This document shows, piece after piece, positions 1-64,000 of a DNA stretch of 64,000 nucleotides. The stretch comes from Terriglobia bacterium (GTDB lineage: Bacteria; Acidobacteriota; Terriglobia; Terriglobales; Acidobacteriaceae), in NCBI GenBank assembly GCA_020072645.1, contig JAIQGK010000009.1, positions 1-64,000 of the forward strand, written 5' to 3'. The translations under genes and the position numbers were made by a program. The notes under the pieces are model-generated. The model made no database searches. It was not told the origin of the DNA and saw nothing but the letters and a program-made list of their open reading frames with translations. Position 1 is the stretch's first letter; each line of letters begins with the position of its first letter.

Positions 1-23
1 CAGGGGTTGACTACAAAGACTAA

Positions 24-57
24 TGCAGGGAAAGGGGAAGCGTCCCCTTCCCCTGCA
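24..57. repeat. inverted repeat, possible bidirectional terminator stem
   Basis: Arms at 24-38 and 43-57 pair over 15 bp with a single mismatch, around a 4-base AGCG loop. No T-run follows on either strand, so terminator function is only an inference. Confidence 0.45.
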
Positions 58-84
58 CCCCATCCCCTCAACCTAGTGGAAGAG

Positions 85-131
85 AAAGTGTCAGGTATGT
101 GCCCGGTCTAAAGTGTCAGGGATCTGCCCGG
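85..131. repeat. two tandem 22-bp direct repeats
   Basis: The units at 85-106 and 110-131 both read AAAGTGTCAGG, then four or five variable bases, then TGCCCGG. They differ at two positions and have a 25-bp period. They lie in the otherwise gene-free stretch 1-447 downstream of dcd. That stretch also holds a 7-bp GC hairpin (376-395) and a GATCGTTCGACTC-type phrase (187-200) that recurs in similar form near 51960. I see no convincing gene in 1-447. Confidence 0.5.
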
Positions 132-447
132 CTGTTCAGGCTGAAGGACGCAGGCAGAGGGCTGCAAAGTGGGCTTCGCCGACTTAGATCGTTCGACTCC
201 CGGCTGCGCCGCTCGCTCACGATGACAAGTTGAGGCGCGGCGATTTTGCGCCGCGCGGCTTATTTGAATCGCGCGTCATCGCCGACATCGCACGGGATCG
301 GAAAACAAACCTAACCGCGGGGAACGGCCCGAGGCCGGAAAATCGGAAACATCGGGCGACATCGGAAAGACCGGACACCGCCGAGGGCGGCGGTGCCACA
401 TGAGCCATCGCGTCCGCGGGCGAGGGCGCCCACGCTCCACGAGCACG

Positions 448-1002
448 TTAGAGCTTCGGCAGCACAATCCCCGTCTGTTTCTGGTATTTCCCGGCTTTGT
501 CTTTGTAGCTCGTTTCGCAAGGCTCGTCGCCCTGGAAGAAGAGGATTTGGCAAAGGCCCTCATTGGAATAGATTTTGGCCGGCAAGGGTGTGCTGTTGGA
601 AATCTCAAGCGTGACAAAACCTTCCCACTCGGGCTCAAAGGGCGTCACGTTGACGATGATGCCGCAGCGGGCATAAGTGGACTTGCCGACGCAGATGGTC
701 AGCACGTCGCGGGGAATCTTGAAGTATTCCACCGAGCGCGCCAGGGCAAAAGAGTTGGGCGGGACCAGCACGGACGACGCCTGCACGCTGACGAAGGACC
801 GTTCGTCGAAATTCTTGGGATCGACAATGGCGGAGTTGACGTTGGTGAAGATCTTGAATTCGTCGGCCACGCGCAGATCGTACCCGTAAGACGAAACGCC
901 ATAAGAAATCACGCCTTCACGCACCTGGCGATCGTTGAAAGGGTTGATCATTCCATGCTCTTGCGCCATGCGGCGGATCCAGCGGTCGCTTTTGATTGCC
1001 AT
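448..1002 (-). CDS. dcd: dCTP deaminase
   Basis: Deaminates dCTP to dUTP, feeding cytosolic dTMP synthesis. The product is 184 residues, the usual Dcd length. The motif KSTYAR (107-112) and the catalytic Glu in VTLEISNST (about 133) are present, and the C-terminal GKYQKQTG matches the nucleotide-closing tail of the trimeric family. I start it at the ATG at 1002, because AAGGAA lies about 11 bases upstream and the product then begins MAIKSDRWI. An upstream in-frame start at 1053 has no comparable site. It stands alone, divergent from the HU gene. Discrimination from the bifunctional dCTP deaminase/dUTPase is not possible by eye. Confidence 0.93.
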
Positions 1003-1152
1003 TTTCTTAGAAGGTTCCTTGGTTTTGCGGGGATTTGGTGCAGAGCCAAACAAGCCATCTTATAGGCGAAACTGTTCCATTGACAACATGCGTAAAAGTC
1101 CAATAATATCTGCAAGTTACGCCCTTTCTGTAAAATTGAGGAGAGCTGACCT

Positions 1153-1422
1153 GTGATTAAGCTCGATATCATTAACGAAGTGGTCAACAAAACCGGCATC
1201 ACCAAAACCAAGGCCGAGCTGGCCGTGGAAACCGTTTTTGAAAGCATGAAGAAGGCCCTGGCCGGGGGCGAACGCATTGAGCTGCGCGGATTTGGCGTGT
1301 TTAACGTGCGCCCGCGCAAAACCGGAATCGGCCGCAACCCGCGCACAGGCGCGGAGGTGAACATTCCTCCCGGAAAGGCCGTGCGCTTTAAGCCGGGAAA
1401 GGAGTTGCAGTCCATCGACTAA
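1153..1422 (+). CDS. HU/IHF-family DNA-binding protein
   Basis: A histone-like nucleoid protein of 89 residues. It begins at GTG with GAGGAGAG 6-13 bases upstream. The two N-terminal helices are followed by the beta-arm signature RKTGIGRNPRTGAEVNIPP (about residues 53-71), which inserts into the DNA minor groove, and then KAVRFKPGKEL. The N-terminus (IIDE-like sequence IINEVVNKTG) resembles HU/IHF alpha alike, so the subtype is unresolved. It is monocistronic between dcd, which is divergent, and the M50 protease 57 bp downstream. Confidence 0.92.
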   Translation: MIKLDIINEVVNKTGITKTKAELAVETVFESMKKALAGGERIELRGFGVFNVRPRKTGIGRNPRTGAEVNIPPGKAVRFKPGKELQSID

Positions 1423-1478
1423 GCAGTTGACCCGCTTTCCCACGCGGCAGCTTTTGAGTTTCCAGGGCTATTCGTTTC

Positions 1479-2552
1479 ATGTCGGACATCCAGCCGCTTT
1501 CGCAGGAATACCACGTTTTTGATCCTGAACGACGGGAAATTACTGTCGTTGTAGTTCATCCGCCGAAACGGCGTTATTGGCTGCACGCGCTGCTATTTCT
1601 TGCAACGATCTTTACCACGCTCTGCATCGGCGCGCACATGCAGGACACGTTTAACCGCAACCTTGGCCTCTTTACAGACGATCTGGATTACTGGCCATGG
1701 CAATGGGCGCTGCAGGATTGGCATCGGCTGTTGATGGGACTTCCGTTCTCTCTGTCTCTTTTGGGAATTCTCACGGCGCATGAGCTGGGACATTACGTTT
1801 ATTGCATTCGACGAAAAGTTTTTGCCACGCTGCCATTTTTTATCCCTGCGCCCACGTTGATTGGGACGCTGGGAGCTTTTATCCGCATCAAGTCGCCCAT
1901 TAAGAGCCGCGCTGATTTGTTCGACATTGGCATTGCCGGTCCGATCGCCGGTTTTATTGTTGCGGTGCCAGTAATGTTCTATGGCTTGCTGGCCTCCAAA
2001 CTGCTCACCGGCGATGCCGCTGCGGCTGCCGCTTCTTCCGATCCGGCCAAGGCCAGCATGCTGCTGGGCTTTCCACTGATCTTTAAGCTCGGGCACTGGA
2101 TCATGGCTGCGATGGGAAGCCACGCAGCGGTGGCTCAGGCTCCTGTGAGCGCACTGTATCTGCATCCTATGGCGATGGCAGCCTGGGTGGGAATGCTGGC
2201 GACCTCACTGAATTTATTGCCGGGGGGCCAGCTGGATGGCGGACACATTATTTTTGCGGTGAATCCGCGGCTGCATCGGCCTGTATCCATGCTGAGCATT
2301 TTGGTATTGCTTTTGCTGAGCTGGTATTACTGGGCAGGATGGCTTCTCTGGGCCGTGGTGTTGCGCTTTACCGGCGGCCGCCATCCAGACGTACCTCTGA
2401 TGCCGCCGCTCGATGCCAAGCGCCGCGTGCTGGCATTTTTTGCTTTGCTGATGTTGGCGCTAACGCTTATTCCTGCGCCGTTCGGCGATCAGGGACTGGG
2501 CAAGGTGTTGAATGACTATCGGGCACAGCGCCAGCAACAGCCGTCCAAGTAG
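1479..2552 (+). CDS. site-2 protease family (M50) membrane zinc metalloprotease
   Basis: A 357-residue polytopic membrane protein. The zinc-binding HELGH motif is at residues 101-105 inside a membrane segment, and the third-ligand motif LLPGGQLDGGH is near 246-256 (Asp about 253). This is the core arrangement of S2P-type intramembrane proteases. About six hydrophobic segments are visible. There is no PDZ domain, so it is unlike RseP and closer to the short bacterial/plant EGY-like type. The substrate is unknown. An Ala-rich loop (about 180-190) lies between the two motifs. The ribosome binding site is weak (AGGG, about 10 bases from the ATG). Confidence 0.85.
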   Translation: MSDIQPLSQEYHVFDPERREITVVVVHPPKRRYWLHALLFLATIFTTLCIGAHMQDTFNRNLGLFTDDLDYWPWQWALQDWHRLLMGLPFSLSLLGILTAHELGHYVYCIRRKVFATLPFFIPAPTLIGTLGAFIRIKSPIKSRADLFDIGIAGPIAGFIVAVPVMFYGLLASKLLTGDAAAAAASSDPAKASMLLGFPLIFKLGHWIMAAMGSHAAVAQAPVSALYLHPMAMAAWVGMLATSLNLLPGGQLDGGHIIFAVNPRLHRPVSMLSILVLLLLSWYYWAGWLLWAVVLRFTGGRHPDVPLMPPLDAKRRVLAFFALLMLALTLIPAPFGDQGLGKVLNDYRAQRQQQPSK

Positions 2553-2564
2553 TTTGCGCTTTTC

Positions 2565-5015
2565 TCACAAAAGAGAGATCGCGTCCACATCCACAATGAC
2601 ATTCGTTCGCGGAATTTTTTCTCCATCGGCAAAGCCCAGCATTCTTCGCAACGATGCATTCAGCTTTTCCCTGCTCGCCGCTTTCAGGATGAAGTGATAG
2701 CGATAATCGCGCTTCAGCCGCATAATCGGCGCTGCTGAAGGCCCCAGCACGCGCACACCTTCATTGCGTGTCCCCTCAAACCATTTGCCTAGCTGTCCGG
2801 TCCAGCGCAACGCCTGCTCCAGCTTGTCACTTCGTACCAGCACATTGGCCAGCGCAGAAAACGGAGGATAGTGCATCCACTTGCGGAAGCGCACTTCCTT
2901 CTCATAAAAGCCGGCGTAATCGTGCTGCTGCGCGAACTGGATCGCGTAGTGATCGGGATGATATGTCTGCAACACTACCTTCCCTGGAATTTCACCGCGG
3001 CCCGCTCGTCCAGCGACCTGTGTCAGTAATTGAAACGTGCGTTCGGCGGCGCGAAAGTCGGGAAATCCCAGCGCGTAATCCGCTCCAACTACGCCCACCA
3101 GCGTGACGCCGTGAACGTCGTGCCCTTTGGCAATCATCTGCGTGCCGACCAGAAGATTGATTTCTCCCGCATGAAACTGGTTGAGCACCCGCTCAAAGTC
3201 ATGCCGATTGCGCACGGTGTCGCGGTCAAGGCGGCCAATGCGCGCCTGCGGAAATGCCGCGTGCAGCCGCTCTTCAACTTTCTCTGACCCCGTTCCCAGA
3301 AAGAAAATGTGCTCGCTGTTGCACGCCATGCAGCGCTTGGGAACCGCCTGCCGATAGCCGCAATAATGGCACTCCATGCGGTGCGCGGCCTTGTGATAGG
3401 TCATGGCAATCGTGCAGTTCTTGCATTGCAGCGTCTCACCGCAAGCGCGGCATAGAACAACCGATGAATACCCTCGACGGTTCAGCAACACCATCGCCTG
3501 CTCGCCGCGATCCAGCCGGTCGGTCACTTCCTGAATGAGTTGGCGGGAAAAAATCTGGTCTTCGCCGGTCTGCTGAAACTCAGATCGCATGTCCACCAGC
3601 TCGACTTCAGGCAGCGGCCGCCTCTCCACGCGCTCTTTCAGTTCAATCAGCCGATACTTCCCTGCCTCTGCATTGTGGTAGGACTCAATCGCGGGCGTGG
3701 CCGAAGCCAGCACCACCGCTGCGTTCGTGAGCTTGCCGCGCATTACCGCAACATCCCGTCCGTTATAGCGCGGCGTTTCTTCCTGCTTGTATGAGCTGTC
3801 GTGTTCTTCGTCCACCACGATGAGCGCCAGATTCTCCACCGGCGCAAAAACCGCTGAGCGCGTGCCGACTACTATCCGCGCATCGCCACGCCTTATGCGG
3901 TGCCACTGCTCCGCGCGCTCATCGGCAGAAAGCGCCGAATGCAGTATGGCGACTTCATCCCCAAACACCTGATGCAGATTCGCCGCAGCGGCTGGCGTGA
4001 GCCCAATCTCCGGCACCAACAAGATCGCCGCACGCCCTTGCTCCAGCACTGCCTGCATCGCCGCCAGATAAACCGCCGTCTTGCCCGAGCCGGTGACCCC
4101 GTGCAGCAGCGAGACTGAAAATTTCTGTTCTGCCACCGACCTTTGAATCGCCGTCAGCGCGGCTTTCTGTTCCGCGTTAAAGATAAAGTCCAGGTGTGAG
4201 GGCCCGCGCTTCTTCATGCTGCTGACGCTGAAATCAGCCTGCTCCTCCACCAGTTCCACGATGCCGCGCTTGACCAGCGTTTGCAGCGTCGTGCGCGGCA
4301 CAGCAAGCTCGCGAATTTGCTCCACCAATACCCTGCCTGCCTGCTGCTGAAGCAACGCGACGATCTTCTGCTGATTCTCATTCAGCTTGCCGCCTGGTTT
4401 TCCAGGAAAAAGCTCTTTGAGAACAGCCACCTGCACTGTCCGTTGCGCGTCGCGGACAGAAGAAACGTCTTCCCGCGCAATCCATTTCTTGCGCAGCAAG
4501 AGATCGAGCACTTGCCGGTTCGCGCCCGTGGCGGAACGGATCGTTCCTTCCAGCGCCTCGTCAGACATAGACAGATAATCGAGCACCGCGTACTCAATCA
4601 TCTGCGTGTCAATGTCCTGTTTCGATCGGCGCGACGAGCCCGCGGTGGCTGAAGCATGCAGCGCCTCGTAACCAACTTCAGTGATCCGATAGAGCTTAGC
4701 CTTCTTGATCTCGGCGGCAAGCGGCAACATGCCACGAAACACATCGCCAATCGGAGCCAGGTAATACTGCGCGATCCATTGCCCCAGCTTCATCAACCCT
4801 TCATCCAAGACGGGCTCGGTATCCAGCACCTGGATCACGGTCTTGGCTTGCATGGAAGGTGCGTGATCATGAATCGCCGTCACCACGCCGGAGATGCGCT
4901 GGTTGCGAAACGGCACGAGCACACGTCCACCTACTACCGGCTGCTGCTCGGCAATTTTGTAGGTGAATGCCATGTCCAGCGGGACTGGCAATGCTACGTC
5001 GCAAAAGGTGGGCAT
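2565..5015 (-). CDS. priA: primosomal protein N' (PriA replication-restart helicase)
   Basis: A 3'-5' superfamily 2 helicase that reloads the replisome at collapsed forks. The product is 816 residues. The N-terminal DNA-binding domain has VPFRNQRISGVV (about 34-45). Walker A GVTGSGKT is at 306-313 and Walker B DEEH at 402-405. Four Cys pairs that bind two zinc ions lie at about 522/525, 531/534, 549/552 and 562/565. The C-terminal helicase lobe has GTQMIAKGHD and QVAGRAGRG. All expected elements are intact. It converges on the M50 protease gene with 12 bp between stop codons. Confidence 0.96.
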   Translation of the reverse strand: MPTFCDVALPVPLDMAFTYKIAEQQPVVGGRVLVPFRNQRISGVVTAIHDHAPSMQAKTVIQVLDTEPVLDEGLMKLGQWIAQYYLAPIGDVFRGMLPLAAEIKKAKLYRITEVGYEALHASATAGSSRRSKQDIDTQMIEYAVLDYLSMSDEALEGTIRSATGANRQVLDLLLRKKWIAREDVSSVRDAQRTVQVAVLKELFPGKPGGKLNENQQKIVALLQQQAGRVLVEQIRELAVPRTTLQTLVKRGIVELVEEQADFSVSSMKKRGPSHLDFIFNAEQKAALTAIQRSVAEQKFSVSLLHGVTGSGKTAVYLAAMQAVLEQGRAAILLVPEIGLTPAAAANLHQVFGDEVAILHSALSADERAEQWHRIRRGDARIVVGTRSAVFAPVENLALIVVDEEHDSSYKQEETPRYNGRDVAVMRGKLTNAAVVLASATPAIESYHNAEAGKYRLIELKERVERRPLPEVELVDMRSEFQQTGEDQIFSRQLIQEVTDRLDRGEQAMVLLNRRGYSSVVLCRACGETLQCKNCTIAMTYHKAAHRMECHYCGYRQAVPKRCMACNSEHIFFLGTGSEKVEERLHAAFPQARIGRLDRDTVRNRHDFERVLNQFHAGEINLLVGTQMIAKGHDVHGVTLVGVVGADYALGFPDFRAAERTFQLLTQVAGRAGRGEIPGKVVLQTYHPDHYAIQFAQQHDYAGFYEKEVRFRKWMHYPPFSALANVLVRSDKLEQALRWTGQLGKWFEGTRNEGVRVLGPSAAPIMRLKRDYRYHFILKAASREKLNASLRRMLGFADGEKIPRTNVIVDVDAISLL

Positions 5016-5094
5016 GAGCTAAGAGAAGATTGTACGGGAAGAGCTGAGCGGCGTGGCGGCGACTGCCCTTCCGGAGTTTGGCTATCGCCCGATA

Positions 5095-5880
5095 CTACTC
5101 AGGCGTGCTCTTGGCCGAAGGCGGGTTCAATCCCAGATACTTCATCACCATCTGCAGATCCTTCCACGCTTCCTTTTTCTGCCGCGGATCGCGCAGCAGA
5201 TACGCCGGATGGTACGTCACCAGGAGCTTGGAATCTCGAAAGTCATACCAGCGTCCGCGAAGGTTGGCCATGGAATCATTCACAGCCAGCAGGTTCTTGG
5301 CCGCCACGGCGCCCAGCGCAACGATGACTTTGGGCTTGATCACGTCAATTTGCCGCATGAGAAAAGGTGAGCAGGTATCGCACTCATCTTTTTCCGGCGT
5401 GCGATTACTGGGCGGCCGGCACTTCACTACGTTCGCAATGTAAACGTCTTCGCGCTTGATTCCCATGGCGGAAATCATGTTGTTCAAGAGCTGTCCTGCG
5501 CGCCCGACGAACGGTTCGCCTTTCGCGTCTTCATCAGCGCCAGGGCCTTCGCCAACAAACATCAGGTCGGCATTCACATTGCCCACGCCAAATACCAGGT
5601 TGGTACGTCCTTTGTGCAGTCGGCAACGCGTGCAGTCGCCTATGTCTTCACGAATTAGTTTCAGTGCCGAAGGCTTGTCGCCGACCACGGGCGGTAACGA
5701 CGGCGAAATCTGGGTCTTCATCGGTGCGCTCTCAGGAGTACTCTCAGCTACCGGCTGCAATGCCAGTTCAGCGCTCTGGTCGATGGGCTGGCGATAGAAA
5801 TCATGGATGCCCATCTCTTTGTAATATTTCACGCGGGCGGCAAGATGTTTCCTAGTTTGCGGATCGAGGGACTTGGGCAT
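5095..5880 (-). CDS. family 4 uracil-DNA glycosylase, iron-sulfur type
   Basis: Excises uracil from DNA at the start of base-excision repair. Motif [17 protein letters not shown] is near 110-126 and motif HPAYLLRDP near 224-232, both typical of family 4 (UDGa). Four cysteines at about 83, 86, 154 and 170 have the spacing of the 4Fe-4S ligands of that family. The N-terminal 70 residues before CTRC are a Pro/Ser-rich extension of unknown role, starting [14 protein letters not shown] prefer the ATG at 5880 over a TTG at 5910; neither has a strong ribosome binding site. It lies 79 bp downstream of priA in the same direction, so cotranscription is plausible. Confidence 0.92.
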
Positions 5881-6104
5881 GGCTGCAAGCAAAAATAAAT
5901 GGTTAGGCAAAAGAAGTAAACGGCGTCAGGACCTTTTTGTTTTTCTCCGTGTTTGTTTCTAGCCGCCGCTCGATGAATGGTGTAAAGGCTGAGTCTTGGC
6001 CCTTTTCGGTTGACGATCCTGATGCGGGCGCGGATCATAACGAAGGAATCACAGCATAAATAGCGTTCTATTTCCCAATGCAAGCTTTTCTAAGGAAGTA
6101 TCTT

Positions 6105-7004
6105 ATGCGCTCTTTATTTGTTCTTGTCTGCTCCTGCCTAGGCTTTTTCGCTACTGGCTGCGCGGCTCATCATCGTGCTGCGACGCCGGATTCCATTCAA
6201 GCGCGGCCACCGGCTCCGGTCGTGGTTTCCGGCTCAGTACGCGAGTCTCTGCCGGGCGATTACTTGCGCTTGATCTTTCCCAGCAAAGGCACAGTTATTA
6301 CACAGATTACAAAGCTTTCCGCTCCTGGAGCTTTGCGTGCTTTCACCACGGCTACCGTACTCTACTCGCCGCCGCTCAAGCTTGCAGAAATGCCCTACTA
6401 TTCAGGACTGGTGAACGATGATGGAAAGGTGCTGGTAGCCATGCGCTGCCGTCCGCCGCATCCGGAAGCGGTGGATGCCGTTCTAGCTACATGGCCCAAT
6501 GTGTTTCTGGCAGTCCAGCGTGATGTTCCCCTGCCTCCCGGCGCTTGTGAGAACGCCCCCAGTGATCCTGCCACGCAGATGGCGTGCTTTGCAAAGGCGT
6601 TCAGCGATCCTCCAGTGAGGGAAGTTCCTTCCGCACTCGCGCAAACCTTCAACTATGCAGCCAAGCTCTACGATGATCCCAAGCTCAAGCCGCTGGCCGA
6701 TTGGCTGAAAAATAATTACGGGATATATCCCGCATTTAGCGGAATGGGATATTCGGTGAAAGACTCTTATTCGATTGACAAACAGCCAATGAGTTCGCAG
6801 CAGGTGCTGGTGAAGTCCGAGTCATCAGAATACATTCTCAAGAATGTGTCATTAGGCGAGGCCGGCTGCCGCTGCATTTCAGTCGCTCCATATCCTGGCC
6901 GGTCCAATGCTCCTGTTGATCCTGATTTTATTTCGCAAGCTGGTGGTGATGGAACCTGCAAAGCCGTAGACCGGCTGGCAAGCCAAGGCGGGCATAAGCA
7001 CTAG
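6105..7004 (+). CDS. predicted lipoprotein of unknown function
   Basis: The start at 6105 is fixed by TAAGGAAG six bases upstream. An in-frame ATG at 6078 has none. The signal peptide MRSLFVLVCSCLGFFATGC ends in a lipobox (ATGC), with lipidation expected at Cys 19. The mature part (about 280 residues) has a Pro/Ala linker and no recognised domain. Four cysteines in the mature protein could form disulfides. It ends close to a dispersed inverted repeat. I do not recognise the family. Confidence 0.75.
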   Translation: MRSLFVLVCSCLGFFATGCAAHHRAATPDSIQARPPAPVVVSGSVRESLPGDYLRLIFPSKGTVITQITKLSAPGALRAFTTATVLYSPPLKLAEMPYYSGLVNDDGKVLVAMRCRPPHPEAVDAVLATWPNVFLAVQRDVPLPPGACENAPSDPATQMACFAKAFSDPPVREVPSALAQTFNYAAKLYDDPKLKPLADWLKNNYGIYPAFSGMGYSVKDSYSIDKQPMSSQQVLVKSESSEYILKNVSLGEAGCRCISVAPYPGRSNAPVDPDFISQAGGDGTCKAVDRLASQGGHKH

Positions 7005-7052
7005 CGACTTTTTATCTGGATTGCTGGAGTCGTGTTGCTTTTCACATAAAAA

Positions 7053-7158
7053 CAAATCTCACCACGGATGACAAGGATTTACAAATTGGAAGTGGTCCTA
7101 TTTGAACTTTTTGATCCGTGTAAATCAGTGCTATCAGTGTTATCTGTGGTGAGGTTTG
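7053..7158. repeat. imperfect inverted repeat of the dispersed ACCACRGAT type
   Basis: The arm 7053-7072 and the reverse complement of 7139-7158 match at 17 of 20 positions; both read CTCACCAC(G/A)GAT. The interior holds phrases such as GATCCGTGTAAATCAG. It resembles the dispersed repeats at 47487, 51941 and 52747-54172. The right arm runs into the 3' end of coaBC. Confidence 0.6.
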
Positions 7159-8378
7159 GTTTTTTGTTCAAAGCCGAGCCGTGTACGTTCCAGTTTGACC
7201 TTCACAACCGCATCCAGCACCCGATGCGCGACTTCCCATTTGCTCGTTTCCGGCACGGTCTCTGCTCCAGCATGTGTAAGGATCGTGACGGCGTTGCGTT
7301 CTGAGTCGAATCCTATCCCGGGCTGCGAGACGTCATTGAGCACGATGGCGTCCAGCGATTTGCTTTCCAGCTTCTTGCGCGCGTTCGCTAGCACATCAGT
7401 AGTTTCGGCGGCAAAGCCCACAACGATGCGGCTGCCTTTTTTCGCGCCCAGTTCGGCCAGGATGTCGATGGTGGGCTCGAGTTCCAGCGTCATGGGGCCT
7501 TTGCGCTTGATTTTTTCGTCGGCGGCCGCTCGCACGGTGAAATCCGCCACCGCGGCAGCTTTGATCACGATTGTCGCGCGCTCAAAATGCGCCGTCACGG
7601 CATCACGCATCTGCTGCGCCGTCTGCACCTGAACAACTTCCGCCGATGACGGGGGCTTGAGCGCCGTTGGCCCAGAGATCAGAATGACTTTTGCGCCCCG
7701 GCGCAACGCCGCTTCCGCCAGCGCATAGCCCATCTTCCCGCTGGATCGATTGCCGATGTAACGCACCGGATCAATCGGCTCGCGCGTGGGCCCCGCCGTG
7801 ACTAATACAGTCTCCCCAGCAAGGTCCTGCTCCGCCTTCAAGGCCTTGAGCACTGCCAAGACAATCGTCTCATTCGCAGCCAGCCGCCCTGCTCCCACCA
7901 TGCCGCAAGCCAGGTAACCGCTGTCCGGTTCTACAACCGCAACTCCACGGGCCTTCAGCGTTTGAATATTGGCCTGCGTGGCGGCGTTTTCCCACATGTT
8001 TACGTTCATGGCGGGTGCCACAACGACCGGTGCAGTGGTGGCAAGAAACAATGTCGTTAAAAAATCGTTGGCTTCGCCGTGGGCGAATTTGGCGATCACG
8101 TCGGCAGTAGCAGGCGCAACAACCAATGCATCAATCGCCTGGGCCACCGCGATGTGTTCGACCGCAGAATCGATATTAGGTTCTTCAGCGCCTGCGCCAA
8201 ACAGATCGGTAATCACTTTTTCGCCGCTCAGCGCAGCAAAGGTCAGCGGACGGACAAACTCCTGCGCTGCGCGTGTCATCACCACCTGTACGCGGATGCC
8301 GCGATCCTGCAATAGACGGACCAGTTCAGCCGCCTTATACGCGGCTATTCCCCCCGTAACTCCCAGAGCGACCTTCAT
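7140..8378 (-). CDS. coaBC: bifunctional phosphopantothenoylcysteine decarboxylase / phosphopantothenate-cysteine ligase
   Basis: Carries out two consecutive steps of coenzyme A synthesis. The product is 412 residues. The CoaC half starts VALGVTGGIAAYKA (FMN binding), then PATADVIAKFAHGEANDF, PAMNVNMW and LACGMVGAGR, which carries the active-site Cys. The CoaB half has TAGPTREPIDPVRYIGNRSS and KIKRKG. The last residues (TKPHHR and the stop) are encoded by the right arm of the dispersed repeat 7053-7158, so the C-terminus may have been altered by repeat insertion. It lies 180 bp downstream of gmk. rpoZ, often found at this position in other genomes, is not there. Confidence 0.95.
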   Translation of the reverse strand: MKVALGVTGGIAAYKAAELVRLLQDRGIRVQVVMTRAAQEFVRPLTFAALSGEKVITDLFGAGAEEPNIDSAVEHIAVAQAIDALVVAPATADVIAKFAHGEANDFLTTLFLATTAPVVVAPAMNVNMWENAATQANIQTLKARGVAVVEPDSGYLACGMVGAGRLAANETIVLAVLKALKAEQDLAGETVLVTAGPTREPIDPVRYIGNRSSGKMGYALAEAALRRGAKVILISGPTALKPPSSAEVVQVQTAQQMRDAVTAHFERATIVIKAAAVADFTVRAAADEKIKRKGPMTLELEPTIDILAELGAKKGSRIVVGFAAETTDVLANARKKLESKSLDAIVLNDVSQPGIGFDSERNAVTILTHAGAETVPETSKWEVAHRVLDAVVKVKLERTRLGFEQKTKPHHR

Positions 8379-8558
8379 AGCAAAAATTGTAGCCTGCTTG
8401 GAAATAGAGTCATAGTGGCAGGATTGGGACGCTTTTTCTTTTTGTGTATCCCGAGCGAGGCGAGGGAACCCTATAGTAACAATCGAGCTTGGGTTTGAGA
8501 TGACTAGCTCACTACAGAATACAGGGACATTACAGCCTTCCAGGCAAAACCACGGCCT

Positions 8559-9239
8559 TCAAAACGTGGCCAGAATTCCCCTGATTTTATCTTCCATGTT
8601 GGCCTTCAGGCATTTTTCGGCCGTCGCCAGATATTGTTTTTCCGCCGCGGAAGGCGGTTTCCCAGACCTCCGGATGCGCTCACCCAGGACAATCGCCTGC
8701 AATTGGTCTACCGACTGCTCCAGGCGATCATTGATCAGAATGTAGTCATAGTTGGGATAGTTCTCAATCTCGCGGCGGGCTTCGTCCAGGCGGCGACGGA
8801 TGACGTCTTCGGCAAGAACATTCTCGCTCTGGCTGCGTTTTCTCAGGCGCGATTCCAATTCTGCCCGGCTGGGCGGCAGGACAAAAATGCTCACTGCATC
8901 CGGCATTTTGCTTTTCACCTGGCGCTCGCCCTGCACATCGATATCGAGCAGCAAATCATGGCCGTGCTCTTCCGCGTGCTGCAAGACTGAGCGGGCGGTC
9001 CCATAGTATTTGTCAAACACCTGCGCGTATTCAAGGAAGGCATCGCGCGCAATCATCGCTTCAAATTCTTCGCGCGTAATGAAGTGATACTCGCGGCCAT
9101 CCTGCTCGCTGCCGCGCGGTAGGCGCGTGGTGTAAGAGATAGAAAATTCCAGGTTCGGCACGTACTGGCGCAGTTCATTCACCAGCGTGGTTTTGCCGGA
9201 ACCGGAAGGCGCGGAGATGATGTATCGGATGCTGCTCAT
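8559..9239 (-). CDS. gmk: guanylate kinase
   Basis: Phosphorylates GMP to GDP. I start it at the ATG at 9239, which overlaps the yicC stop as ATGA and gives MSSIRYIISAPSGSGKTTLV, with the P-loop at 9-18. A start at 9266 would add nine residues and overlap yicC more deeply. GMP-binding residues lie in YTTRLPRGSEQDGREYHF and in DIDVQGERQV. The length of 226 residues is slightly long, owing to a C-terminal tail after the usual end. Translational coupling to yicC is likely. Confidence 0.95.
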   Translation of the reverse strand: MSSIRYIISAPSGSGKTTLVNELRQYVPNLEFSISYTTRLPRGSEQDGREYHFITREEFEAMIARDAFLEYAQVFDKYYGTARSVLQHAEEHGHDLLLDIDVQGERQVKSKMPDAVSIFVLPPSRAELESRLRKRSQSENVLAEDVIRRRLDEARREIENYPNYDYILINDRLEQSVDQLQAIVLGERIRRSGKPPSAAEKQYLATAEKCLKANMEDKIRGILATF

Positions 9240-10117
9240 TCCAGGTTTTGTACCTGCTCGCGGCATTTCTCAATCTCCGATTTCATCAGCAATCCCAGCT
9301 CGGTAATGCGCAGCCCCTCGCCTGCCACGCCAGAAGTTTTTGAAAGCAGCGTGTTGGCTTCGCGGTTCAGCTCTTGCAACAGAAAATCCAGCTTTTTGCC
9401 CACTTCGCCGCCCTGGTTCAGCAGCTTGCGGAAGTGATCAATGTGAGTGTTCAGGCGGACCAGCTCCTCCTGGATGTCACTGCGCTCGGCCAGGATGGCG
9501 GCCTCTTGCAGCACACGGTCCTCGTCGGCGTTTTCAATCAGTTCCAGCATGCGCGACCGGACTTTTTCCATGTAGGCTTTTGAAACGGCAGCGCGGAGCT
9601 TGTCCACTTCATTCGTGGCCTTCTCCAGCGAATCCAGCCGGCGGCGCAGTTCGGCTTCCATGCCACGGCCTTCCTGCTCGCGCATAGCATTCAGCTTCTG
9701 GATTGCCTGTTCCAGCGCCGCCAGGACTGACGTTTCAAAATTGCCGTCCACCGGAGTCATCGCGCCCAGTGCGCCGGGCATGCGGAACACATTGTTCAAA
9801 TCGGGCTCGCCGGTGGTGCCGAATTCGCGCGACGCCTTGCGGAACGCCTCAACGTAACCGCCTACCAGTTCGCGATTGAATTCATAGCCCGCTCCGCCCC
9901 GGCGCTCCACGCCCAGCGTTACGTCAATGTGCCCGCGGGCCAGCCGTTCTTTTAGCACGCGGCGGATCTTCATCTCCAGTTCGTCCATCTCCAGCGGCAT
10001 GCGTAGCTGGGGATCAAGAAAGCGATGATTCACGGACTTCAACGACAGGGTAAATGAAGTGCCTTCGCCTGCCTGAGACTTTACCTGCGCAAATCCGGTC
10101 ATGGATCGGATGGACAT
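9236..10117 (-). CDS. yicC: YicC/YloC-family endoribonuclease
   Basis: The product is 293 residues with the family N-terminus SMTGFA and SVNHRFLD, and the C-terminal DUF1732 segment EELVRLNTHIDHFRKLL. Family members are metal-dependent RNases, and E. coli YicC is linked to small-RNA decay. The yicC-gmk order is a common bacterial arrangement, and the ATGA overlap with gmk supports one operon. The start ATG at 10117 has a weak AGG upstream. Confidence 0.92.
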   Translation of the reverse strand: MSIRSMTGFAQVKSQAGEGTSFTLSLKSVNHRFLDPQLRMPLEMDELEMKIRRVLKERLARGHIDVTLGVERRGGAGYEFNRELVGGYVEAFRKASREFGTTGEPDLNNVFRMPGALGAMTPVDGNFETSVLAALEQAIQKLNAMREQEGRGMEAELRRRLDSLEKATNEVDKLRAAVSKAYMEKVRSRMLELIENADEDRVLQEAAILAERSDIQEELVRLNTHIDHFRKLLNQGGEVGKKLDFLLQELNREANTLLSKTSGVAGEGLRITELGLLMKSEIEKCREQVQNLE

Positions 10118-10151
10118 AGTTATTTTCTTGGACCTTTTTAGTTTTTAGGAC

Positions 10152-12029
10152 CTAATTTTTGATCTGGGCTTCACGGACGGCAATGCCGGGTTCGTCAACC
10201 ATTTTGGGGTCTATTTCCATAAACTGCAATTCATATAATTTGCGGTAGGTTCCCAGACGGGTCAGCAGGTCCTCATGTGTGCCGGAGTCGGCAATACGTC
10301 CGCCCTCCAGTACCACAATACGGTCAGCATGGCGTACCGTAGTCAGCCGGTGCGCAATCACAAACACTGTTCGGCCGGAAATCAGGTTTTGCAATGCGCC
10401 CTGCACCAGCGCTTCAGACTCCGTATCAAGCGACGAGGTGGCTTCGTCCAGAATCAGGATTGGCGCGTTCTTCAGAAGCGCGCGGGCGATCGCGATGCGT
10501 TGGCGCTCTCCGCCGGAAAGCCGCAATCCTCGCTCGCCGATCATGGTGTCGTATCCTTCGGGCAAGCGAAGAATAAAATCATGCGCCAGCGCCGCTTTGG
10601 CGGCTTCAATCACAGCTTCTCCGGTAACGTGCGGCTGACCATAAGCCACATTGTTGCGCACCGTGTCATTAAAAAGGATGGTTTCCTGTGTCACTACGCC
10701 AATCTGCGCGCGCAATGAGGCCAGCGTCACGTCACGGATATCATGTCCATCAATCTTGACCGCGCCTGAAGTTACGTCAAAAAAGCGCGGAATCAGATTG
10801 ACCAGCGTGGTCTTGCCCGCGCCGCTGGAACCCACGATGGCCACAACTTCTCCGGCGCGTGTTTCTAGGTTCACATTGTGCAGAATTTCCGTTTCCGGAC
10901 CATTCGCGCCGCCGTAAGAGAAGCAGACGTTTTCAAAACGCACGCGCTCGCGAAAAGCGGGTAGCGCAATCGCGTCAGGCCGCTCCTGGATGTCATCTTC
11001 CTCGTCGATAAAACGGAAGATTTCCTGTGACGCCCCCAGCGCCTGCTGAAAGCTGTTATTGAAAAACGCCATTTTGCGCACGGGATCGTAAAGACGGAAG
11101 ACCGCGATAATAAACGCGATAAAAACGCCGGGCGTCATGGCGCCGCTGTTGATCTGGTTGCGGCCCACCCAAAGCAGCAGCGCGATGGCCAGCACGCCGA
11201 CTATATCCATCAGCGGCGAACTGACGGCCTGCGCCGCAACCGATTTCAAATTAGCGCGGAAAAGCTTTCTGGCAGCGGTATGAAAGCGGCTGCTCTCCCA
11301 ATTTTCCATGCCAAAGGCTTTCACGATTCGGTTGCCGGCAATGCTCTCATGCAGAATGTTCTGGATATCGGCCAGTTTGTCCTGGCCTTTGCGCGTCGTG
11401 CTGCGTACACGCCGTCCGATCTTGCCGGCGGAAACAATCACAAACGGAACAAAGATCAGCAGTACCCACGCCAGCTTGTGTCCCAGTACAATCACCGCGC
11501 CAACAAGAAAGAGCAGGGTAAACAACTGCTGCAGGAACTCGGCCAGCGCAATGGTGAGCGTCACCTGCACTTTTTCAACGTCATTTACGACGGTTGAAAC
11601 CAACATGCCAGTGGAATGACGGGAGAAAAATGAAATCGACCGCCGGAGAATCGTGTCATACAGGCGGTTGCGCAGGTCCGTGATCAAGCCAAAGCCTGCG
11701 TGATTCACCAGATAAGTGCCAATGTAGTCACAAACGCCCTTGATCAGGGCCGTCCCCACCAGAGCCACGGCGACCACCGTAAGAGGATTGCGGAAATGCT
11801 GGGGAACAAAATCCTGTAGATAAACCACGTGGTGCGTGCCGGGAAGGTTGGGCAACAGTGTGAGTGAACGCCCTGGGCTCTTGGGGTTCAGGACCTTATC
11901 AATGATCGGCCCCATCAAAATGATGCGGAAGCTTTCCATGGCGCCGACAACGGCCATCAACAGCACAGAGCCGATGAAATGCGGCGCGTAAGGACGCAGG
12001 TACGCGAGCAATCTTGTCAGTTGTCGCAT
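10152..12029 (-). CDS. ABC exporter, MsbA-like (fused permease-ATPase)
   Basis: A 625-residue half-transporter. The N-terminal six-helix type 1 exporter domain covers about 1-330. The ATPase has Walker A GSSGAGKTTLV (about 395), Q-loop VTQETILFND, signature LSGGERQRIAIARA (about 500) and Walker B ILILDEATSSLD, then the H-loop AHR. It works as a homodimer in the inner membrane. Similarity to the lipid A flippase MsbA and its position in an envelope/housekeeping run suggest a lipid substrate, which is inference. AAGGG lies just upstream of the ATG. The gap to yicC is 34 bp. Confidence 0.9.
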   Translation of the reverse strand: MRQLTRLLAYLRPYAPHFIGSVLLMAVVGAMESFRIILMGPIIDKVLNPKSPGRSLTLLPNLPGTHHVVYLQDFVPQHFRNPLTVVAVALVGTALIKGVCDYIGTYLVNHAGFGLITDLRNRLYDTILRRSISFFSRHSTGMLVSTVVNDVEKVQVTLTIALAEFLQQLFTLLFLVGAVIVLGHKLAWVLLIFVPFVIVSAGKIGRRVRSTTRKGQDKLADIQNILHESIAGNRIVKAFGMENWESSRFHTAARKLFRANLKSVAAQAVSSPLMDIVGVLAIALLLWVGRNQINSGAMTPGVFIAFIIAVFRLYDPVRKMAFFNNSFQQALGASQEIFRFIDEEDDIQERPDAIALPAFRERVRFENVCFSYGGANGPETEILHNVNLETRAGEVVAIVGSSGAGKTTLVNLIPRFFDVTSGAVKIDGHDIRDVTLASLRAQIGVVTQETILFNDTVRNNVAYGQPHVTGEAVIEAAKAALAHDFILRLPEGYDTMIGERGLRLSGGERQRIAIARALLKNAPILILDEATSSLDTESEALVQGALQNLISGRTVFVIAHRLTTVRHADRIVVLEGGRIADSGTHEDLLTRLGTYRKLYELQFMEIDPKMVDEPGIAVREAQIKN

Positions 12030-12119
12030 ACGACACCCTTGGCGGCAGAAAACATTGCTCCCATTCTAAAGGAGTGCGGCTGAAATGCGGCCAACTGAAT
12101 GAATGTAAAGTATTGTCAG

Positions 12120-13028
12120 TTACCGGGGTGAATCGCGATGGATAACCTTCACCGGATATCCAGCCCTAGCCAGCAGCTTCTTTACTTCTTCCGCAATAAA
12201 GACAGAGCGGTGCTGGCCTCCGGTGCAGCCAAAGCCGATGGTCAGATAGCTCTTGCCTTCGCGCACATAATGCGGCATCAGGTAAACCAGCAACGCGGAG
12301 ATGCGATCGATAAACTCCTGTGTCTGTGGGAAAGACCGAATATACTTGGCCACCTGCGGATGGCGTCCGGTATAAGGCCGGAACGCGGGAATGAAGTGGG
12401 GGTTCGGCAAAAAGCGCACGTCAAAGAGCAGATCAGCATCATTGGGCACGCCAGCCTTGTAGCCAAAGCTGACGACCGAAACCATAATGTCTTTGTCCGT
12501 GCTGCCGGCGGTGAACTTGGCCGTGATGTGTGAACGCAGTTCATGCACGTTAAACTTTGAGCTGTCCACCACAATATCCGCCAGCGTGCGAATGGGCTGC
12601 AACAGGCGGCGCTCCTGCTGGAGCGCTTTCTTCACGGTGGAATCCTTGCCCAGTGGATGCGGGCGGCGCGTCTCACTGAAGCGGCGCAATAGCGCTTCGT
12701 CAGAGGCCTCAAGAAAAAGCACCGTTGTCTTGATCTGTTTGCGCAGCGATTGGATGATCTTAGGCAGGCGCTTGAGTTGCTCGCCTTCGCGAATATCGGC
12801 CACCAGCGCGGCTTTTTCGATTTCCGCGGACTGCTTTGCCAGATCGGCGAAACGCGGAATCAGGTCAATGGGAAGGTTATCGACACAGTAATAATCCAGG
12901 TCTTCAAATGCCTTGAGCACTGAAGCTTTTCCGGAACCTGACATGCCGGTGATGATGACGAGATGAGTAGCGCTTTGGCGTGGCCGCGATTTTACACGTC
13001 CGCCTTGCAGTTTGCGGAAAGGGGACAC
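12120..13028 (-). CDS. rapZ: RapZ / YvcJ-type P-loop nucleotide-binding protein
   Basis: The product is 302 residues. Walker A GMSGSGKAS is at about 28-36 and is followed by DYYCVDNLP. The C-terminal domain has SFGYKAGVPNDADLLFDVRF, NPHF and GCTGGQHRSV, all diagnostic of the family. In E. coli RapZ is the RNase E adaptor for GlmZ; elsewhere the role is less clear. The only in-frame start here is a GTG without a good ribosome binding site, 9 bp after the preceding gene, so coupling to that gene is plausible. Confidence 0.92.
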   Translation of the reverse strand: MSPFRKLQGGRVKSRPRQSATHLVIITGMSGSGKASVLKAFEDLDYYCVDNLPIDLIPRFADLAKQSAEIEKAALVADIREGEQLKRLPKIIQSLRKQIKTTVLFLEASDEALLRRFSETRRPHPLGKDSTVKKALQQERRLLQPIRTLADIVVDSSKFNVHELRSHITAKFTAGSTDKDIMVSVVSFGYKAGVPNDADLLFDVRFLPNPHFIPAFRPYTGRHPQVAKYIRSFPQTQEFIDRISALLVYLMPHYVREGKSYLTIGFGCTGGQHRSVFIAEEVKKLLARAGYPVKVIHRDSPR

Positions 13029-13037
13029 GTGAAAATT

Positions 13038-14339
13038 TTACCACGAAGCCATTTTGTGCTTTTCCGGCGACTCAAAGGCCGCCTGCAACGCAGAAGGCTC
13101 CAATTGGCTTGAGATCGAAAACATGCTGCGCCACGCGCGCGTCAACATGCGCGACTCCATCTGGCGCTTCCACTCCGCGGCGCTTTCTTCCACTAGCGTG
13201 CGTCCCGGGGAAACCGGCAACGCGCGCAATTCAGCAAGATATCCCGTACCCAGCTTCTCCCAGGCATCGAACAGGCGACCCTCTGCCCAGAGCAACGCTA
13301 TATCCAGCCGCTGCTTTTGCAGTCGCGTGAGCTTATTGTTGCGGATACGGTAAACCCAGAACAGAGCCTTGGAAGGATTGTCGCGGAACCATGCCTGAAA
13401 AACTGCCGCCTCAAGAAAAAGATGATCGCGCATCTTGGGCGTGGCGTAGGAAAGAACTTCCAGCGCGCCTTCCAGATATTTGGTAGCACAGGTGATGTCC
13501 TGGCGTTCAGCGGCCCACAAGTAAGCCAACCAGCGTGAAAGATAAGCATCGCGCGAATCGTCAGAGACCGCCGCGGCGCGGGAGACGCAGCCCTGGTCCC
13601 AGTCGCGCGGATGGCGGCCCTGATTCAGCGCCATCTGGCAGCGAATGTTGGAAAGCCAGCGCTCAGCCTTGGCGTCTTTGCGCAGCAGCATCAGAAGGCG
13701 TGCGCCGTCAGAAAAGATGCCGCGTCGATTCACGTCAGGCAGAGAAGCAGCAATCGCAATCAGCCCGGAGAATGACGCTCCTACATGCAGACTGAAACCA
13801 ACAAGAAAGCCGGGCTCAAAGATGTAGTAAATGGCTTCCAGCGCTCCTGCCAGCAATATGCTGGCGACTGGGCCTCCCAACATCAAGAACAATAAGCGGC
13901 GGCGCAACGTAGCGTCATCTTGATTGCTCACGCGCGGCTCAAGTACAGAAGCGCCCAGAGTAATCACGTCTCCGCAATAGGGTTCACCGCAACGCGCGTG
14001 CCTGCCCAAATGTAGCGCGCCAATTTTGATCTGCTTGACGCTAAAGCCAAAAAGCCATCCAGTCAGGAGGTGGCCCATTTCGTGGGCAAAACCGGCGCTT
14101 AGAGCAGCAATCACTGGAATCAGGGCGGCCCAATATCCCGGCGCAATTTGAATGACGGAGCGAAGGCTGGGCAGCGCAACCAGAATCAGAATCGCCAGGC
14201 TGCTGGCAAGAAAGTATTCGCCCGCGCTCAGGCTTTCTTTCGTCTGTGGCGGCAAAGGGCGGAAGACATCCAGCACAGGCGTGGACGTCGGCGAGTAATG
14301 TTGTGCGGTGTTCAGTTTAGTCTCGGCTGCAAGTTCCAT
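13038..14339 (-). CDS. M50-like membrane metalloprotease homologue with long C-terminal helical domain
   Basis: About 433 residues. The HEMGH zinc motif lies in a hydrophobic segment (about 97-101 from the chosen start), and further transmembrane segments follow. A possible third ligand is in FSDGARLL. The C-terminal about 200 residues are soluble, helical and Leu/Ala/Trp-rich, perhaps TPR-like. This differs from the short M50 protein at 1479. Starts at 14339, 14378 or 14456 all lack a clear ribosome binding site; 14339 gives the tidiest N-terminus (MELAAETKLN). The substrate is unknown. Confidence 0.7.
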   Translation of the reverse strand: MELAAETKLNTAQHYSPTSTPVLDVFRPLPPQTKESLSAGEYFLASSLAILILVALPSLRSVIQIAPGYWAALIPVIAALSAGFAHEMGHLLTGWLFGFSVKQIKIGALHLGRHARCGEPYCGDVITLGASVLEPRVSNQDDATLRRRLLFLMLGGPVASILLAGALEAIYYIFEPGFLVGFSLHVGASFSGLIAIAASLPDVNRRGIFSDGARLLMLLRKDAKAERWLSNIRCQMALNQGRHPRDWDQGCVSRAAAVSDDSRDAYLSRWLAYLWAAERQDITCATKYLEGALEVLSYATPKMRDHLFLEAAVFQAWFRDNPSKALFWVYRIRNNKLTRLQKQRLDIALLWAEGRLFDAWEKLGTGYLAELRALPVSPGRTLVEESAAEWKRQMESRMLTRAWRSMFSISSQLEPSALQAAFESPEKHKMASW

Positions 14340-14480
14340 GGGGAGTACGGTCCGAACGGCCCTTCCACCCACAATCATAGGGTCAACAATGGCTTGCTGG
14401 CATGAGGTCGTTGGTAGATGGCCTTTGGTCACCAGGCAGCTCAAGAGAAACGGCACGGCTGGCGACCAATAATTTCACAG

Positions 14481-14855
14481 TCAGACCACATTCGTAGACC
14501 AGTCCGCATCCTCGATATTCCCACGGGCCAGCCGCAACACCGTTGAATTTAAGTCCTCTGGCGATCCGTCCACGGTGAGCACGGCATCGGCCAGTTCGGC
14601 TCCAGCGATTCTGTCTCTGTAGAGAAAGATGACGCGCGCATTTTGCAGGAACTTGCCTTGCCGTGCGACCTCATTGCGGTCTTCCATGGGAACAAGATGC
14701 CCAATCACCACAACATGGAACCGATGTGATTTCAGCAGTCGCAGGACATCGTCTCGATTGTCCCTGGAATTCACGCGAAACCCTGCGGCAACAAGGACTT
14801 TATGGCGAGAAAGCAAGCGATACCGATCGTGACCAAAAGAAAGAACTGTAAACAT
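14481..14855 (-). CDS. degenerate receiver-domain (pseudo-CheY) protein
   Basis: A 124-residue stand-alone protein with the alternating beta/alpha pattern of a response-regulator receiver: VLSFGHDRY, then VLVAAGFRVN, HVVVIGHLVP and ARVIFLYRD. Where the phospho-accepting Asp should end strand 3, the sequence reads VIGHL, so the Asp is missing, and the Lys of strand 5 appears as Arg. It probably works as a phosphorylation-independent interaction module. It lies upstream of the M50-like gene in the same direction. GGTGGG precedes the ATG. Confidence 0.6.
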   Translation of the reverse strand: MFTVLSFGHDRYRLLSRHKVLVAAGFRVNSRDNRDDVLRLLKSHRFHVVVIGHLVPMEDRNEVARQGKFLQNARVIFLYRDRIAGAELADAVLTVDGSPEDLNSTVLRLARGNIEDADWSTNVV

Positions 14856-14931
14856 TAGCGACCCACCAGTGAGGTTTTTTCAGAAGCCATGTGCAAACAA
14901 ATTTGTAGCGACGAAAAGGCCGGTGCGGTAA

Positions 14932-15192
14932 CTAACAAAGAAACGTGCAGAGCAAAGGGTGCAGGCGAACGACGGGCCTCAACGACGTACAAAGATTGTC
15001 GCGCCTGTAAAAAAACAGGACCATTGCGAAAAGAATCGCTGCTCTGAGAAGAGTTATCCCAAGCATGATGCATTGAGCATTCTGCTGGGCGCGCAACGCC
15101 GTCGCCGGCAAATCGACAGAAGGTGCAATAAATACCACGAGCACCGCCAGGAGCCCAATCGCAAAGACCCACTTGTGAGCACAACTCAACAT
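14932..15192 (-). CDS. small hypothetical membrane protein
   Basis: An 86-residue reading frame beginning MLSCAHKWVF, with two hydrophobic segments (about 8-25 and 42-62) separated by a polar loop, and a basic tail. It is in the same direction as, and 76 bp upstream of, the pseudo-receiver gene. No strong ribosome binding site is visible, so coding status is only moderately supported. Confidence 0.4.
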   Translation of the reverse strand: MLSCAHKWVFAIGLLAVLVVFIAPSVDLPATALRAQQNAQCIMLGITLLRAAILFAMVLFFYRRDNLCTSLRPVVRLHPLLCTFLC

Positions 15193-15352
15193 GGAAAAAT
15201 CAAGACCCGGGGGATAGGAAAGTACGCTCCGCGAGGATCTCGCAGCTGGCATTGTATCGCAATACGATAACTTTTAAAAAGTAGAACTTTGCTAATTCCG
15301 GCAAAAAATCCGGCGCGGCATTCATCGCCGATTTCGCGAAGATTCCGCTGAT

Positions 15353-17755
15353 CTACTTGGGCCCTTCTCCACCAATCGTGACTTTGATCCCGCTGCGGAA
15401 GTTGAACGGCAACGCAGGAAAGCCCGGAGCCGGATCATAGTGCTGGCTGGCGAGGTTTTCGATGGCCGAGTAAATCTGAATATAACGGTTCAGACGGTAG
15501 CTGCCGCTGACGTCAATCTTCTGGTAGGCCTCGGCCAGGTTTCGATTGGGAAGGAGCATAGTCGAACCAAACGAAGAGTCGAAGAGAAACGTGCTGCTGT
15601 CTCGACGGCTAACAAAGTTGCCGCTCAGAGCAAGCGCCAACTTGCGCCGGGCATACCCAAGATAAACACTGGCAACATGGGGAGCGCGATTGAAAGGCCG
15701 GTTCCCAACCAGCGGGGAAAAGGCACCGATTGGAATAGTTGGAAACAGAGGATTGAACGAAGGAAAAAGTTCATCACTGGAGAAAGACCGGCGGACGATG
15801 CCATCGAGATACGTGTAAGCAGCGCGCGCGGTGAAGCCGTGGCCGAGACTGAGTTCGAGTTCGCTTTCCGCGCCGAGCGAACGCGTAGCCAGCGAATTGA
15901 CACTGGCGCCGAAAGGCGCCTGCGCAATCACCTCGGCAGGGACACCAAGCAAGGCAAGCCCGTCTTGGCTGACGAATTCGATCTCGTCGGAGAAGTGGTT
16001 ATCAAAAAAGGTGAGAGCGAGCTTTGCGCGGCCATCCCAGAAGAGCTGTTCAATGCCGCCGTCAAAGCTGCGCGACCGCACCGCCCCAATTGGGCCTACA
16101 TGAAACTGTGATATCAGCTGCGGACCGTCTGGCAGTTGCGATAGCAACCCGAACAAAGAATTGCTGGCGGAAAAAATGTCCGGCTCCTGGATTCCCTGCC
16201 CGTAATTGAATTTGAGTTTGGTGCCGGCAAGTACACCGCTGGCACTCGGCCGCACAAGGTAGTAGGCTAGCGAAGCCCGAGGTGTGGCGGCCACGCCGAA
16301 CACCGCATTCTTCTCCACCCCTACGCCAAGCGTAGCGTAGAGCCGGTTCCACAAATTGCCGTGCACTTCTCCGGTGTAACTATAGTTGGTCCGCTCCACC
16401 GGTTTGGGCCCGCGTTCGTTCTCAAAGTGGAAAGCAAAGAGCGCGGTCAGGCGAGTGCCGAACGAATAATCAGACTGGAACGTAAGCAGGTCACTATTAT
16501 TCAGGATAAAGAAATGCTGGGGATAGTCGCCCGCAAAGTCCAGAATGGCTTGGCCTGTGGTGCTGAATCCGTTGGCCCCCCGAATCGTCAGCACATTCCC
16601 AAGAAAGTTTCCAAAAGGATCAGGTATTCCCGTCGGTGATGGATTCACAAACTCCGAGTTCTGGCGCATGGCGCCGTAACGCAGCAGATTGTGCCAGTGC
16701 AAGGTAGTCTGGTTCTGCAGCGTCGCGCCGATGTAGGTATTGTCTTCCGTCTGAAAAGAATCGTCAGGGATGCCGAAGAAATCGATTGCGTTGGGAACAT
16801 CAACCTTTGCGGCCACTCGACGTACCGTCAGACGCAAGCTGGTGGAAGCGCCGGGAGACCAGCCAAAGTTGCCTGCATAGGTTCCATTGTGAAAGTTAGG
16901 ATTGCTGGAGATATTGCCGCCATCGTATCGCGCAAACTCTGAGAAGTAATCGATCTGCCGGAAGATGCCGCCGAAAGAAAGATCGTTATGCAGGCTGTTG
17001 AAGTTTCCTGCGTCAAACGCATAGCTGACTTGCGGAGTGAAGGTTGAGCCTTGTGACGTAGTCAGGTTCACCACGCCAGAAAGCGCGTCAGCGCCATAAA
17101 GCACGCTGTTGGGGCCGCGAAGGATTTCAACCTGGTCGATCCCAGTGGTGAAGATTCCGCCAAAATCAACCGTCCCGCCGATTTCATTCAGGGGCACGCC
17201 ATCCAGCAAGACTTTGTTGAATTTGCTCTCTCCGCCGCGTATGAAAAGAGATTCACTGATCCCGCGCTGGCCACTTTCCAGGACCTGAACGCCCGCAACT
17301 GGCCGCAACGTCTCCAGCACTTCCGGCTTGTGCTGGAATTGATCTGAGTTCACCACGGACACTGAAGCGCCTGTCTGCGTTTCCGGCAGGCTGGTGCCCG
17401 TGGCGGAAACGACTACCTGCTGGGACACGCTGCCAACCTTCAAGGTGATATCAAGCGCAGCATTGCTGCTGCTTCCAATGTAGATGGCGTCACTTTGTTG
17501 CGTCGCGAAGGATGGCGCGGTGGTTCTGACCTGGTAGCGTCCGGCCGGAAGGGGCAGGAATCTATACTTCCCTTCGGAATCCGTCGTGGTTACAGATACT
17601 TGTTTGCCTTGGCGAAGCAACTCGACTTGAGCGCCGGAAACGACGGCGCCAAGAGGATCCGTGACTGTTCCGTGAATGATGCCGCCCTCGGCGATGGCTG
17701 AGATAGCTGCGAGTGCAAGCGCCAGCACAAGACTGGCATAAAAGAGCGATTTCAT
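15353..17755 (-). CDS. TonB-dependent receptor, predicted vitamin B12 (BtuB-type) transporter
   Basis: An 800-residue outer-membrane protein. The start at 17755 is set by GGGAGGAGTC six bases upstream, and it gives the signal peptide MKSLFYASLVLALALAAISA. The order is: carboxypeptidase-regulatory-like domain (about 24-105, GTVTDPLGAVVSGAQVELL), plug (ETLRPVAGVQV, FIRGGESKFNKVLLDGVPL, GADALSGVVNLTT), then a beta barrel. The cobalamin riboswitch in its leader is the main reason to assign corrinoid uptake; the protein sequence alone would say only TonB-dependent receptor. The extra N-terminal domain is common in Acidobacteriota and Bacteroidota receptors. Energy would come from a TonB system not identified in this window. 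Confidence 0.85.
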   Translation of the reverse strand: MKSLFYASLVLALALAAISAIAEGGIIHGTVTDPLGAVVSGAQVELLRQGKQVSVTTTDSEGKYRFLPLPAGRYQVRTTAPSFATQQSDAIYIGSSSNAALDITLKVGSVSQQVVVSATGTSLPETQTGASVSVVNSDQFQHKPEVLETLRPVAGVQVLESGQRGISESLFIRGGESKFNKVLLDGVPLNEIGGTVDFGGIFTTGIDQVEILRGPNSVLYGADALSGVVNLTTSQGSTFTPQVSYAFDAGNFNSLHNDLSFGGIFRQIDYFSEFARYDGGNISSNPNFHNGTYAGNFGWSPGASTSLRLTVRRVAAKVDVPNAIDFFGIPDDSFQTEDNTYIGATLQNQTTLHWHNLLRYGAMRQNSEFVNPSPTGIPDPFGNFLGNVLTIRGANGFSTTGQAILDFAGDYPQHFFILNNSDLLTFQSDYSFGTRLTALFAFHFENERGPKPVERTNYSYTGEVHGNLWNRLYATLGVGVEKNAVFGVAATPRASLAYYLVRPSASGVLAGTKLKFNYGQGIQEPDIFSASNSLFGLLSQLPDGPQLISQFHVGPIGAVRSRSFDGGIEQLFWDGRAKLALTFFDNHFSDEIEFVSQDGLALLGVPAEVIAQAPFGASVNSLATRSLGAESELELSLGHGFTARAAYTYLDGIVRRSFSSDELFPSFNPLFPTIPIGAFSPLVGNRPFNRAPHVASVYLGYARRKLALALSGNFVSRRDSSTFLFDSSFGSTMLLPNRNLAEAYQKIDVSGSYRLNRYIQIYSAIENLASQHYDPAPGFPALPFNFRSGIKVTIGGEGPK

Positions 17756-17962
17756 CAGTAAGACTCCTCCCGCGGAAGTAGTCAATGGACGCAGGCGGCC
17801 CGATGGAGTGGAGGGCATTCTTGCGCGTGCAACAAATCGGAGATCAGCACGTTGAACTGAGGATCGGTCGAACGATTGCAAAAAACTGAGCGGCAAGAGG
17901 CTTGGCGGTCAGTAACAACTTGCAACAGTAAAATCGAACCCGAGAAATCGCAAGAAAGCTCT

Positions 17963-17984
17963 CCGGCTCTCCCTGCGCAGCCGG
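17963..17984 (-). terminator. candidate expression-platform hairpin downstream of the riboswitch
   Basis: On the minus strand CCGGCT and AGCCGG pair around a 10-base loop just 3' of the riboswitch core, followed by a weak pyrimidine run (CTTTCTT). It could act as a terminator in B12-dependent control, but the T-run is poor. Confidence 0.3.
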
Positions 17985-17999
17985 AACGCCCTTGACGGG

Positions 18000-18182
18000 C
18001 ATCTGGCCGGTCTCCTGACTTACGCCTCAATGAACCTGAAGCGCCTTCCCGGATCGTCCTCGCTCATTCACGCCAACATCAGGCGTTAAATGGAGACCAT
18101 CCAGTGGCATGTTGCCCAGGTTCTCAGCGCATACAGTTGCGGGGCAGTGGCGGATTCTCACCGCGCTTCCCATTACCAGATG
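18000..18182 (-). promoter_or_regulatory. cobalamin (B12) riboswitch
   Basis: On the minus strand the conserved core reads GGGAA, GGTGAGAATCC, ACTG, CCCCGCAACTGT, then ATGCCACTG, CGGGAAGG and finally AGTCAGGAGACCGGCC, the B12-box. A closing helix pairs CATCTGG (18182-18176) with CCAGATG (18006-18000). All hallmark segments of the cobalamin family are present in order. The 5' arm goes almost directly from the closing helix into GGGAA, so the P2 region is short. It ends about 245 bases before the receptor start and is expected to shut off receptor expression when B12 is plentiful. Confidence 0.93.
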
Positions 18183-18383
18183 GAGAAAAGTTATATCGGA
18201 GAGAAGGAGCAAGGTCAAGAAACCTCAAACTGAAATTGAATTTTCAATTTCCAATTTGGGAACAGTCTTCATCCTTCGCTCGGATGCGATGCGTACACGC
18301 CACCGGTAGAGAACAAGAAACCTTCCTACTTGTTGCGAACTTCTTTGATGATCCTTTGTCGGGCAAAGGCGCCCAACTCTGAG

Positions 18384-19433
18384 CTAAACCATTCTTTTTC
18401 GCTTTTTCCAGATCACGTACGCGAGTGCTGTAAGAAGCACGGCAACCCCGCTAAAAAGTATCCACATTGGATTTTCTTGCCAGCCGGGAACTACAGGAAG
18501 GGTGACTGCAGCAGGCGTCTCAGGCTTGAGGGAGCCAACAGCAGCAGGAGAACTCATGGTCGATGAAGCTCTTGCTGGCTGGGTCGTTGCCGCCAAGCCA
18601 ATCCCTGAGATCTCAAACGCAGCCACGTCGCGCACCGGCTTGCCAACTGCCTGTTCCACACGGAGTCCCTGCGCCATACCGGGACTAGTGAAAGCCGCGA
18701 CCGACGACGGCTTGAATGACATAGAAGGCGGATGCATGATGGCGAAATTCCTGATCGGATACGGAAGCTTTACCTGCAACCTGGTCGGTTCGCTGTAAGG
18801 AAGGTGGTAAACAAATTTGAACAGCGTATCTCCCGGCCTGATGGGGAAATCCACGGCGTAGCGCCCTTGCTGCCCTTTAATGGGAACAGGCGCAAGATTT
18901 ACCCAGACGCCGCTACCCTTCTTCACCACCAGCGAATCCAGCGTGGCTTTGGGCGCAATAGAAATCTCGAAGTTGCGCGGCCCCGCTTGCGTAACCGGCG
19001 GAACGGATTCATTCGCGATGCTGTACATCTCCGTGACCTTCAGCGTTTCTCCGTCTGATTCCACCTCCGCGATGCCAAGGTTCCCTTGTAGGTTGCGGAT
19101 GCGCGGCACGGAATCGTAAACAGCGACCTCAAGCGCTCCGGTGACTCTCACGGTTTGATCGTAGTTGACGCCTTGATGCACTACGCGGACAATATGCGGA
19201 ACATCGGCGGAGGAGACAGGCAAGCTAAACGCACCTGCGGCATTGACTCTCGTTTTGGCTTCCTCTTCCATGCCATTTTGCAAACGCAGCAGGATGACTT
19301 CATCGCCGGCGGCTGCTTTGCCGGAGGTCTGGTTGCGCACCGTGCCGTTGATAACATCGGCTGCGTACGCTGAGAGCGCGGAAAAGCAGCAAACAAACAA
19401 GAAAGCGTTTTTGATTCCAGAACCGATCTTCAT
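18384..19433 (-). CDS. secreted/membrane-anchored protein with carboxypeptidase-regulatory-like domain
   Basis: 349 residues from the ATG at 19433 (MKIGSGIKNAFLF, signal peptide ending SAYAA); GGGAAA lies about 10 bases upstream. Residues about 26-110 look like a carboxypeptidase-regulatory-like beta sandwich (INGTVRNQTSGKAAAG). A beta-rich middle is followed by a Pro/Ala/Thr linker, one C-terminal membrane helix (WILFSGVAVLLTALAYVIW) and a basic KKRKR anchor. The bulk is predicted to be periplasmic. The function is unknown. It is upstream of, and codirectional with, the B12 receptor but separated from it by the riboswitch. Confidence 0.7.
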   Translation of the reverse strand: MKIGSGIKNAFLFVCCFSALSAYAADVINGTVRNQTSGKAAAGDEVILLRLQNGMEEEAKTRVNAAGAFSLPVSSADVPHIVRVVHQGVNYDQTVRVTGALEVAVYDSVPRIRNLQGNLGIAEVESDGETLKVTEMYSIANESVPPVTQAGPRNFEISIAPKATLDSLVVKKGSGVWVNLAPVPIKGQQGRYAVDFPIRPGDTLFKFVYHLPYSEPTRLQVKLPYPIRNFAIMHPPSMSFKPSSVAAFTSPGMAQGLRVEQAVGKPVRDVAAFEISGIGLAATTQPARASSTMSSPAAVGSLKPETPAAVTLPVVPGWQENPMWILFSGVAVLLTALAYVIWKKRKRMV

Positions 19434-19554
19434 AAAACAATGTTTCCCAGGGATCACATCCCGCAACAATTCTTCTTTCCCAATCCTTTAGAAAATCCCG
19501 AGCGCCGAGGACCTGAAGACTAATTCGAAAACTCTCTCATGTCTTTGGCCTAGA

Positions 19555-20706
19555 TCAGTCCATCGCCCGGTCAGTCGCCAGAACAGCCGGAGGGGCTGCG
19601 CCAAACATGATGCCGGTTTCAACCTCGAATCGCTGCCCGTTCCGTTCGAAAGGTCTGAACTTCCAATGCTTCAAGGCATCACTGATGACGTTTTGCTGCT
19701 CAGGATACGCGCTCAGAAAGTGGATGTGCGTGACCTTGCCTTCCTTATCAATAATGATGCGCACAGGCACTGGGTTATGCCGTTGCTGTGGAAACACGGG
19801 CTCAACCCGCTCAAGTACGTTTTCACCGGCTGCGTAATCCTTAATGCACACGGGGACATTGCCCCCGCCCGTGCCTCCGGTTGAGCTGGCTTCCGCCGGC
19901 AATTTCATTTTGTTGCTCATATCCAGGACCAGATCCTGCAGCGCCTTGGAATTACGGCTCATCAATACGATTTCCAAAGCGTGGCAGCGAATCTGGGTAG
20001 CCAATACGTACCAGTGCAGCTCCGCATCCGGAGACCAATAAGCAAAGAACGTGAAGGATTGGCCGCCAATTGTGGTCTGCGTGGGCTTGAGTTCCACTTG
20101 ATAGTATTCTGGCAAATGGTTTTTGGAGTAGTTCACAAACTGCCGCGCATTGGCGACGGGCAGCGGCGTAAAAAACATGTCCTGGGCGGTGAACATGATA
20201 CTGCCCGTGTTCTCCCCTTTGGAGCTATCGCTCTGGCCCAGTTGGAAGCTACCGCTCCGGCCTAGCTGCGCCAGCACATACCTGCCGGAATCCGACGGAG
20301 GCGGTGGCGTGAACTTCTGCATCCAGCCCGACGGCAGAGGATAGGTGATACCAAAATATTCGTCGGTGAAGACATTGTTCGTCAGGGCAGCGGCTTCCGG
20401 CAACGGAGTTGTGGAATCGCTGGCACTCGACCATGCGCCCTTGACGATGATGGTGTCTTTGGGGACGATTGCCTCAGGCTTAGGATGGGTAACAGTGGAA
20501 AAATCTCCACCATTCATCGACCCGCCAATCATTGGGGAATCTGGCTGGATCGGGATATTTTGCGCCGGGGCATTCTGCGTCGGGGCATTTTGAGCGGGGG
20601 ATTCCTGGGCTGGTTGGATCTGGGCTGGTTGGATGCTTTGACCCCAGCCTACGAATGATAGCAATAGGCAAATAATGATCAGGAAACCCGAACGTCTGTA
20701 CTGCAT
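19555..20706 (-). CDS. TonB C-terminal-domain protein with Gln/Pro/Asn repeat linker
   Basis: 383 residues. The signal/anchor MQYRRSGFLIIICLLLSFVGWG is followed by a low-complexity linker of repeated PAQ-type units (about 24-60). The C-terminal about 80 residues (VEPVFPQQRHN, VRIIIDKEGKVTHIHFLSAYP, ALKHWKFRPFERNGQ) match a TonB C-terminal fold. It lacks the long Pro-rich spacer and ExbBD neighbours of a standard TonB, and the middle domain is unrecognised. It is either an energy transducer for nearby receptors or one of the secreted TonB-like proteins frequent in Acidobacteriota. AAGGA lies nine bases before the ATG. Confidence 0.72.
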   Translation of the reverse strand: MQYRRSGFLIIICLLLSFVGWGQSIQPAQIQPAQESPAQNAPTQNAPAQNIPIQPDSPMIGGSMNGGDFSTVTHPKPEAIVPKDTIIVKGAWSSASDSTTPLPEAAALTNNVFTDEYFGITYPLPSGWMQKFTPPPPSDSGRYVLAQLGRSGSFQLGQSDSSKGENTGSIMFTAQDMFFTPLPVANARQFVNYSKNHLPEYYQVELKPTQTTIGGQSFTFFAYWSPDAELHWYVLATQIRCHALEIVLMSRNSKALQDLVLDMSNKMKLPAEASSTGGTGGGNVPVCIKDYAAGENVLERVEPVFPQQRHNPVPVRIIIDKEGKVTHIHFLSAYPEQQNVISDALKHWKFRPFERNGQRFEVETGIMFGAAPPAVLATDRAMD

Positions 20707-20810
20707 ACTTCACCATCCTTGGAACTACTGTAACGACCCAATACTGTTCTTAAAACCGGGCAAGACCAGTTTCGGCCCCGCCCGGAGAGTTTGTGATCAA
20801 AATTGCCCGC

Positions 20811-22244
20811 TTACAGCGAACGTAGGAAATTGATCAGGTTCTGTTGGTCTGTCAAGCTCAGAGCGGCGGCGGCGTTGAGCGAGGCGTTCGCCTCCGAGCC
20901 GTTGCTGCCGTGGGCATTGACGACCGTGACCAGGTTGTTGGTGCGGCCATCGTGCAGGAAGAATATCCGCTGTCCCAGACCCCACAATGGCGCTGTGCGG
21001 AACTGGTCTCCACCGGCTCCGCCTTGCGATACGTTGTCCGCCAACCCTGTGCCCATGTGGTGGACCTCAAGATCGGAGAACAGGTTGGCGGTGGCGCTGC
21101 TCAAGCCCGCGGTCTTTTGCGAAGCCTGAGTAGTGAGCGATATCGTATGGCATACGGCGCAGCCAACGGAAGTAAAGAGCGTACGTCCGCGGGCGATCGA
21201 AGTCGAGCCGCCGGGAACGGTGGTGGAAGGCGTAGGCGGAGCCAGGTCTTCCATGAAGACCGCGAACAGCGTTACGTCGCTGGAGCTGGTCGAGGCGTCG
21301 GTTCCATCAGAGTGAGTGATGTCCTCCGGGTAGCCGACATGTGCAAGGTTCAGGCAGCCCGTCGGAAGTCCGGTTAGGCCGGATCCGCCAGCGCCACCTT
21401 CGCCCGGCAGCGGACGGTCTTGCTGGAAGAGTTCGTTGCTGACGCCCATTTCGACGTTGTAAGCTTCACCGGCAAAGATCAGGAGCGATTTATTCTGCGC
21501 CTTCCAGCCAAAGCGGGTGATGGTGCCATCGTTGCCGTTGCGGTTGAAGGCCCCAGCGACGCCAAAAGCATTGCCAGCCTGGGCCGCCTGATTCTTCAGC
21601 AGGGTTGAATCGTCAATGTTCGCTATCAATCCCGAGCCAAACAGCGGCGTGGGAATACGGAAGATGATGTTGTTGGCCGCAGTTGCCTGGGCAAAGCCAG
21701 GCTGCGTCAGGCTGCAACCCGCCGCATCGGCGCGTCCGCTCACGGTGAACAGGTCCTCAACTCCGCCGTTCGGGTTATTAACATTGACCGTGCCGTTGGC
21801 GTTAAAGAAAAACGGGAAACGGGCTTCACGCACCGGGCCGGTGGCTGTAACAAAAGATGGGATGGCGTTGGTGCTGCTGCTTACCGTGCCGTTGGCAATC
21901 ACCTGGCTCTGAGGGTTAGGTCCCACACTGGGAAAGACATTGGCGCTGGGGCTAGTCCCGCCGGGTGCCGGCTGAGAATGGCATCCACCGCATGAATCAA
22001 GGTTAAAGCGGGGTCCGAGACCAACGTTGTCTCCCGTGACCGTTTGATGCTCGTTGAACTGCCCGAGTCCGCTATTGAACAAAGCCAGATCGCTGGCATT
22101 GGCCGAAATAGATGCCAGGGGCTGGCCGGCATTAACTCCCGTCGAGCTCCGAACTCCCGGGTCGGTGACCTGGGCAAACGCTGCTCCTGCCAGGAAAAGC
22201 GCTGCGATTGTAAGTGTTACAACAGAGATGTTCCGCCTCGTCAT
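20811..22244 (-). CDS. di-haem c-type cytochrome, di-haem oxidoreductase family
   Basis: 477 residues. The signal peptide MTRRNISVVTLTIAALFLAGAAFA and AGGAGG nine bases upstream fix the start. Two haem c motifs are present: CGGCH (85-89) and CAVCH near 365. The DUF1111-like features DGRTNNL and WGLGQRIFFLHDG are near the C-terminus. It is expected in the periplasm as an electron-transfer or peroxidase-like protein. It is preceded on the minus strand by two copies of a promoter/leader repeat (22289-22440 and 22618-22770), suggesting dedicated regulation. Confidence 0.85.
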   Translation of the reverse strand: MTRRNISVVTLTIAALFLAGAAFAQVTDPGVRSSTGVNAGQPLASISANASDLALFNSGLGQFNEHQTVTGDNVGLGPRFNLDSCGGCHSQPAPGGTSPSANVFPSVGPNPQSQVIANGTVSSSTNAIPSFVTATGPVREARFPFFFNANGTVNVNNPNGGVEDLFTVSGRADAAGCSLTQPGFAQATAANNIIFRIPTPLFGSGLIANIDDSTLLKNQAAQAGNAFGVAGAFNRNGNDGTITRFGWKAQNKSLLIFAGEAYNVEMGVSNELFQQDRPLPGEGGAGGSGLTGLPTGCLNLAHVGYPEDITHSDGTDASTSSSDVTLFAVFMEDLAPPTPSTTVPGGSTSIARGRTLFTSVGCAVCHTISLTTQASQKTAGLSSATANLFSDLEVHHMGTGLADNVSQGGAGGDQFRTAPLWGLGQRIFFLHDGRTNNLVTVVNAHGSNGSEANASLNAAAALSLTDQQNLINFLRSL

Positions 22245-22288
22245 TGCGAGTTCCTCCTAGATTTTGTGGAAGTGCACTTTCTGTAGCG

Positions 22289-22440
22289 AGAACTCTGCCG
22301 TACTGCAGACGATTAGGGCCTGTCTGCCAAAGGTGAACGGGTGGGAAATTTCAAGCGTTCCTCTGCTTGCTCATTGCGGGCACAAAGCCAAGCGAGTGGA
22401 ACGCGGGCAAACATACAGCAACTCCGATTTAGGAGTCAAT
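22289..22440 (-). promoter_or_regulatory. promoter plus structured leader, copy 1 of a duplicated element
   Basis: On the minus strand it begins with TTGACT (22439-22434) and a -10-like TATGTT (22415-22410). A potential long hairpin follows (outer GCGTTCC/GGAACGC, inner GCTTG/CAAGC), then a second stem GCAGAC/GTCTGC, ending 45 bases before the cytochrome start. Copy 2 shares the order and the flanking sequences. Confidence 0.55.
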
Positions 22441-22617
22441 AAAAATTCTCTATAAAACCTTGAAAACAAGAGACTAAGCGTTCCATTTTGGGAAACCTCC
22501 CGTCAACGAGATCCCTTCAGAAGACGAGATTCACCCACGACCCAAAGTGGGCCAAGCGCTCGCGCCAATTCCGAGTACCTCCCTCGAAATCAATTGCAAC
22601 CAAAATTGAAACTGTTT

Positions 22618-22770
22618 GAGAACCCTGCCGTGACTGCAGACAATTGGAAGCGGTCTGCCAATAGGTGACGGGTTTGAAATCTTGAAGTGGAGCTATTGAA
22701 ACGCTGCCATGGCAAATGAACAAGGCCAAAGGCAGAGAAAAAATACAGCAACTCAGAAATGGTGTCAAGC
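22618..22770 (-). promoter_or_regulatory. promoter plus structured leader, copy 2 of a duplicated element
   Basis: On the minus strand TTGACA (22768-22763), a 17-base spacer and TATTTT (22745-22740) are followed by a hairpin whose stems differ in sequence from copy 1 but still pair (CTGCC/GGCAG, TGGC/GCCA), then the same GCAGAC/GTCTGC stem. Best-conserved blocks with copy 1 are GAGTTGCTGTAT and the ACTGCAG...CTGCCGT end. The 22245-22906 gap contains only these two copies and I see no gene in it. Confidence 0.5.
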
Positions 22771-22906
22771 AAAATGAAGACTTTGCTTAGAAAGGCACAG
22801 AAGGCAATGGACGCAACAGTTTGTGCCGGCGGGAATTGCTATTGCCGTTTGGGGAATTTAGGATGTGCGGTTCGCAATACTACGGTTCGCCTGGAGAAAA
22901 TCGAAA

Positions 22907-25900
22907 ATGTCTTGCGCCGCTTCCGCGAAAAAAATCACGCGCCACAGCTTCCTCTCGATACTGATCATCATGGTCCTGTTTTCTCTGTGCTTGTTTGCGC
23001 AGACGGATGCCAATACATCGCAAGGCAATGCAGGAAGCAAGAAGACTGCAACCGGCAAGAGCAAAAGGCAGTCCGGCGGAAAGGGCGAGGAGAAAAAAGC
23101 TGAGACGCAGCCCACTGCCGCAGAGAAACCGGCGGGCACAAGCGATGCCGATCAGGAAGAAACAAAAGGTCCATGGCATGGTCTAACGTGGCGGCTGATT
23201 GGGCCATACCGCGGCGGACGCGTACTGGCGGTAAGCGGGGTGGTGGGTGACCAGCACACATATTATTTCGGCGCGACGGGCGGCGGTGTATGGAAGACCA
23301 CTGACGGCGGACTGACGTGGCGTCCTTTGACGGACAAAGTAAAAGACATGGCGCCTTCTATCGGCGCGATTGCTGTTGCGCCTTCCGACGCAAACGTGAT
23401 CTATGCCGGTACCGGCGAAGCGTGCATTCGCGGCGACATCATCAACGGGAATGGCGTTTATAAATCGATGGACGCGGGTAAAACCTGGACATATGTTGGC
23501 CTCAAAGAAACACGCGCGATCGGCCGTATCGCGGTGAATCCGAAGAATCCTGACATCGCTTATGTAGCTGCGCTGGGACATGTGTTTGGCGCGAACCCGG
23601 AACGCGGCATCTATCGCACAACCGACGGCGGCAAGACTTGGACCAAAGTCCTTTTTAAAGACGAAAACTCCGGCGGGATCGATCTCTCGATGGATCCCAC
23701 GAACCCGAACGTGATTTTTGCTTCACTGTGGCAGGCGCGGCGCACACCGTGGGGCATGGACAGCGGCGGGCCGGGCAGCGGACTATATCGCAGCACTGAT
23801 GGCGGCACAACGTGGAAACATCTTACCGGCCACGGGCTGCCGGATGGAATTCTCGGACGCATTGGGCTGGCTGTGGCTTACAGCGGCAATCGCGTTTGGG
23901 CGCTGGTGGAAGCCGATAAAGGCGGTCTCTTCCGTTCTGACGATGGCGGCGATTCATGGACGCTGACCAACAGTGATCGCCAATATCGGCAGCGCGCGTT
24001 TTATTACACCCACGTTTTTGCCGACCCACGCAATGCTGACGGCGTTTACGTGCTGAACACTGGGATGTATCGCTCCAACGATGGCGGAAAAACTTTCCGT
24101 CCGATTCGCGTGCCGCACGGCGACAACCATGGTTTGTGGATCGATCCTAACGATCCGAACCGCATGATTGAATCAAATGACGGCGGAGCCAACGTAAGCA
24201 CGAACGGCGGAGCAAGCTGGACCAACCAGGCCAACCAGCCGACGGCGCAGTTCTATCACGTGGTCACCGACAATCGTTTCCCTTATTACCTCTACGGCTC
24301 GCAGCAGGACAACTCTTCAGTGGCGATTGCCAGCGCAGCGCCGGGTGGTATTGATCGCACCAGTTGGTATTCCGTGGGTGGGGGAGAGAGCGGCTATATT
24401 GCGCCTGATCCGCGCGATCCTGAGATTGTTTACGCCGGTTCTTACGGCGGCGAGATTACACGCTATGACCATCGCACGGAAGAGACAAAGAACGTGACGC
24501 CATGGCCAATTAATCCCATTGGAGCCGCAGCCGCAGACCAGAAATATCGCTTCCAGTGGACGGAACCGATTGTGTTTTCTCCGCACGATCCCAAGACTCT
24601 CTACTTTGCGGCACAGGTGCTTTTCAAATCGACGGACGAAGGCGTGAACTGGCAGATCATCAGTCCGGACCTCACACGCAACGACAAAAGCAAGCAGGTG
24701 GCATCCGGCGGGCCGATCACAAAAGACAATACCGGCGTTGAAGTCTATGACACAATTTTTTCTGTCGTCGAGTCTCCGGTGCAGAAAGATTTGATCTGGG
24801 CAGGCTCTGATGATGGCCTTGTGCATGTGACGACTGATGGCGGAAAGAACTGGGCCAACGTAACACCCAAAGCGATGCCGGAATGGGGCACCGTGAGCAT
24901 GATTGAAGCTTCCATATATAACGCCGGCACTGCGTATGTTTCCGTGCAGCGCCACAAATTGGACGACGTTGCTCCGTATATCTTCAAGACGACTGATTTC
25001 GGTAAGACCTGGGCGAGCATCACCGGCGGCCTTCCCGCGGACGCGTTTGTCCATGCGGTGCGTGAAGACAAGAAACGCAAAGATCTGCTGTATGCCGGCA
25101 CCGAACGCGGCGTGTTTTTCTCCTGGGATGACGGGGCGCATTGGGAAACGTTCCAGGGCAATCTGCCGATCTCTCCCATTTACGATCTGCTGGTGCACGG
25201 TAATGATCTGCTAGTGGCAACCCACGGACGCGCATTCTGGGCGCTGGACGATCTTTCTCCATTGCAGCAATACAAGCCAGACATGGCGAATGAAGAAGTC
25301 CATCTCTACACGCCCAGCGCAGCCAACCATACAACGTTCGGCGGCGGCTTCTTTGGCGGCGGTGGCGATCGCGGACAGAATCCTCCCAATGGTGCAGTGA
25401 TCTACTATTCGCTGAAAACGGCGTTGAAGAAACCGGGCGACAAGAAGCCGGAAGAAAAGAAAGCTGAAAGCGGCGCTAGGACTGCGGCTGCAACTCCAGC
25501 CAAAGAGTCGCCGACAGAAGGCAAGGAGCCGGGACAGACGCATCCCGCAAACGCTCCGGTTCCGCCAAAGACTGAAGCCGCTGGCGAAACAATCGAGACT
25601 ACGAAAGCCTCGCCCATCACGCTTGAGATTCTGGACCAAAAAGGCCAGGTTATCCGCAAATATCCACCCAAACCGCAGCAGCCAGGAGCAGAACCGGGCG
25701 AGGATGAGGGCTTCGGGCGTCCGGCCGAGCGCGGACTGCCCACGGAAGCCGGGCTCAATCGTTTTGTCTGGGACATGCGTTATGAAGGCGCGACCAAAGT
25801 ACCGCATTCGCCGCTATGGAGCGGCAGTACGGACGGCCCGGAAGCAGTTCCCGGCAAATATCAGGTACGGCTAACGGTAAATGGCAAGCAATACACGGCC

Positions 25901-26416
25901 CCGCTGGAGATCGTTCCCGATCCGCGGCTAAAGGTCACGCAGCAGGACCTGGAAAAGCAGTTCGATCTGCTCATCAAGATCCGCGAGCGGGTTACCCAGG
26001 CGCATGAAACGGTAAACCAGATTCGCGATATCCGGGCCCAGATCACGGAGCTAAACAAGCGCCTGGACAAACAGCCGCAGGCAAAAGCCGTGGCTGACGC
26101 CGGAAAACAGCTGGACAAGAAGATGACCGAAGTGGAAGAAGTGCTGATCCAGACCAAGGCCAAAAGCGGGCAGGATGTGCTGAACTATCCCATCCGGTTG
26201 AACAATTATCTTGTCGCTTTGGGAGGAGTGGTGGAAAGCGCGGACTCGGCTCCAACCCAGGTTTCCTATGAAGTATTTGACATGCTCAGCAAACAACTGG
26301 ATGAGCAATTGGCCAAATGGAAGCAGATTTTGGGCACAGACATACCGGCATTTAACGAAGTCGTAAAAAAACAGGAGGTTCCAGCGATCATCCTGGCCAA
26401 ACCGGCGGACCGCTAG
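22907..26416 (+). CDS. large secreted Asp-box (BNR/sortilin-like) beta-propeller protein
   Basis: 1169 residues from the ATG at 22907 (GGAG 11 bases upstream), with a basic N-terminus and signal peptide (SFLSILIIMVLFSLCLFAQ). A Lys/Gly/Ala-rich linker precedes GPYRGGRVLAVSG. About eleven Asp-box motifs follow, for example TTDGGLTW, TTDGGKTW, STDGGTTW, SDDGGDSW and TTDGGKNW, indicating one or two beta-propellers of the VPS10/sialidase-like type. The C-terminal third has a charged Pro/Lys/Glu linker, a beta domain (WDMRYEGATKVP) and a helical end. Such proteins are often labelled glycosyl hydrolase in Acidobacteriota, but no catalytic residues are evident. Confidence 0.8.
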   Translation: MSCAASAKKITRHSFLSILIIMVLFSLCLFAQTDANTSQGNAGSKKTATGKSKRQSGGKGEEKKAETQPTAAEKPAGTSDADQEETKGPWHGLTWRLIGPYRGGRVLAVSGVVGDQHTYYFGATGGGVWKTTDGGLTWRPLTDKVKDMAPSIGAIAVAPSDANVIYAGTGEACIRGDIINGNGVYKSMDAGKTWTYVGLKETRAIGRIAVNPKNPDIAYVAALGHVFGANPERGIYRTTDGGKTWTKVLFKDENSGGIDLSMDPTNPNVIFASLWQARRTPWGMDSGGPGSGLYRSTDGGTTWKHLTGHGLPDGILGRIGLAVAYSGNRVWALVEADKGGLFRSDDGGDSWTLTNSDRQYRQRAFYYTHVFADPRNADGVYVLNTGMYRSNDGGKTFRPIRVPHGDNHGLWIDPNDPNRMIESNDGGANVSTNGGASWTNQANQPTAQFYHVVTDNRFPYYLYGSQQDNSSVAIASAAPGGIDRTSWYSVGGGESGYIAPDPRDPEIVYAGSYGGEITRYDHRTEETKNVTPWPINPIGAAAADQKYRFQWTEPIVFSPHDPKTLYFAAQVLFKSTDEGVNWQIISPDLTRNDKSKQVASGGPITKDNTGVEVYDTIFSVVESPVQKDLIWAGSDDGLVHVTTDGGKNWANVTPKAMPEWGTVSMIEASIYNAGTAYVSVQRHKLDDVAPYIFKTTDFGKTWASITGGLPADAFVHAVREDKKRKDLLYAGTERGVFFSWDDGAHWETFQGNLPISPIYDLLVHGNDLLVATHGRAFWALDDLSPLQQYKPDMANEEVHLYTPSAANHTTFGGGFFGGGGDRGQNPPNGAVIYYSLKTALKKPGDKKPEEKKAESGARTAAATPAKESPTEGKEPGQTHPANAPVPPKTEAAGETIETTKASPITLEILDQKGQVIRKYPPKPQQPGAEPGEDEGFGRPAERGLPTEAGLNRFVWDMRYEGATKVPHSPLWSGSTDGPEAVPGKYQVRLTVNGKQYTAPLEIVPDPRLKVTQQDLEKQFDLLIKIRERVTQAHETVNQIRDIRAQITELNKRLDKQPQAKAVADAGKQLDKKMTEVEEVLIQTKAKSGQDVLNYPIRLNNYLVALGGVVESADSAPTQVSYEVFDMLSKQLDEQLAKWKQILGTDIPAFNEVVKKQEVPAIILAKPADR

Positions 26417-26590
26417 ATCAGTCACTGAAAAGGCCAAAAACAGCATAAATACTGGGTTTTAGGGCGGCTACAGCCTGTTCCATTTTGGTACATTTTCGGA
26501 ATTACCAAAGTGTCCGCTACCATACCCAATTTCCATTGACCCCAGATGCGGTCAGGGTTAGAGTTTGCGTGTACCAACGAGAGCAAACCA

Positions 26591-27184
26591 ATGTCTAACG
26601 CCATGTTCGCGATCTGGATTGGATTATCAGCAGGCATTCTCCTGCTGTTTCTGTATGCAGCGTTTTTGAACCTGCGGCGGAGACAGGCGCCGGACGCGGA
26701 ACTGGGTGACTTGATGAATTCATTTCTCCCGGTGAACTTGGAAGTGCTTTCAGAAATCATGAATCCGGCGCAGCAGCGGTATTTGCAGGAGACGTTTGGC
26801 CGCGATGAACTGCTGAGGATCTACCGGGAACAGGTCAGCCTGACGGTGGAATGCATGCGCCGCATGTCACACAATGCCGCCTTGCTGCAGCAGGTTGGTT
26901 ATGCGCAATTGCATAGCGGCAACCAGTTGATTGCTTCGCTGGCGCAGGAGATGGTGGATGCCGGCGTCCATGTCCGACTCTACACCTTTATGGCATTGGT
27001 TGTTCTGCAGGTCCGGAGTTCCCTGCAAGTGCTGCCGCTGTTTTCAGCCGTCAATATTGGAAATGTTCGCGGCATTGTTGCTCAAAGTCTGCTGCCTTCC
27101 TATGCCCTGCTCAAGGACAAAGCCGACCATCTTACATGCCTGAAGTTCTCCAGTCTGCATGACTCGCTGGCCCAGAGCCTGTAA
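26591..27184 (+). CDS. hypothetical single-pass membrane protein
   Basis: 197 residues from the ATG at 26591 (GAGAG about nine bases upstream). One N-terminal membrane helix (MFAIWIGLSAGILLLFLYAAFLNL in outline) is followed by RRRQ and a helical cytoplasmic domain of about 165 residues. No family is recognised. Confidence 0.65.
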   Translation: MSNAMFAIWIGLSAGILLLFLYAAFLNLRRRQAPDAELGDLMNSFLPVNLEVLSEIMNPAQQRYLQETFGRDELLRIYREQVSLTVECMRRMSHNAALLQQVGYAQLHSGNQLIASLAQEMVDAGVHVRLYTFMALVVLQVRSSLQVLPLFSAVNIGNVRGIVAQSLLPSYALLKDKADHLTCLKFSSLHDSLAQSL

Positions 27185-27222
27185 AAACCCACATACTTCC
27201 TACAGAAATTTTGCTGTCCAGA

Positions 27223-27966
27223 TCAGCGTTTGCCCTGGGACATAAAATCCTTCAGCGAATCTTCCCACTTTCTGGCTTCAAGCAGTGCTTCAGTTGAAAG
27301 CGCCGGAGGCGTGGTGGTTTGAGCTTTGGATGCAGTCAGGAAACAGTATAGCCAGACGATGCAGGCTATGTCGTAAGCGATCACGGGAATACGACTCACG
27401 AATGGGCCCCTCCTCGTCTCATGGGTCCACAATGCAACTGAGGCCAGTGATACGGATACTTCCAAGCCAAATCCAAAAGCAATGCCAAATTCCTTCATCT
27501 CCCACTTTCTTCCCATGAATGTCATAAGCGCTGCGAAAAAGAAAATGAGTGCTGCAAGCAGGAACTCCTCAATCCGGGCAGATAGAAGAAGCAATCTCTT
27601 GTGATTTCCGTAAAAAGCGGCAATCACTACCAGTACGTTGACTAAAATTGCTACCACGGTAAAGAGGATGCGAAAAAAGCGCACCTTATAAAAATGGGGA
27701 AAAAGCCGTCTTACGAACAGCTCATAGCTCGCCATGAAGGCAACCAAACCCACAACAAGATCTGAAATCCAATACACAGAGGAGTAAAAGCTAGGCGAGC
27801 CTTTGGAGGCTGCGAACCGCGTAAGCCCCACAATCTCGGTGACAACCACATAACAAAAGAAGAGCGGAAATTCCCGGTAGAATTTCCGATAAAGCAAGAT
27901 GCAAGCCAGCAAAGCCAAGCTTGGCAATCCAAGCCAATCAATTAAGATATTCGCCCAGTGTGGCAT
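27223..27966 (-). CDS. hypothetical polytopic membrane protein
   Basis: About 247 residues with six or seven hydrophobic segments; the first loop has the phrase YRKFYREFPLFFCYVVV. The start is uncertain. An ATG at 27966 places the first helix right after the N-terminus, while a GTG at 28038 lies 8 bp after the small secreted-peptide gene but has a poorly spaced ribosome binding site. The gene is more A/T-rich than its neighbours. Function unknown; cotranscription with the upstream peptide is likely. Confidence 0.6.
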   Translation of the reverse strand: MPHWANILIDWLGLPSLALLACILLYRKFYREFPLFFCYVVVTEIVGLTRFAASKGSPSFYSSVYWISDLVVGLVAFMASYELFVRRLFPHFYKVRFFRILFTVVAILVNVLVVIAAFYGNHKRLLLLSARIEEFLLAALIFFFAALMTFMGRKWEMKEFGIAFGFGLEVSVSLASVALWTHETRRGPFVSRIPVIAYDIACIVWLYCFLTASKAQTTTPPALSTEALLEARKWEDSLKDFMSQGKR

Positions 27967-28046
27967 TTCTAACGGCCAGCCTAAACTAGCCGCCAGAAAA
28001 GCACAAACAATTCTGTGGGCGCTCTTGCCGGTGATCACTCACCTGA

Positions 28047-28172
28047 CTAAAAATTAACCACTGGAGGCGCCGGCTCAGGACCAGGCCCACTAAGGCTATT
28101 TCCCGCTGCGCCCGCCAAGGTACTTCCGGCCAAAATCAACATAACCACCAACATACGGATTGCGGTCTTCAT
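28047..28172 (-). CDS. 41-residue secreted peptide
   Basis: A tiny gene well supported by TTGGAGGAA about nine bases before its ATG. The product has a signal peptide (MKTAIRMLVVMLILAGSTLA) and a mature part of only about 18 residues rich in Gly, Pro and Ser (SLSGPGPEPAPPVVNF). It is directly upstream of the membrane protein at 27223. The role is unknown; a peptide signal or small envelope peptide is possible. Upstream, 28173-28567 holds only short hairpins (for example 28294-28312) and I see no gene. Confidence 0.6.
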   Translation of the reverse strand: MKTAIRMLVVMLILAGSTLAGAAGNSLSGPGPEPAPPVVNF

Positions 28173-28567
28173 GATTAATTTCCTCCAATATTTGCTTTTC
28201 TTCAGAATCTTGTGCCCCGAAAGTTGCGAATAGACTACATGAAAACCGTAAACGCGCCACAACAATCAACATTGCATGCTATTTTTCAAATTCGCCTATG
28301 CTTCACATAGGCCACAGCAATGAATTGCATACAAGTTGATCATTTCGAGTAACTTTTGGCGGAAATGATTCAGATTCAAGGATTTAGAGAGATTGAGCCA
28401 AGCTGCCGCTCGTCGGCAGAGAGCCCAGAATCGCCTTTGGCGACCCCCACATTTCAGGGCGCTTATTAAAAAAATTACATCTTTAGAATGCCCAAGGGCA
28501 TTTCATCCCACTCTTTTTTGACTGCATCGGCACACCACGATGCCGGCGCGGAGCACGGCATTTGCTG

Positions 28568-30421
28568 CTATTTCTTATCTCCACTTTCCAGTTGTGGGTG
28601 CTTGCGATGAAAGTCCGTCGCATCCTGGTAAGCCTTGGCGAGCGCAAGCATTTTGGCTTCACCGAAAAGCTGCCCAAGGAACGTGAGGCTGACCGGCGTA
28701 CCCGGACCTCCGCCTTCCACTTCGCCGTTTTCACGGACACGAGCCTTGGGCGCATCGTCACCACGAAAGCCGTTAGGCAGGATGAGTGCCGGATGCCCAG
28801 TTAAATTTGTGATCAGCAGTTGCGTGCTGAACGTGGGCGCGACGATGACATCCACCTGATCGAATACTTTTGCCGCCAGCTCCATGGCTATTGTGCGGGC
28901 GCGGTTGGCCTGAATGTATTCCACCGCGGGGATGAAGCGCGCTGCGCGAAAAGTGTTGGGCCAGTCGTCCTTGGTCTGTTGCGTCAACAGTTTATCCCGG
29001 CCGCTGCGCGTCAGGTCGTCAAAGGCTGCGGCGGCTTCCGCCAGCAAAATACTGCGCATGGCACCGTAAGGATACTTGGGGAACTCCACGGGCATCAGGT
29101 TCACGCCCATGGAGCGGAGCTTGGCCAGAGCGGCTTCATCGAATTTGTGATCGTACTCGCGACGCGCCGTGGCCTCCGCCCGATTGGCCTTTTCTTCCGC
29201 CTGTTTTTTCTTTTCATCTTCACTGAGCTCTTTTTCTTCTTTTGGCGGTGCGGTCTGCGGCGGCGGTTGTAATTCGAAATCGGACTTCAAATAGCCGACG
29301 CGCAGCTTGCGCCAATCAAGGTTCGCGTCCCAGTTAAATGCTGCGTTGTGGACGGTGCGGTCATGGCCGTCAGGCCCGTGGATCGCGCTCAGCACGATGG
29401 CCGTATCTTCCACAGCGCGGCAGAGCGGGCCAAGTTTGTCCATGGTCCAGGAAAGCGCCATGGCGCCGGTGCGCGGAACGAATCCGAATGTCGGACGCAA
29501 GCCGGTTGTGCCGCAGCGGGTTGATGGAGAGGAAATTGAACCCAGTGTTTCCGATCCGATAGCAAAGGCCACGCAGCCGGAGGCAGTAGCTGAAGCCGAT
29601 CCGGCCGACGATCCGCTTGATCCTTGTTTGGTGTTCCAGGGATTGCGCGTCATGCCGCCAAACCATTTGTCGCCCTGCGCGAGCGCGCCAAGAGTGAGCT
29701 TGGCCACCAGCACCGCTCCAGCGGCGTCAAGACGCTTGACGACGGTTGCGTCTTCATCAATCTTCTGGTTTTCAAATCCGCCCGCGCCCCAGGTTGTGCG
29801 ATATCCCTTTACGGCCAGCAGGTCTTTTGCGCCCCAGGGCAAGCCGTGCAACGGGCCACGATACTTCCCTGCCGCAATTTCGCGGTCGGCATCTTTGGCC
29901 TGCGCCAGCGCGCGCTCTTCCGTCAAGGTGATTACGAATTTCAGAGTTGGGTCATAACGCTTGAGCCGCGCAATGTACATCTCTGTAAGCGCAGTGGAAG
30001 AAACCTTCTTTGTTCGTACCAGCTCCGCCAGTTGGCGCACGGAATAAAACGCCACATCTTCCAGATTTTTAGGTGCGGCGCCTGCAACGGCGGGCGCGGC
30101 GGAAATCTTAATCGGCCGCCGCTCCATCTCAAACTTCATTCCCGGAAGCACGGGATCAAAAATCACCGCCGGAGCAACTTCATTCTTGATGTGCAGCTTG
30201 TAGATAGCGTCATAGCCCTCGGTATAGCTGTTGAGGTCTTCCAGCATCATGTCCTTGTATTCATCGGCAATACGGACATCAGCAATGGCGGCGGCGTTGT
30301 CAATCATCTCCCGCGTGACTTTGCTTTTTTCGTCAGCCATGGCCCAGAGCACTCCGGGCAGCAACGTTGCGGTCAAGCCAAAACGTGAGCAAACGGTAAG
30401 AAACGATCTGCGATCAAGCAT
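28568..30421 (-). CDS. amidase signature family hydrolase, exported
   Basis: 617 residues from the ATG at 30421 (GGAG six bases upstream). The N-terminus MLDRRSFLTVCSRFGLTATL looks like a Tat-like or Sec signal. The Ser-cisSer-Lys triad is visible: Lys 199 in GLPWGAKDLL, the cis-Ser about 272 in SSGSSAG and the nucleophile about Ser 295 in ETLGSISSP. A Lys/Glu-rich helical insertion (about 425-460) interrupts the fold. It resembles GatA-like amidases but is not GatA: there is no gatC or gatB nearby and it is exported. The substrate is unknown. Confidence 0.85.
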   Translation of the reverse strand: MLDRRSFLTVCSRFGLTATLLPGVLWAMADEKSKVTREMIDNAAAIADVRIADEYKDMMLEDLNSYTEGYDAIYKLHIKNEVAPAVIFDPVLPGMKFEMERRPIKISAAPAVAGAAPKNLEDVAFYSVRQLAELVRTKKVSSTALTEMYIARLKRYDPTLKFVITLTEERALAQAKDADREIAAGKYRGPLHGLPWGAKDLLAVKGYRTTWGAGGFENQKIDEDATVVKRLDAAGAVLVAKLTLGALAQGDKWFGGMTRNPWNTKQGSSGSSAGSASATASGCVAFAIGSETLGSISSPSTRCGTTGLRPTFGFVPRTGAMALSWTMDKLGPLCRAVEDTAIVLSAIHGPDGHDRTVHNAAFNWDANLDWRKLRVGYLKSDFELQPPPQTAPPKEEKELSEDEKKKQAEEKANRAEATARREYDHKFDEAALAKLRSMGVNLMPVEFPKYPYGAMRSILLAEAAAAFDDLTRSGRDKLLTQQTKDDWPNTFRAARFIPAVEYIQANRARTIAMELAAKVFDQVDVIVAPTFSTQLLITNLTGHPALILPNGFRGDDAPKARVRENGEVEGGGPGTPVSLTFLGQLFGEAKMLALAKAYQDATDFHRKHPQLESGDKK

Positions 30422-30502
30422 GCGTTCTCCAATAATAAAAAGACGGCTGGCCATTATAGCCAAAGAGGGTCGCCGGCGATGCCGTTCGGTTAAAATCGCG
30501 AT

Positions 30503-30949
30503 GTGAATGCTCTCTTCCAGCTTCTCTCTGACCAGGAAATTCCCACATTGATGGAGATGATGCGCGAGTTTTATTCGCAGCAGCAGATGCAATTCGATGA
30601 AGCGGCAGCATCACGTGCTGTACACACGACGCTGGACAATCCCGACCTTGCGCAGATCTACCTCATCTTTCGCGGCCCGGAACTCGCCGGATATTTTGCA
30701 CTAACGTTTTGTTTCAGCCTGGAATTTCACGGGCGCTTTGCTTTGCTCGACGAAATTTATCTTCGTGAGCCATTCCGCCGGCAGAAGCTGGGCAAGGCCG
30801 TGGTCGCGTTTGCGGAAGACCTCTGTAAAAAAGCGGGCGTTAAGGCTCTACGGCTTGAAGTGGGACGGGAAAACCAGGGCGCGCAATCACTCTATCGCGC
30901 TGCCGGGCTCAAAGAAGACGAACGGAATCTGATGACCAAGTGGCTGTAG
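30503..30949 (+). CDS. GNAT-family N-acetyltransferase
   Basis: 148 residues. Acetyl-CoA-binding motif A is present as YLREPFRRQKLGKAVVAF (about 86-103, with the RRQKLGK pyrophosphate loop), then LEVGRENQGAQSLYRAAGL near the C-terminus. It starts at GTG with no ribosome binding site. TTAAAAT lies about seven bases upstream, so the transcript may be nearly leaderless. It is divergent from the amidase gene. The substrate is unknown. Confidence 0.82.
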   Translation: MNALFQLLSDQEIPTLMEMMREFYSQQQMQFDEAAASRAVHTTLDNPDLAQIYLIFRGPELAGYFALTFCFSLEFHGRFALLDEIYLREPFRRQKLGKAVVAFAEDLCKKAGVKALRLEVGRENQGAQSLYRAAGLKEDERNLMTKWL

Positions 30950-30995
30950 GAGAGAGTATTGGTTTTGCTCACACGGAGTTTTTTGGGACGAACGC

Positions 30996-31026
30996 ACCAT
31001 TCACGCGCATTTTGCGCGTGAATGGT
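30996..31026. repeat. perfect 14-bp palindromic stem between convergent genes
   Basis: ACCATTCACGCGCA and TGCGCGTGAATGGT flank a TTT loop, and an outer CACACGGA/TCCGTGTG pair (30970-30977, 31031-31038) brackets it. It lies between the GNAT gene and the cytochrome gene, so it could end both transcripts, but it lacks a T-run. A near copy of the core occurs at 53087-53119. Confidence 0.55.
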
Positions 31027-31039
31027 ATTGTCCGTGTGA

Positions 31040-32395
31040 TCAAAGCGACTTAAGAAATTCCACTAATTCTTTTCGTTCTTTTTCACTCAGTTGCAATTTC
31101 AAATGCTGATCGTAATGAGACACCACTTCGTCCAGAGTCTGGAACCTTCCATCGTGATAGAAGCCGCCCTTCTGGTGGCTCCAGAGACCGCGCAGGGGCG
31201 TGGTCCGGTACATTTTGGTGGGAGAGCGGGAGGACTGGAAATCGTCAATTCCAATCTCTTCCGGAGTGTGCAGGCTTGAACCGGGCTCAGTGTAAAGGTC
31301 AGGCACGTGGCAGGTGGCGCACTTTGCTTTTCCTGAGAACAGCGCCTGGCCCAGCGCAGCTTGCCCTTTATCAAAGCTGCCTTCCGGTGGCTTTGGCGCA
31401 GGGATAGCTAGTTGATAAAACTGCAATGCACCCAACTTCGAAGTAATTTGGTCATCACTGTTGCGTACCTGGTTAAAGTGGGCGCGGGCGCCTACTGGAA
31501 ACTGTTCCGCTGTCAGTCTGGGTTCGGAGAATGCTCCCTTGCCGTGCATCTGGGTATTGGCGACGTACGCATTCCAATATGTAACCGATCCCCATCCTGT
31601 ATAGGTGCCGTTATTCACGCCCGCCATGCCAAAAGCAGGCGGCAGCAGCGTGGCTCCTGATTTGCCATTGGGCTGAAATGCCTTTCCGTCCTGGTTTAGT
31701 TCGGCATCGTATTTGCCCGGCCCCCAGCTACCCAGCACTTTTTTCACGGTCGGCACATTAACACCAAGCAGGTCGGCGACGGGTTGGAGATTAGGGGCCA
31801 GCGATACGATCGCACCTACATTCAGGTCCCGGTTCGGCCACCCATCCAGCCGGTGCCCGATTCCCGGGGCAAAGGAATCATCAACCGTCGAATGGCAAAG
31901 CGCGCACTGAATGCCCATCGACTGCAATTTTCCTTGTTTGTCGAAAATGCCGGTAACGCCCACCACGGAATTCAGTTTTAGCAATGCCAGCGTTGTAGCC
32001 GGATCGTCAAGGTCCACTTTGCCGGCCTTAATCTGTTCCACAAGACTGGCTGGTAGCGCGTCGGCATCGACTTTTAGTCCCACAGAAAGCGCGGTCTTGG
32101 GACTCACGCCCGGACCTACGCCGCCCAAATGTTCGCCGGCGATTGCCTGGTGCAGGTGGAGAGTGTCGCCCCAGAAGGCTTCGTCGCCAAAAGTGTCATA
32201 GCGGAAAATCTGCCGCCCCTGGTTGAACATCGCCTGCATGTTGTTGTTGATCTGTTGGTCATTTGCTGTGGCAGCAGCGGCCGCAGCATTCTTGGAAGAC
32301 GCTTTATTGGACTTTGTACCTGGCGCCCAGGCGGCAAGCAGCAGCAGGAACACACAGCCTGTCAGGAGAGTTACAACTTTCTTCGTGTTGTTCAT
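31040..32395 (-). CDS. secreted di-haem c-type cytochrome
   Basis: 451 residues with a signal peptide (MNNTKKVVTLLTGCVFLLLLAAW) and GAGGTG upstream of the ATG. Haem c motifs CALCH (164-168) and CATCH (359-363) are present, with RTTPLRGLWSHQKGGFYHDGR near the C-terminus, a pattern shared with the MauG/cytochrome c peroxidase superfamily. A low-complexity Ala/Asn/Ser stretch follows the signal. It is probably a periplasmic electron carrier or peroxidase-like enzyme. The flavin reductase gene lies just upstream. Confidence 0.83.
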   Translation of the reverse strand: MNNTKKVVTLLTGCVFLLLLAAWAPGTKSNKASSKNAAAAAATANDQQINNNMQAMFNQGRQIFRYDTFGDEAFWGDTLHLHQAIAGEHLGGVGPGVSPKTALSVGLKVDADALPASLVEQIKAGKVDLDDPATTLALLKLNSVVGVTGIFDKQGKLQSMGIQCALCHSTVDDSFAPGIGHRLDGWPNRDLNVGAIVSLAPNLQPVADLLGVNVPTVKKVLGSWGPGKYDAELNQDGKAFQPNGKSGATLLPPAFGMAGVNNGTYTGWGSVTYWNAYVANTQMHGKGAFSEPRLTAEQFPVGARAHFNQVRNSDDQITSKLGALQFYQLAIPAPKPPEGSFDKGQAALGQALFSGKAKCATCHVPDLYTEPGSSLHTPEEIGIDDFQSSRSPTKMYRTTPLRGLWSHQKGGFYHDGRFQTLDEVVSHYDQHLKLQLSEKERKELVEFLKSL

Positions 32396-32499
32396 ACCAG
32401 CACCTCTTTCCTTCTCTTCTTTGGAACTTTAGAGACAAGGGCCGGGCCGCGAGAAAACTTGCAGTGAGCAATCCCCGCTTTCTCTCGCAGCGGTACAGA

Positions 32500-33231
32500 T
32501 CAGTAACCTGCAAATTCTTCTGTTCTTAAATCGTCTTCATCCACGCCGGCTGCGTTCAGCATCTGGCGCATGGCTGCCACCATGGCGGGAGGCCCCGCAA
32601 TGTAATAGATGGGGCCTTGAAGACTGGGAAGATGCCTGACCAACATCTCGCGGCTGATGAATCCTGTTTCTCCGCTCCACGCCTGTGCGGACTTGGACAT
32701 CTCGCTCATGCTGGGAATAAATTTAAAGTTCGGATTTTCTTTTTCCAGCTCTTGCAAGATCGGCATGAATGCAGCATCTTCCGGCCGCCGGTTGGAGTAA
32801 AAGAGATATAGCTTGTGAGGAAGTTTGGCATGAGCTGCGTAACGTACGATGCTGGAAAATGGCGTGATTCCGATCCCGCCCGCCAGGAACACTGCCGACT
32901 TGGCTGAATTGTTGTGCAGGGTGAAGGATCCCATCGGCCCTTCCAGCCTGACCTCGGTATCAGACGGGGCCATTCGCAGAACACGCTTGAAAGCCGTGTC
33001 CCGCATTCTTGTTGCAACCAGCAATCGTTCATCTTCAGGAGCGCTGGCAATCGAAAATGATCGTATATTGCCTTCTGCATCCGTCTCAGGCGGATCGACG
33101 AGCTTTATGTCGAGATACTGGCCAGACTTGAACTGGAAACCCGCGGGCTTGGCAAAATAAAAGCCCATGGTTCCTTCCGCCAGAGTTTCTTTCTCCTTGA
33201 GCTTGCTCGTAAATGTTGTTGAGGCCGCCAT
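32500..33231 (-). CDS. ferredoxin-NADP reductase-like flavoprotein
   Basis: 243 residues, GAGGGAG six bases before the ATG. The FAD-binding beta barrel has RSFSIAS (about 57-63), and the NAD(P)-binding lobe has FLAGGIGITPFSSI (about 115-128) and the C-terminal GPPAMVAAM. It has no ferredoxin domain, so it is a single-module reductase. It lies 104 bp upstream of the cytochrome gene in the same direction, though the cytosolic reductase and periplasmic cytochrome need an intermediary to exchange electrons. The last residues (LRTEEFAGY) are typical of this short type. Confidence 0.87.
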   Translation of the reverse strand: MAASTTFTSKLKEKETLAEGTMGFYFAKPAGFQFKSGQYLDIKLVDPPETDAEGNIRSFSIASAPEDERLLVATRMRDTAFKRVLRMAPSDTEVRLEGPMGSFTLHNNSAKSAVFLAGGIGITPFSSIVRYAAHAKLPHKLYLFYSNRRPEDAAFMPILQELEKENPNFKFIPSMSEMSKSAQAWSGETGFISREMLVRHLPSLQGPIYYIAGPPAMVAAMRQMLNAAGVDEDDLRTEEFAGY

Positions 33232-33319
33232 CTTCGCTCCCTCGTCAATGAATTACGGACCTATCTTAAAGCCTCATGGACGCATTGATCGGCGCCCATG
33301 AGGGTTATGAGGGAGAAGA

Positions 33320-34144
33320 CTAGTTGTGCGCTTCCGTTTGGGAATCAAAGAACAGGAAGAAGTTGGTTGGCTGGTCCGGTGCAGCCTGACCCGCCGCTTG
33401 AGCGGCGCGCAACGCGTCCAGCGAGTTGATGCCGGTCTTTCCGTCAGCGCTGGGCCACGCGCTGGGATCCGTTACCAGCACTGAGATCACTTCCCACCAC
33501 ACTGGTCCGAAATTTTTTCCATCAATGATGTGGCTGTGATTCAGCGTGGGCACTAACACGCTGGTATTCGGCGGAACCTTGCCAAGCTTCGCCAATACTG
33601 GACCCAAATCAGTCTGCGTGGTGTGCATAGTGCAAGTGCTGGGCATGCCCTTGTGCTGCGTAACCGGCAAACCTGGTTCTGGACATTGCACTGGAACCGT
33701 AGGGTTCGTCTTAAACGCTTCCGGAATGAATCCGAAGAGGCTAAGCAGCGCCTGCCCTAAGGCCGGCGTGAAGGCGTCATTGGGGTTCGTGTCATTACCG
33801 AAGAACGGAGCGATAACATACAGCTTAAGAGTGTTTTGAATTGGCCGGAAATTTGGATCGATCGTTGACCCGTGACCCACGGTGCAGATGGGACGCTGAA
33901 ATTCATTTGCGTCTACCGCAGCCACTTGTCCATTGTGATCAAGGTCATCAAAGGGCTCATGGATGCAATCGAAGTTTTGGAAATAGGTGAATACCAGCAG
34001 TTGACCCTGAGCAAACCCTTCGGTTTGGTTGACGGCCAGGGGTCTGGCATTATTCTCATTGTTTGATTGTGCAAAGCCACCGAGTGTAAGCAGCAGTACC
34101 ACGGATGCGTTCGCAAGCAGTCGGAAAGCGCGATGTTCTCTCAT
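33320..34144 (-). CDS. hypothetical secreted protein
   Basis: 274 residues with a signal peptide (ANASVVLLLTLGGFAQ). The mature part has conserved-looking segments such as LNHSHIIDGKNFGPVWWEV and several His and Cys residues that could bind a metal. AAAAGG precedes the ATG. I do not recognise the family. It is codirectional with, and 88 bp upstream of, the flavin reductase gene. Confidence 0.6.
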   Translation of the reverse strand: MREHRAFRLLANASVVLLLTLGGFAQSNNENNARPLAVNQTEGFAQGQLLVFTYFQNFDCIHEPFDDLDHNGQVAAVDANEFQRPICTVGHGSTIDPNFRPIQNTLKLYVIAPFFGNDTNPNDAFTPALGQALLSLFGFIPEAFKTNPTVPVQCPEPGLPVTQHKGMPSTCTMHTTQTDLGPVLAKLGKVPPNTSVLVPTLNHSHIIDGKNFGPVWWEVISVLVTDPSAWPSADGKTGINSLDALRAAQAAGQAAPDQPTNFFLFFDSQTEAHN

Positions 34145-34399
34145 TTTTGTACCTTTTCGTTTCTTTATGGAGTAGAAAGCTGCTATGAACGATTGGGGGC
34201 CCTGTTACGCTGGTATGGAGTCGCATGCAGATTAGTGGTTACACATAAATGCAAAAAAGCATTCGCAGCGATCTATGAAGAATGGAATGTGCTGCTCGCA
34301 ATAAATATTCTTTCGTGATAATCAGACGTGCCAATCAAAATGTTCCTTTTCTGAATTCTGTCTGATGATTTAAGCTTTTCTGCCTTGAGGAGATTTTTG

Positions 34400-35473
34400 A
34401 TGAAGCTCTGCCGCACCATCTCAATGATGTTCACCGTGTTGATAGCGATGGCGCTTCGCGCCGCCGACTATCCCGCGCCTCAATCCGGCACGTTCGTAGT
34501 GAAAGACTTTCAGTTCAAGTCTGGAGAAAAGCTGCCGGAGGTCAAGCTGCACTACTACACGCTGGGGACGCCGCAGAAAGATTCGAGCGGCAAGATTCGC
34601 AATGCGGTGCTGATCCTGCACGGCACCGGCGGCAGCGGACGGCAGTTCTTAACGCCGAATTTTGGCGGCGTGGTCTTTGGCCCCGGCCAACTGCTGGATG
34701 CGGCGAAGTACTTCATCATCCTGCCGGACAATGTGGGCCACGGCGAATCCAGCAAGCCCAGCGACGGCCTGCACATGCGCTTTCCGCACTATGAATATGA
34801 CGACATGATCGAGTTGCAATACCGGCTGCTCACGCAGGGACTGGGCGTGAATCATCTGCGGCTGGTAATGGGAACATCAATGGGCGGGATGCATAGCTGG
34901 CTGTGGGCGGAGCAGCACCCGGACTTCATTGACGCGGCCATGCCGCTGGCCAGCCTGCCCGTGGAGATTGGCGGGAGGAATCGCATGTTTCGCCGCATGA
35001 TCATGGACGCGATCCGCACCTCGCCCGACTGGAACAACGGCGAGTACAAGCAACAACCACACGGCCTTGCTGCCGCACTTGATGTGCTGTTGATCATGGG
35101 CAGCGCGCCTTTGCGCATGCAAAAAGACGAGCCCACCCGCGAACAGGCCGACAAAGTGCTGGAGGATTTCATCGCCAGCCGCATGAAGACCACGGACGCG
35201 AATGACATGATTTATTACTTTGACGCGTCGCGAAACTACAATCCTGAGCCGCAACTGGAAAAGATCACCGCGCCGCTCATCGCCGTGAATTCAGCCGACG
35301 ACCAGATCAATCCGCCAGAACTTAAGATTCTTGATCGCGATATTCAGCGCGTGAAGAACGGCCAGTATGTGCTGCTGCCGATCACGGACCAGACGCGCGG
35401 TCACGGGACGCACTCATTCCCGGCGATATGGGGAGATTATCTGGCGCAGTTGCTGCAGAAATCACAACATTGA
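34400..35473 (+). CDS. exported alpha/beta hydrolase of the homoserine O-acetyltransferase (MetX) superfamily
   Basis: 357 residues from the ATG at 34400 (GAGGAG seven bases upstream), with a signal peptide ending near MALRAADYP. The nucleophile is Ser 160 in GTSMGG. LHGTGGSGRQF forms the oxyanion region, NSADDQINPP carries the Asp and HGTHSFP the His. MetX-like NVGHGESSKPSDG is present. Export argues against a methionine-synthesis role; it is more likely an esterase. Confidence 0.8.
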   Translation: MKLCRTISMMFTVLIAMALRAADYPAPQSGTFVVKDFQFKSGEKLPEVKLHYYTLGTPQKDSSGKIRNAVLILHGTGGSGRQFLTPNFGGVVFGPGQLLDAAKYFIILPDNVGHGESSKPSDGLHMRFPHYEYDDMIELQYRLLTQGLGVNHLRLVMGTSMGGMHSWLWAEQHPDFIDAAMPLASLPVEIGGRNRMFRRMIMDAIRTSPDWNNGEYKQQPHGLAAALDVLLIMGSAPLRMQKDEPTREQADKVLEDFIASRMKTTDANDMIYYFDASRNYNPEPQLEKITAPLIAVNSADDQINPPELKILDRDIQRVKNGQYVLLPITDQTRGHGTHSFPAIWGDYLAQLLQKSQH

Positions 35474-35493
35474 TTTTCTTTAGAGAATGAATA

Positions 35494-36198
35494 TCAGTTT
35501 GCGAAAGTAGCCACGACCCAGAAGTTGGCGTAGCCATGCTCCTGGTCGGGACGGAAGCACGCGCCGTATTTCATGAGATGGAAATCAGCATTCGCGACGC
35601 GAGGATTCATTTCCGGCGGCAGGTGATGCGGATCAGAAGAAGTGAATACAACAACGGCTGACACGCCAGAAAGATTGTCCGACAGCTTCGTGGCATCGCC
35701 ATCCGTTGTGCAAGCCAGTTGATGGAGCGCAACATCTTCGCGGGCGTAAATTGGCCTGATGCCTCTGGCTTTTCTGGCCAGATTGAATGCTTCAGCAAAT
35801 GCGGAGTTGACCGCGTTGTAGCTGGTGCTCAGAATGTTGGCGCGATGCCCGCTGGAACCCATGAGCGCCGGATGGACGTCTTCAACAAACTCTGTGCGGG
35901 CCACATTCTCCGCTGAAACAGTAAAGCGCGCACCGGTGGCGCCAAGACGCTCAGGCAAAGAGGTTTCCCCGGGAAACTGGTGTGAGAGCTTGCCATTTTC
36001 CGCCAGCAGTTGCGCGTGCGCACGCGCCGCGCTCGCGGCATGGTCGTCCCATTGCAGGACGCTTAGACCCTGGCTGGCGCGTTCATGGTTCAGTTCTTCA
36101 AAGATGCGTTTCTCAGCCGAGGAGATCGTTGCACCAGCTTGAGGCGCCTGTGCGGCGGTCAGCATGAAAATGAAAACGCATTGAAAGAAGAGATTCAT
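35494..36198 (-). CDS. CAP (SCP/PR1-like) domain secreted protein
   Basis: 234 residues with a signal peptide (MNLFFQCVFIFMLTAAQA). The CAP fold signatures are LNHERASQGLSVLQWDD, AHAQLLAENGKLSHQF, AENVA and SSGHRANIL, which supply the conserved His/Glu cavity. It is paralogous to the next gene upstream (36231-37031), in the same direction with 32 bp between them, so the pair looks like a tandem duplication. Bacterial CAP roles are mostly unknown. Confidence 0.85.
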   Translation of the reverse strand: MNLFFQCVFIFMLTAAQAPQAGATISSAEKRIFEELNHERASQGLSVLQWDDHAASAARAHAQLLAENGKLSHQFPGETSLPERLGATGARFTVSAENVARTEFVEDVHPALMGSSGHRANILSTSYNAVNSAFAEAFNLARKARGIRPIYAREDVALHQLACTTDGDATKLSDNLSGVSAVVVFTSSDPHHLPPEMNPRVANADFHLMKYGACFRPDQEHGYANFWVVATFAN

Positions 36199-36230
36199 CC
36201 AGATGGTCTGAAGATTTTACTGGAAAGCGA

Positions 36231-37031
36231 TTATCCGCCAGACCTGTAGAAAGCCGCTACCACCCAGAACTTGGAGAATCCGGTGCTGCCGCCTGTTTGC
36301 AGGCAGACGCCGATGTTCATGCGCTGAACGGTTTTGTCAGAAGCGTACTTCCGCATATCTTCGGGCAGAGAGCCAGGCTCTGACAAGGAGAAGACCAGCA
36401 GCCCCGATACGCCGGGCATGTTCTGGATCATCTTGTCGGTGTGCATGTCCTGGGAGCAGGCGGCCTTTCTCAGGTGCTGATCGCTGATCACGTCCACGGG
36501 AGACATTTTTCTTGCGCGCCTTGCCTGGTTGAAAGTGGCAATCAGGGACTCGCGAAATTGCTTTTCCGTGTATGAAGCCAGCGTGTGTGCGAAATCCTGG
36601 GTGATGAACAGTTCATGGTCCCGCTCCACGATAGAGATGCCGATGGCGTTGTAGTCCTGATGAAGGATGTTGGCGCGGTGGCCGGGCGATTTCATCAGAG
36701 CGTTGTGAGCTGTATCGACGTCGGGCGCGGCGGCAACGTTCTCCGCCACGGCGTTGAAGCGCAGGCGAGTGTATCCCACCCGTTCCTGCAAGATCGGCTC
36801 TCCGGAAAACTGGTGCGAGAGATCGAGGTTTTCAGCCAGAAGTTTGGAATGGGCCAGCGCGGCTTCAGCCAGTTGGTCATTCCATTCCAGCTTGTTCAGG
36901 CTCGCCTTTTCGCGCTCATGATTCACCAGGTCAAAGAGCTGCTGCTCACGCTGAGACGGCCCAGCGTGAGCGCTGTAACTTCCTAAAAAGAAACTCAGGA
37001 ACAGAATGGCGAAGAGTATTCGTCTCGTCAT
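36231..37031 (-). CDS. CAP (SCP/PR1-like) domain secreted protein
   Basis: 266 residues with a signal peptide ending SAHA. Signatures are VNHEREKASLNKLEWND, AHSKLLAENLDLSHQF, AENVAAAPDVDTAHNALMKSPGHRANIL, and QDFAH after the core. It differs from its tandem paralogue at 35494 by a longer middle region. A 13-bp tandem repeat ends one base before the start codon, an unusual place for a repeat, and there is no separate ribosome binding site beyond that repeat. Confidence 0.85.
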   Translation of the reverse strand: MTRRILFAILFLSFFLGSYSAHAGPSQREQQLFDLVNHEREKASLNKLEWNDQLAEAALAHSKLLAENLDLSHQFSGEPILQERVGYTRLRFNAVAENVAAAPDVDTAHNALMKSPGHRANILHQDYNAIGISIVERDHELFITQDFAHTLASYTEKQFRESLIATFNQARRARKMSPVDVISDQHLRKAACSQDMHTDKMIQNMPGVSGLLVFSLSEPGSLPEDMRKYASDKTVQRMNIGVCLQTGGSTGFSKFWVVAAFYRSGG

Positions 37032-37032
37032 T

Positions 37033-37058
37033 GGATCAGGTAAACGGATCAGGTAAAC
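37033..37058. repeat. two tandem copies of a 13-bp repeat at a start codon
   Basis: GGATCAGGTAAAC occurs twice head to tail, directly before the ATG of the CAP gene on the minus strand, so it covers the ribosome-binding region. Copy-number slippage here could change translation. Confidence 0.6.
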
Positions 37059-37113
37059 ACAATCCTACCATTCGACGCCGACTGGAGCGTAACAGCGAAA
37101 GCGGGCCTGTAAA

Positions 37114-37779
37114 CTAAGCCCGCTTCGCCTTCAACTCATTCAGTATGCGGCTGATCTCATCTTCTTTTTCCATCTGGGCAAAACGGTCTTCCACGCTGGC
37201 CGCGTCAGAGGACAACAGCTCCGTTTTGGCCTGGCCAATGGCTTCCTGCCGCATCACTTTATGCTTCATGCGATCAAACGTCGCGCCGTGGTCCGGGCCG
37301 GAGATGCCGGTATGCGCATCAGCGGCCTTGCTCAGCGTGCGGGCGCGGCGGTTCTGCGAAATCAGCAGTTCGCTGCGGGCGCGGGCCTCTTCCAGTTTCT
37401 GCGTGAGCTTGTTGAGCGCATTCTTCAGCGTCTCCACTTGCGCAGTCTGGTCGGCCACCTGCTGGCGGAAATTTTCAGACATCTGCTTGTAATGGAGCGA
37501 GCGTTCAATGGCGGCGCGAGCGAGGTCGTCCTGCTTCTTGCCTACGGCCATTTCCGCTTTGCGACCCCAGTCGGCAATCTTGTCTTCATTCTCTTTCTGC
37601 TTTTTTTCCAGCAGATGCTGGTCCGCCATGGCAATGGCAACCTGCGTCTTCACCTGAAGCAACTGGTTTTCCATGTCCAGGATGACCTGCTTGATCATGA
37701 TTTCCGGGTGCTCAGCTTTGTCTATCAATTCATTTAAGTTTGCCCGGATCAAGGTTGAAACTCTTTCTAGTAATGCCAT
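37114..37779 (-). CDS. PspA/IM30-family membrane-stress protein
   Basis: 221 residues, almost entirely helical coiled coil after LLERVSTLIRANLNELIDKAEHPE, the characteristic N-terminus. ESCRT-III-like proteins of this family bind and shield damaged inner membrane. GGAGGCATT precedes the ATG. It closes the run XRE / NfeD / flotillin / small membrane protein / PspA, 39 bp after the small membrane protein gene. No PspF-type sigma-54 system is visible. Confidence 0.9.
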   Translation of the reverse strand: MALLERVSTLIRANLNELIDKAEHPEIMIKQVILDMENQLLQVKTQVAIAMADQHLLEKKQKENEDKIADWGRKAEMAVGKKQDDLARAAIERSLHYKQMSENFRQQVADQTAQVETLKNALNKLTQKLEEARARSELLISQNRRARTLSKAADAHTGISGPDHGATFDRMKHKVMRQEAIGQAKTELLSSDAASVEDRFAQMEKEDEISRILNELKAKRA

Positions 37780-37818
37780 AATGCCTCCAAAATATTTCGA
37801 CTGCTTTCAAGGGCCGAC

Positions 37819-38016
37819 TTACAAATTCAGATTCCCTGCGCTTATATGGCTGCTGTTGGCGCGTGGCAAACGGCTGCGGCGCGCGCCAGCCGATCCAATC
37901 CATACACCAGCTACAAGTCCCATACCCAGCCAGAAGAGCCAGCTACCGGCCATGAGACCAGCTACGATTCCCAGCACCGCGCCCAGTACCAATCCGATGA
38001 GTGAGACCTTCTTCAT
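37819..38016 (-). CDS. small glycine-rich membrane protein
   Basis: 65 residues with GGAGAAAGGC directly before the ATG. The sequence from about 5 to 45 is one or two membrane helices made of G/A/L repeats (LIGLVLGAVLGIVAGLMAG), followed by a basic tail. It sits between the flotillin and PspA genes, so a membrane-associated partner role is plausible. It resembles YtxH/GlsB-like small proteins only in style. Confidence 0.65.
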   Translation of the reverse strand: MKKVSLIGLVLGAVLGIVAGLMAGSWLFWLGMGLVAGVWIGSAGARRSRLPRANSSHISAGNLNL

Positions 38017-38115
38017 TGCCTTTCTCCATCACGCAACTGCAGTTATTTTTATGCGGCCGGCAAGCTGGCTGCAGTACCACCTTGCCGGACCTTCAGAGAG
38101 CAACCGCTCGACCTG

Positions 38116-39591
38116 TTATGCCTTGCCCGCAGCCCTGGCTTTGCCCGCGGGAGGCTCGTCTCCACCAGGAAGCTCAGGCGAGGGCTTTGGGCCTTTGTCG
38201 CCAATCTGCTTCACCTTGGAGAACAGCTCCGCCATGCTCATGCCAGAGAGTGCTTCAAACAATGCCGGCACTTGCGCGGCGATCTCCGCCATATCGCCGG
38301 TGATTTTACTCATGCCCGCCGAATGACCGTTGCCGGTAGAGACAATGGTTATTTTGTCCACGTTGGCCAGCGGTGACGCCATGGCGCGGACCACTTCCGG
38401 CAACCCGGTAATCAGTTTGTCCACTACCGCCGCCTGGTTATATTCCTGATAGGCTTCAGCCTTGATGTTCATGGCCTTGGCTTCTGCCTCACCTTTTTTG
38501 AAGATGATGTCGGCTTCGGCTTCGCCCTGTAACCGGATGGCATTGGCACGGCCTTCCGCTTCCGCGATGAGGCGTTGCTTTTCGCCTTCCGCAATATTCA
38601 GGACGCGCTGCTTTTCAATCTCCGCCTGTTTCAGCACGGTTGCGATCAGCTCATTCTGGTGGCGCGCGATTTCAGCTTCCTGCACCTTGGTCTGCGCTTC
38701 TCTTTCGATCAGCTGGACCTTGACCTGTTCCGCGATCACCTGCTGTTGCTGAATGTTCTGCTGAATTTCATAGGCCTTGTCAGCTTGCGCCTGCTGCTTC
38801 TTGATCAGCTCAGAATAAGTGGCTTTCTTCACTTCAAGGTCGCGTTGCGCTTCCGCCTGTTTGGCCTGTGAAAGTGTTTCCGCCAGCACGCGCTCCTGGT
38901 CAGCCTGCGCGCGGGCGATTGCGGCGGCCCGTTGCGCTTCCGCTTTTTTGATGGCCGTATCGCGCTCGGCTTCAGCGGCGGCAACGTCGGCGTCGCGCTT
39001 GATGCGGGCAACGTCTGGACGGCCCATGTTGGAGATGTATTCGTTTTTGTCGCGAACTTCCTTGATGGTGAATGAAACAACTTCCAATCCCATCTTGCTC
39101 ATATCGCCAGCGCAAGTGGCGCGCATGCGGTCGCCCACCATCTCAGGCTCTTTTACGATCTGCTCAACGGTGAGCTGGCCGATGATGCCGCGCAAATGGC
39201 CTTCCATCACAAGGCGAATCAGGCCTTCACGCTGTGGCGGCGTCTTGGTAAGAAACTGCTCTGCGCCGGTGCGGATGGAAATGTCATCCGACTTCACTTT
39301 AATCTGCGCCACGGCCTCCACGGTCACGGCGACGCCCTGGTTGGTATAAAGGTCCTGTTGTGGCGCTACATCGAAAGACATCAATTCAAGGGACAACAGT
39401 CGGCAGCTTTCAATGAGCGGCCAGATCACGGTGCCCGCGCCTTTGACTACGCGCGGCGTTTTGCCGCGGCCATATACAAGCAATGCTTCGTTAGGACCAA
39501 CTTTGCGATACAACCGGGCCAGCATGCTGATGACCAGCATGATGGCCAGCACGGCCAAGCCAGCAAAGATTGCAACTGTTTGCCACTCCAT
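38116..39591 (-). CDS. flotillin-like SPFH-domain protein
   Basis: 491 residues from the ATG at 39591, with TAGGAGGATCT immediately upstream. An N-terminal membrane segment (TVAIFAGLAVLAIMLVISM) leads to the SPFH domain (LLVYGRGKTPRVVKGAGT, QDLYTNQGVAVTVEA), then a long Ala/Glu coiled coil with EA-rich repeats and the flotillin C-terminus (LITGLPEVVRAMASPLANVD). Flotillins scaffold ordered membrane domains and commonly pair with NfeD, whose gene is 17 bp upstream. Confidence 0.93.
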   Translation of the reverse strand: MEWQTVAIFAGLAVLAIMLVISMLARLYRKVGPNEALLVYGRGKTPRVVKGAGTVIWPLIESCRLLSLELMSFDVAPQQDLYTNQGVAVTVEAVAQIKVKSDDISIRTGAEQFLTKTPPQREGLIRLVMEGHLRGIIGQLTVEQIVKEPEMVGDRMRATCAGDMSKMGLEVVSFTIKEVRDKNEYISNMGRPDVARIKRDADVAAAEAERDTAIKKAEAQRAAAIARAQADQERVLAETLSQAKQAEAQRDLEVKKATYSELIKKQQAQADKAYEIQQNIQQQQVIAEQVKVQLIEREAQTKVQEAEIARHQNELIATVLKQAEIEKQRVLNIAEGEKQRLIAEAEGRANAIRLQGEAEADIIFKKGEAEAKAMNIKAEAYQEYNQAAVVDKLITGLPEVVRAMASPLANVDKITIVSTGNGHSAGMSKITGDMAEIAAQVPALFEALSGMSMAELFSKVKQIGDKGPKPSPELPGGDEPPAGKARAAGKA

Positions 39592-39608
39592 AGATCCTCC
39601 TAAACCTT

Positions 39609-40223
39609 TCACAGACTCTTCTCCTCTTCCGCCGGCATGACTCCGGCCTTTTCTGCAAGCTCACTCCAGCGGCGCACATACGCTACACCCTGGTCAAAAC
39701 GCGTGACCACAACTTCTTCACCTCGGGCGATCTCGTCGCCTTCTTCACTGCGGGCAGCGCAGGCCTTGCGCGCGCCTTCCTGCACAAAAATGATTTCTCC
39801 GGTGCCACGGCCGCGAATCCTGCCGCTTACCTTGCCCAGCACGCCGACCATTTCAAAGTCCATAGGGTCAAGGCTGGATTCATGCGCCATGAAATATTTG
39901 GCGGCGAAAACAAATACGATTCCCGCGCCAATCGCCCCGGACAAAGTGGAAAGCGCGAGGCCGGCGAACACCCATATGTGGCGCAAATGGACCAGCAGGT
40001 ATCCGGTGCCACCGAACCACGCCAGAAAAACGGAGATCGTCATGGGATTGAAAATGCCAAAGCTTGAGTGATGCGAGCCGCTGCCGGCGTGGCCCGCTCC
40101 GTGTCCGCCATGAAAATGATGCGGCACATGAAGATGGAAATGCAGCGTGCCGCTCAAAAAAGAGAACGCGGTATAGGCAAAACCCACGACAAAACAGATC
40201 AGATAGAAAGTTTCCCAGTTCAT
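39609..40223 (-). CDS. NfeD-like membrane protein with His-rich loop
   Basis: 204 residues. The first membrane helix (about 7-25) is followed by a striking His/Gly-rich loop (about 27-55, with HFHLHVPHHFHGGHG and SHHSS), more helices (about 60-112) and a C-terminal OB-like soluble domain (VGVLGKVSGRIRGRGTGEII). The NfeD C-terminal domain partners flotillins. The His-rich loop could bind Ni, Zn or Cu, which is inference. GAGGT precedes the ATG. Confidence 0.82.
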   Translation of the reverse strand: MNWETFYLICFVVGFAYTAFSFLSGTLHFHLHVPHHFHGGHGAGHAGSGSHHSSFGIFNPMTISVFLAWFGGTGYLLVHLRHIWVFAGLALSTLSGAIGAGIVFVFAAKYFMAHESSLDPMDFEMVGVLGKVSGRIRGRGTGEIIFVQEGARKACAARSEEGDEIARGEEVVVTRFDQGVAYVRRWSELAEKAGVMPAEEEKSL

Positions 40224-40285
40224 CGTTTTACCTCGTTCAACCTCACGTTACTCAACGTCATCTCGCTCGGCGTTATCCCGCTCAC

Positions 40286-40786
40286 TTATGCCTCGCTCAT
40301 TACCGGGGCGATCTTCTGCTGCTGTGGACGCAACACATGCAGCAGCTTTTCCGCCAGTTCCGGCGTTTCCAAAATCGCTTCCATCAACACCAGACAGCTA
40401 CGCGAATCCTTGTGCTTGGCCAGGTTGAGCAGCGCGCGGCTTACCGGCGGATCGCGGCGGAAACGCTCCGCGCCCTGAATCAGCCAGAGATCGAGCGTGT
40501 CTTCCGCGGCGCTCACGTCCGATATGAGTTCATTGTGGAAGCCTTCAGGATCGTCAACCAGATATCCGGGATGGACGTTGAAGAATTTTGCCAGCAGCAG
40601 GCGCGTCTTGTTGGTCAGGTGCGGACGCGCGCCATTCTCAATTTGCGAGAGATAGCTCTGGCTGATCTTCATTTTGAGGTCGCGAGCGACGGCTTTCACC
40701 ACTTCCTGCTGCGTCATCTCGCGACCGAAGCCGCGAAGATTGCCTTCCATCAGCCTCAGGTAACGTAATTTTTCGCCAAGCTTCAT
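40286..40786 (-). CDS. XRE-family transcriptional regulator
   Basis: 166 residues. The N-terminal helix-turn-helix (about 2-70) has LGEKLRYLRLMEG, MTQQEVVKAVA and SQSYLSQIENGARPHLTNKTRLLLAKFFNVHPGYL in outline. A helical C-terminal domain (about 85-160) has no known ligand motif. It is the first gene of the NfeD/flotillin/PspA run and carries an inverted repeat over its own start, so autorepression and control of the operon are likely. Confidence 0.85.
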   Translation of the reverse strand: MKLGEKLRYLRLMEGNLRGFGREMTQQEVVKAVARDLKMKISQSYLSQIENGARPHLTNKTRLLLAKFFNVHPGYLVDDPEGFHNELISDVSAAEDTLDLWLIQGAERFRRDPPVSRALLNLAKHKDSRSCLVLMEAILETPELAEKLLHVLRPQQQKIAPVMSEA

Positions 40787-40825
40787 ATCGCTAATCGCAA
40801 TAATAATATTTCAATTTGCGATATG
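40784..40825 (-). promoter_or_regulatory. candidate XRE operator at its own promoter
   Basis: CATATCG (40784-40790) and CGATATG (40819-40825) form an inverted pair, and inside it ATCGCAA (40794-40800) and TTGCGAT (40816-40822) form a second perfect 7-bp pair. The A/T-rich interior (AATAATATT) would suit a -10 region. The element includes the start codon. From here to 41006 only a triple ACGGAGGAA repeat (40954-40980) is seen. Confidence 0.5.
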
Positions 40826-41005
40826 CGTCAAGAAGAATTTTGACTTAGGTCTTGGCTGATCGAAAAAACAATATAACTACATTAGAATCTAGTACTTATG
40901 TTCATCAAGAAATCGCACCACAAACTGTCTAAGGAATCAAAAAACCTTTGAAACACGGAGGAACGGAGGAAACGGAGGAAAAATTGGATGTCCTCGCAAC
41001 TCACC

Positions 41006-43756
41006 TCATTCATGCCGCAGGGCAATCATTGGATCGATTCGGGAGGCCTTCCGCGCGGGCAGGCAACCGGCAACCAAAGCTGAGATGAGCAGAGTGCCAA
41101 TTGCGAAGACCATTGCTAATGGATCGTTAGGCTTCATGCGGAACAGAAAAGACTTGAGAAATTGTGATGTCGCAAAAGCAGTTGGTACGCTGAGCGCAAG
41201 GCCCACGGCGGCAAGCACGCAGACTTCACTCAAGACCATCCAGATCACTGCGCCACGCGGGGCTCCGAGCGCCATGCGAATGCCAATCTCGCTGGTACGG
41301 CGAGCGACATTGTAAGAAACCGTACCGTAGAGACCCACGCACGCGATGATCAGTGCGAGAACGGCGAAGGCGGTGCACAGCTTTGCGAAGACAATCTCCT
41401 GGTTAATTGTCTGGTTAATGTCCTCCACCTGGGTCCTGATGTCTGTGACCGGCACACGCGCGTCTGTCTGGTGCACAATTTCGCGTACCGTATTTACAAG
41501 CGCAAGCGGATTTCCTGCCGTGCGCAGTTCGTAGACCATCTGGCGAGGCGGCGGAGCACCTTGATTGTACGGAATGTATACAACCGGCGGAGCATTGCTT
41601 TTCAGTTCGCCATATTGTGCGTTCCGGGCCACGCCGACGATCTCCATGTCGCGAAGGCCGGTTCCCAAGAGGAGGTGCTGGCCCAGCGGATTCTGATCAC
41701 CGAAGTTTACCCTGGCAAATAACTCGCTCACGACTGCAACCGGCGTGGAGCCGGATTGGTCGCGCTCTTCGATTTCGCGCCCGGCCAGAATAGGAATCTG
41801 CATGGTTTTTAAGAAGTCGTAGCCAATGAATAAAATACGCGTGGCTGGATCCGGCGGGGCGCCGTTCACGGTGATCTTATAGCCAGTGCCAGCCGTGATC
41901 AGAGAAGCCTGCGACAGGCTCACATTTCGCACACCTGGGACTGTGCTGAATCTCTTTTGCAGGTCGCCGTAGAAGGTTGAAATCTCCGGGTCCTTGTGGC
42001 CGGCCTTGCGGGCGTCCAGCTCGAACAACAACACGTTTTCGCGATTGAAGCCAACCTCAACCGACTGCAGTTTCTTGAGCGTCCTGACAAAAAGCCCGGC
42101 GGCAACCAGCATCAGCAATGACAAGGCGATCTGCGACACCACCAGCGCCTGGCTCAGGCTGAAGCGCATTCGGGAACGTGCATCGGTGGACCGCAGCTTC
42201 TTGAGCGCGGGCACCACGTCCACACGGGTTAACGGGAGCGCTGGAGCCAAACCAAACAGTATCCCGGTCAGAAGCGCGAGCGCCGCAGTCACACTCAGTA
42301 CATGCCAGTTCAAATTCGCATGCAGAGTAAAATCCGTTTGGCCGTTGGCCAGCAGCACAGTCAGAAAGCGGATGCCCCAAACGGCGATGAAGACTCCCAG
42401 GATTCCGCCGAGAGAGGCGAGCAAGACACTCTCCGTTAGCAGTTGCCGGACCAAGCGAAGCCGGCCTGCGCCCAGGCTCAGCCGCAGAGCCATCTCGCCT
42501 CTTCGCGCGGTGGCACGAGCCAGCAACAGGCTGGCGATATTGGAGCAGGCAATGGCCAGAATCAGTCCCACCAGCGCCATCAAAACGTACAGCGGCTTCG
42601 AGTAGCGGCGACGCAACGCTTCCACGCCGCCCGCGCCTTCCTGCACAACGAGCGAGGGCAGTATCTCCCGTTCCCGCTCATTCGTTACCGTGCTCTCCAC
42701 CCATTGGCGGAATTGCGGTGCAAGAGCAGCCTGCGCTTGCTCGCGGCTTACTCCAGGACGCAGGCGTGCCATGATCTCAATCCAATAGAAATTTTGATCG
42801 AGATACCACTTCGGCTTGGTGCCGTACGGATCGGCAGCTTCAATGGATACGCCCGAGCGCATGGGAAGATAAACGTCTGGCGCGGTTGAGGGGTCCACGC
42901 CGAAAAATTCAGGCGGCGTAACCCCCACCACCATTGCAGGAACATTGTTGATGAGAATGGTTTGCCCGGCAGCGTTCGCCGGCCCGCCATAGTGTCTTTC
43001 ACTGAACCTCAGACTCACCACAGCGACCAGAGGTGATCCCACTTGATCGTCGCCGGAAACAATCATGCGCCCAGTAGCAGGCCGGACTCCAAGACCGCTG
43101 AAGTAATCTCCGGACACATATTCACCCATGACGATGACCGCCTGCCCTTTTGCCATCACGTCGAGTTCATGCGCGGGATGGTAGGCGAAGATGCTCGAGA
43201 ACAGCGAATCGTTTTTCTGGAAAAGTTCAAAAGCAGGGTACGGAAAGATTCCGGCGACGACACCCAACTTGTCATCATCATATGTGGTGCCGCTCATGGT
43301 GTGGAGCACAGAAGGGCGCCTCACTCCTCCCTGCCAGCGTGACGGGCCGTGCCACTGTAAGATCACCAGAGACGAGGGATCGCTGACCGGAAGCGAGCGC
43401 AGCATGATGGCGTCCATAAAGCTGTAGATCGCAGTGTTGGCACCGATTCCCAGCGCCAGTGACAGAATCGCCAGAGTGCTGAAAATCTTGCTCGCCCACA
43501 TCACGCGTAGCGCGTAGCGAAGGTCCTGAACGAACTGCTCGAACCGCGTCCAGATCCAGACCGCGCGGACGTGCTCCTGCACGAGAGTCACATTGCCAAT
43601 CTCGCGGTGCGCGTCCCATTTTGCCTGCTCCGGCGCAATGCCTTCCTGTTCACGTTCCGCGGCTTCTTCTTCCAGATGGAACTGCAGCTCCTCCTGAATT
43701 TCAGCTTCTTTGCGGCGACGCTGTGACAGCCAGATGAATTTGCGGACGAATGACAT
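41006..43756 (-). CDS. MacB/FtsX-type ABC permease of the ADOP family
   Basis: 916 residues. The N-terminal permease-prefix domain (FVRKFIWLSQRRRKEAEIQEE region) is followed by a membrane helix, a MacB-like periplasmic core, FtsX helices (LYVLMALVGLILAIACSNIASLLLARATARRGEMALRLSLGA in outline), a second core and a second FtsX unit (RTSEIGIRMALGAPRGAVIW). There is no ATPase in the gene or next to it, which is typical of acidobacterial orphan duplicated permeases. The start lies one base after the padR stop, with AGGAGG inside the padR end. Confidence 0.9.
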   Translation of the reverse strand: MSFVRKFIWLSQRRRKEAEIQEELQFHLEEEAAEREQEGIAPEQAKWDAHREIGNVTLVQEHVRAVWIWTRFEQFVQDLRYALRVMWASKIFSTLAILSLALGIGANTAIYSFMDAIMLRSLPVSDPSSLVILQWHGPSRWQGGVRRPSVLHTMSGTTYDDDKLGVVAGIFPYPAFELFQKNDSLFSSIFAYHPAHELDVMAKGQAVIVMGEYVSGDYFSGLGVRPATGRMIVSGDDQVGSPLVAVVSLRFSERHYGGPANAAGQTILINNVPAMVVGVTPPEFFGVDPSTAPDVYLPMRSGVSIEAADPYGTKPKWYLDQNFYWIEIMARLRPGVSREQAQAALAPQFRQWVESTVTNEREREILPSLVVQEGAGGVEALRRRYSKPLYVLMALVGLILAIACSNIASLLLARATARRGEMALRLSLGAGRLRLVRQLLTESVLLASLGGILGVFIAVWGIRFLTVLLANGQTDFTLHANLNWHVLSVTAALALLTGILFGLAPALPLTRVDVVPALKKLRSTDARSRMRFSLSQALVVSQIALSLLMLVAAGLFVRTLKKLQSVEVGFNRENVLLFELDARKAGHKDPEISTFYGDLQKRFSTVPGVRNVSLSQASLITAGTGYKITVNGAPPDPATRILFIGYDFLKTMQIPILAGREIEERDQSGSTPVAVVSELFARVNFGDQNPLGQHLLLGTGLRDMEIVGVARNAQYGELKSNAPPVVYIPYNQGAPPPRQMVYELRTAGNPLALVNTVREIVHQTDARVPVTDIRTQVEDINQTINQEIVFAKLCTAFAVLALIIACVGLYGTVSYNVARRTSEIGIRMALGAPRGAVIWMVLSEVCVLAAVGLALSVPTAFATSQFLKSFLFRMKPNDPLAMVFAIGTLLISALVAGCLPARKASRIDPMIALRHE

Positions 43757-43757
43757 A

Positions 43758-44111
43758 TCACGCCTCCTGATCTCCAGGGCTCAAGATCAAGCCCATGGCG
43801 CGGGCAAAGGCCCGCCATTTCGAATGCTCACTGGCGAGCTGTTTGCGTCCGAGCGCCGTTAGTTTGTAAAACTTGGCCCGCTTTCCCTTGTCAGAAAGTT
43901 CCCACGAGGACGCGATCCAGCCTTTGGCTTCCAACCGGTGCAGAGCCGGATACAAAGAGCCAGTTTCGACCTGGAGCAATTCTTCAGAGGTTCGCTGGAT
44001 GTGTTTAGCGATAGCGTGGCCATGCGCGGGACCGGCCAGCAGTGTGCGAAGGATGAGAAGGTCGAGCGTGCCTTGCAAAAGTTCTACTCGTGATGGCGGT
44101 TTTGGAGGCAT
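43758..44111 (-). CDS. PadR-family transcriptional regulator
   Basis: 117 residues with the PadR winged helix: LLQGTLDLLILRTLLAGPAHG (about 9-29), IAKHIQRTSEELLQVETGSLYPALHRLEAKGWI, then YKLTALGRKQL. It is coupled to the ADOP permease downstream. A perfect 9-bp inverted repeat straddles its likely promoter. No ligand-binding extension is visible; the short dimerisation helix is typical of subfamily 2. Confidence 0.92.
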   Translation of the reverse strand: MPPKPPSRVELLQGTLDLLILRTLLAGPAHGHAIAKHIQRTSEELLQVETGSLYPALHRLEAKGWIASSWELSDKGKRAKFYKLTALGRKQLASEHSKWRAFARAMGLILSPGDQEA

Positions 44112-44112
44112 T

Positions 44113-44152
44113 GTGTAGACATACTACTACATGTTGTATAGACTGTCTACAC
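44113..44152 (-). promoter_or_regulatory. candidate PadR operator
   Basis: GTGTAGACA (44113-44121) and TGTCTACAC (44144-44152) are perfect 9-bp arms with a 22-base spacer that is itself a near palindrome (TACTACATGTTGTATA). It begins two bases from the padR start codon and would cover the promoter. Confidence 0.6.
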
Positions 44153-44190
44153 ATTATTGGCTGTTTACCTGCCGAGCCTTGAAACAACTT

Positions 44191-47100
44191 TTAAAACTTG
44201 AAACGAAGCGCCAGTTCCACGTTGCGCGAGCTGCCGCCGCCGAGGAATGGATTGCCGGTACCAACGTCCGGCGTGGCCGTTACAGGAAGAAATCCGATTC
44301 CGTGTCCAGTGGCATCGAGACCGTTCTGCGCAAAATCAACGCCGAAATTCGGCCACAGCGGGTTGGCAAAGTTGGGATGATTAAAGAGGTTGTAAATATT
44401 GAGTCGCAACTGCATGGCAATGCGCTCAGTGAGCTTGGAGTCTTTGGCCAGGCTGAAATCAAAGTTCTTGAAGTCCGGTCCGACAAAAGCGTTGCGGCCA
44501 AGATTGCCAAAGTGCTGGTTGCCGTTGCAACCGTCGAGCGTTGCATTGATGTTGCAGGGGACCTGAAACGCGGCCAGATTCAGAATTTGGTTTGGCAGTT
44601 TGGTGCCGGTGAATGGATTTCCGACGATGTCCGGCCGGCCGAAGAACTCGCCGCTGCCGTTGAAGTCGCCTTCAAAAAGGTAGCTCACATTGAATGGCTG
44701 CCCGGCGGCGAGACTGAGAACGCCATCAAGCGCCCATCCGTTGGTGAGCCAGTGCATGGTATCCGATGAAGGCAATTGATACGTGAAGGTCCAGCTGAGA
44801 TGGTGGCGCATATCAAAATTGGAACTGGCGCGTTCACGGTCGGGAGCAAAACTGTTGTCCGGCTGCGTTGCGTTGGGAACGTAATCCTGGCCGTCGCTGG
44901 CGTTATCAATGGAATGTGACCAGGTGTAATTCACGCTGGAAGACAAACGATGCCAGTCGCGAAAGCGCAACGACATCTGCAGCGAGTTATAACTGCTGCT
45001 GGCCGAAGACTGGAACTGGTTGACGTAGATCAACGACGGAAATAACGAAGTGCCGGTAGCCGGATTGATCTGGTTGATATCGATATAACGGAAGAGCTTG
45101 CGCCCCTGCGAGCCCACATAGCCCACTTGCAGCGCGACCTTGGGAGACAATTCCTGCTGCAAATTTAAGTTCATGACATGAATGTAAGGCGTTCGCAATT
45201 TTTGATCCACGGTGAAAACATCCGTCGCCGCAAAACTTGTGGGATCGAACACCGGCACGCCCGGCTGGATCGTGCTGGCAGGAGAGAAGCTGAACGTGAT
45301 GGGATCAGGTCCGACTCCGTTATAAGCCGGGCCGGAATTGAAGGTGTTGAAAGGCAGCTGGCCAACAAAGAAGTCCTGCGAAAAAGCGTCGTAATACATG
45401 CCCCAGCCGGCGCGGATGATGGTCTTGCCGTTGCCATGAGCGTCCCAGGCAATGCTGGCGCGCGGCGCGAAATTGTTCAGGTCGCGGGGATACAGTTGCT
45501 TGACGGTATTCACGTTTCCGGAAGAGTCAATCAGGCTGAAACGGTTCTTCTCTTCCCCGATCACGCCAAAATATTCCCAGCGCACGCCGTAACTCAGAGT
45601 TATGCGCTGGGAGAAGCGGAACGTATCCTGAAGGTAGAACGAGTGATTATTTTCAAACGTCTGGCGGGAAGAATTGCCCTGTGCCTGCCTGCCGCTGGAA
45701 GGCGTGCCAGCGATGAAAGATTTGAGGTCATCGAAGCTAAGCTTGCCGCGATAACCACTGTCAAAGAAGCCATCCACAAAAGTGCGGCGGAATTCATAAC
45801 CGAATTTCCAGTTGTGCTTGCCCGCGGCCCAGGTGAAATTGTCATTGAATTGCGTATTGGAATCCGTGCGTCCGCGCGGGACTGAAGTGTTTGCGCCCAG
45901 CGGCGCAAATCCGGAAACGTTGATGGAAGGAAGACCGAAATCCTGCTTCGTGGTACCCATGTTGAGCCCGATGCTCGACGGATCAAACGTGCTGTCTTCC
46001 GGGCCAAAAGTCTCATGGAAGCGGTTGTAGCCAAAGCGGATTTCCGTGAGCAAATGCGGGTTGAAAATATGCGTGTGCGAGAGTGAAACAATATTGACGC
46101 GCGTGGGAGTCACCGTGTTGAAGCCGGGCAGAATGCCTCCGCCAACCAGCGCCAGCGGAAAACTCTGGTCGCTATCGCCAAAATAGTAGCGGCCCGTGAG
46201 CAGATCATTCTCACTGAAGCGATGATCAATCTTGGCAATCATACTGTCCACGCGATTGTTGGCTTTATCTGAAGTCACCAGGCTTCCATCAGGACTGGTA
46301 GTCGTGGGCCATGGGTTCCGCGCCAGCAGGTTGGCGATTACCGGGTTCACGACTCCACCGTTGGCGGCGATTGCGGCGTTCAAGTCAGCCTGCGTTGGCA
46401 CGGTGGCGACAGTGGGAATGCCTACGCCTTCGCGCTGACCTTCATACGACACGAACCAGAATGTCTTGTCCTGCTTGAACGGTCCGCCCAGTGAGAAGCC
46501 GAACTGGTTATTGTGAAACACATTCTGTGGCGCTGGTTTGGGGTTAAAGAAATTGCGCGCGTCGAGCCCGTTGTTGCGGAAGTATTCATACGCCGTGCCG
46601 TGCAGCGAATTGGTCCCGGACTTGGTAACAATATTCACCGTGGCGCCGGAGCTGCGTCCAAACTCAGCCTCTGTGGCGTTAATCACGGAAACTTCCTGCA
46701 GCGCGTCCATGGGCAGGATGGTGGCGGGCGTTCCGAACACTCCGCCCTGATTGATCGCCGGCAGGTTGCGATAACCGTCATTCATGTCTGTGCCATCGAG
46801 CAGGTAATTGTTGGAGCGTCCACGGTTGCCGTTGATGCTGAATAGGCCAAAAGAACCGGGCGAATCGGCCACGCCTGAAGGATCGCCGCCAGAGCCGGGC
46901 ACCATGACCAGCAGTTTCGTAAAGTCGCGACCGCTGACCGGCAGTTCGTTAAACTGTTCCGCGTCCAGCGTTGCGCCCAGCGTGTCCTGCACGGTATTCA
47001 CCAGCGGCGACTCCTGGGTAACAACCACGGTTTCTCCAACGCCGCCCAGCGAAAGCTGCACGTTGACTTCCTGGCTGGACGATACCGCCACTCGCACGCC

Positions 47101-47379
47101 TTTGGTGGTCGCGGGACGAAACCCCTTGCCCTTCACCGTCACGTCATAGTTTCCAATCGGCAATTCAGAAACAAAGTAATTGCCGGTAGCGTCCGTCTGC
47201 GTGGAGCGTGAGAACCCGGTTTCAGGGTTGGCGACCGTAACGTCTGCTCCCGCAACAACCGCGCCGGTTGTATCGGTGACCGTTCCCTGGATGCCACCGC
47301 GGAATGTCTGGGCCAACAGAGTGGCGGAAAGGCAGAACAAAAAAACCAAAGAGAAGAATCCGGAAGAGAGAGTTCTCAT
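44191..47379 (-). CDS. Oar-like TonB-dependent receptor with carboxypeptidase-regulatory-like domain
   Basis: 1062 residues. Signal peptide MRTLSSGFFSLVFLFCLSATLLA, regulatory-like domain (about 25-115, GIQGTVTDTTGAVVAGADV), plug (EQFNELPVSGRDF, NNYLLDGTDMN, EVSVINATEAEFGRSSGATVN) and a large barrel ending ELALRFKF with the terminal Phe expected for barrel assembly. These large acidobacterial receptors are thought to take up oligomers or polysaccharides, but the substrate here is unknown. GAGG lies nine bases before the ATG. Confidence 0.88.
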   Translation of the reverse strand: MRTLSSGFFSLVFLFCLSATLLAQTFRGGIQGTVTDTTGAVVAGADVTVANPETGFSRSTQTDATGNYFVSELPIGNYDVTVKGKGFRPATTKGVRVAVSSSQEVNVQLSLGGVGETVVVTQESPLVNTVQDTLGATLDAEQFNELPVSGRDFTKLLVMVPGSGGDPSGVADSPGSFGLFSINGNRGRSNNYLLDGTDMNDGYRNLPAINQGGVFGTPATILPMDALQEVSVINATEAEFGRSSGATVNIVTKSGTNSLHGTAYEYFRNNGLDARNFFNPKPAPQNVFHNNQFGFSLGGPFKQDKTFWFVSYEGQREGVGIPTVATVPTQADLNAAIAANGGVVNPVIANLLARNPWPTTTSPDGSLVTSDKANNRVDSMIAKIDHRFSENDLLTGRYYFGDSDQSFPLALVGGGILPGFNTVTPTRVNIVSLSHTHIFNPHLLTEIRFGYNRFHETFGPEDSTFDPSSIGLNMGTTKQDFGLPSINVSGFAPLGANTSVPRGRTDSNTQFNDNFTWAAGKHNWKFGYEFRRTFVDGFFDSGYRGKLSFDDLKSFIAGTPSSGRQAQGNSSRQTFENNHSFYLQDTFRFSQRITLSYGVRWEYFGVIGEEKNRFSLIDSSGNVNTVKQLYPRDLNNFAPRASIAWDAHGNGKTIIRAGWGMYYDAFSQDFFVGQLPFNTFNSGPAYNGVGPDPITFSFSPASTIQPGVPVFDPTSFAATDVFTVDQKLRTPYIHVMNLNLQQELSPKVALQVGYVGSQGRKLFRYIDINQINPATGTSLFPSLIYVNQFQSSASSSYNSLQMSLRFRDWHRLSSSVNYTWSHSIDNASDGQDYVPNATQPDNSFAPDRERASSNFDMRHHLSWTFTYQLPSSDTMHWLTNGWALDGVLSLAAGQPFNVSYLFEGDFNGSGEFFGRPDIVGNPFTGTKLPNQILNLAAFQVPCNINATLDGCNGNQHFGNLGRNAFVGPDFKNFDFSLAKDSKLTERIAMQLRLNIYNLFNHPNFANPLWPNFGVDFAQNGLDATGHGIGFLPVTATPDVGTGNPFLGGGSSRNVELALRFKF

Positions 47380-47430
47380 CGCGTCAGACCTCGGAAGTTG
47401 AGATTGGCTGGCGGGAGAATTATAACTCTA

Positions 47431-47565
47431 GATCGCGCGTGATCGCCGTGATCGTGCGTGATCGCCGTGATCGGGAAAAGCAAATGCTCACCACGGAGGC
47501 GCGGAGACGCGAAGAACAGCCAATAGCGAAAGATCAAATGCACGGCGCATGCGATCGGATCGATC
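47431..47565. repeat. cluster of nine GATC sites with two 18-bp direct repeats
   Basis: GATC occurs at 47431, 47441, 47450, 47460, 47469, 47532, 47553, 47558 and 47562. The first five lie within two 18-bp direct repeats (47437-47454, 47456-47473) and are spaced 9-10 bases, close to one helical turn. The cluster is 52 bases upstream of the receptor start. Confidence 0.6.
47487..47521. repeat. dispersed repeat, CCACGGAGGCGCGGAGACGC type
   Basis: CACCACGGAGGCGCGGAGA and the following bases recur almost exactly at 54073-54108 (both end in AGAACAGCCAA). Confidence 0.65.
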
Positions 47566-47661
47566 GGTGATAGTGGGGTCGGGGATTTGCATCGCGCCGG
47601 CAGCAGGAAGCTGGTTTTCTTTCATTGCTGCCGACGCCTGGCGCTTTTGGGGCGTCACCGC

Positions 47662-47904
47662 TCAGCATCCGTAATATCCCATCAGCACGCGGTCGAATTC
47701 TTTTTCCTGTTCGGTACGCCGATCATCAGGCTGCGGTTTTGCATTCTTCTGCTTCTTTTCTTTGTGCGACGGGCCGGCGCATACTGCCTGCTGTTGAGTG
47801 GCGTTGGCTGCGTTGTCGGTTTTTGGTTCATCCGTGGCGGCAAAGGCCGAGATTGATGTCGCCAGTGTTGCGATAGTAAGTATGCGGACCAGTGCGGTTT
47901 TCAT
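47662..47904 (-). CDS. small secreted lysine-rich protein
   Basis: 80 residues with AGGAGAAAC before the ATG. The signal peptide MKTALVRILTIATLATSISAFA is followed by a polar, Lys/Gln/Asp-rich mature part of about 58 residues with two Cys (AVCAGPS and the C-terminal YYGC). No family is recognised; the two Cys could form a disulfide. It is monocistronic. Confidence 0.55.
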   Translation of the reverse strand: MKTALVRILTIATLATSISAFAATDEPKTDNAANATQQQAVCAGPSHKEKKQKNAKPQPDDRRTEQEKEFDRVLMGYYGC

Positions 47905-47927
47905 GAGAGTTTCTCCTTTTCAATTGG

Positions 47928-48113
47928 CTATGTATGAAGGCATCGCGCGATGGCCTTGCGTTGTACACCATGCAAACCGAATAGGACGGCGTTTATTCCG
48001 ATGTGAAGCAGAAGAATATTTTTCGGAAAGCGGGAATAAATGTGGGTGGCTAGCACTAATAAAACACAACATACTGATATGGCTACCGCTTCGCACTCCG
48101 CCACGTTGCGCAC
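47928..48113 (-). CDS. possible small membrane protein
   Basis: 61 codons from a GTG with GAGGA close upstream. Two hydrophobic stretches (ISVCCVLLVLATHIY, NILLLHIGINAVLFGLHGV) suggest a two-pass membrane protein in the same direction as, and 33 bp after, the gene at 48147. Coding status is uncertain. Confidence 0.35.
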   Translation of the reverse strand: MRNVAECEAVAISVCCVLLVLATHIYSRFPKNILLLHIGINAVLFGLHGVQRKAIARCLHT

Positions 48114-48146
48114 GTGTCCTCACGCCCCAGCGGTCGGAGCCCGAGC

Positions 48147-49328
48147 CTAAAGCTTTCCGGATTTGACGATAAAAGCCTGTCGGCCGGACTCGACGGACTG
48201 AAGTGCCAAAACAGCTACCAATTTTCGTGGGATCCCATAAATAACGATGCCTTCGCCCTCTGTCCGGCCTAGCTGCGAGGGAGCTCTGCCTTTCAGGTTT
48301 GCAACATAGACGGTGTCTGCGGTCTCTTCCACAATTTTCAATCGCTCTGAACAAAACACCTTTCCATTGGTTGGGCTCGGAAGCGCTGAAGATTTTTCTT
48401 GCGACTTGGCGGTTGGAAACACTGCTGGAGCCGTGGCAACTGAGACCGCGGAACAGCCCCCCATTGCCTGCGGTTCACCTAATTTCAGCAACTCAATGGG
48501 AACTCCCGCTTGAGCTGCGTCGGAGGTAAAAATTAGCACCGCATCTCGCGTTTCGCCCAAATAACCGCCGCCGCGTGCCTCTGGAATAAAGGAATAAAAA
48601 CCGTATCCGAATTGATAAGCCGCAAAGATATATATGGACAGGATAGGTAAAAGCGCCGCGATCCATGGCCATCGACTGAACTGCCCGCCTTTTTGCGATG
48701 CTTTTTGGGCGCCGAACGTGATCACAGAAATAATTCCCCACGACATTAGATACAAGCAGAAAGGGAGTCTGATTGCAGATGATAAATGGTCATATGCGCC
48801 CGGTGCTTTCCACAAAGTCACTGAGCAGAGAGTTATGACAAAACAAAGTACTAGGAGATTGTGGACAAATAGCCAAGGATGGCTGGGACGCAAAGCGCCT
48901 TCAATAACAATCCAACTCACTGCCACAATAATGCCGGCGAGCGACCATAAGACTCCGTTGTTATCCAGTACACGCAGAGGAAAAAACATCAATACTAGAC
49001 AGAAAACGAAACCGGTAGTAATCATCACAAGGACGCCCGACATTTGGGTGCGCCTACGGGATGTTCGCATTGCGGCCCAGTATCCTGTGGCTGGCGCTAT
49101 TAGAAGTGCAGGGGTCAAGAAGAACAACCCGCCTGCGAGTATATTTCGAACCCGAAATAGCTCCACGGCGGACACCGGGAGCCCAAGTTGGTCAAAGCGG
49201 GCCGTCAGAATTAAGAGCCCTGTTGCATAGCATAGCCCCGCATAGATGATCAAAAGTTCAGAGGCCACCTTGATCTGATCCGAAATTGAGATTTTTGAAC
49301 CCGCCGATGTTTCCTGACTTAATGCCAC
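48147..49328 (-). CDS. hypothetical polytopic membrane protein
   Basis: 393 residues. GTG start with TGGAGGTG about seven bases upstream. About seven or eight hydrophobic segments occur in residues 20-245, then a periplasmic or soluble C-terminal domain of about 150 residues (DAVLIFTSDAAQAGVPIELLKL, KVFCSERLKIVEETADTVYVANLKG) that may be a small beta domain. It is more A/T-rich than the genes to its left. No family recognised. It is divergent from the DGQHR gene with 79-148 bp between starts. Confidence 0.62.
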   Translation of the reverse strand: MALSQETSAGSKISISDQIKVASELLIIYAGLCYATGLLILTARFDQLGLPVSAVELFRVRNILAGGLFFLTPALLIAPATGYWAAMRTSRRRTQMSGVLVMITTGFVFCLVLMFFPLRVLDNNGVLWSLAGIIVAVSWIVIEGALRPSHPWLFVHNLLVLCFVITLCSVTLWKAPGAYDHLSSAIRLPFCLYLMSWGIISVITFGAQKASQKGGQFSRWPWIAALLPILSIYIFAAYQFGYGFYSFIPEARGGGYLGETRDAVLIFTSDAAQAGVPIELLKLGEPQAMGGCSAVSVATAPAVFPTAKSQEKSSALPSPTNGKVFCSERLKIVEETADTVYVANLKGRAPSQLGRTEGEGIVIYGIPRKLVAVLALQSVESGRQAFIVKSGKL

Positions 49329-49476
49329 AACACACCTCCAAGCTAACGGATGACTAATATCACAATCTACAGACCGCTGGTATGGAAGGACTCGCTTTTA
49401 CACGCATTTGAATGTTATTTGGGAAGCTATGGCGATGGCTGCTAAAATGCTGGTTTCGAACGGGAGCAAAGAGCGC

Positions 49477-50448
49477 ATGGCCGTGAAGAAAACACCTTCT
49501 TACCCAGCACTGTTGTTGGCTCAGAATAAACATCGATTTTATTTTTCCACAATCCCAGTAGATGACTTGTATCCATGTTGTTTTGTCGCTCGACGGCAAG
49601 AAGATCCTCAGCAGGGATTTCAGCGCGCACTGTCGGAAGAAAGGGCGGATGACATCAGCCGTTATCTCTCGTCAGGAAATGGCTCGATTCCTACGAATGT
49701 AGTGCTGTCAGCTCAGCCGGAATCTCTTCTCAGTTACAATCCACGGTCGAAAACGCTGTCCTTTGTTCGGGTGCCACGCGCATTCCTTGTTCTTGATGGT
49801 CAACACCGCCTATGGGGCTACTCCAAATGTCCGGTCCGACACCGTGTCCCTGTTGCGATCTACGAATCGCTGGGGCGTTCCGAAGAAGCCAAACTCTTCA
49901 TAGACATAAATACCAATCAGCGGGGCGTCCCTGCGGCTCTCTTGCTTGACATTAAACAACTTGCCGATATGGAGACAGCCAAAGAGAGTCTTTTAAGATC
50001 ATTCTTCGACAAATTGCAGACCGACCCATCATCTTCGCTTCACGGGCGACTCAGTCCGGCACACTCGACGCCGAATAAAATTTCGCGTGTCACGTTCAAT
50101 CGTGCGGTTGGCGCCGCTCTAAGCAGCGAGGTGCTGCTGTCTCTTAAGGAAGATGATATTTATCGCCTGCTTCGAAACTACGTAAATGCGTTTGATGCAG
50201 AACTGCCAGAGAAAGCCACCTTGATCAGAGCAGCCTACTTTGAAGCCATTTTTGATATGTTCGATGAAGTTGCTCGTGCAACTATGGCACGTGTAAAGAA
50301 TCTCAAGCAGGATTCGTTGCAAGAAATGATTCGTCCCATCACTCATTTGGATTTTGGCGGGCGTGGGAAGTTAACGAAAAAGGCTTATACAGAGTTGATG
50401 CAAGGTGCTTTTCGCAAGAGTGTAGCAGTTTCACCGGACATGCTGTGA
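49477..50448 (+). CDS. DGQHR-domain (DndB-like) protein
   Basis: 323 residues from the ATG at 49477 (GGGAG about ten bases upstream; earlier in-frame ATGs at 49429 and 49448 lack good sites). The defining DGQHR is at 107-111 within FLVLDGQHRLWG, followed by AKLFIDINTNQRGVP (139-153), as in DndB/DpdB-like ParB/sulfiredoxin-fold proteins. Such proteins act in or near DNA-modification and defence loci. No dnd, dpd or restriction genes are seen here, so this is a stand-alone form. It overlaps the next gene by GTGA. Confidence 0.8.
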   Translation: MAVKKTPSYPALLLAQNKHRFYFSTIPVDDLYPCCFVARRQEDPQQGFQRALSEERADDISRYLSSGNGSIPTNVVLSAQPESLLSYNPRSKTLSFVRVPRAFLVLDGQHRLWGYSKCPVRHRVPVAIYESLGRSEEAKLFIDINTNQRGVPAALLLDIKQLADMETAKESLLRSFFDKLQTDPSSSLHGRLSPAHSTPNKISRVTFNRAVGAALSSEVLLSLKEDDIYRLLRNYVNAFDAELPEKATLIRAAYFEAIFDMFDEVARATMARVKNLKQDSLQEMIRPITHLDFGGRGKLTKKAYTELMQGAFRKSVAVSPDML

Positions 50449-51458
50449 TTGCACAAGCAACAGGTTGGCAGCGGTTAAGAGCAATGTCGCTGGATACAGT
50501 CCCCAGCGGCACCCGTGTTTACCATGTCAGGGCCGTGCCGCTTAATTTGTGGCGCGACAAAGGATCGTTCACGGTCATTTCTTGCACTAAGAATCAAGTT
50601 AGCATAGAAGCTGCGGCATCTGAAATCGGGAGTGCATTGCTGGCAGATACGGAATATCTCCTGGATCATGCCGCTGAACATCAGGCTTCTCTTCGCGATG
50701 CTGTAGCTGTGCAAAATTGGCATAGTCCGGCTTGGATGCTCGTGACCCTTTATTATTGGGGATTTTTTTCTGCGCTGGCCCTTACTCGCATTAGCGGCTC
50801 TTCAACCTGGTTTCTGGACAAAAAGGCGTTAAATCAATTCAAAACCTTAGCAGGTTCGGCAGTGCAGCCGGGCGCAGGAGCGCTCTATCTGGTGGTGGAT
50901 GCATACGTCAGTGCAACAGTGCGTAGAATGTCATTGCGCCCAAGCAAATCTCAATTGCATGATGCATCTTGGACAGTTGCGATGAGGCTTATCACTGAAA
51001 TTGTTGAACACTGCGACGGAAACGTCAATCTGTTTGAATATCGATTCTGGTCAGCTTTGAAGCGTATCGGGGACTTGTGGGGAGCTGACTGGGCAAGTAA
51101 GCTGAGAAACGCGATCAACTACCGTCCCGGGTACGGCTATCGGGAAGTAATCAAAAATAAAGGAATTGATAGCATCCGCTATTTACGTCAGCAGACGCCA
51201 ATTGCCTTTCATGATCTCGTCGATGTGCTCGAGAGCGAAACAGCGGCGATTCGCTTGGGGTCCGACCCAAGAAGCGATATCGCTTTAGCCAGTCGCTTGT
51301 TAGGTTTGTTTTCGATCTCCCTCGCCATGATAGTCCAAACACTGCATGCCGAAGTGCTCATTAGGCAATCAGGTGATATCCGGTGGGAAGGCCTCCGAAA
51401 CTCGTTTTTCTCGGCCCGGTGCAGTACTCCATCAGGGGGCATATGGCCATTTGCGTAG
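50445..51458 (+). CDS. unrecognised partner of the DGQHR protein, possible HEPN-like
   Basis: 337 residues starting at GTG inside the upstream stop (GTGA), which implies translational coupling. It is helical, with a first helix (HSPAWMLVTLYYWGFFSALAL, about 93-112) and a later motif LRNAINYRPGYGYREV (about 220-235) that resemble the helix and Arg-x-Asn/His-like region of HEPN nucleases or nucleotidyl-transferase partners. This match is weak and is inference. No catalytic residues are certain. Both genes of the pair share the A/T-richer composition. Confidence 0.6.
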   Translation: MIAQATGWQRLRAMSLDTVPSGTRVYHVRAVPLNLWRDKGSFTVISCTKNQVSIEAAASEIGSALLADTEYLLDHAAEHQASLRDAVAVQNWHSPAWMLVTLYYWGFFSALALTRISGSSTWFLDKKALNQFKTLAGSAVQPGAGALYLVVDAYVSATVRRMSLRPSKSQLHDASWTVAMRLITEIVEHCDGNVNLFEYRFWSALKRIGDLWGADWASKLRNAINYRPGYGYREVIKNKGIDSIRYLRQQTPIAFHDLVDVLESETAAIRLGSDPRSDIALASRLLGLFSISLAMIVQTLHAEVLIRQSGDIRWEGLRNSFFSARCSTPSGGIWPFA

Positions 51459-51500
51459 CTCTCGTTCGCTTCGATGGGGATTCTCACATGTCCTGATCCC

Positions 51501-51705
51501 TTAGTGCGTCATCGCCCCCGGCCCGCCTCCGCCCTTCGAGGCTTTTTTCATCAGCAGGATCAGGGGCAGGCAGGCGGCGAACATGATCGCCAGAAGAAAG
51601 AAGACGTCGACGTAGCCCATCATGGACGCCTGCTGCTGGACCATGCTAAACAATCCGACGGAGACTTGTGCGGCGGCGATGACCGAGGCTGCTGCTGCGA
51701 GACTT
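51501..51705 (-). pseudogene. 3'-terminal remnant of a DHA2-type MFS transporter gene
   Basis: The minus-strand translation ends in MMGYVDVFFLLAIMFAA, then a Lys/Gly-rich tail and MTH-stop, closely matching the last about 65 residues of the intact transporter at 54208-55764. Differences are mostly third-position or conservative, so the fragment derives from a diverged homologue. Similarity ends at about 51705, where unrelated DNA begins; there is no start. Confidence 0.75.
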
Positions 51706-51714
51706 GAAAGCGGA

Positions 51715-52245
51715 CGGGATAGGGTGCTGCGCTGCTGACAATCCTTCCATGTCGCTTCGCGCTACGCGACGGCCTTCGGCAGAGCGGAAGGTTGCGTTTG
51801 CTTTCAGTTCCCAAGGCCTGACGGCCTGGCCTCAATAATTACGCCCCCTTTGGGGGCTCATCGGTTTTCTTCCTTTGTACCCGGGGCTTCCGCACCCGGG
51901 TCAGGCTGTTTCGCCCTCGGGCCTGGGAACCCCAAAACCCTTAACCACAAAGGACACCCGTTCGACTCGCAAAGCTCGCTCAGGGCAGGCTGCGGGACAC
52001 AGAGGACCAGAATCAAAATCACCTGAGAGTCATTCGGTTTTTTGGGTTCGGGATGGCTATCCCCAATGGGGGAACAGCCGTTTTGACCACCTCGTGGGCC
52101 ACGCGTGACTGCAGCGGAGCCGATCCCTCACCCGCGCCAGTGTGTCTGGAGCTCTGGATTTCGTCGACTCGGAAGGCGCGGGATTCGGGACAGCCCCTCG
52201 AGAGGGAAAGGACCTAGAAACGACCCAAAATGTGAATACACGTGA
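51715..52245. repeat. gene-free stretch with GC hairpins and dispersed repeat fragments
   Basis: Contains short hairpins (GCCCCCTTTGGGGGC at 51843-51857, ACCCGGGGCTTCCGCACCCGGGT region near 51881-51902), a TTAACCACAAAGGACACC fragment (51941-51959) and a TTCGACTCGC...GCTCGCTCAGGGCAGG phrase (51961-51989). I see no gene. Confidence 0.45.
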
Positions 52246-52253
52246 AATATATG

Positions 52254-52282
52254 TTGACATTAAGTTAACAGTTTTGTATAAG
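52254..52282 (+). promoter_or_regulatory. consensus sigma-70 promoter of a leaderless gene
   Basis: TTGACA (52254-52259), 17 bases, TATAAG (52277-52282). The next ATG starts at 52289, six bases after the -10 element, so the mRNA would begin at or within a base or two of the start codon and cannot carry a ribosome binding site. Confidence 0.75.
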
Positions 52283-52288
52283 TATCGC

Positions 52289-52744
52289 ATGGCAGATGAA
52301 ACTGCGACGAAAATGTATGAATCCGCAAGAGAACGGCTCAAAGAGCTGCTGCGGCAGGAAACCGAAATAAAAGACCAGATTTCACACTGGGGGCCGGTTG
52401 TAGAACAGTTAGCCCGGCTGTCCGGTGAAACCATTGATCCCGATATTGTCAGCAGAATCAATGAGTTAAAGCTGGATGAAGAGCAAGCCCAAGGGGCGGG
52501 ACAGGAGATGGGGCTGACGGAGGCGATCCGGTGGGTTTTCCGTCAGCCTTTGTTGTTGCCGCTAACGCCGACCCAGGTGAGAGATCGCATGGCTGAAATG
52601 GGCTATGACCTGGGGAAGTACAAGCATGTGATGCCTCCGATTCACAACACACTGAAACGCATGAAAGAAGCGGGCGAGATTAACGAGGTCGAAGGGATTG
52701 GCGGGATCGGGCGAGCCTACGAGAGCGCGAGGCGGGGGACTTAG
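52289..52744 (+). CDS. coiled-coil plus winged-helix-like protein, probably leaderless
   Basis: 151 residues. The N-terminal helix (MYESARERLKELLRQETEIKDQI, about 9-31) looks like a coiled coil. The C-terminal half (TEAIRWVFRQ, LTPTQVRDRMAEMGYDLGKYKHVMPPIHNTLKRMKEAGEI in outline) has the pattern of a winged helix, with YKHVMPPIHNTLKRM as the recognition helix. Likely DNA-binding. It lies immediately behind a perfect promoter inside the repeat-rich region. Longer in-frame extensions upstream (to 52142) contain the promoter, so they are not coding. Confidence 0.72.
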   Translation: MADETATKMYESARERLKELLRQETEIKDQISHWGPVVEQLARLSGETIDPDIVSRINELKLDEEQAQGAGQEMGLTEAIRWVFRQPLLLPLTPTQVRDRMAEMGYDLGKYKHVMPPIHNTLKRMKEAGEINEVEGIGGIGRAYESARRGT

Positions 52745-52746
52745 CC

Positions 52747-53075
52747 GCGAATCAAAAAACCATTTGCCGCAGATTTCGCAGATGAGCGCAGATCAAAAGC
52801 AAAAAGAATTTGGCCGCGAATTAACGCGAATCAACACGAACCGGGCGGATTGCCAGAAATGCCAAGCAAGAGCACTTAGCAATTAGCCATTGGCAATTAG
52901 CCGGAAACCCCAAACCCGTTCACCACAAAGAACACAAAGGAACACAAAGGGATGCGGGTCGGGAAAGCGGGACATCAGGAAATCAGGGGAACCTTTATCA
53001 CTGATTGACGCTGATGATACTGATCGGCAAAGCAAAACCTTTAACGACAGAGGACACAGAGGAACACTGAGGCAG
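52747..53075. repeat. block of degenerate dispersed repeats
   Basis: Successive fragments: CCGCAGATTTCGCAGATGAGCG (52768-52790), GCGAATTAACGCGAATCAACACG (52812-52840), CAATTAGCCATTGGCAATTAGCC (52880-52902), CACCACAAAGAACACAAAGGAACACAAAGG in shorter runs (52920-52950), CACTGATTGACGCTGATGATACTGATC (52999-53025) and GACAGAGGACACAGAGGAACACTGAGG (53044-53070). No gene is seen in 52745-53134. Confidence 0.6.
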
Positions 53076-53086
53076 GGCCCCATTCG

Positions 53087-53119
53087 CCCATTCACACGCA
53101 AAACCGGCGCGTGAATGGG
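53087..53119. repeat. palindrome related to 30996-31026
   Basis: CCCATTCACACGC and GCGCGTGAATGGG pair with one mismatch around a 7-base loop. The core CCATTCAC...GTGAATGG is shared with the perfect palindrome between the GNAT and cytochrome genes. Confidence 0.55.
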
Positions 53120-53140
53120 AACCCTGGAGGAAACGTGATT

Positions 53141-53869
53141 ATGTTGACGAAGGACGAATTGACAGCAGCGATTGTGGCGAGCGCGGCGAAGCTGGGGCGC
53201 GCACCGAGCCGCACGGAATTGATGAAACAGGCCGGCGTGTCACAGCGAAACATAAGAAAGCATTTTGGAACCTACCATCGCGCCCTGGAGACGTGTGGCA
53301 TAGCAAGACATGGGGTTGGGCAAAAAGTGGGGATGGAAGAGCTGTTCCAGGATTGGGCGGGAATTGCGCGCAGGCTAAAAAAGGTGCCAAGCCTGGCTGA
53401 CTACGAACAGATGAGCAAGTACAGCGTAAGCCCGCTGCTGAGACGGTGTGGCACATGGAACAGCGTGCCGGACGCGATGAAGTCGCATGCCGGTGAGCAT
53501 GGCCTGGCCGAGGAGTACAAAGACGTTTGGGATGTAGTTGAACGGAGGACCGGCCGCCAGAGTAACGTACCCAGACCGTGCGCACCGCAGTGTGTACCGA
53601 AGATCATGGAGGACCGGCCGATGTATGGGCCGTTGTTACAGGGAGGGCCGCTGGTGTTTGCGCCGACGAACGAGGCCGGGGTGCTTTACCTTTTTGGGGC
53701 CATGTCTGAACGGCTGGGCTTTCTGGTCTTGATGGTACAGGCGGGATTTCCGGACTGCGAGGCGATGCGCGTGGTGGCAGAAAACCGGCTGCAGCCGGTA
53801 AAAATTGAATTGGAATACCAAAGCCGCAATTTTCTGAAACACATGCATGACTTAAGGGCTGCGACATGA
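53141..53869 (+). CDS. homing-endonuclease-associated (HNH) repeat protein
   Basis: About 242 residues from the ATG at 53141 (GGAGG ten bases upstream; an in-frame GTG at 53135 is also possible). Two tandem copies of the HNH-associated DNA-binding repeat are visible: KLGRAPSRTELMKQAGVS...FGTYHRALETCGI (about 10-55) and LKKVPSLADYEQMSKY...CGTWNSVPDAM (about 70-108). The C-terminal about 100 residues (LVFAPTNEAGVLYLFGAMSE, PDCEAMRVV) have no HNH or other nuclease motif I can name. Similar stand-alone proteins occur in Terriglobia. Confidence 0.68.
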   Translation: MLTKDELTAAIVASAAKLGRAPSRTELMKQAGVSQRNIRKHFGTYHRALETCGIARHGVGQKVGMEELFQDWAGIARRLKKVPSLADYEQMSKYSVSPLLRRCGTWNSVPDAMKSHAGEHGLAEEYKDVWDVVERRTGRQSNVPRPCAPQCVPKIMEDRPMYGPLLQGGPLVFAPTNEAGVLYLFGAMSERLGFLVLMVQAGFPDCEAMRVVAENRLQPVKIELEYQSRNFLKHMHDLRAAT

Positions 53870-53947
53870 TTGTGTGCTGGGAACATAACTGGCCGGAATG
53901 TCCGCTGGAGGTGCTGGAGCTGAAGTCGCTGGTGAAGCAATACGCAA

Positions 53948-54172
53948 ACCTTACCACTGATTTGCACTGATAACACTGATCAGAATTGAAGATCAAAAAC
54001 TTTTCACCACAAAGGACACGAAGGATCACAAAGAGGACTGGGGGAGATCGCTGGAATCGAAAAACCAAAATCTACCACGGAGGCGCGGAGACGCGGAGAA
54101 CAGCCAAAATCGGAAATCGAAAACCAAGAACTTTTACCACAGAGGACACGAAGGAACACGGAGGAAGAGCCA
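53948..54172. repeat. second block of dispersed repeats before the DHA2 gene
   Basis: Fragments include CTTACCACTGATTTGCACTG (53948-53967), TTTCACCACAAAGGACACGA (54000-54019), ACCACGGAGGCGCGGAGACG (54075-54094, near-identical to 47487) and TTACCACAGAGGACACGAAG (54136-54155). All are variants of ACCAC(A/G)(A/G)AGG followed by ACAC/GGAGG units. No gene is seen in 53870-54207. Confidence 0.62.
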
Positions 54173-54207
54173 GTCAGGCGGCTGTGCACAAGATCGCGCA
54201 GCTTTGT

Positions 54208-55764
54208 TTAGTGCGCCATCGCGCCCGGCCCGCCTCCGCCTTTGGGGGCTTTCTTCATGATCAGAATCAGCGGCAGGCAGGCGGCGAACATGATTGCCAG
54301 AAGAAAGAAGACGTCGACATAGCCCATCATGGCGGCCTGTTGCTGGACCATGCCGAAGAGTCCGGCAGCGGCTTGCTTGGTGGCGGTGGCGGCGTCCATG
54401 CCGCGGGCCATGAAAGCGGCTTTCATCTGGGCCATCATGTTTTGCGCCAGCGGATTGTAAGGAGTTATGTTTGCGCCCAGAGTATTGACGTGGACCTGAG
54501 CATGGCGCGATGAAATTGTGGTCACGCTGGCAATGCCAATACTGGCGCCTATGTTGCGCATCAGGTTGAACAGGCTGGTGGCGTTGCCCATTTGCTCTTT
54601 GGGAATCGGGCCGTTGGTGAGCGTGGTGAGCGGCACAAAGAGCAGTCCCATGGACGAGCCCTGCAAAAGCTGCGGCCAGAAGATGTCCCAGTAACCGGCG
54701 TTCAGGTTCAGCCTGGAGAGCTGCCAGATGCTGAATGACGCGATGATCAAGCCGGCGGCCAGTAATTTGCGCGCCTCGATTTTTCCCATGAGAATGCCGA
54801 CGATCGGCATAAACAGGAACGACCCCAGGCCGCGTGGAAGCATGGCCATGCCCGCTTCAAGGGCGGAATATCCCATGAGCGTTTGCAGCCACAGCGGAAG
54901 CAAGACCGTGCTGCCATAGAGAACGAATCCCAGCACGGTCATAAGAAAGACACCGGTGGCATAGGTGCGATTTTTGAAGATCCTGAGCTGCACTACGGGA
55001 TGGTCGGCGACAAGTTCGCGGACCAGGAAGAACACGAACCCGACGACGCAGAGAATGACCAGAATAAGGATGAAGTGCGAGCCGAACCAGTCTTCTTCCT
55101 GGCCTTTATCGAGCATGATCTGCAGCGCGCCGATGCCCAGCGCAAGATAGCCGATGCCCCAGTAATCAATGCCGCCTTCTCCGCGCTTGATGTATGGCGG
55201 GTCGTGAATGAACAGCAAGGCCATAATCACGGCCGCGATCCCGATAGGAATGTTGATATAGAAAAGCCAGCGCCAGCTATAGCTTTCAGTAATCCAGCCG
55301 CCGAGCACCGGCCCGAGCATGGGTGCCACAACAATGCCCAGCGCCCAAAATGCCATGGCTTTGGCGCGCTTCTCCGGCGGGAAAGCTTCCATCAGGATGG
55401 CTTGCGAGAGCGGTTGCAGGCCTCCGCCGGTTGCGCCCTGGAAAACGCGGAAAATGATCAGCAGCGGTAGGTTCGGCGCGATGCCGCATAGAAAAGAGAA
55501 AACCGTGAATCCGCCAACCGATACCAGAAGAATATTGCGGCGGCCAAAATAATTACCGAGCCATCCCGTAAGCGGCAGCACAATCGCGTTGGCGACCAGA
55601 TAAGAAGTCAGGACCCAGGTTGCCTCTTCCGGAGTCACGGAAAGGCTGCCGGCAATATGCTGCAGCGACACGTTCACCACCGTGGTGTCCAGCACCTCCA
55701 TAAAGGTGCCAAGCATCACTGAAATAGCGATGATCCACGGATTGATTGCCGGCTTAGATTCCAT
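54208..55764 (-). CDS. DHA2-family multidrug MFS permease (EmrB/QacA type)
   Basis: 518 residues with 14 predicted membrane segments. DHA2 features are LDTTVVNVSLQHIAGSL (about 25-41), motif A GWLGNYFGRRNILLVS (about 67-82), motif C GGWITESYSWRWLFYINIP, and a periplasmic Ala/Met-rich region before the last helix. With the HlyD and TolC genes upstream in the same direction it forms a three-component drug efflux system. A 146-bp spacer from the HlyD gene holds AT-rich CAATTGGCAATTAGTATTTGG repeats. Confidence 0.92.
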   Translation of the reverse strand: MESKPAINPWIIAISVMLGTFMEVLDTTVVNVSLQHIAGSLSVTPEEATWVLTSYLVANAIVLPLTGWLGNYFGRRNILLVSVGGFTVFSFLCGIAPNLPLLIIFRVFQGATGGGLQPLSQAILMEAFPPEKRAKAMAFWALGIVVAPMLGPVLGGWITESYSWRWLFYINIPIGIAAVIMALLFIHDPPYIKRGEGGIDYWGIGYLALGIGALQIMLDKGQEEDWFGSHFILILVILCVVGFVFFLVRELVADHPVVQLRIFKNRTYATGVFLMTVLGFVLYGSTVLLPLWLQTLMGYSALEAGMAMLPRGLGSFLFMPIVGILMGKIEARKLLAAGLIIASFSIWQLSRLNLNAGYWDIFWPQLLQGSSMGLLFVPLTTLTNGPIPKEQMGNATSLFNLMRNIGASIGIASVTTISSRHAQVHVNTLGANITPYNPLAQNMMAQMKAAFMARGMDAATATKQAAAGLFGMVQQQAAMMGYVDVFFLLAIMFAACLPLILIMKKAPKGGGGPGAMAH

Positions 55765-55910
55765 GATTTGTGTCGCTTTCGCTCCAGACCGCTGTTACAG
55801 CTTTTGTTTGCGATTTGCTCCTGTTTCCTTGTTGCAAGCCGATTGGGGCAGCAGTTATGTACGGTGCCCTAAGTACCAAATACCAAATACTAATTGCCAA
55901 TTGCTCTTTG

Positions 55911-57185
55911 CTATTTCGTGTACACCACCGGCTCTACTGACATGCCCGGACGCAATTGATGATTCGGGTCCTGGCCTTTATCAAAGCGGATGCGTACCGG
56001 AATGCGCTGCACCACTTTCACGTAATTGCCCGTCGCATTTTCCGGCGGCAACAGGCTAAAGCGCGCCCCTGTTGCGCCACCGATTGATTCAACGGTGCCA
56101 CTAAATTCTTTTCCGTAAGCATCAACCTTGATCTTGGCTGGCTGTCCCACTTTCATGTCGCGCAGTTGCGTCTCTTTAAAGTTGGCTGTGGTCCAGATGT
56201 CATCCAGGTTCACGATTGAAAACAGCGGCTGGCCGGCTTGCACCGTTTGTCCCGGCTCAACGCTGCGCTTGCTCAGCACGCCGGTTACCGGCGCGACGAT
56301 TTTTGTGTACTGCAGATTCAGTTCCGCTTGTGCCAGCGCAGAGACAGCTCGTTGCACTTCCGCCGATGCCGCTCCCGCTCGCGCCCGCGTGACTTTCAGT
56401 TGCTCCGGCACCGTCCGCGCCGCTTCAGCTTGCGCTTGCGATTGGGCTGCCCGGCTTTCCGCGCTTGAAATGGCGGAAGTCGCAGCTTCAACCTGTGCTT
56501 TGGCTGAATCGTTCGCCGCCACGGCGGCGTCATATTGTTGGTGTGAAATTTCGTCCTTCGCGATGAGCTGCTCCATGCGCTTCAGATCGGCGGACGTCTT
56601 CGCATACATTGCCTGCGCATCATTCAGCTTGGCGCGTGCCGATTCAATATCCCGTTGCGCGCCTTTCACGGCTGCGTCGGCGGCAAGCAACTGGCTGGAG
56701 CTGGTGGTTTGCGTGAGTGGCACGCCCACGTTGGCGGCAACCGCATTGGCCTGCGCGTTCGCCAGGTCAGCGCGCGCGCGGTCCACGGCAACCTGGTAAT
56801 CCTTGGGATCAAGTTCCACCAGCAGCGTTCCGGCCTGGACAACTTCGTTATCGTCATGCAGCACGTTCAGCACCGTGCCGGTAACGCGCGGGCTGATGGG
56901 ATTAATGTGTCCGTCAATCTGCGCGTCGTCCGTCGATTCACGCACGGAGTAATAACGCCAGATGAAAAATCCGCCAATGAGAAGAAGAACGACCACTGCG
57001 GCAATAATCCACTTCGCCCGCGGATTCGCGCGGAAGAATCCCACGGCGCGCGTGTCGCTGATCGAGCGGCGCTCTTTCCCGGAGCGCCGGTCGTCATTAT
57101 TCTCCGGCACATCCACTTCCCTGCGGACAGGCTCCTTCACAACTTCTTCTTCCTCGTATGGCGCTATCTTAATCGGGTCAGCCAC
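55911..57185 (-). CDS. HlyD/EmrA-family periplasmic adaptor
   Basis: 424 residues. It starts at GTG 57185 because GGGAGGAAAATAAA lies directly upstream; an ATG at 57209 would sit inside the TolC gene. An acidic N-terminal cytoplasmic segment (EEEEVVKEPVRREVDVPEN) precedes one membrane helix (IIAAVVVLLLIGGFFIW, about 62-78). Then come a barrel-sandwich half (INPISPRVTGTVLNVLHDD), a coiled-coil hairpin rich in Ala/Gln, and the second half (APVTGVLSKRSVEPGQTV). It bridges the MFS pump and the TolC-type channel. Confidence 0.9.
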   Translation of the reverse strand: MADPIKIAPYEEEEVVKEPVRREVDVPENNDDRRSGKERRSISDTRAVGFFRANPRAKWIIAAVVVLLLIGGFFIWRYYSVRESTDDAQIDGHINPISPRVTGTVLNVLHDDNEVVQAGTLLVELDPKDYQVAVDRARADLANAQANAVAANVGVPLTQTTSSSQLLAADAAVKGAQRDIESARAKLNDAQAMYAKTSADLKRMEQLIAKDEISHQQYDAAVAANDSAKAQVEAATSAISSAESRAAQSQAQAEAARTVPEQLKVTRARAGAASAEVQRAVSALAQAELNLQYTKIVAPVTGVLSKRSVEPGQTVQAGQPLFSIVNLDDIWTTANFKETQLRDMKVGQPAKIKVDAYGKEFSGTVESIGGATGARFSLLPPENATGNYVKVVQRIPVRIRFDKGQDPNHQLRPGMSVEPVVYTK

Positions 57186-57186
57186 T

Positions 57187-58638
57187 TTATTTTCCTCCCA
57201 GGAATGCACGCGTCCGCTGCTCCGCCTCGCCCAGGGCGCGCACCAGCGAGAGCTTGGCTACATTGTTCTGATACAGGGCTTGAATATGGTTTTCATTCGC
57301 ACCGGCAACCGCTTCCTGTGCCTGCACTACTTCAAGGCTTCCGGAAACACCGGCTTTGTAGCGGTCCTGCGCTTCTTTCAACTGCTCGGCTGCAAGATCA
57401 ATCTGCTGATTGGTTACCGCGACTTGGTCCTCAGATGTCTTCACGTCCAGCAATGCCGAGCGGATTTCATATTCCACTCGCGCACGCAGGTTTTCCAGTT
57501 GCAGGCGCTCTTGCCGCAGCAAAGTCGCCGCCTGGTTAACGTCGGCCTTTACTTTGCCGCCTTGAAAAATTGGAATGCGCAAACCGGCGGAAATCGCAAA
57601 TGTGTTCTCCGCGCTTCCCGGCGCTATACCAACAAAGCCTGTCTGGCCATTCAGTTCAACGGTCGGCAGCGCCTCGCCTTTGGCGGCTTTCACCGCCAGC
57701 TCAGCCGATCGCACGCGCGACTCCGCCGCCCGAAATTCCGGACGCACCTGGTAAGCATGCGCCAGCGCTTCATCCAGATTCATCGCAGCCAGCGGAGCGT
57801 AAGGCACCGTATCCGTCAGTTGAAATTGTTGTGCCACCGGTATTCCAATGGTTCGCGCCAGAGACATCTTTTGCTGTTCAAATTGGTTCTGCGCCACCAG
57901 CACACGCTGTTGCTGCGTCTGCATCTGCACCTGTGATCGCAACACATCAATGCCTGCCGCAACACCGGCGCTCTTCAGGTCCTTGGTCTGCTGGAAGATC
58001 GTCTCCGCCGTGTTGAGCTGGGCTTTGGCCGTGTCGAGCCGGGCAGCGCTCGCCACTGTGAGCAGATATTGGTTGCCCACGAGCAGCACCACCAGTTCGC
58101 GCGCATCCTGCACCGTGAACTTTGCCGCCCGCTCGTTTTCAGAAGCCGCGCGGACTCTGTTCATGGCGTTGAAGTCCAGTAGCGTTTCATTCATGGTGGC
58201 ATGGGCATCGAAAAGTCCAAACGGGCCAATCACGGGCGACTTCAATCCCGCCGGCAGTGGAATGCCGAATGCCGCCAGGTTGATCTGGTTCAATGACTCG
58301 CTCACGTCGCCGGAAACATTCGGCAGCAACGCGCTAAGCTGGCGGCGGTATTGCGCTCGCGCCAGTTCCGTCTGCTGCTGGGAAAGCAGAAGACCAAGAT
58401 TGTGCTTGAGCCCGCGATCAATTGCGTCCAGCAGCCCCAATTGAATGGTTCCGGGAACCAGTTTGTCCACCGTGCCGCTGCCGCTGAACTGCTCCAGAGC
58501 GGGCGTCTGCGCGGTATTCACCACAGGCGTCTGGCGGTCTTGAGACGGTGCCGGCGTCGCTCCGCCCGGAAGCTGGGCAGCACAAGAAAGTGCAGTTAGA
58601 AATGTAAATAAAATTACCAGGACACGTTGCATCCGCAT
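57187..58638 (-). CDS. TolC-family outer-membrane efflux protein
   Basis: 483 residues from the ATG at 58638 (CAGGTAAAC before it), with a signal peptide ending SCAAQ. Two long helical repeats typical of TolC occur: GLKHNLGLLLSQQQTELARAQYRRQLSALLP in outline, and a second with HAYQVRPEFRAAESRVRSAELAVKAAKGEALPTV in outline. The ribosome binding site of the next gene is made from its last codons (GGA GGA AAA then TAA), so the two are coupled. Confidence 0.9.
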   Translation of the reverse strand: MRMQRVLVILFTFLTALSCAAQLPGGATPAPSQDRQTPVVNTAQTPALEQFSGSGTVDKLVPGTIQLGLLDAIDRGLKHNLGLLLSQQQTELARAQYRRQLSALLPNVSGDVSESLNQINLAAFGIPLPAGLKSPVIGPFGLFDAHATMNETLLDFNAMNRVRAASENERAAKFTVQDARELVVLLVGNQYLLTVASAARLDTAKAQLNTAETIFQQTKDLKSAGVAAGIDVLRSQVQMQTQQQRVLVAQNQFEQQKMSLARTIGIPVAQQFQLTDTVPYAPLAAMNLDEALAHAYQVRPEFRAAESRVRSAELAVKAAKGEALPTVELNGQTGFVGIAPGSAENTFAISAGLRIPIFQGGKVKADVNQAATLLRQERLQLENLRARVEYEIRSALLDVKTSEDQVAVTNQQIDLAAEQLKEAQDRYKAGVSGSLEVVQAQEAVAGANENHIQALYQNNVAKLSLVRALGEAEQRTRAFLGGK

Positions 58639-58756
58639 GTTTACCTGCTTGAGGTATCGGATTTTAGATGCGGTCGTGCGGGACGGGATGCGCGTCTCCC
58701 GCCAGTGCACAGATTGACGTACCAAGCTGTCGCCCAAAAGAATGAGCACCCCCAAC

Positions 58757-58808
58757 CGAATTAATTAACCATTTAGTTAGATTATCAGGCTGCTGTTGGG
58801 GATGCAAA
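58757..58808 (-). promoter_or_regulatory. candidate promoter and TetR-type operator of the efflux operon
   Basis: On the minus strand TTTGCA, 16 bases, then GATAAT gives a promoter-like pair ending at about 58781. Directly downstream is TAACTAAATGGTTA (58779-58766), with TAAC/GTTA arms as in TetR/AcrR-family operators. No tetR gene lies in the window. Confidence 0.35.
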
Positions 58809-58849
58809 TTTCCTTAGGTCATTGCACCGATAGCCAGCCGCAACTCACA

Positions 58850-58881
58850 AAGAAAATGGCGCCGGGAGAAACCGACGCCAT
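58850..58881 (-). terminator. rho-independent terminator of the gene at 58903
   Basis: ATGGCGTCGG and CCGGCGCCAT pair (one G-T wobble) around TTTCTC, followed by TTTTCTT on the minus strand, 22 bases after the stop codon. It resembles the terminator at 60515-60544. Confidence 0.75.
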
Positions 58882-58902
58882 CGGTAAGAAAACAAACTCC
58901 GT

Positions 58903-60312
58903 TTACTGCGGGCAAGGCAACGCGGAATGCGGCAGGACGGTTTCATCCGGGAAACTGAATGCGCCATCGATGGCGCTGGAGGTGGTTCCCATCTCAAACC
59001 ATTGCAGCAACGGAATGTTCTGCGGGTGATAGGTGAACGTGAAATCTTTCTCCTTTACGGTTATAGGAATGGTTGCATTGGCCAAAACCTCAATCGGATC
59101 GCCTTCTTCAAGATTCGCCTGACAGACTTTCGCAGTTGCCGGCACGCCGGGGAACTGCCAGTTCGGCGCTGGGTTGCTGACGAATGGGTTCCCGAATGAT
59201 TCCGCCAGCTCATGGCTCAGCGCGGTCACGTCCTCGAATCCGGCGCCGAAAAGTCCGGGCGAGATCCAGCTTGCATACTGGGTAATCCAGCGGTCTTGCG
59301 GGAATCCTCCATCCCGGAAGAAGGTGTGGAAGCCGAGAACGCAACACCCGCCTGGGGTGTTGGGATTGTTGACGTTCAGATTGAACAGGAACGTGTTCGG
59401 GAACAAAGTCATGTTCATGCCGTTGGTGGTGAAATTGCCCAGATTGATTTCGCTCACCACTTCGTTGTCAAAGAAAAAATTGAAGAGTGGGCTCAGCATG
59501 AGCACAAAGGTGCTGCCGTCGGCGGCGGTACCGGTGAAATACGAGCGAGCCTGAATAATCGTGCCGTCGCTTAGTTGAACATTCACGAAGAATGGAACCG
59601 TAATGGTCACCCGATCCAAGACCTTTGGGATGAGCAGCGTGTGCCAGTTGTTTTTCATCACGTTAAAAAACTGGGCGCGATGAACGGCGTCACCAAACTC
59701 GATGTTGCGTCCTGACCGATAGTCGAGCGGTTCGAAGTTGGGAGATTCCAGCGTCACCTTTTCAAACGGGGCGAACGGGACCACCTTGAAAACGGAGCCG
59801 TCGGCATTAAGCAGTTGCAGGTCGGTCTCGGCGATGTTGGCCGGATACACAGTCGTGCCGCCGAGTTTGGGATCGTTGCCCACCATGGTGAACCGGAAGT
59901 CGCGGCCTGCGGTGGGACCTGCCTGGGCAACAAACGCACCGTCAAAGGTGGCGATCGTGTTCAGACCGTCAATGGTTGGCAGGTTAGGGCGTCTATCAGG
60001 TGCGGCGAAGTGATCGTCATTGCCGCCGCCGATCGGCACTGATTTGTTGCTCAGGCCGGCGTTTCCACTCAAACCGCTGACGACTGCGCCTGTATTGGCG
60101 TCTAGAACTACGTTGGATCCGATGCTCAGCATCCCTGGGTAACCTGCACTTACGTCGACCGGTCCAATATCGCTGCTAAGCCCCGCCTGGCCATTGGCAA
60201 TGGCAGCGCGCGCGATTGCGTTATCAGCTGACTGCGCATAACCAGCCGCAGTGAAGGCGATCATGAAGGCTAAAAACAGAAAAAGGATGCTAATGCGGTG
60301 AGAGGGTCTCAT
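58903..60312 (-). CDS. secreted protein with HExAE..DP motif, paralogue 1
   Basis: 469 residues from the ATG at 60312 (TAGGAGAAG upstream), with a signal peptide ending near AAGYAQ. The C-terminal half aligns with the next gene: TITVPFFVNVQLSDGT, NTFLFNLNVNNPNTPGGCCV, then SHELAESFGNPFVSN, which has a zinc-metalloprotease-like HELAE followed by a distal Asp/Asn-Pro, and LEEGDPIEVL. The cysteine pair GGCCVLGFHT is conserved. A metallopeptidase or metal-binding exoprotein is plausible but unproven. Confidence 0.7.
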   Translation of the reverse strand: MRPSHRISILFLFLAFMIAFTAAGYAQSADNAIARAAIANGQAGLSSDIGPVDVSAGYPGMLSIGSNVVLDANTGAVVSGLSGNAGLSNKSVPIGGGNDDHFAAPDRRPNLPTIDGLNTIATFDGAFVAQAGPTAGRDFRFTMVGNDPKLGGTTVYPANIAETDLQLLNADGSVFKVVPFAPFEKVTLESPNFEPLDYRSGRNIEFGDAVHRAQFFNVMKNNWHTLLIPKVLDRVTITVPFFVNVQLSDGTIIQARSYFTGTAADGSTFVLMLSPLFNFFFDNEVVSEINLGNFTTNGMNMTLFPNTFLFNLNVNNPNTPGGCCVLGFHTFFRDGGFPQDRWITQYASWISPGLFGAGFEDVTALSHELAESFGNPFVSNPAPNWQFPGVPATAKVCQANLEEGDPIEVLANATIPITVKEKDFTFTYHPQNIPLLQWFEMGTTSSAIDGAFSFPDETVLPHSALPCPQ

Positions 60313-60514
60313 TTTTTCACTTCTCCTAGAGGGGGAATTCAGAGTTGCAGAAGCGCTTGAAACAATACGCCTACTCTGGCCAGCTCTGCAATCCCAAGCT
60401 TCTGAAATAATCAAATTTTTACAGAGAAATTACTTCATGCATTTCGTCCCACATCACTAAGCTAATAGGTTGCGATAGTAAGCTTCCTTGCCGGTTCGCT
60501 TTTCGTATCCCAAT

Positions 60515-60544
60515 AAAAAAATGGCACCGGTTTCCCGGTGCCAT
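60515..60544 (-). terminator. rho-independent terminator of the gene at 60564
   Basis: Perfect 10-bp stem ATGGCACCGG/CCGGTGCCAT (60521-60530, 60535-60544) with a GAAA-type loop, followed by TTTTTTATTG on the minus strand, 19 bases after the stop codon. Confidence 0.9.
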
Positions 60545-60563
60545 TGAAGAAGAAGAATGGTTT

Positions 60564-61859
60564 CTAGTGGCAAAGAGTTGCAGGTGCAGTCAATGCTGTG
60601 AGGTCAGGGTAGCTATAAGCACCGTGAAGAGCATCGGAAGGTACAGTCTCTGCAAACCATTGCAATAAAGCCTCAGTCTGCGGATGGTAGGTGGTTTCCA
60701 CGCCCTTGTTTTTCAAGGTTACTGGGAAGGTAGCATTCGCCAGTACTTCTACTGGGTCGCCGGTTTCCAGGTTACCTTGGCAAGCGCCAGGCTCGCCCGG
60801 GAACTGCCAACGGGGTGTGATGTTGTTGACGAAAGGATCATCAAAGGTTTCAGCAATCTCGTGGCTGATGGCGGTCACATCGTTAAATCCGCCGCCGAAA
60901 ATTCCGGGAGAAATCCAGCTTGCGAACTGCGTGGTCCAGCGGTGTTCCGGTACTGCACCATCAGTGAAATAAGTGTGGAAACCCAGCACACAGCAGCTTC
61001 CGCGCTGCTGGGGATTGTTGGGATTAAACGAGTACAGGAAAGTGTTGGGCAACAGCGGAAGATTGAATGCGTCAGTGGTAAAGTTACCGGCGTCAATCTC
61101 ATTGTTCATGATGATGCCAAGCTGCTGGTTGAAGAACAGGTTCAGCATCAGCACAAAGCGGTTGCCATCAGCGGCGATGCCGGAAACGTAATTGATCGCC
61201 TGGACATTCTGTCCACGGAAGCGAACGGTCACGAATTTCGGCACCGTAATGGTAATGTTGTCAACGACTGTCGGGGCCAGCTCGGTGTGCCAGTTGGGGT
61301 CCATGGAGCTGGCAAACTCGGCGCGCTGAACTGCATCGGAAAACTGCGTCGGTTCGCCCGGGATTCCCGCGGTGCCGTCGTGCTCATATTTGAATTTCTG
61401 GAAGTTGGGAGAATTCAGCGCAGGCTGCACAAATCGAGTCGCATCCACGGTATCGAAAACCGTGCCGTCCGCATTCAGCAACTGCAGGGACACAGACACA
61501 ATCTTGGTGGGAATGGTGGTGATATGCCCAAGGGACGGATCATTGCCAACCATGGTGTAAGGGAATGTCACGCCGTTGACGGTGAATGACCGGGTAAAGT
61601 TCGGTACTGAGATAACGTTGGCGACGCCGCCAGGATTGCCGGCAATTGCGTTGGGACCATTCGTGGAATCGTCGGCCACCAGTTCCGATGGCACGCTGTG
61701 AATCAACTGCGGTGTGATTGCCTGGGCTGCTCCGCTAGCGGATGAATCCGGATTGGTGCCTACCTGGGCTTGGGCTGCATCTGTAAGGTTTTGGGCAAAC
61801 GAGCTTCCTACCATGCCGAGCGCGAGCAGCGCGCTCAGACAAATCGATTTCCTGACCAT
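60564..61859 (-). CDS. secreted protein with HExAE..DP motif, paralogue 2
   Basis: 431 residues. AGGAG nine bases before the ATG; signal peptide MVRKSICLSALLALGMVGSSFA. SHEIAETFDDPF (332-343) carries HEIAE and a distal DDP, followed by WQFPGEPGACQGNLETGDPVEV. The Cys pair RGSCCVLGFHT (about 287-297) matches the paralogue, as does YTMVGNDPSLG (101-111). The pair is codirectional, separated by 251 bp, and each gene has its own similar terminator. Confidence 0.72.
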   Translation of the reverse strand: MVRKSICLSALLALGMVGSSFAQNLTDAAQAQVGTNPDSSASGAAQAITPQLIHSVPSELVADDSTNGPNAIAGNPGGVANVISVPNFTRSFTVNGVTFPYTMVGNDPSLGHITTIPTKIVSVSLQLLNADGTVFDTVDATRFVQPALNSPNFQKFKYEHDGTAGIPGEPTQFSDAVQRAEFASSMDPNWHTELAPTVVDNITITVPKFVTVRFRGQNVQAINYVSGIAADGNRFVLMLNLFFNQQLGIIMNNEIDAGNFTTDAFNLPLLPNTFLYSFNPNNPQQRGSCCVLGFHTYFTDGAVPEHRWTTQFASWISPGIFGGGFNDVTAISHEIAETFDDPFVNNITPRWQFPGEPGACQGNLETGDPVEVLANATFPVTLKNKGVETTYHPQTEALLQWFAETVPSDALHGAYSYPDLTALTAPATLCH

Positions 61860-62218
61860 ATCTTGTGTATCTCCTGAAGTGAGGGTTGGGCAAAAGCAAA
61901 AACAAACGTTGACAGCTTATTCCGCGCGTTGATCGCTTCATTCCGGAAGTGGGAGACATACGAGCAACTCGCGAGGGTGTACTCAAGATATCCTGTAAGG
62001 CATTCCCCTGTAAATAGCCAAATCCGCCAAACATACGATTTTTATTGGCTTTTCTCGACTGCTCGCTTAACCGTCCATTGCTTAACACTCCTTTACTCGT
62101 CACTCTCGCCTTCAGCCATCAACTTGATTTCGGCAACGCATGATGGGGCTGAAGATGAGCTAATCAGGCATTTCCAAATAAGTTATAGCTTTTCCGTCGC
62201 AATGCATCTAATGGGGAG
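61860..62218. other. divergent intergenic region
   Basis: 359 bases between the divergent secreted-protein gene and the MFS gene. Promoters for both must lie here, but I see no strong -35/-10 pair, no repeat and no gene. Confidence 0.4.
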
Positions 62219-63553
62219 ATGCCGGACGATCCTTCTCAAACCGCTGCCAGCAGCCTTAATTCCAAATGGCCTGAATCCCTGCGGGCCCTCCGCCATCGCA
62301 ACTATCAATTATTTTTTGCCGGCCAGCTCATATCCTTAATAGGCACATGGATGGACCAGGTCGCCGAGGCATGGCTGGTCTATCGCCTGACCGGCTCGGC
62401 CCTGCTGCTGGGTACCGTTGCCTTCGCCTCGCAGATCCCGGTCTTCCTTCTGGCCCCTATAGGCGGCGCACTGGCCGACCGCGTTGACCGCCGCAAGATC
62501 CTGGTCTGTACCCAATCCTCCATGATGCTGCTCACCTTCATGCTGGCTTGGCTTACGCTTTCCCATCGCGTGCATATCTGGCAGGTCGTCACCCTTGCAG
62601 CTCTTACCGGCGTGGTCAATGCCGTCGATCTGCCGGCCCGCCAGGCTTTTGTAGTAGACATGGTCTCGCGCGCCGATCTGGTGAATGCCATAGCCCTTAA
62701 TTCATCCATGTTTAATGGCGCGCGCGTAGTCGGACCAGCTCTCGCAGGAATCGTAGTTGCCGCCATCGGTGAAGGCTGGTGCTTCTTCGCCAATGGCGTT
62801 AGTTTTCTGGCCGTCATCGCCGGCCTGGCGATGATGACAATCGACCGTCCGCGGATGGCAATTGAAGGATCGCCGCTGGAAAACATTATTGAAGGCTTCA
62901 AGTTCGTCGGGCAAAGCGGCCCGGTTCGCGCTCTTATGATGCTGCTGGGACTGGTAAGTTTTACGGCCATGCCTTACGCGGTGCTCATGCCGCTCTTTGC
63001 CGATAAGATTCTCCATGGCGGCGCACAGGCCCTGGGTTTGCTCATGGGCTGCTCGGGAGTCGGCGCGCTCTGCGGCGCACTCACCTTGGCCATGAGAAAG
63101 AGTCTCAAGGGGCTGAGCCTCTGGGTAGCAGTTTCATGCGCCGGATTTGGCCTTGCCCTCCTGGTGTTTTCCTTTTCGCGGACGCTTTGGCTTTCCGCGG
63201 TTCTGCTGGTCCCGGCCGGCTTCTGCATGATGATCCAGATGGCCTCCTCCAATACGCTCATTCAGAGCATGGTGCCCGATCGCCTGCGCGGACGCGTGAT
63301 GTCCGTCTACGCCATGACTTTTATGGGTATGGCTCCCTTGGGCTCTCTTCTCGCCGGCAGCCTTGCGCACACGCTAGGTGCCCCGATGACCGTAGGACTT
63401 GGCGGTGTTGTAGCGATTGTGGGAGCAGGTTTCTTTGGATCAAAGTTGCCGACGCTGCGTCCTGCCGCGCGAGAGATGATTGTCGCCCAGCAGATTGCCG
63501 GAGGTGATCCCCCGCAGGAAATGACTGCCCCCGTGTTCAGCAAGAACGGTTAA
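62219..63553 (+). CDS. MFS exporter, EntS-like
   Basis: 444 residues, about 12 membrane segments, in the MFS_3/EntS branch: RHRNYQLFFAGQLISLIGTWMDQVA (about 26-50, in outline), motif A GGALADRVDRRKILV (82-96), VLVPAGFCMMIQMASSNTLIQ and PDRLRGRVMSVYAMTFMG. It may export siderophores or drugs. There is no siderophore gene nearby. GGGGAG lies directly against the ATG, so the exact start is uncertain. Confidence 0.85.
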   Translation: MPDDPSQTAASSLNSKWPESLRALRHRNYQLFFAGQLISLIGTWMDQVAEAWLVYRLTGSALLLGTVAFASQIPVFLLAPIGGALADRVDRRKILVCTQSSMMLLTFMLAWLTLSHRVHIWQVVTLAALTGVVNAVDLPARQAFVVDMVSRADLVNAIALNSSMFNGARVVGPALAGIVVAAIGEGWCFFANGVSFLAVIAGLAMMTIDRPRMAIEGSPLENIIEGFKFVGQSGPVRALMMLLGLVSFTAMPYAVLMPLFADKILHGGAQALGLLMGCSGVGALCGALTLAMRKSLKGLSLWVAVSCAGFGLALLVFSFSRTLWLSAVLLVPAGFCMMIQMASSNTLIQSMVPDRLRGRVMSVYAMTFMGMAPLGSLLAGSLAHTLGAPMTVGLGGVVAIVGAGFFGSKLPTLRPAAREMIVAQQIAGGDPPQEMTAPVFSKNG

Positions 63554-63632
63554 GCCACGAATGAACTTAATTGCCCATTTACCAATTGCCAAATTTTTTG
63601 ATTCGTGTTCATTCGCGTGAATTCGCGGCTGA
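63554..63632. repeat. dispersed repeat with CGAATGAAC / GTTCATTCG arms
   Basis: GCCACGAATGAACTTAATTG and the downstream ATTCGTGTTCATTCGCGTG repeat the CGAAT(T)..ACGCGAAT theme of 52812-52840, with CATTTACCAATTGCCAAATT between them, as in the 52880 and 55880 variants. Confidence 0.45.
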
Positions 63633-63633
63633 A

Positions 63634-64000
63634 TTACTTGGCCATCTTCTTCAGCAGCACGATCTGGCCCGAGTGATACACCGCGTGCTGCGTCGCGCTC
63701 TGGAAAAGCCGGTAGAAGTTGTAAGTCCTGCCCGGGACAGTTGCTTCCAGACGCTCATCACCGAAACTCTTGATGGTTTCCATCAGCCCCAGATGCTCAT
63801 CGAAAAAGGTAGTAACGGCCTGCTTCCATGCTTGCTCGTTCGTGTCCTTCACCGGAGGCCAGTCCATTTCTTTGGGCATTGTCGACCAGGCCGGGATCGG
63901 AGTTCCCTGAATCGCGCCGGAAAAGAATTTGATCCATGCATTCACATGGACAACGATCTCCCAGATTGAATGTGCATTCGGAATGGGACGGGCTTTAGCC
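63634..64000 (-). CDS. DinB-family protein, truncated by the window end
   Basis: The frame stays open to base 64000, so the N-terminus lies outside. Reading inward, NAHSIWEIVVHVNAW supplies the first metal-binding His region of DinB-like four-helix proteins, and SATQHAVYHSGQIVLLKK supplies the other two His. An internal GTG at 63945 would remove the first helix and is not a real start. DinB-like proteins often act as metal-dependent thiol transferases; the substrate is unknown. Confidence 0.85.
   Translation of the reverse strand, partial: AKARPIPNAHSIWEIVVHVNAWIKFFSGAIQGTPIPAWSTMPKEMDWPPVKDTNEQAWKQAVTTFFDEHLGLMETIKSFGDERLEATVPGRTYNFYRLFQSATQHAVYHSGQIVLLKKMAK

Follow-up and report, generated by a model that had tools for sequence, protein, structure and literature searches.

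A conserved, mobile pair of genes links a stand-alone DGQHR-domain protein of predicted ParB/sulfiredoxin fold to a putatively HEPN-like partner

In this study, we explored a two-gene locus in a window of 64,000 nucleotides from a Terriglobia bacterium of the Acidobacteriota (contig JAIQGK010000009.1, positions 1 to 64,000). The first gene, on the forward strand, encodes a DGQHR-domain protein and is placed at 49477–50448. Its frame is open from a TTG codon at 49408, so that the DGQHR codons (49795–49809, forward strand) specify residues 130–134 of the longest frame (49408–50448) and residues 107–111 when counted from the ATG at 49477. The ATG is preferred, since four of the five other rows of our alignment A1 start near it and model confidence drops before residue 30 (block means 61–70); the numbering 107–111 used in the initial annotation is thus correct with the better-supported start. 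The second gene (50445–51458, forward strand) starts with GTG and encodes a protein of 337 residues, its start codon (50445–50447) overlapping the TGA of the DGQHR gene (50446–50448) in a GTGA that can be read from the sequence at 50445–50448 on the forward strand, as had been described. The other features reported at first reading could likewise be retrieved. The pair is A/T-richer than its surroundings, with 49.7% G+C compared to 55.1% for the window. It is immediately followed by a 181-nt truncated copy of a transporter gene of 518 aa, corresponding to its 3' end (51501–51681, reverse strand, 85% identity to 54208–54388), which borders the module as context and lies outside it, and repeat families with units of 51–57 nt are found at 52.9–54.2 kb and at 47.5 kb of the window. 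A promoter and terminator scan stayed within one standard deviation of shuffles. Genes of the dnd, dpd or restriction type had been reported as absent nearby, and among the 42 scanned ORFs, of 47 others in the window with at least 100 aa, no such model was matched at E ≤ 1e-5, the matches being to three generic PADLOC models. In the source genome the DGQHR search gave one match, the DndC model none and DpdA a single sub-threshold match of 26.3 bits (cut-off 200).

The DGQHR protein scores 133.2 bits against TIGR03187, above the curated cut-off of 58.85. It shares the DGQHR domain family with DndB and DpdB, but differs from both in reaching only 17.3 of the required 328 bits for DndB (TIGR03233) and 39.1 of 300 bits for DpdB (NF041060), in a genome without DndC and with DpdA below threshold; the cut-off of the dnd-associated DGQHR model was missed as well. 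A role in DNA marking as part of a Dnd or Dpd system was therefore rejected for this genome, and of the defence or DNA-marking module that the initial annotation had considered plausible, the marking half finds no support, since none of the dnd or dpd markers exceeded its threshold in this genome. DUF262 models gave no match at E ≤ 1, and DUF1524/HNH domains were found at the same threshold in neither the DGQHR protein nor its partner.

Two motifs stand out in the alignment of 77 loci (numbering from the TTG). In the DGQHR motif, G131, Q132, H133 and R134 are invariant in 77 of 77 sequences and D130 is present in 76, and in the FIDINTNQRG segment (49897–49926, forward strand) F164, D166, N168 and Q171 are invariant throughout. 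We read the former as equivalent to ParB box II and the sulfiredoxin signature and the latter as equivalent to ParB box III. The predicted model (pLDDT 91.1) agrees with this reading. In structure comparison it resembles ParB, Noc, KorB and PadC with Z of 8–10 (PadC 9.8, Noc 9.6, ParB up to 9.6) and sulfiredoxin with Z mostly between 6.6 and 7.3, other entries going down to 5.5, and the top Foldseek match is a pNOB8-like ParB (E 2.4e-4). A ParB/sulfiredoxin fold with nucleotide-binding boxes is thus found in the predicted model together with the invariant GQHR and FxDxNxxQ residues, and the protein is very likely a ParB-type nucleotide switch. Published work connects the DGQHR domain with DUF262 and with the ParB/Srx fold (PMC4619093) and describes a DndB-like protein that binds both ATP and GTP (PMC12704722); our model agrees with both.

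Whether the same pair recurs in other genomes had been named beforehand as a check, and co-occurrence was indeed observed. A species-genome collection was scanned with the DGQHR alignment, and the partner lies directly downstream of the DGQHR gene in 75 of 80 loci. Since the six seed sequences all bore the partner and the best 80 of 130 relatives were taken, this proportion describes the present DGQHR subfamily and not DGQHR proteins overall. The 75 pairs include one locus in which both genes are interrupted (L061) and one with a short partner frame (L065). Among the five loci without partner, three are contig ends (L047, L082, L083) and one has a truncated DGQHR gene (L087), while L042 encodes a full-length DGQHR protein with the partner missing at the locus and across the whole genome. 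In 74 of the 75 pairs no more than 30 nt separate the DGQHR stop from the first start codon of the partner, and the spacing is −4 or −1 in 26 of the 75. The reverse search with the partner profile yielded six copies outside the model, one of which (G249) had also turned up in a separate homologue search; a DGQHR gene is located just upstream in five, whereas the sixth is cut off by the start of its contig. One of these copies is 94% identical to a row of the model, the other five at most 44% to any row. Among the six, a very divergent copy from the window's own family (L142) keeps the pair, an ATGA overlap and the motif residues.

The pair was also found in 7 of 12 viral loci, one of which (L094) carries the pair of locus L045 letter for letter; the remaining five comprise two distant DGQHR proteins (L100, L101), a locus ending at a contig edge (L096), a partner remnant (L093) and a locus with no partner (L095). 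By tblastn, relatives of the DGQHR protein were detected in 36 plasmid and 8 phage records, and in all four plasmid or phage records inspected the next gene is a partner homologue. The partner from Providencia retrieved 19 plasmid records (15 Providencia, 4 Burkholderia), with per-genus numbers equal to those of the DGQHR protein. The window partner retrieved none from plasmids and phages, probably because the partners are too divergent, and a DNA match to the Providencia pair was absent from complete E. coli genomes. Single-protein pattern scans gave no partner relatives in genomes and no DGQHR relatives in viral contigs. Two candidates, the lone viral partner match (L005) and G065 (L004), were dropped, as both lacked a match at E ≤ 1 to either of the two profiles, partner and DGQHR.

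The pairwise distances of the two proteins correlate over the 77 loci with r = 0.74, and with r = 0.79 after removal of the 13 rows nearest to the window, a value reached by 0 of 5000 permutations in either case; since shared ancestry contributes, this correlation reports joint travel and not contact. In close pairs both genes are under purifying selection, with dN/dS of about 0.08–0.18 for the three closest pairs of the partner, the more divergent of the two proteins. Chance pairing of the two genes is ruled out by the 75/80 linkage, the reverse search, the agreement of the distance matrices and the tight spacing, and it is close to certain that the pair constitutes a conserved module.

Judged from record names, and with several of the genomes being metagenome bins, the pair occurs in Pseudomonadota, Nitrospirota, Bacteroidota, Acidobacteriota, Actinomycetota and Bacillota, and further in Cyanobacteria, Verrucomicrobiota, Planctomycetota, Gemmatimonadota, Fibrobacterota and SAR324. 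The partner profile was matched by 3 genomes among 347 from the phylum of the window, by 4 among 398 sampled around a Bradyrhizobium and by 2 among 198 sampled around a Runella, the centre genome being counted each time. At about 1% of the sampled genomes, the module is therefore rare per sample yet widely scattered. The window DGQHR protein shares 67% identity with a copy from its own family; over the best segments, it shares 58% with Bradyrhizobium, 56% with Simplicispira and 43% with Granulicella. For an acidobacterial window, which its gene content also indicates, a protein nearer to the copies from Bradyrhizobium and Simplicispira than to that from Granulicella suggests horizontal transfer.

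The partner had not been recognised at first reading, and no known non-defence family was found for it. Searches of Pfam, NCBIfam and PADLOC with the single sequence and with 77 homologues gave just scattered weak single-member matches and no usable family, and PHROGs gave one unnamed family, matched by 2 of the 77 members (E 2.5e-4). Amid chance-level matches, one partner matched PF05168 (E 0.13) and one a HepT-like family (E 0.092); PF18735 and the MAE_28990 and RiboL-PSP HEPN families did not appear in the partner's list of Pfam families (25 of 26 shown). In hhalign, the partner profile scored 9.95 against a PF05168 set (26 of 30 loci; shuffled mean 11.0) and 9.76 against an AbiV (PF18728) set (8 loci; shuffled mean 10.8), both small samples, and no HEPN protein was retrieved when PDB sequences were searched with the profile. 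Both profile comparisons are at noise, and the attempt to establish HEPN homology of the partner by sequence failed.

The AF2 model of the partner is of high confidence (pLDDT 91.9, pTM 0.92) and features a beta insertion. At E ≤ 0.001, Foldseek returned no PDB match and the BFVD fold search no match either. In structure comparison the top match is the HEPN domain of sacsin (Z 6.3 over 135 residues at 4.1 Å), 2.1 above the next rows at Z 4.2, which are a Roquin ROQ domain, a taste receptor and a designed filament; the ROQ domain we take to be HEPN-containing, and the HEPN toxin RnlA follows at Z 3.2. The caution level for such comparisons is Z 8, and 13 for helical bundles; the sacsin match is suggestive only, since Z of about 6 is attainable by unrelated helical proteins.

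Seven positions of the partner, W97, Y103, Y104, H172, W176, R221 and Y226, show no variation across the 77 sequences, and position 68 carries an acidic residue (D or E) throughout. The first three belong to the W97....YY103-104..FF segment (50733–50768, forward strand) in the model helix 95–116. H172 and W176 (50958–50972, forward strand) lie in helix 171–189, between helix 2 and the R-N helix, and offer an alternative conserved histidine. The R221-N-A-I-N-Y226 segment (51105–51122, forward strand; N222 in 76 of 77) takes the position of the HEPN Rx4-6H motif, in helix 216–225 and the loop that follows, with tyrosine replacing histidine. None of the 77 partners has the classical Rx4-6H motif, Y226 standing where the histidine is expected, and identity as a classical HEPN RNase is thereby ruled out. 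For AF0298-like HEPN-T and AbiV proteins, the 2013 HEPN survey (PMC3710099) describes this arrangement of an arginine plus an upstream histidine as a proposed alternative active site. Tentatively, the modelled partner follows the HEPN-T/AbiV layout, with the alternative histidine and an R-N-x-x-(N)-Y segment, but it differs from these proteins in being longer, in its beta insertion, in the tyrosine at R+5 and in the lack of detectable sequence similarity to the sets tested. The initial annotation had offered a HEPN-like nuclease as a weak hint. The hint gains from the sacsin match and from the invariant R-N-x-x-(N)-Y with its upstream histidine, and loses from the absent Rx4-6H motif, the lack of a Foldseek PDB match at E ≤ 0.001 and the profiles at noise; we consider the partner probably HEPN-like.

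The same residues bear on a different explanation, in which the partner would be a catalytically dead HEPN-like protein or an unrelated helical regulator that binds RNA or protein, and the pair would regulate host or plasmid genes. The lack of Rx4-6H and of any sequence match to HEPN favours it, and a lack of catalytic activity has been proposed for many MtlR-type HEPN proteins (PMC3710099). However, the invariance of seven polar or aromatic positions across 77 divergent sequences is the pattern expected of an active or binding site, and the scattered distribution over about one sampled genome in a hundred also speaks against such a regulator, which we regard as distinctly unlikely.

The genomic setting is partly mobile. 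Plasmid-borne copies are known, one of them on a plasmid typed as conjugative, and on the inspected Providencia plasmid the pair is located between umuD and umuC. In the filamentous Pseudomonas phage PfAC19 it lies beside the phage repressor; most Pf accessory genes are described as related to anti-phage defence (PMC11878078). A tightly spaced two-gene operon on plasmids and a Pf phage would also suit a toxin–antitoxin or addiction module serving to maintain plasmids and prophages, with the partner as toxin and the DGQHR protein as NTP-dependent antitoxin and autoregulator, and with no dedicated phage sensing. In keeping with this, the Pf study lists 'TA; PfsE' for PfAC19, the genes being unnamed in the accessible text (PMC11878078), and DndB has been claimed to be an ATP-dependent repressor (PMC10853773). 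Two points weigh against such a module, which we judge to be rather unlikely. The pair is not confined to small mobile elements, since the pairs of the genome collection lie on contigs of many sizes, several above 300 kb. In addition, typical toxin–antitoxin pairs consist of smaller genes, and both genes of the present pair are oversized by comparison.

In the listed loci, as in the window, the neighbours are mostly ordinary or unassigned genes, so that any enrichment near defence genes must be modest. Among 88 loci, with cluster names taken from records and model matches, the recurrent neighbours comprise a DNA methyltransferase cluster (6/88), a cluster of NotI-type endonucleases (4/88) and a second cluster (4/88), which we read as cytosine methyltransferases. 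We counted 93 PADLOC models matched at E ≤ 1e-10 by 115 genes adjacent to the pair in 16 loci, in comparison to 10 matched by 128 control genes, taken from 16 stretches of those contigs, each 14 kb long, which constitutes a lead and not a test, since models and not genes are counted, the models are redundant and a single dnd operon accounts for many. Of 19 genomes searched, those with contigs long enough to accommodate a control region provided the 16 loci; the partnerless L042 was left out, and two rows of L061 were discarded because they represent pieces of the pair. When ten neighbour proteins were scanned one by one, five gave no match at E ≤ 1e-10. One locus (L034) has a DrmB-like protein as neighbour.

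Some of these neighbourhoods would fit an accessory of restriction–modification or DNA modification, in which the DGQHR protein would recognise whether DNA is methylated or phosphorothioated and the partner would assist or regulate the nuclease. On an Acinetobacter plasmid, a methyltransferase, a NotI-family endonuclease, the DGQHR gene and the partner form a run of four genes, and its methyltransferase and NotI-type clusters recur in L043, L050 and L071; the two clusters occur together in 4 of 88 loci. A type III methyltransferase lies upstream in L018, with a cluster-mate in L019, and in L072 a dnd operon is found directly upstream, in which DndB, DndC and DndE are placed by model matches and DndD is suggested by size and position (one DndD member matched, the gene not being specified). 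Against this stand the low frequencies, with the main methyltransferase cluster in just 6 of 88 loci and the second, read as methyltransferases, in 4, as well as the window itself, where no such gene was found among the 42 other scanned ORFs. A role as modification accessory is considered unlikely.

Among characterised systems, the anti-phage system PD-T4-2 of E. coli likewise combines a ParB-type protein with a HEPN domain (PMC10952713). The same source notes that ParB-type DUF262 domains occur with nucleases and that PD-T4-2 joins DUF262 to HEPN. The HEPN gene of PD-T4-2 is of the PF18735 type, whereas the present pair has a DGQHR/DndB-type domain, no DUF262 match and no listed PF18735; no PADLOC model named PD-T4-2, if there is one, was matched. 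SspE and GmrSD/BrxU, which act in modification-dependent restriction, share with the DGQHR protein a ParB/Srx-type domain, there carrying an NTPase linked to a nuclease (PMC10952713), and SspE (Z 4.0) and BrxU (Z 3.7) appear among the structural matches of the DGQHR model. They differ in their DUF1524/HNH nuclease, in place of which a separate helical partner is found here. A HEPN gene beside a ParB-type gene was noted for the MAE_28990 and RiboL-PSP families in 2013 (PMC3710099), but these keep the Rx4-6H motif (Table 1 of that survey), which the partner lacks. The pair is comparable to PD-T4-2 and SspE in its possible mode of action and is a member of neither. In the literature passages covering DGQHR, DndB, DUF262, ParB, HEPN, PD-T4-2 and sulfiredoxin, the pair was not found; it may have been described elsewhere.

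We propose a model in which the pair is a mobile two-gene conflict module, an NTP-gated DGQHR switch with a HEPN-like effector directed against phages or plasmids, to which we assign an even chance. In this model, the DGQHR protein of ParB/sulfiredoxin fold would sense a cue of infection or of foreign DNA, and NTP binding or hydrolysis would change its state. It would restrain its obligate partner and then release or activate it. The freed partner, using R-N-x-x-N-Y and the alternative histidine, would attack or bind RNA and thereby halt the growth of the phage or plasmid, with or without cell death. We infer a physical complex of the two proteins, NTP gating, an effector activity, its target and a defence role, and action against phages or other mobile elements is our best guess. 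The defence half of the initial proposal is kept as a putative role. Observed directly are the linkage and order of the genes, the distance agreement, purifying selection, the predicted ParB-type fold and the invariant residues with their HEPN-T-like arrangement. Counted for the conflict module are, in addition, the reverse search, the sacsin match, the mobile setting, the defence neighbours and the DUF262 precedents; counted against it are the ordinary neighbours, a Z of 6.3 below the caution level, the sequence nulls, the missing Rx4-6H motif and the partnerless L042. A stronger version would make the pair an immune system of its own, made up of two genes and present in many phyla, in which the DGQHR switch directly gates a new family of HEPN-like ribonucleases using the arginine, the upstream histidine and the tyrosine in place of Rx4-6H; we put it forward with some doubt, as somewhat less probable than its opposite.

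In the plasmid records and several phage records listed, the first gene bears no annotation beyond 'DGQHR domain-containing protein', and the gene next to it is called a 'hypothetical protein'. With the present analysis, an orphan DGQHR subfamily gains a fixed partner, predicted folds for both proteins and named residues, and another kind of pairing between ParB-type and HEPN-like proteins is added. If the proposed mechanism is true, an effector directed at RNA would be under the control of a type of nucleotide switch that is mostly familiar from the segregation of chromosomes. If gating of a new HEPN-like ribonuclease holds as well, stand-alone DGQHR proteins would be nucleotide-controlled regulators of an RNA-targeting effector, and not parts of DNA-marking systems.

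The DGQHR-partner pair has dispersed repeats of the ACCACAGAGGACACGAAGGAACAC type, 51-57 nt in length, on either side, located at positions 47475-47531 and 52895-54159 of the window. The 3' end of the gene for the 518-aa transporter is present twice in the window, at 51501-51681 and at 54208-54388, with 85% identity between the two copies, which flank a 2.5-kb segment containing two ORFs and several short repeats. The ORF at 53111-53866 (+ strand) matches the homing-endonuclease-associated repeat family PF18780 in two stretches (63.9 bits); a nuclease family is absent from its family matches. Transcribed divergently from the pair, a gene at 48147-49328 (- strand), likewise A/T-richer with 50.4% G+C, encodes a 393-aa protein which appears membrane-like from its sequence and for which no Pfam, NCBIfam or PADLOC family was found above the cut-off.

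Outside the window, a highly divergent version of the pair was observed in the same family as the window (locus L142, 302-2112), where the two genes overlap by ATGA and the partner comprises 276 aa. In Acinetobacter populi (locus L072, 1934-8933), the pair is located immediately downstream of a dnd operon consisting of DndB, DndC, a DndD-sized gene and DndE, and on a 10-kb Acinetobacter plasmid (locus L006, 427-4303) it belongs to a four-gene run together with a methyltransferase and a NotI-family endonuclease. On a Providencia plasmid (locus L007, 4781-9277), umuD and umuC reside on either side of the pair, the partner of which is present in 15 Providencia plasmid records.
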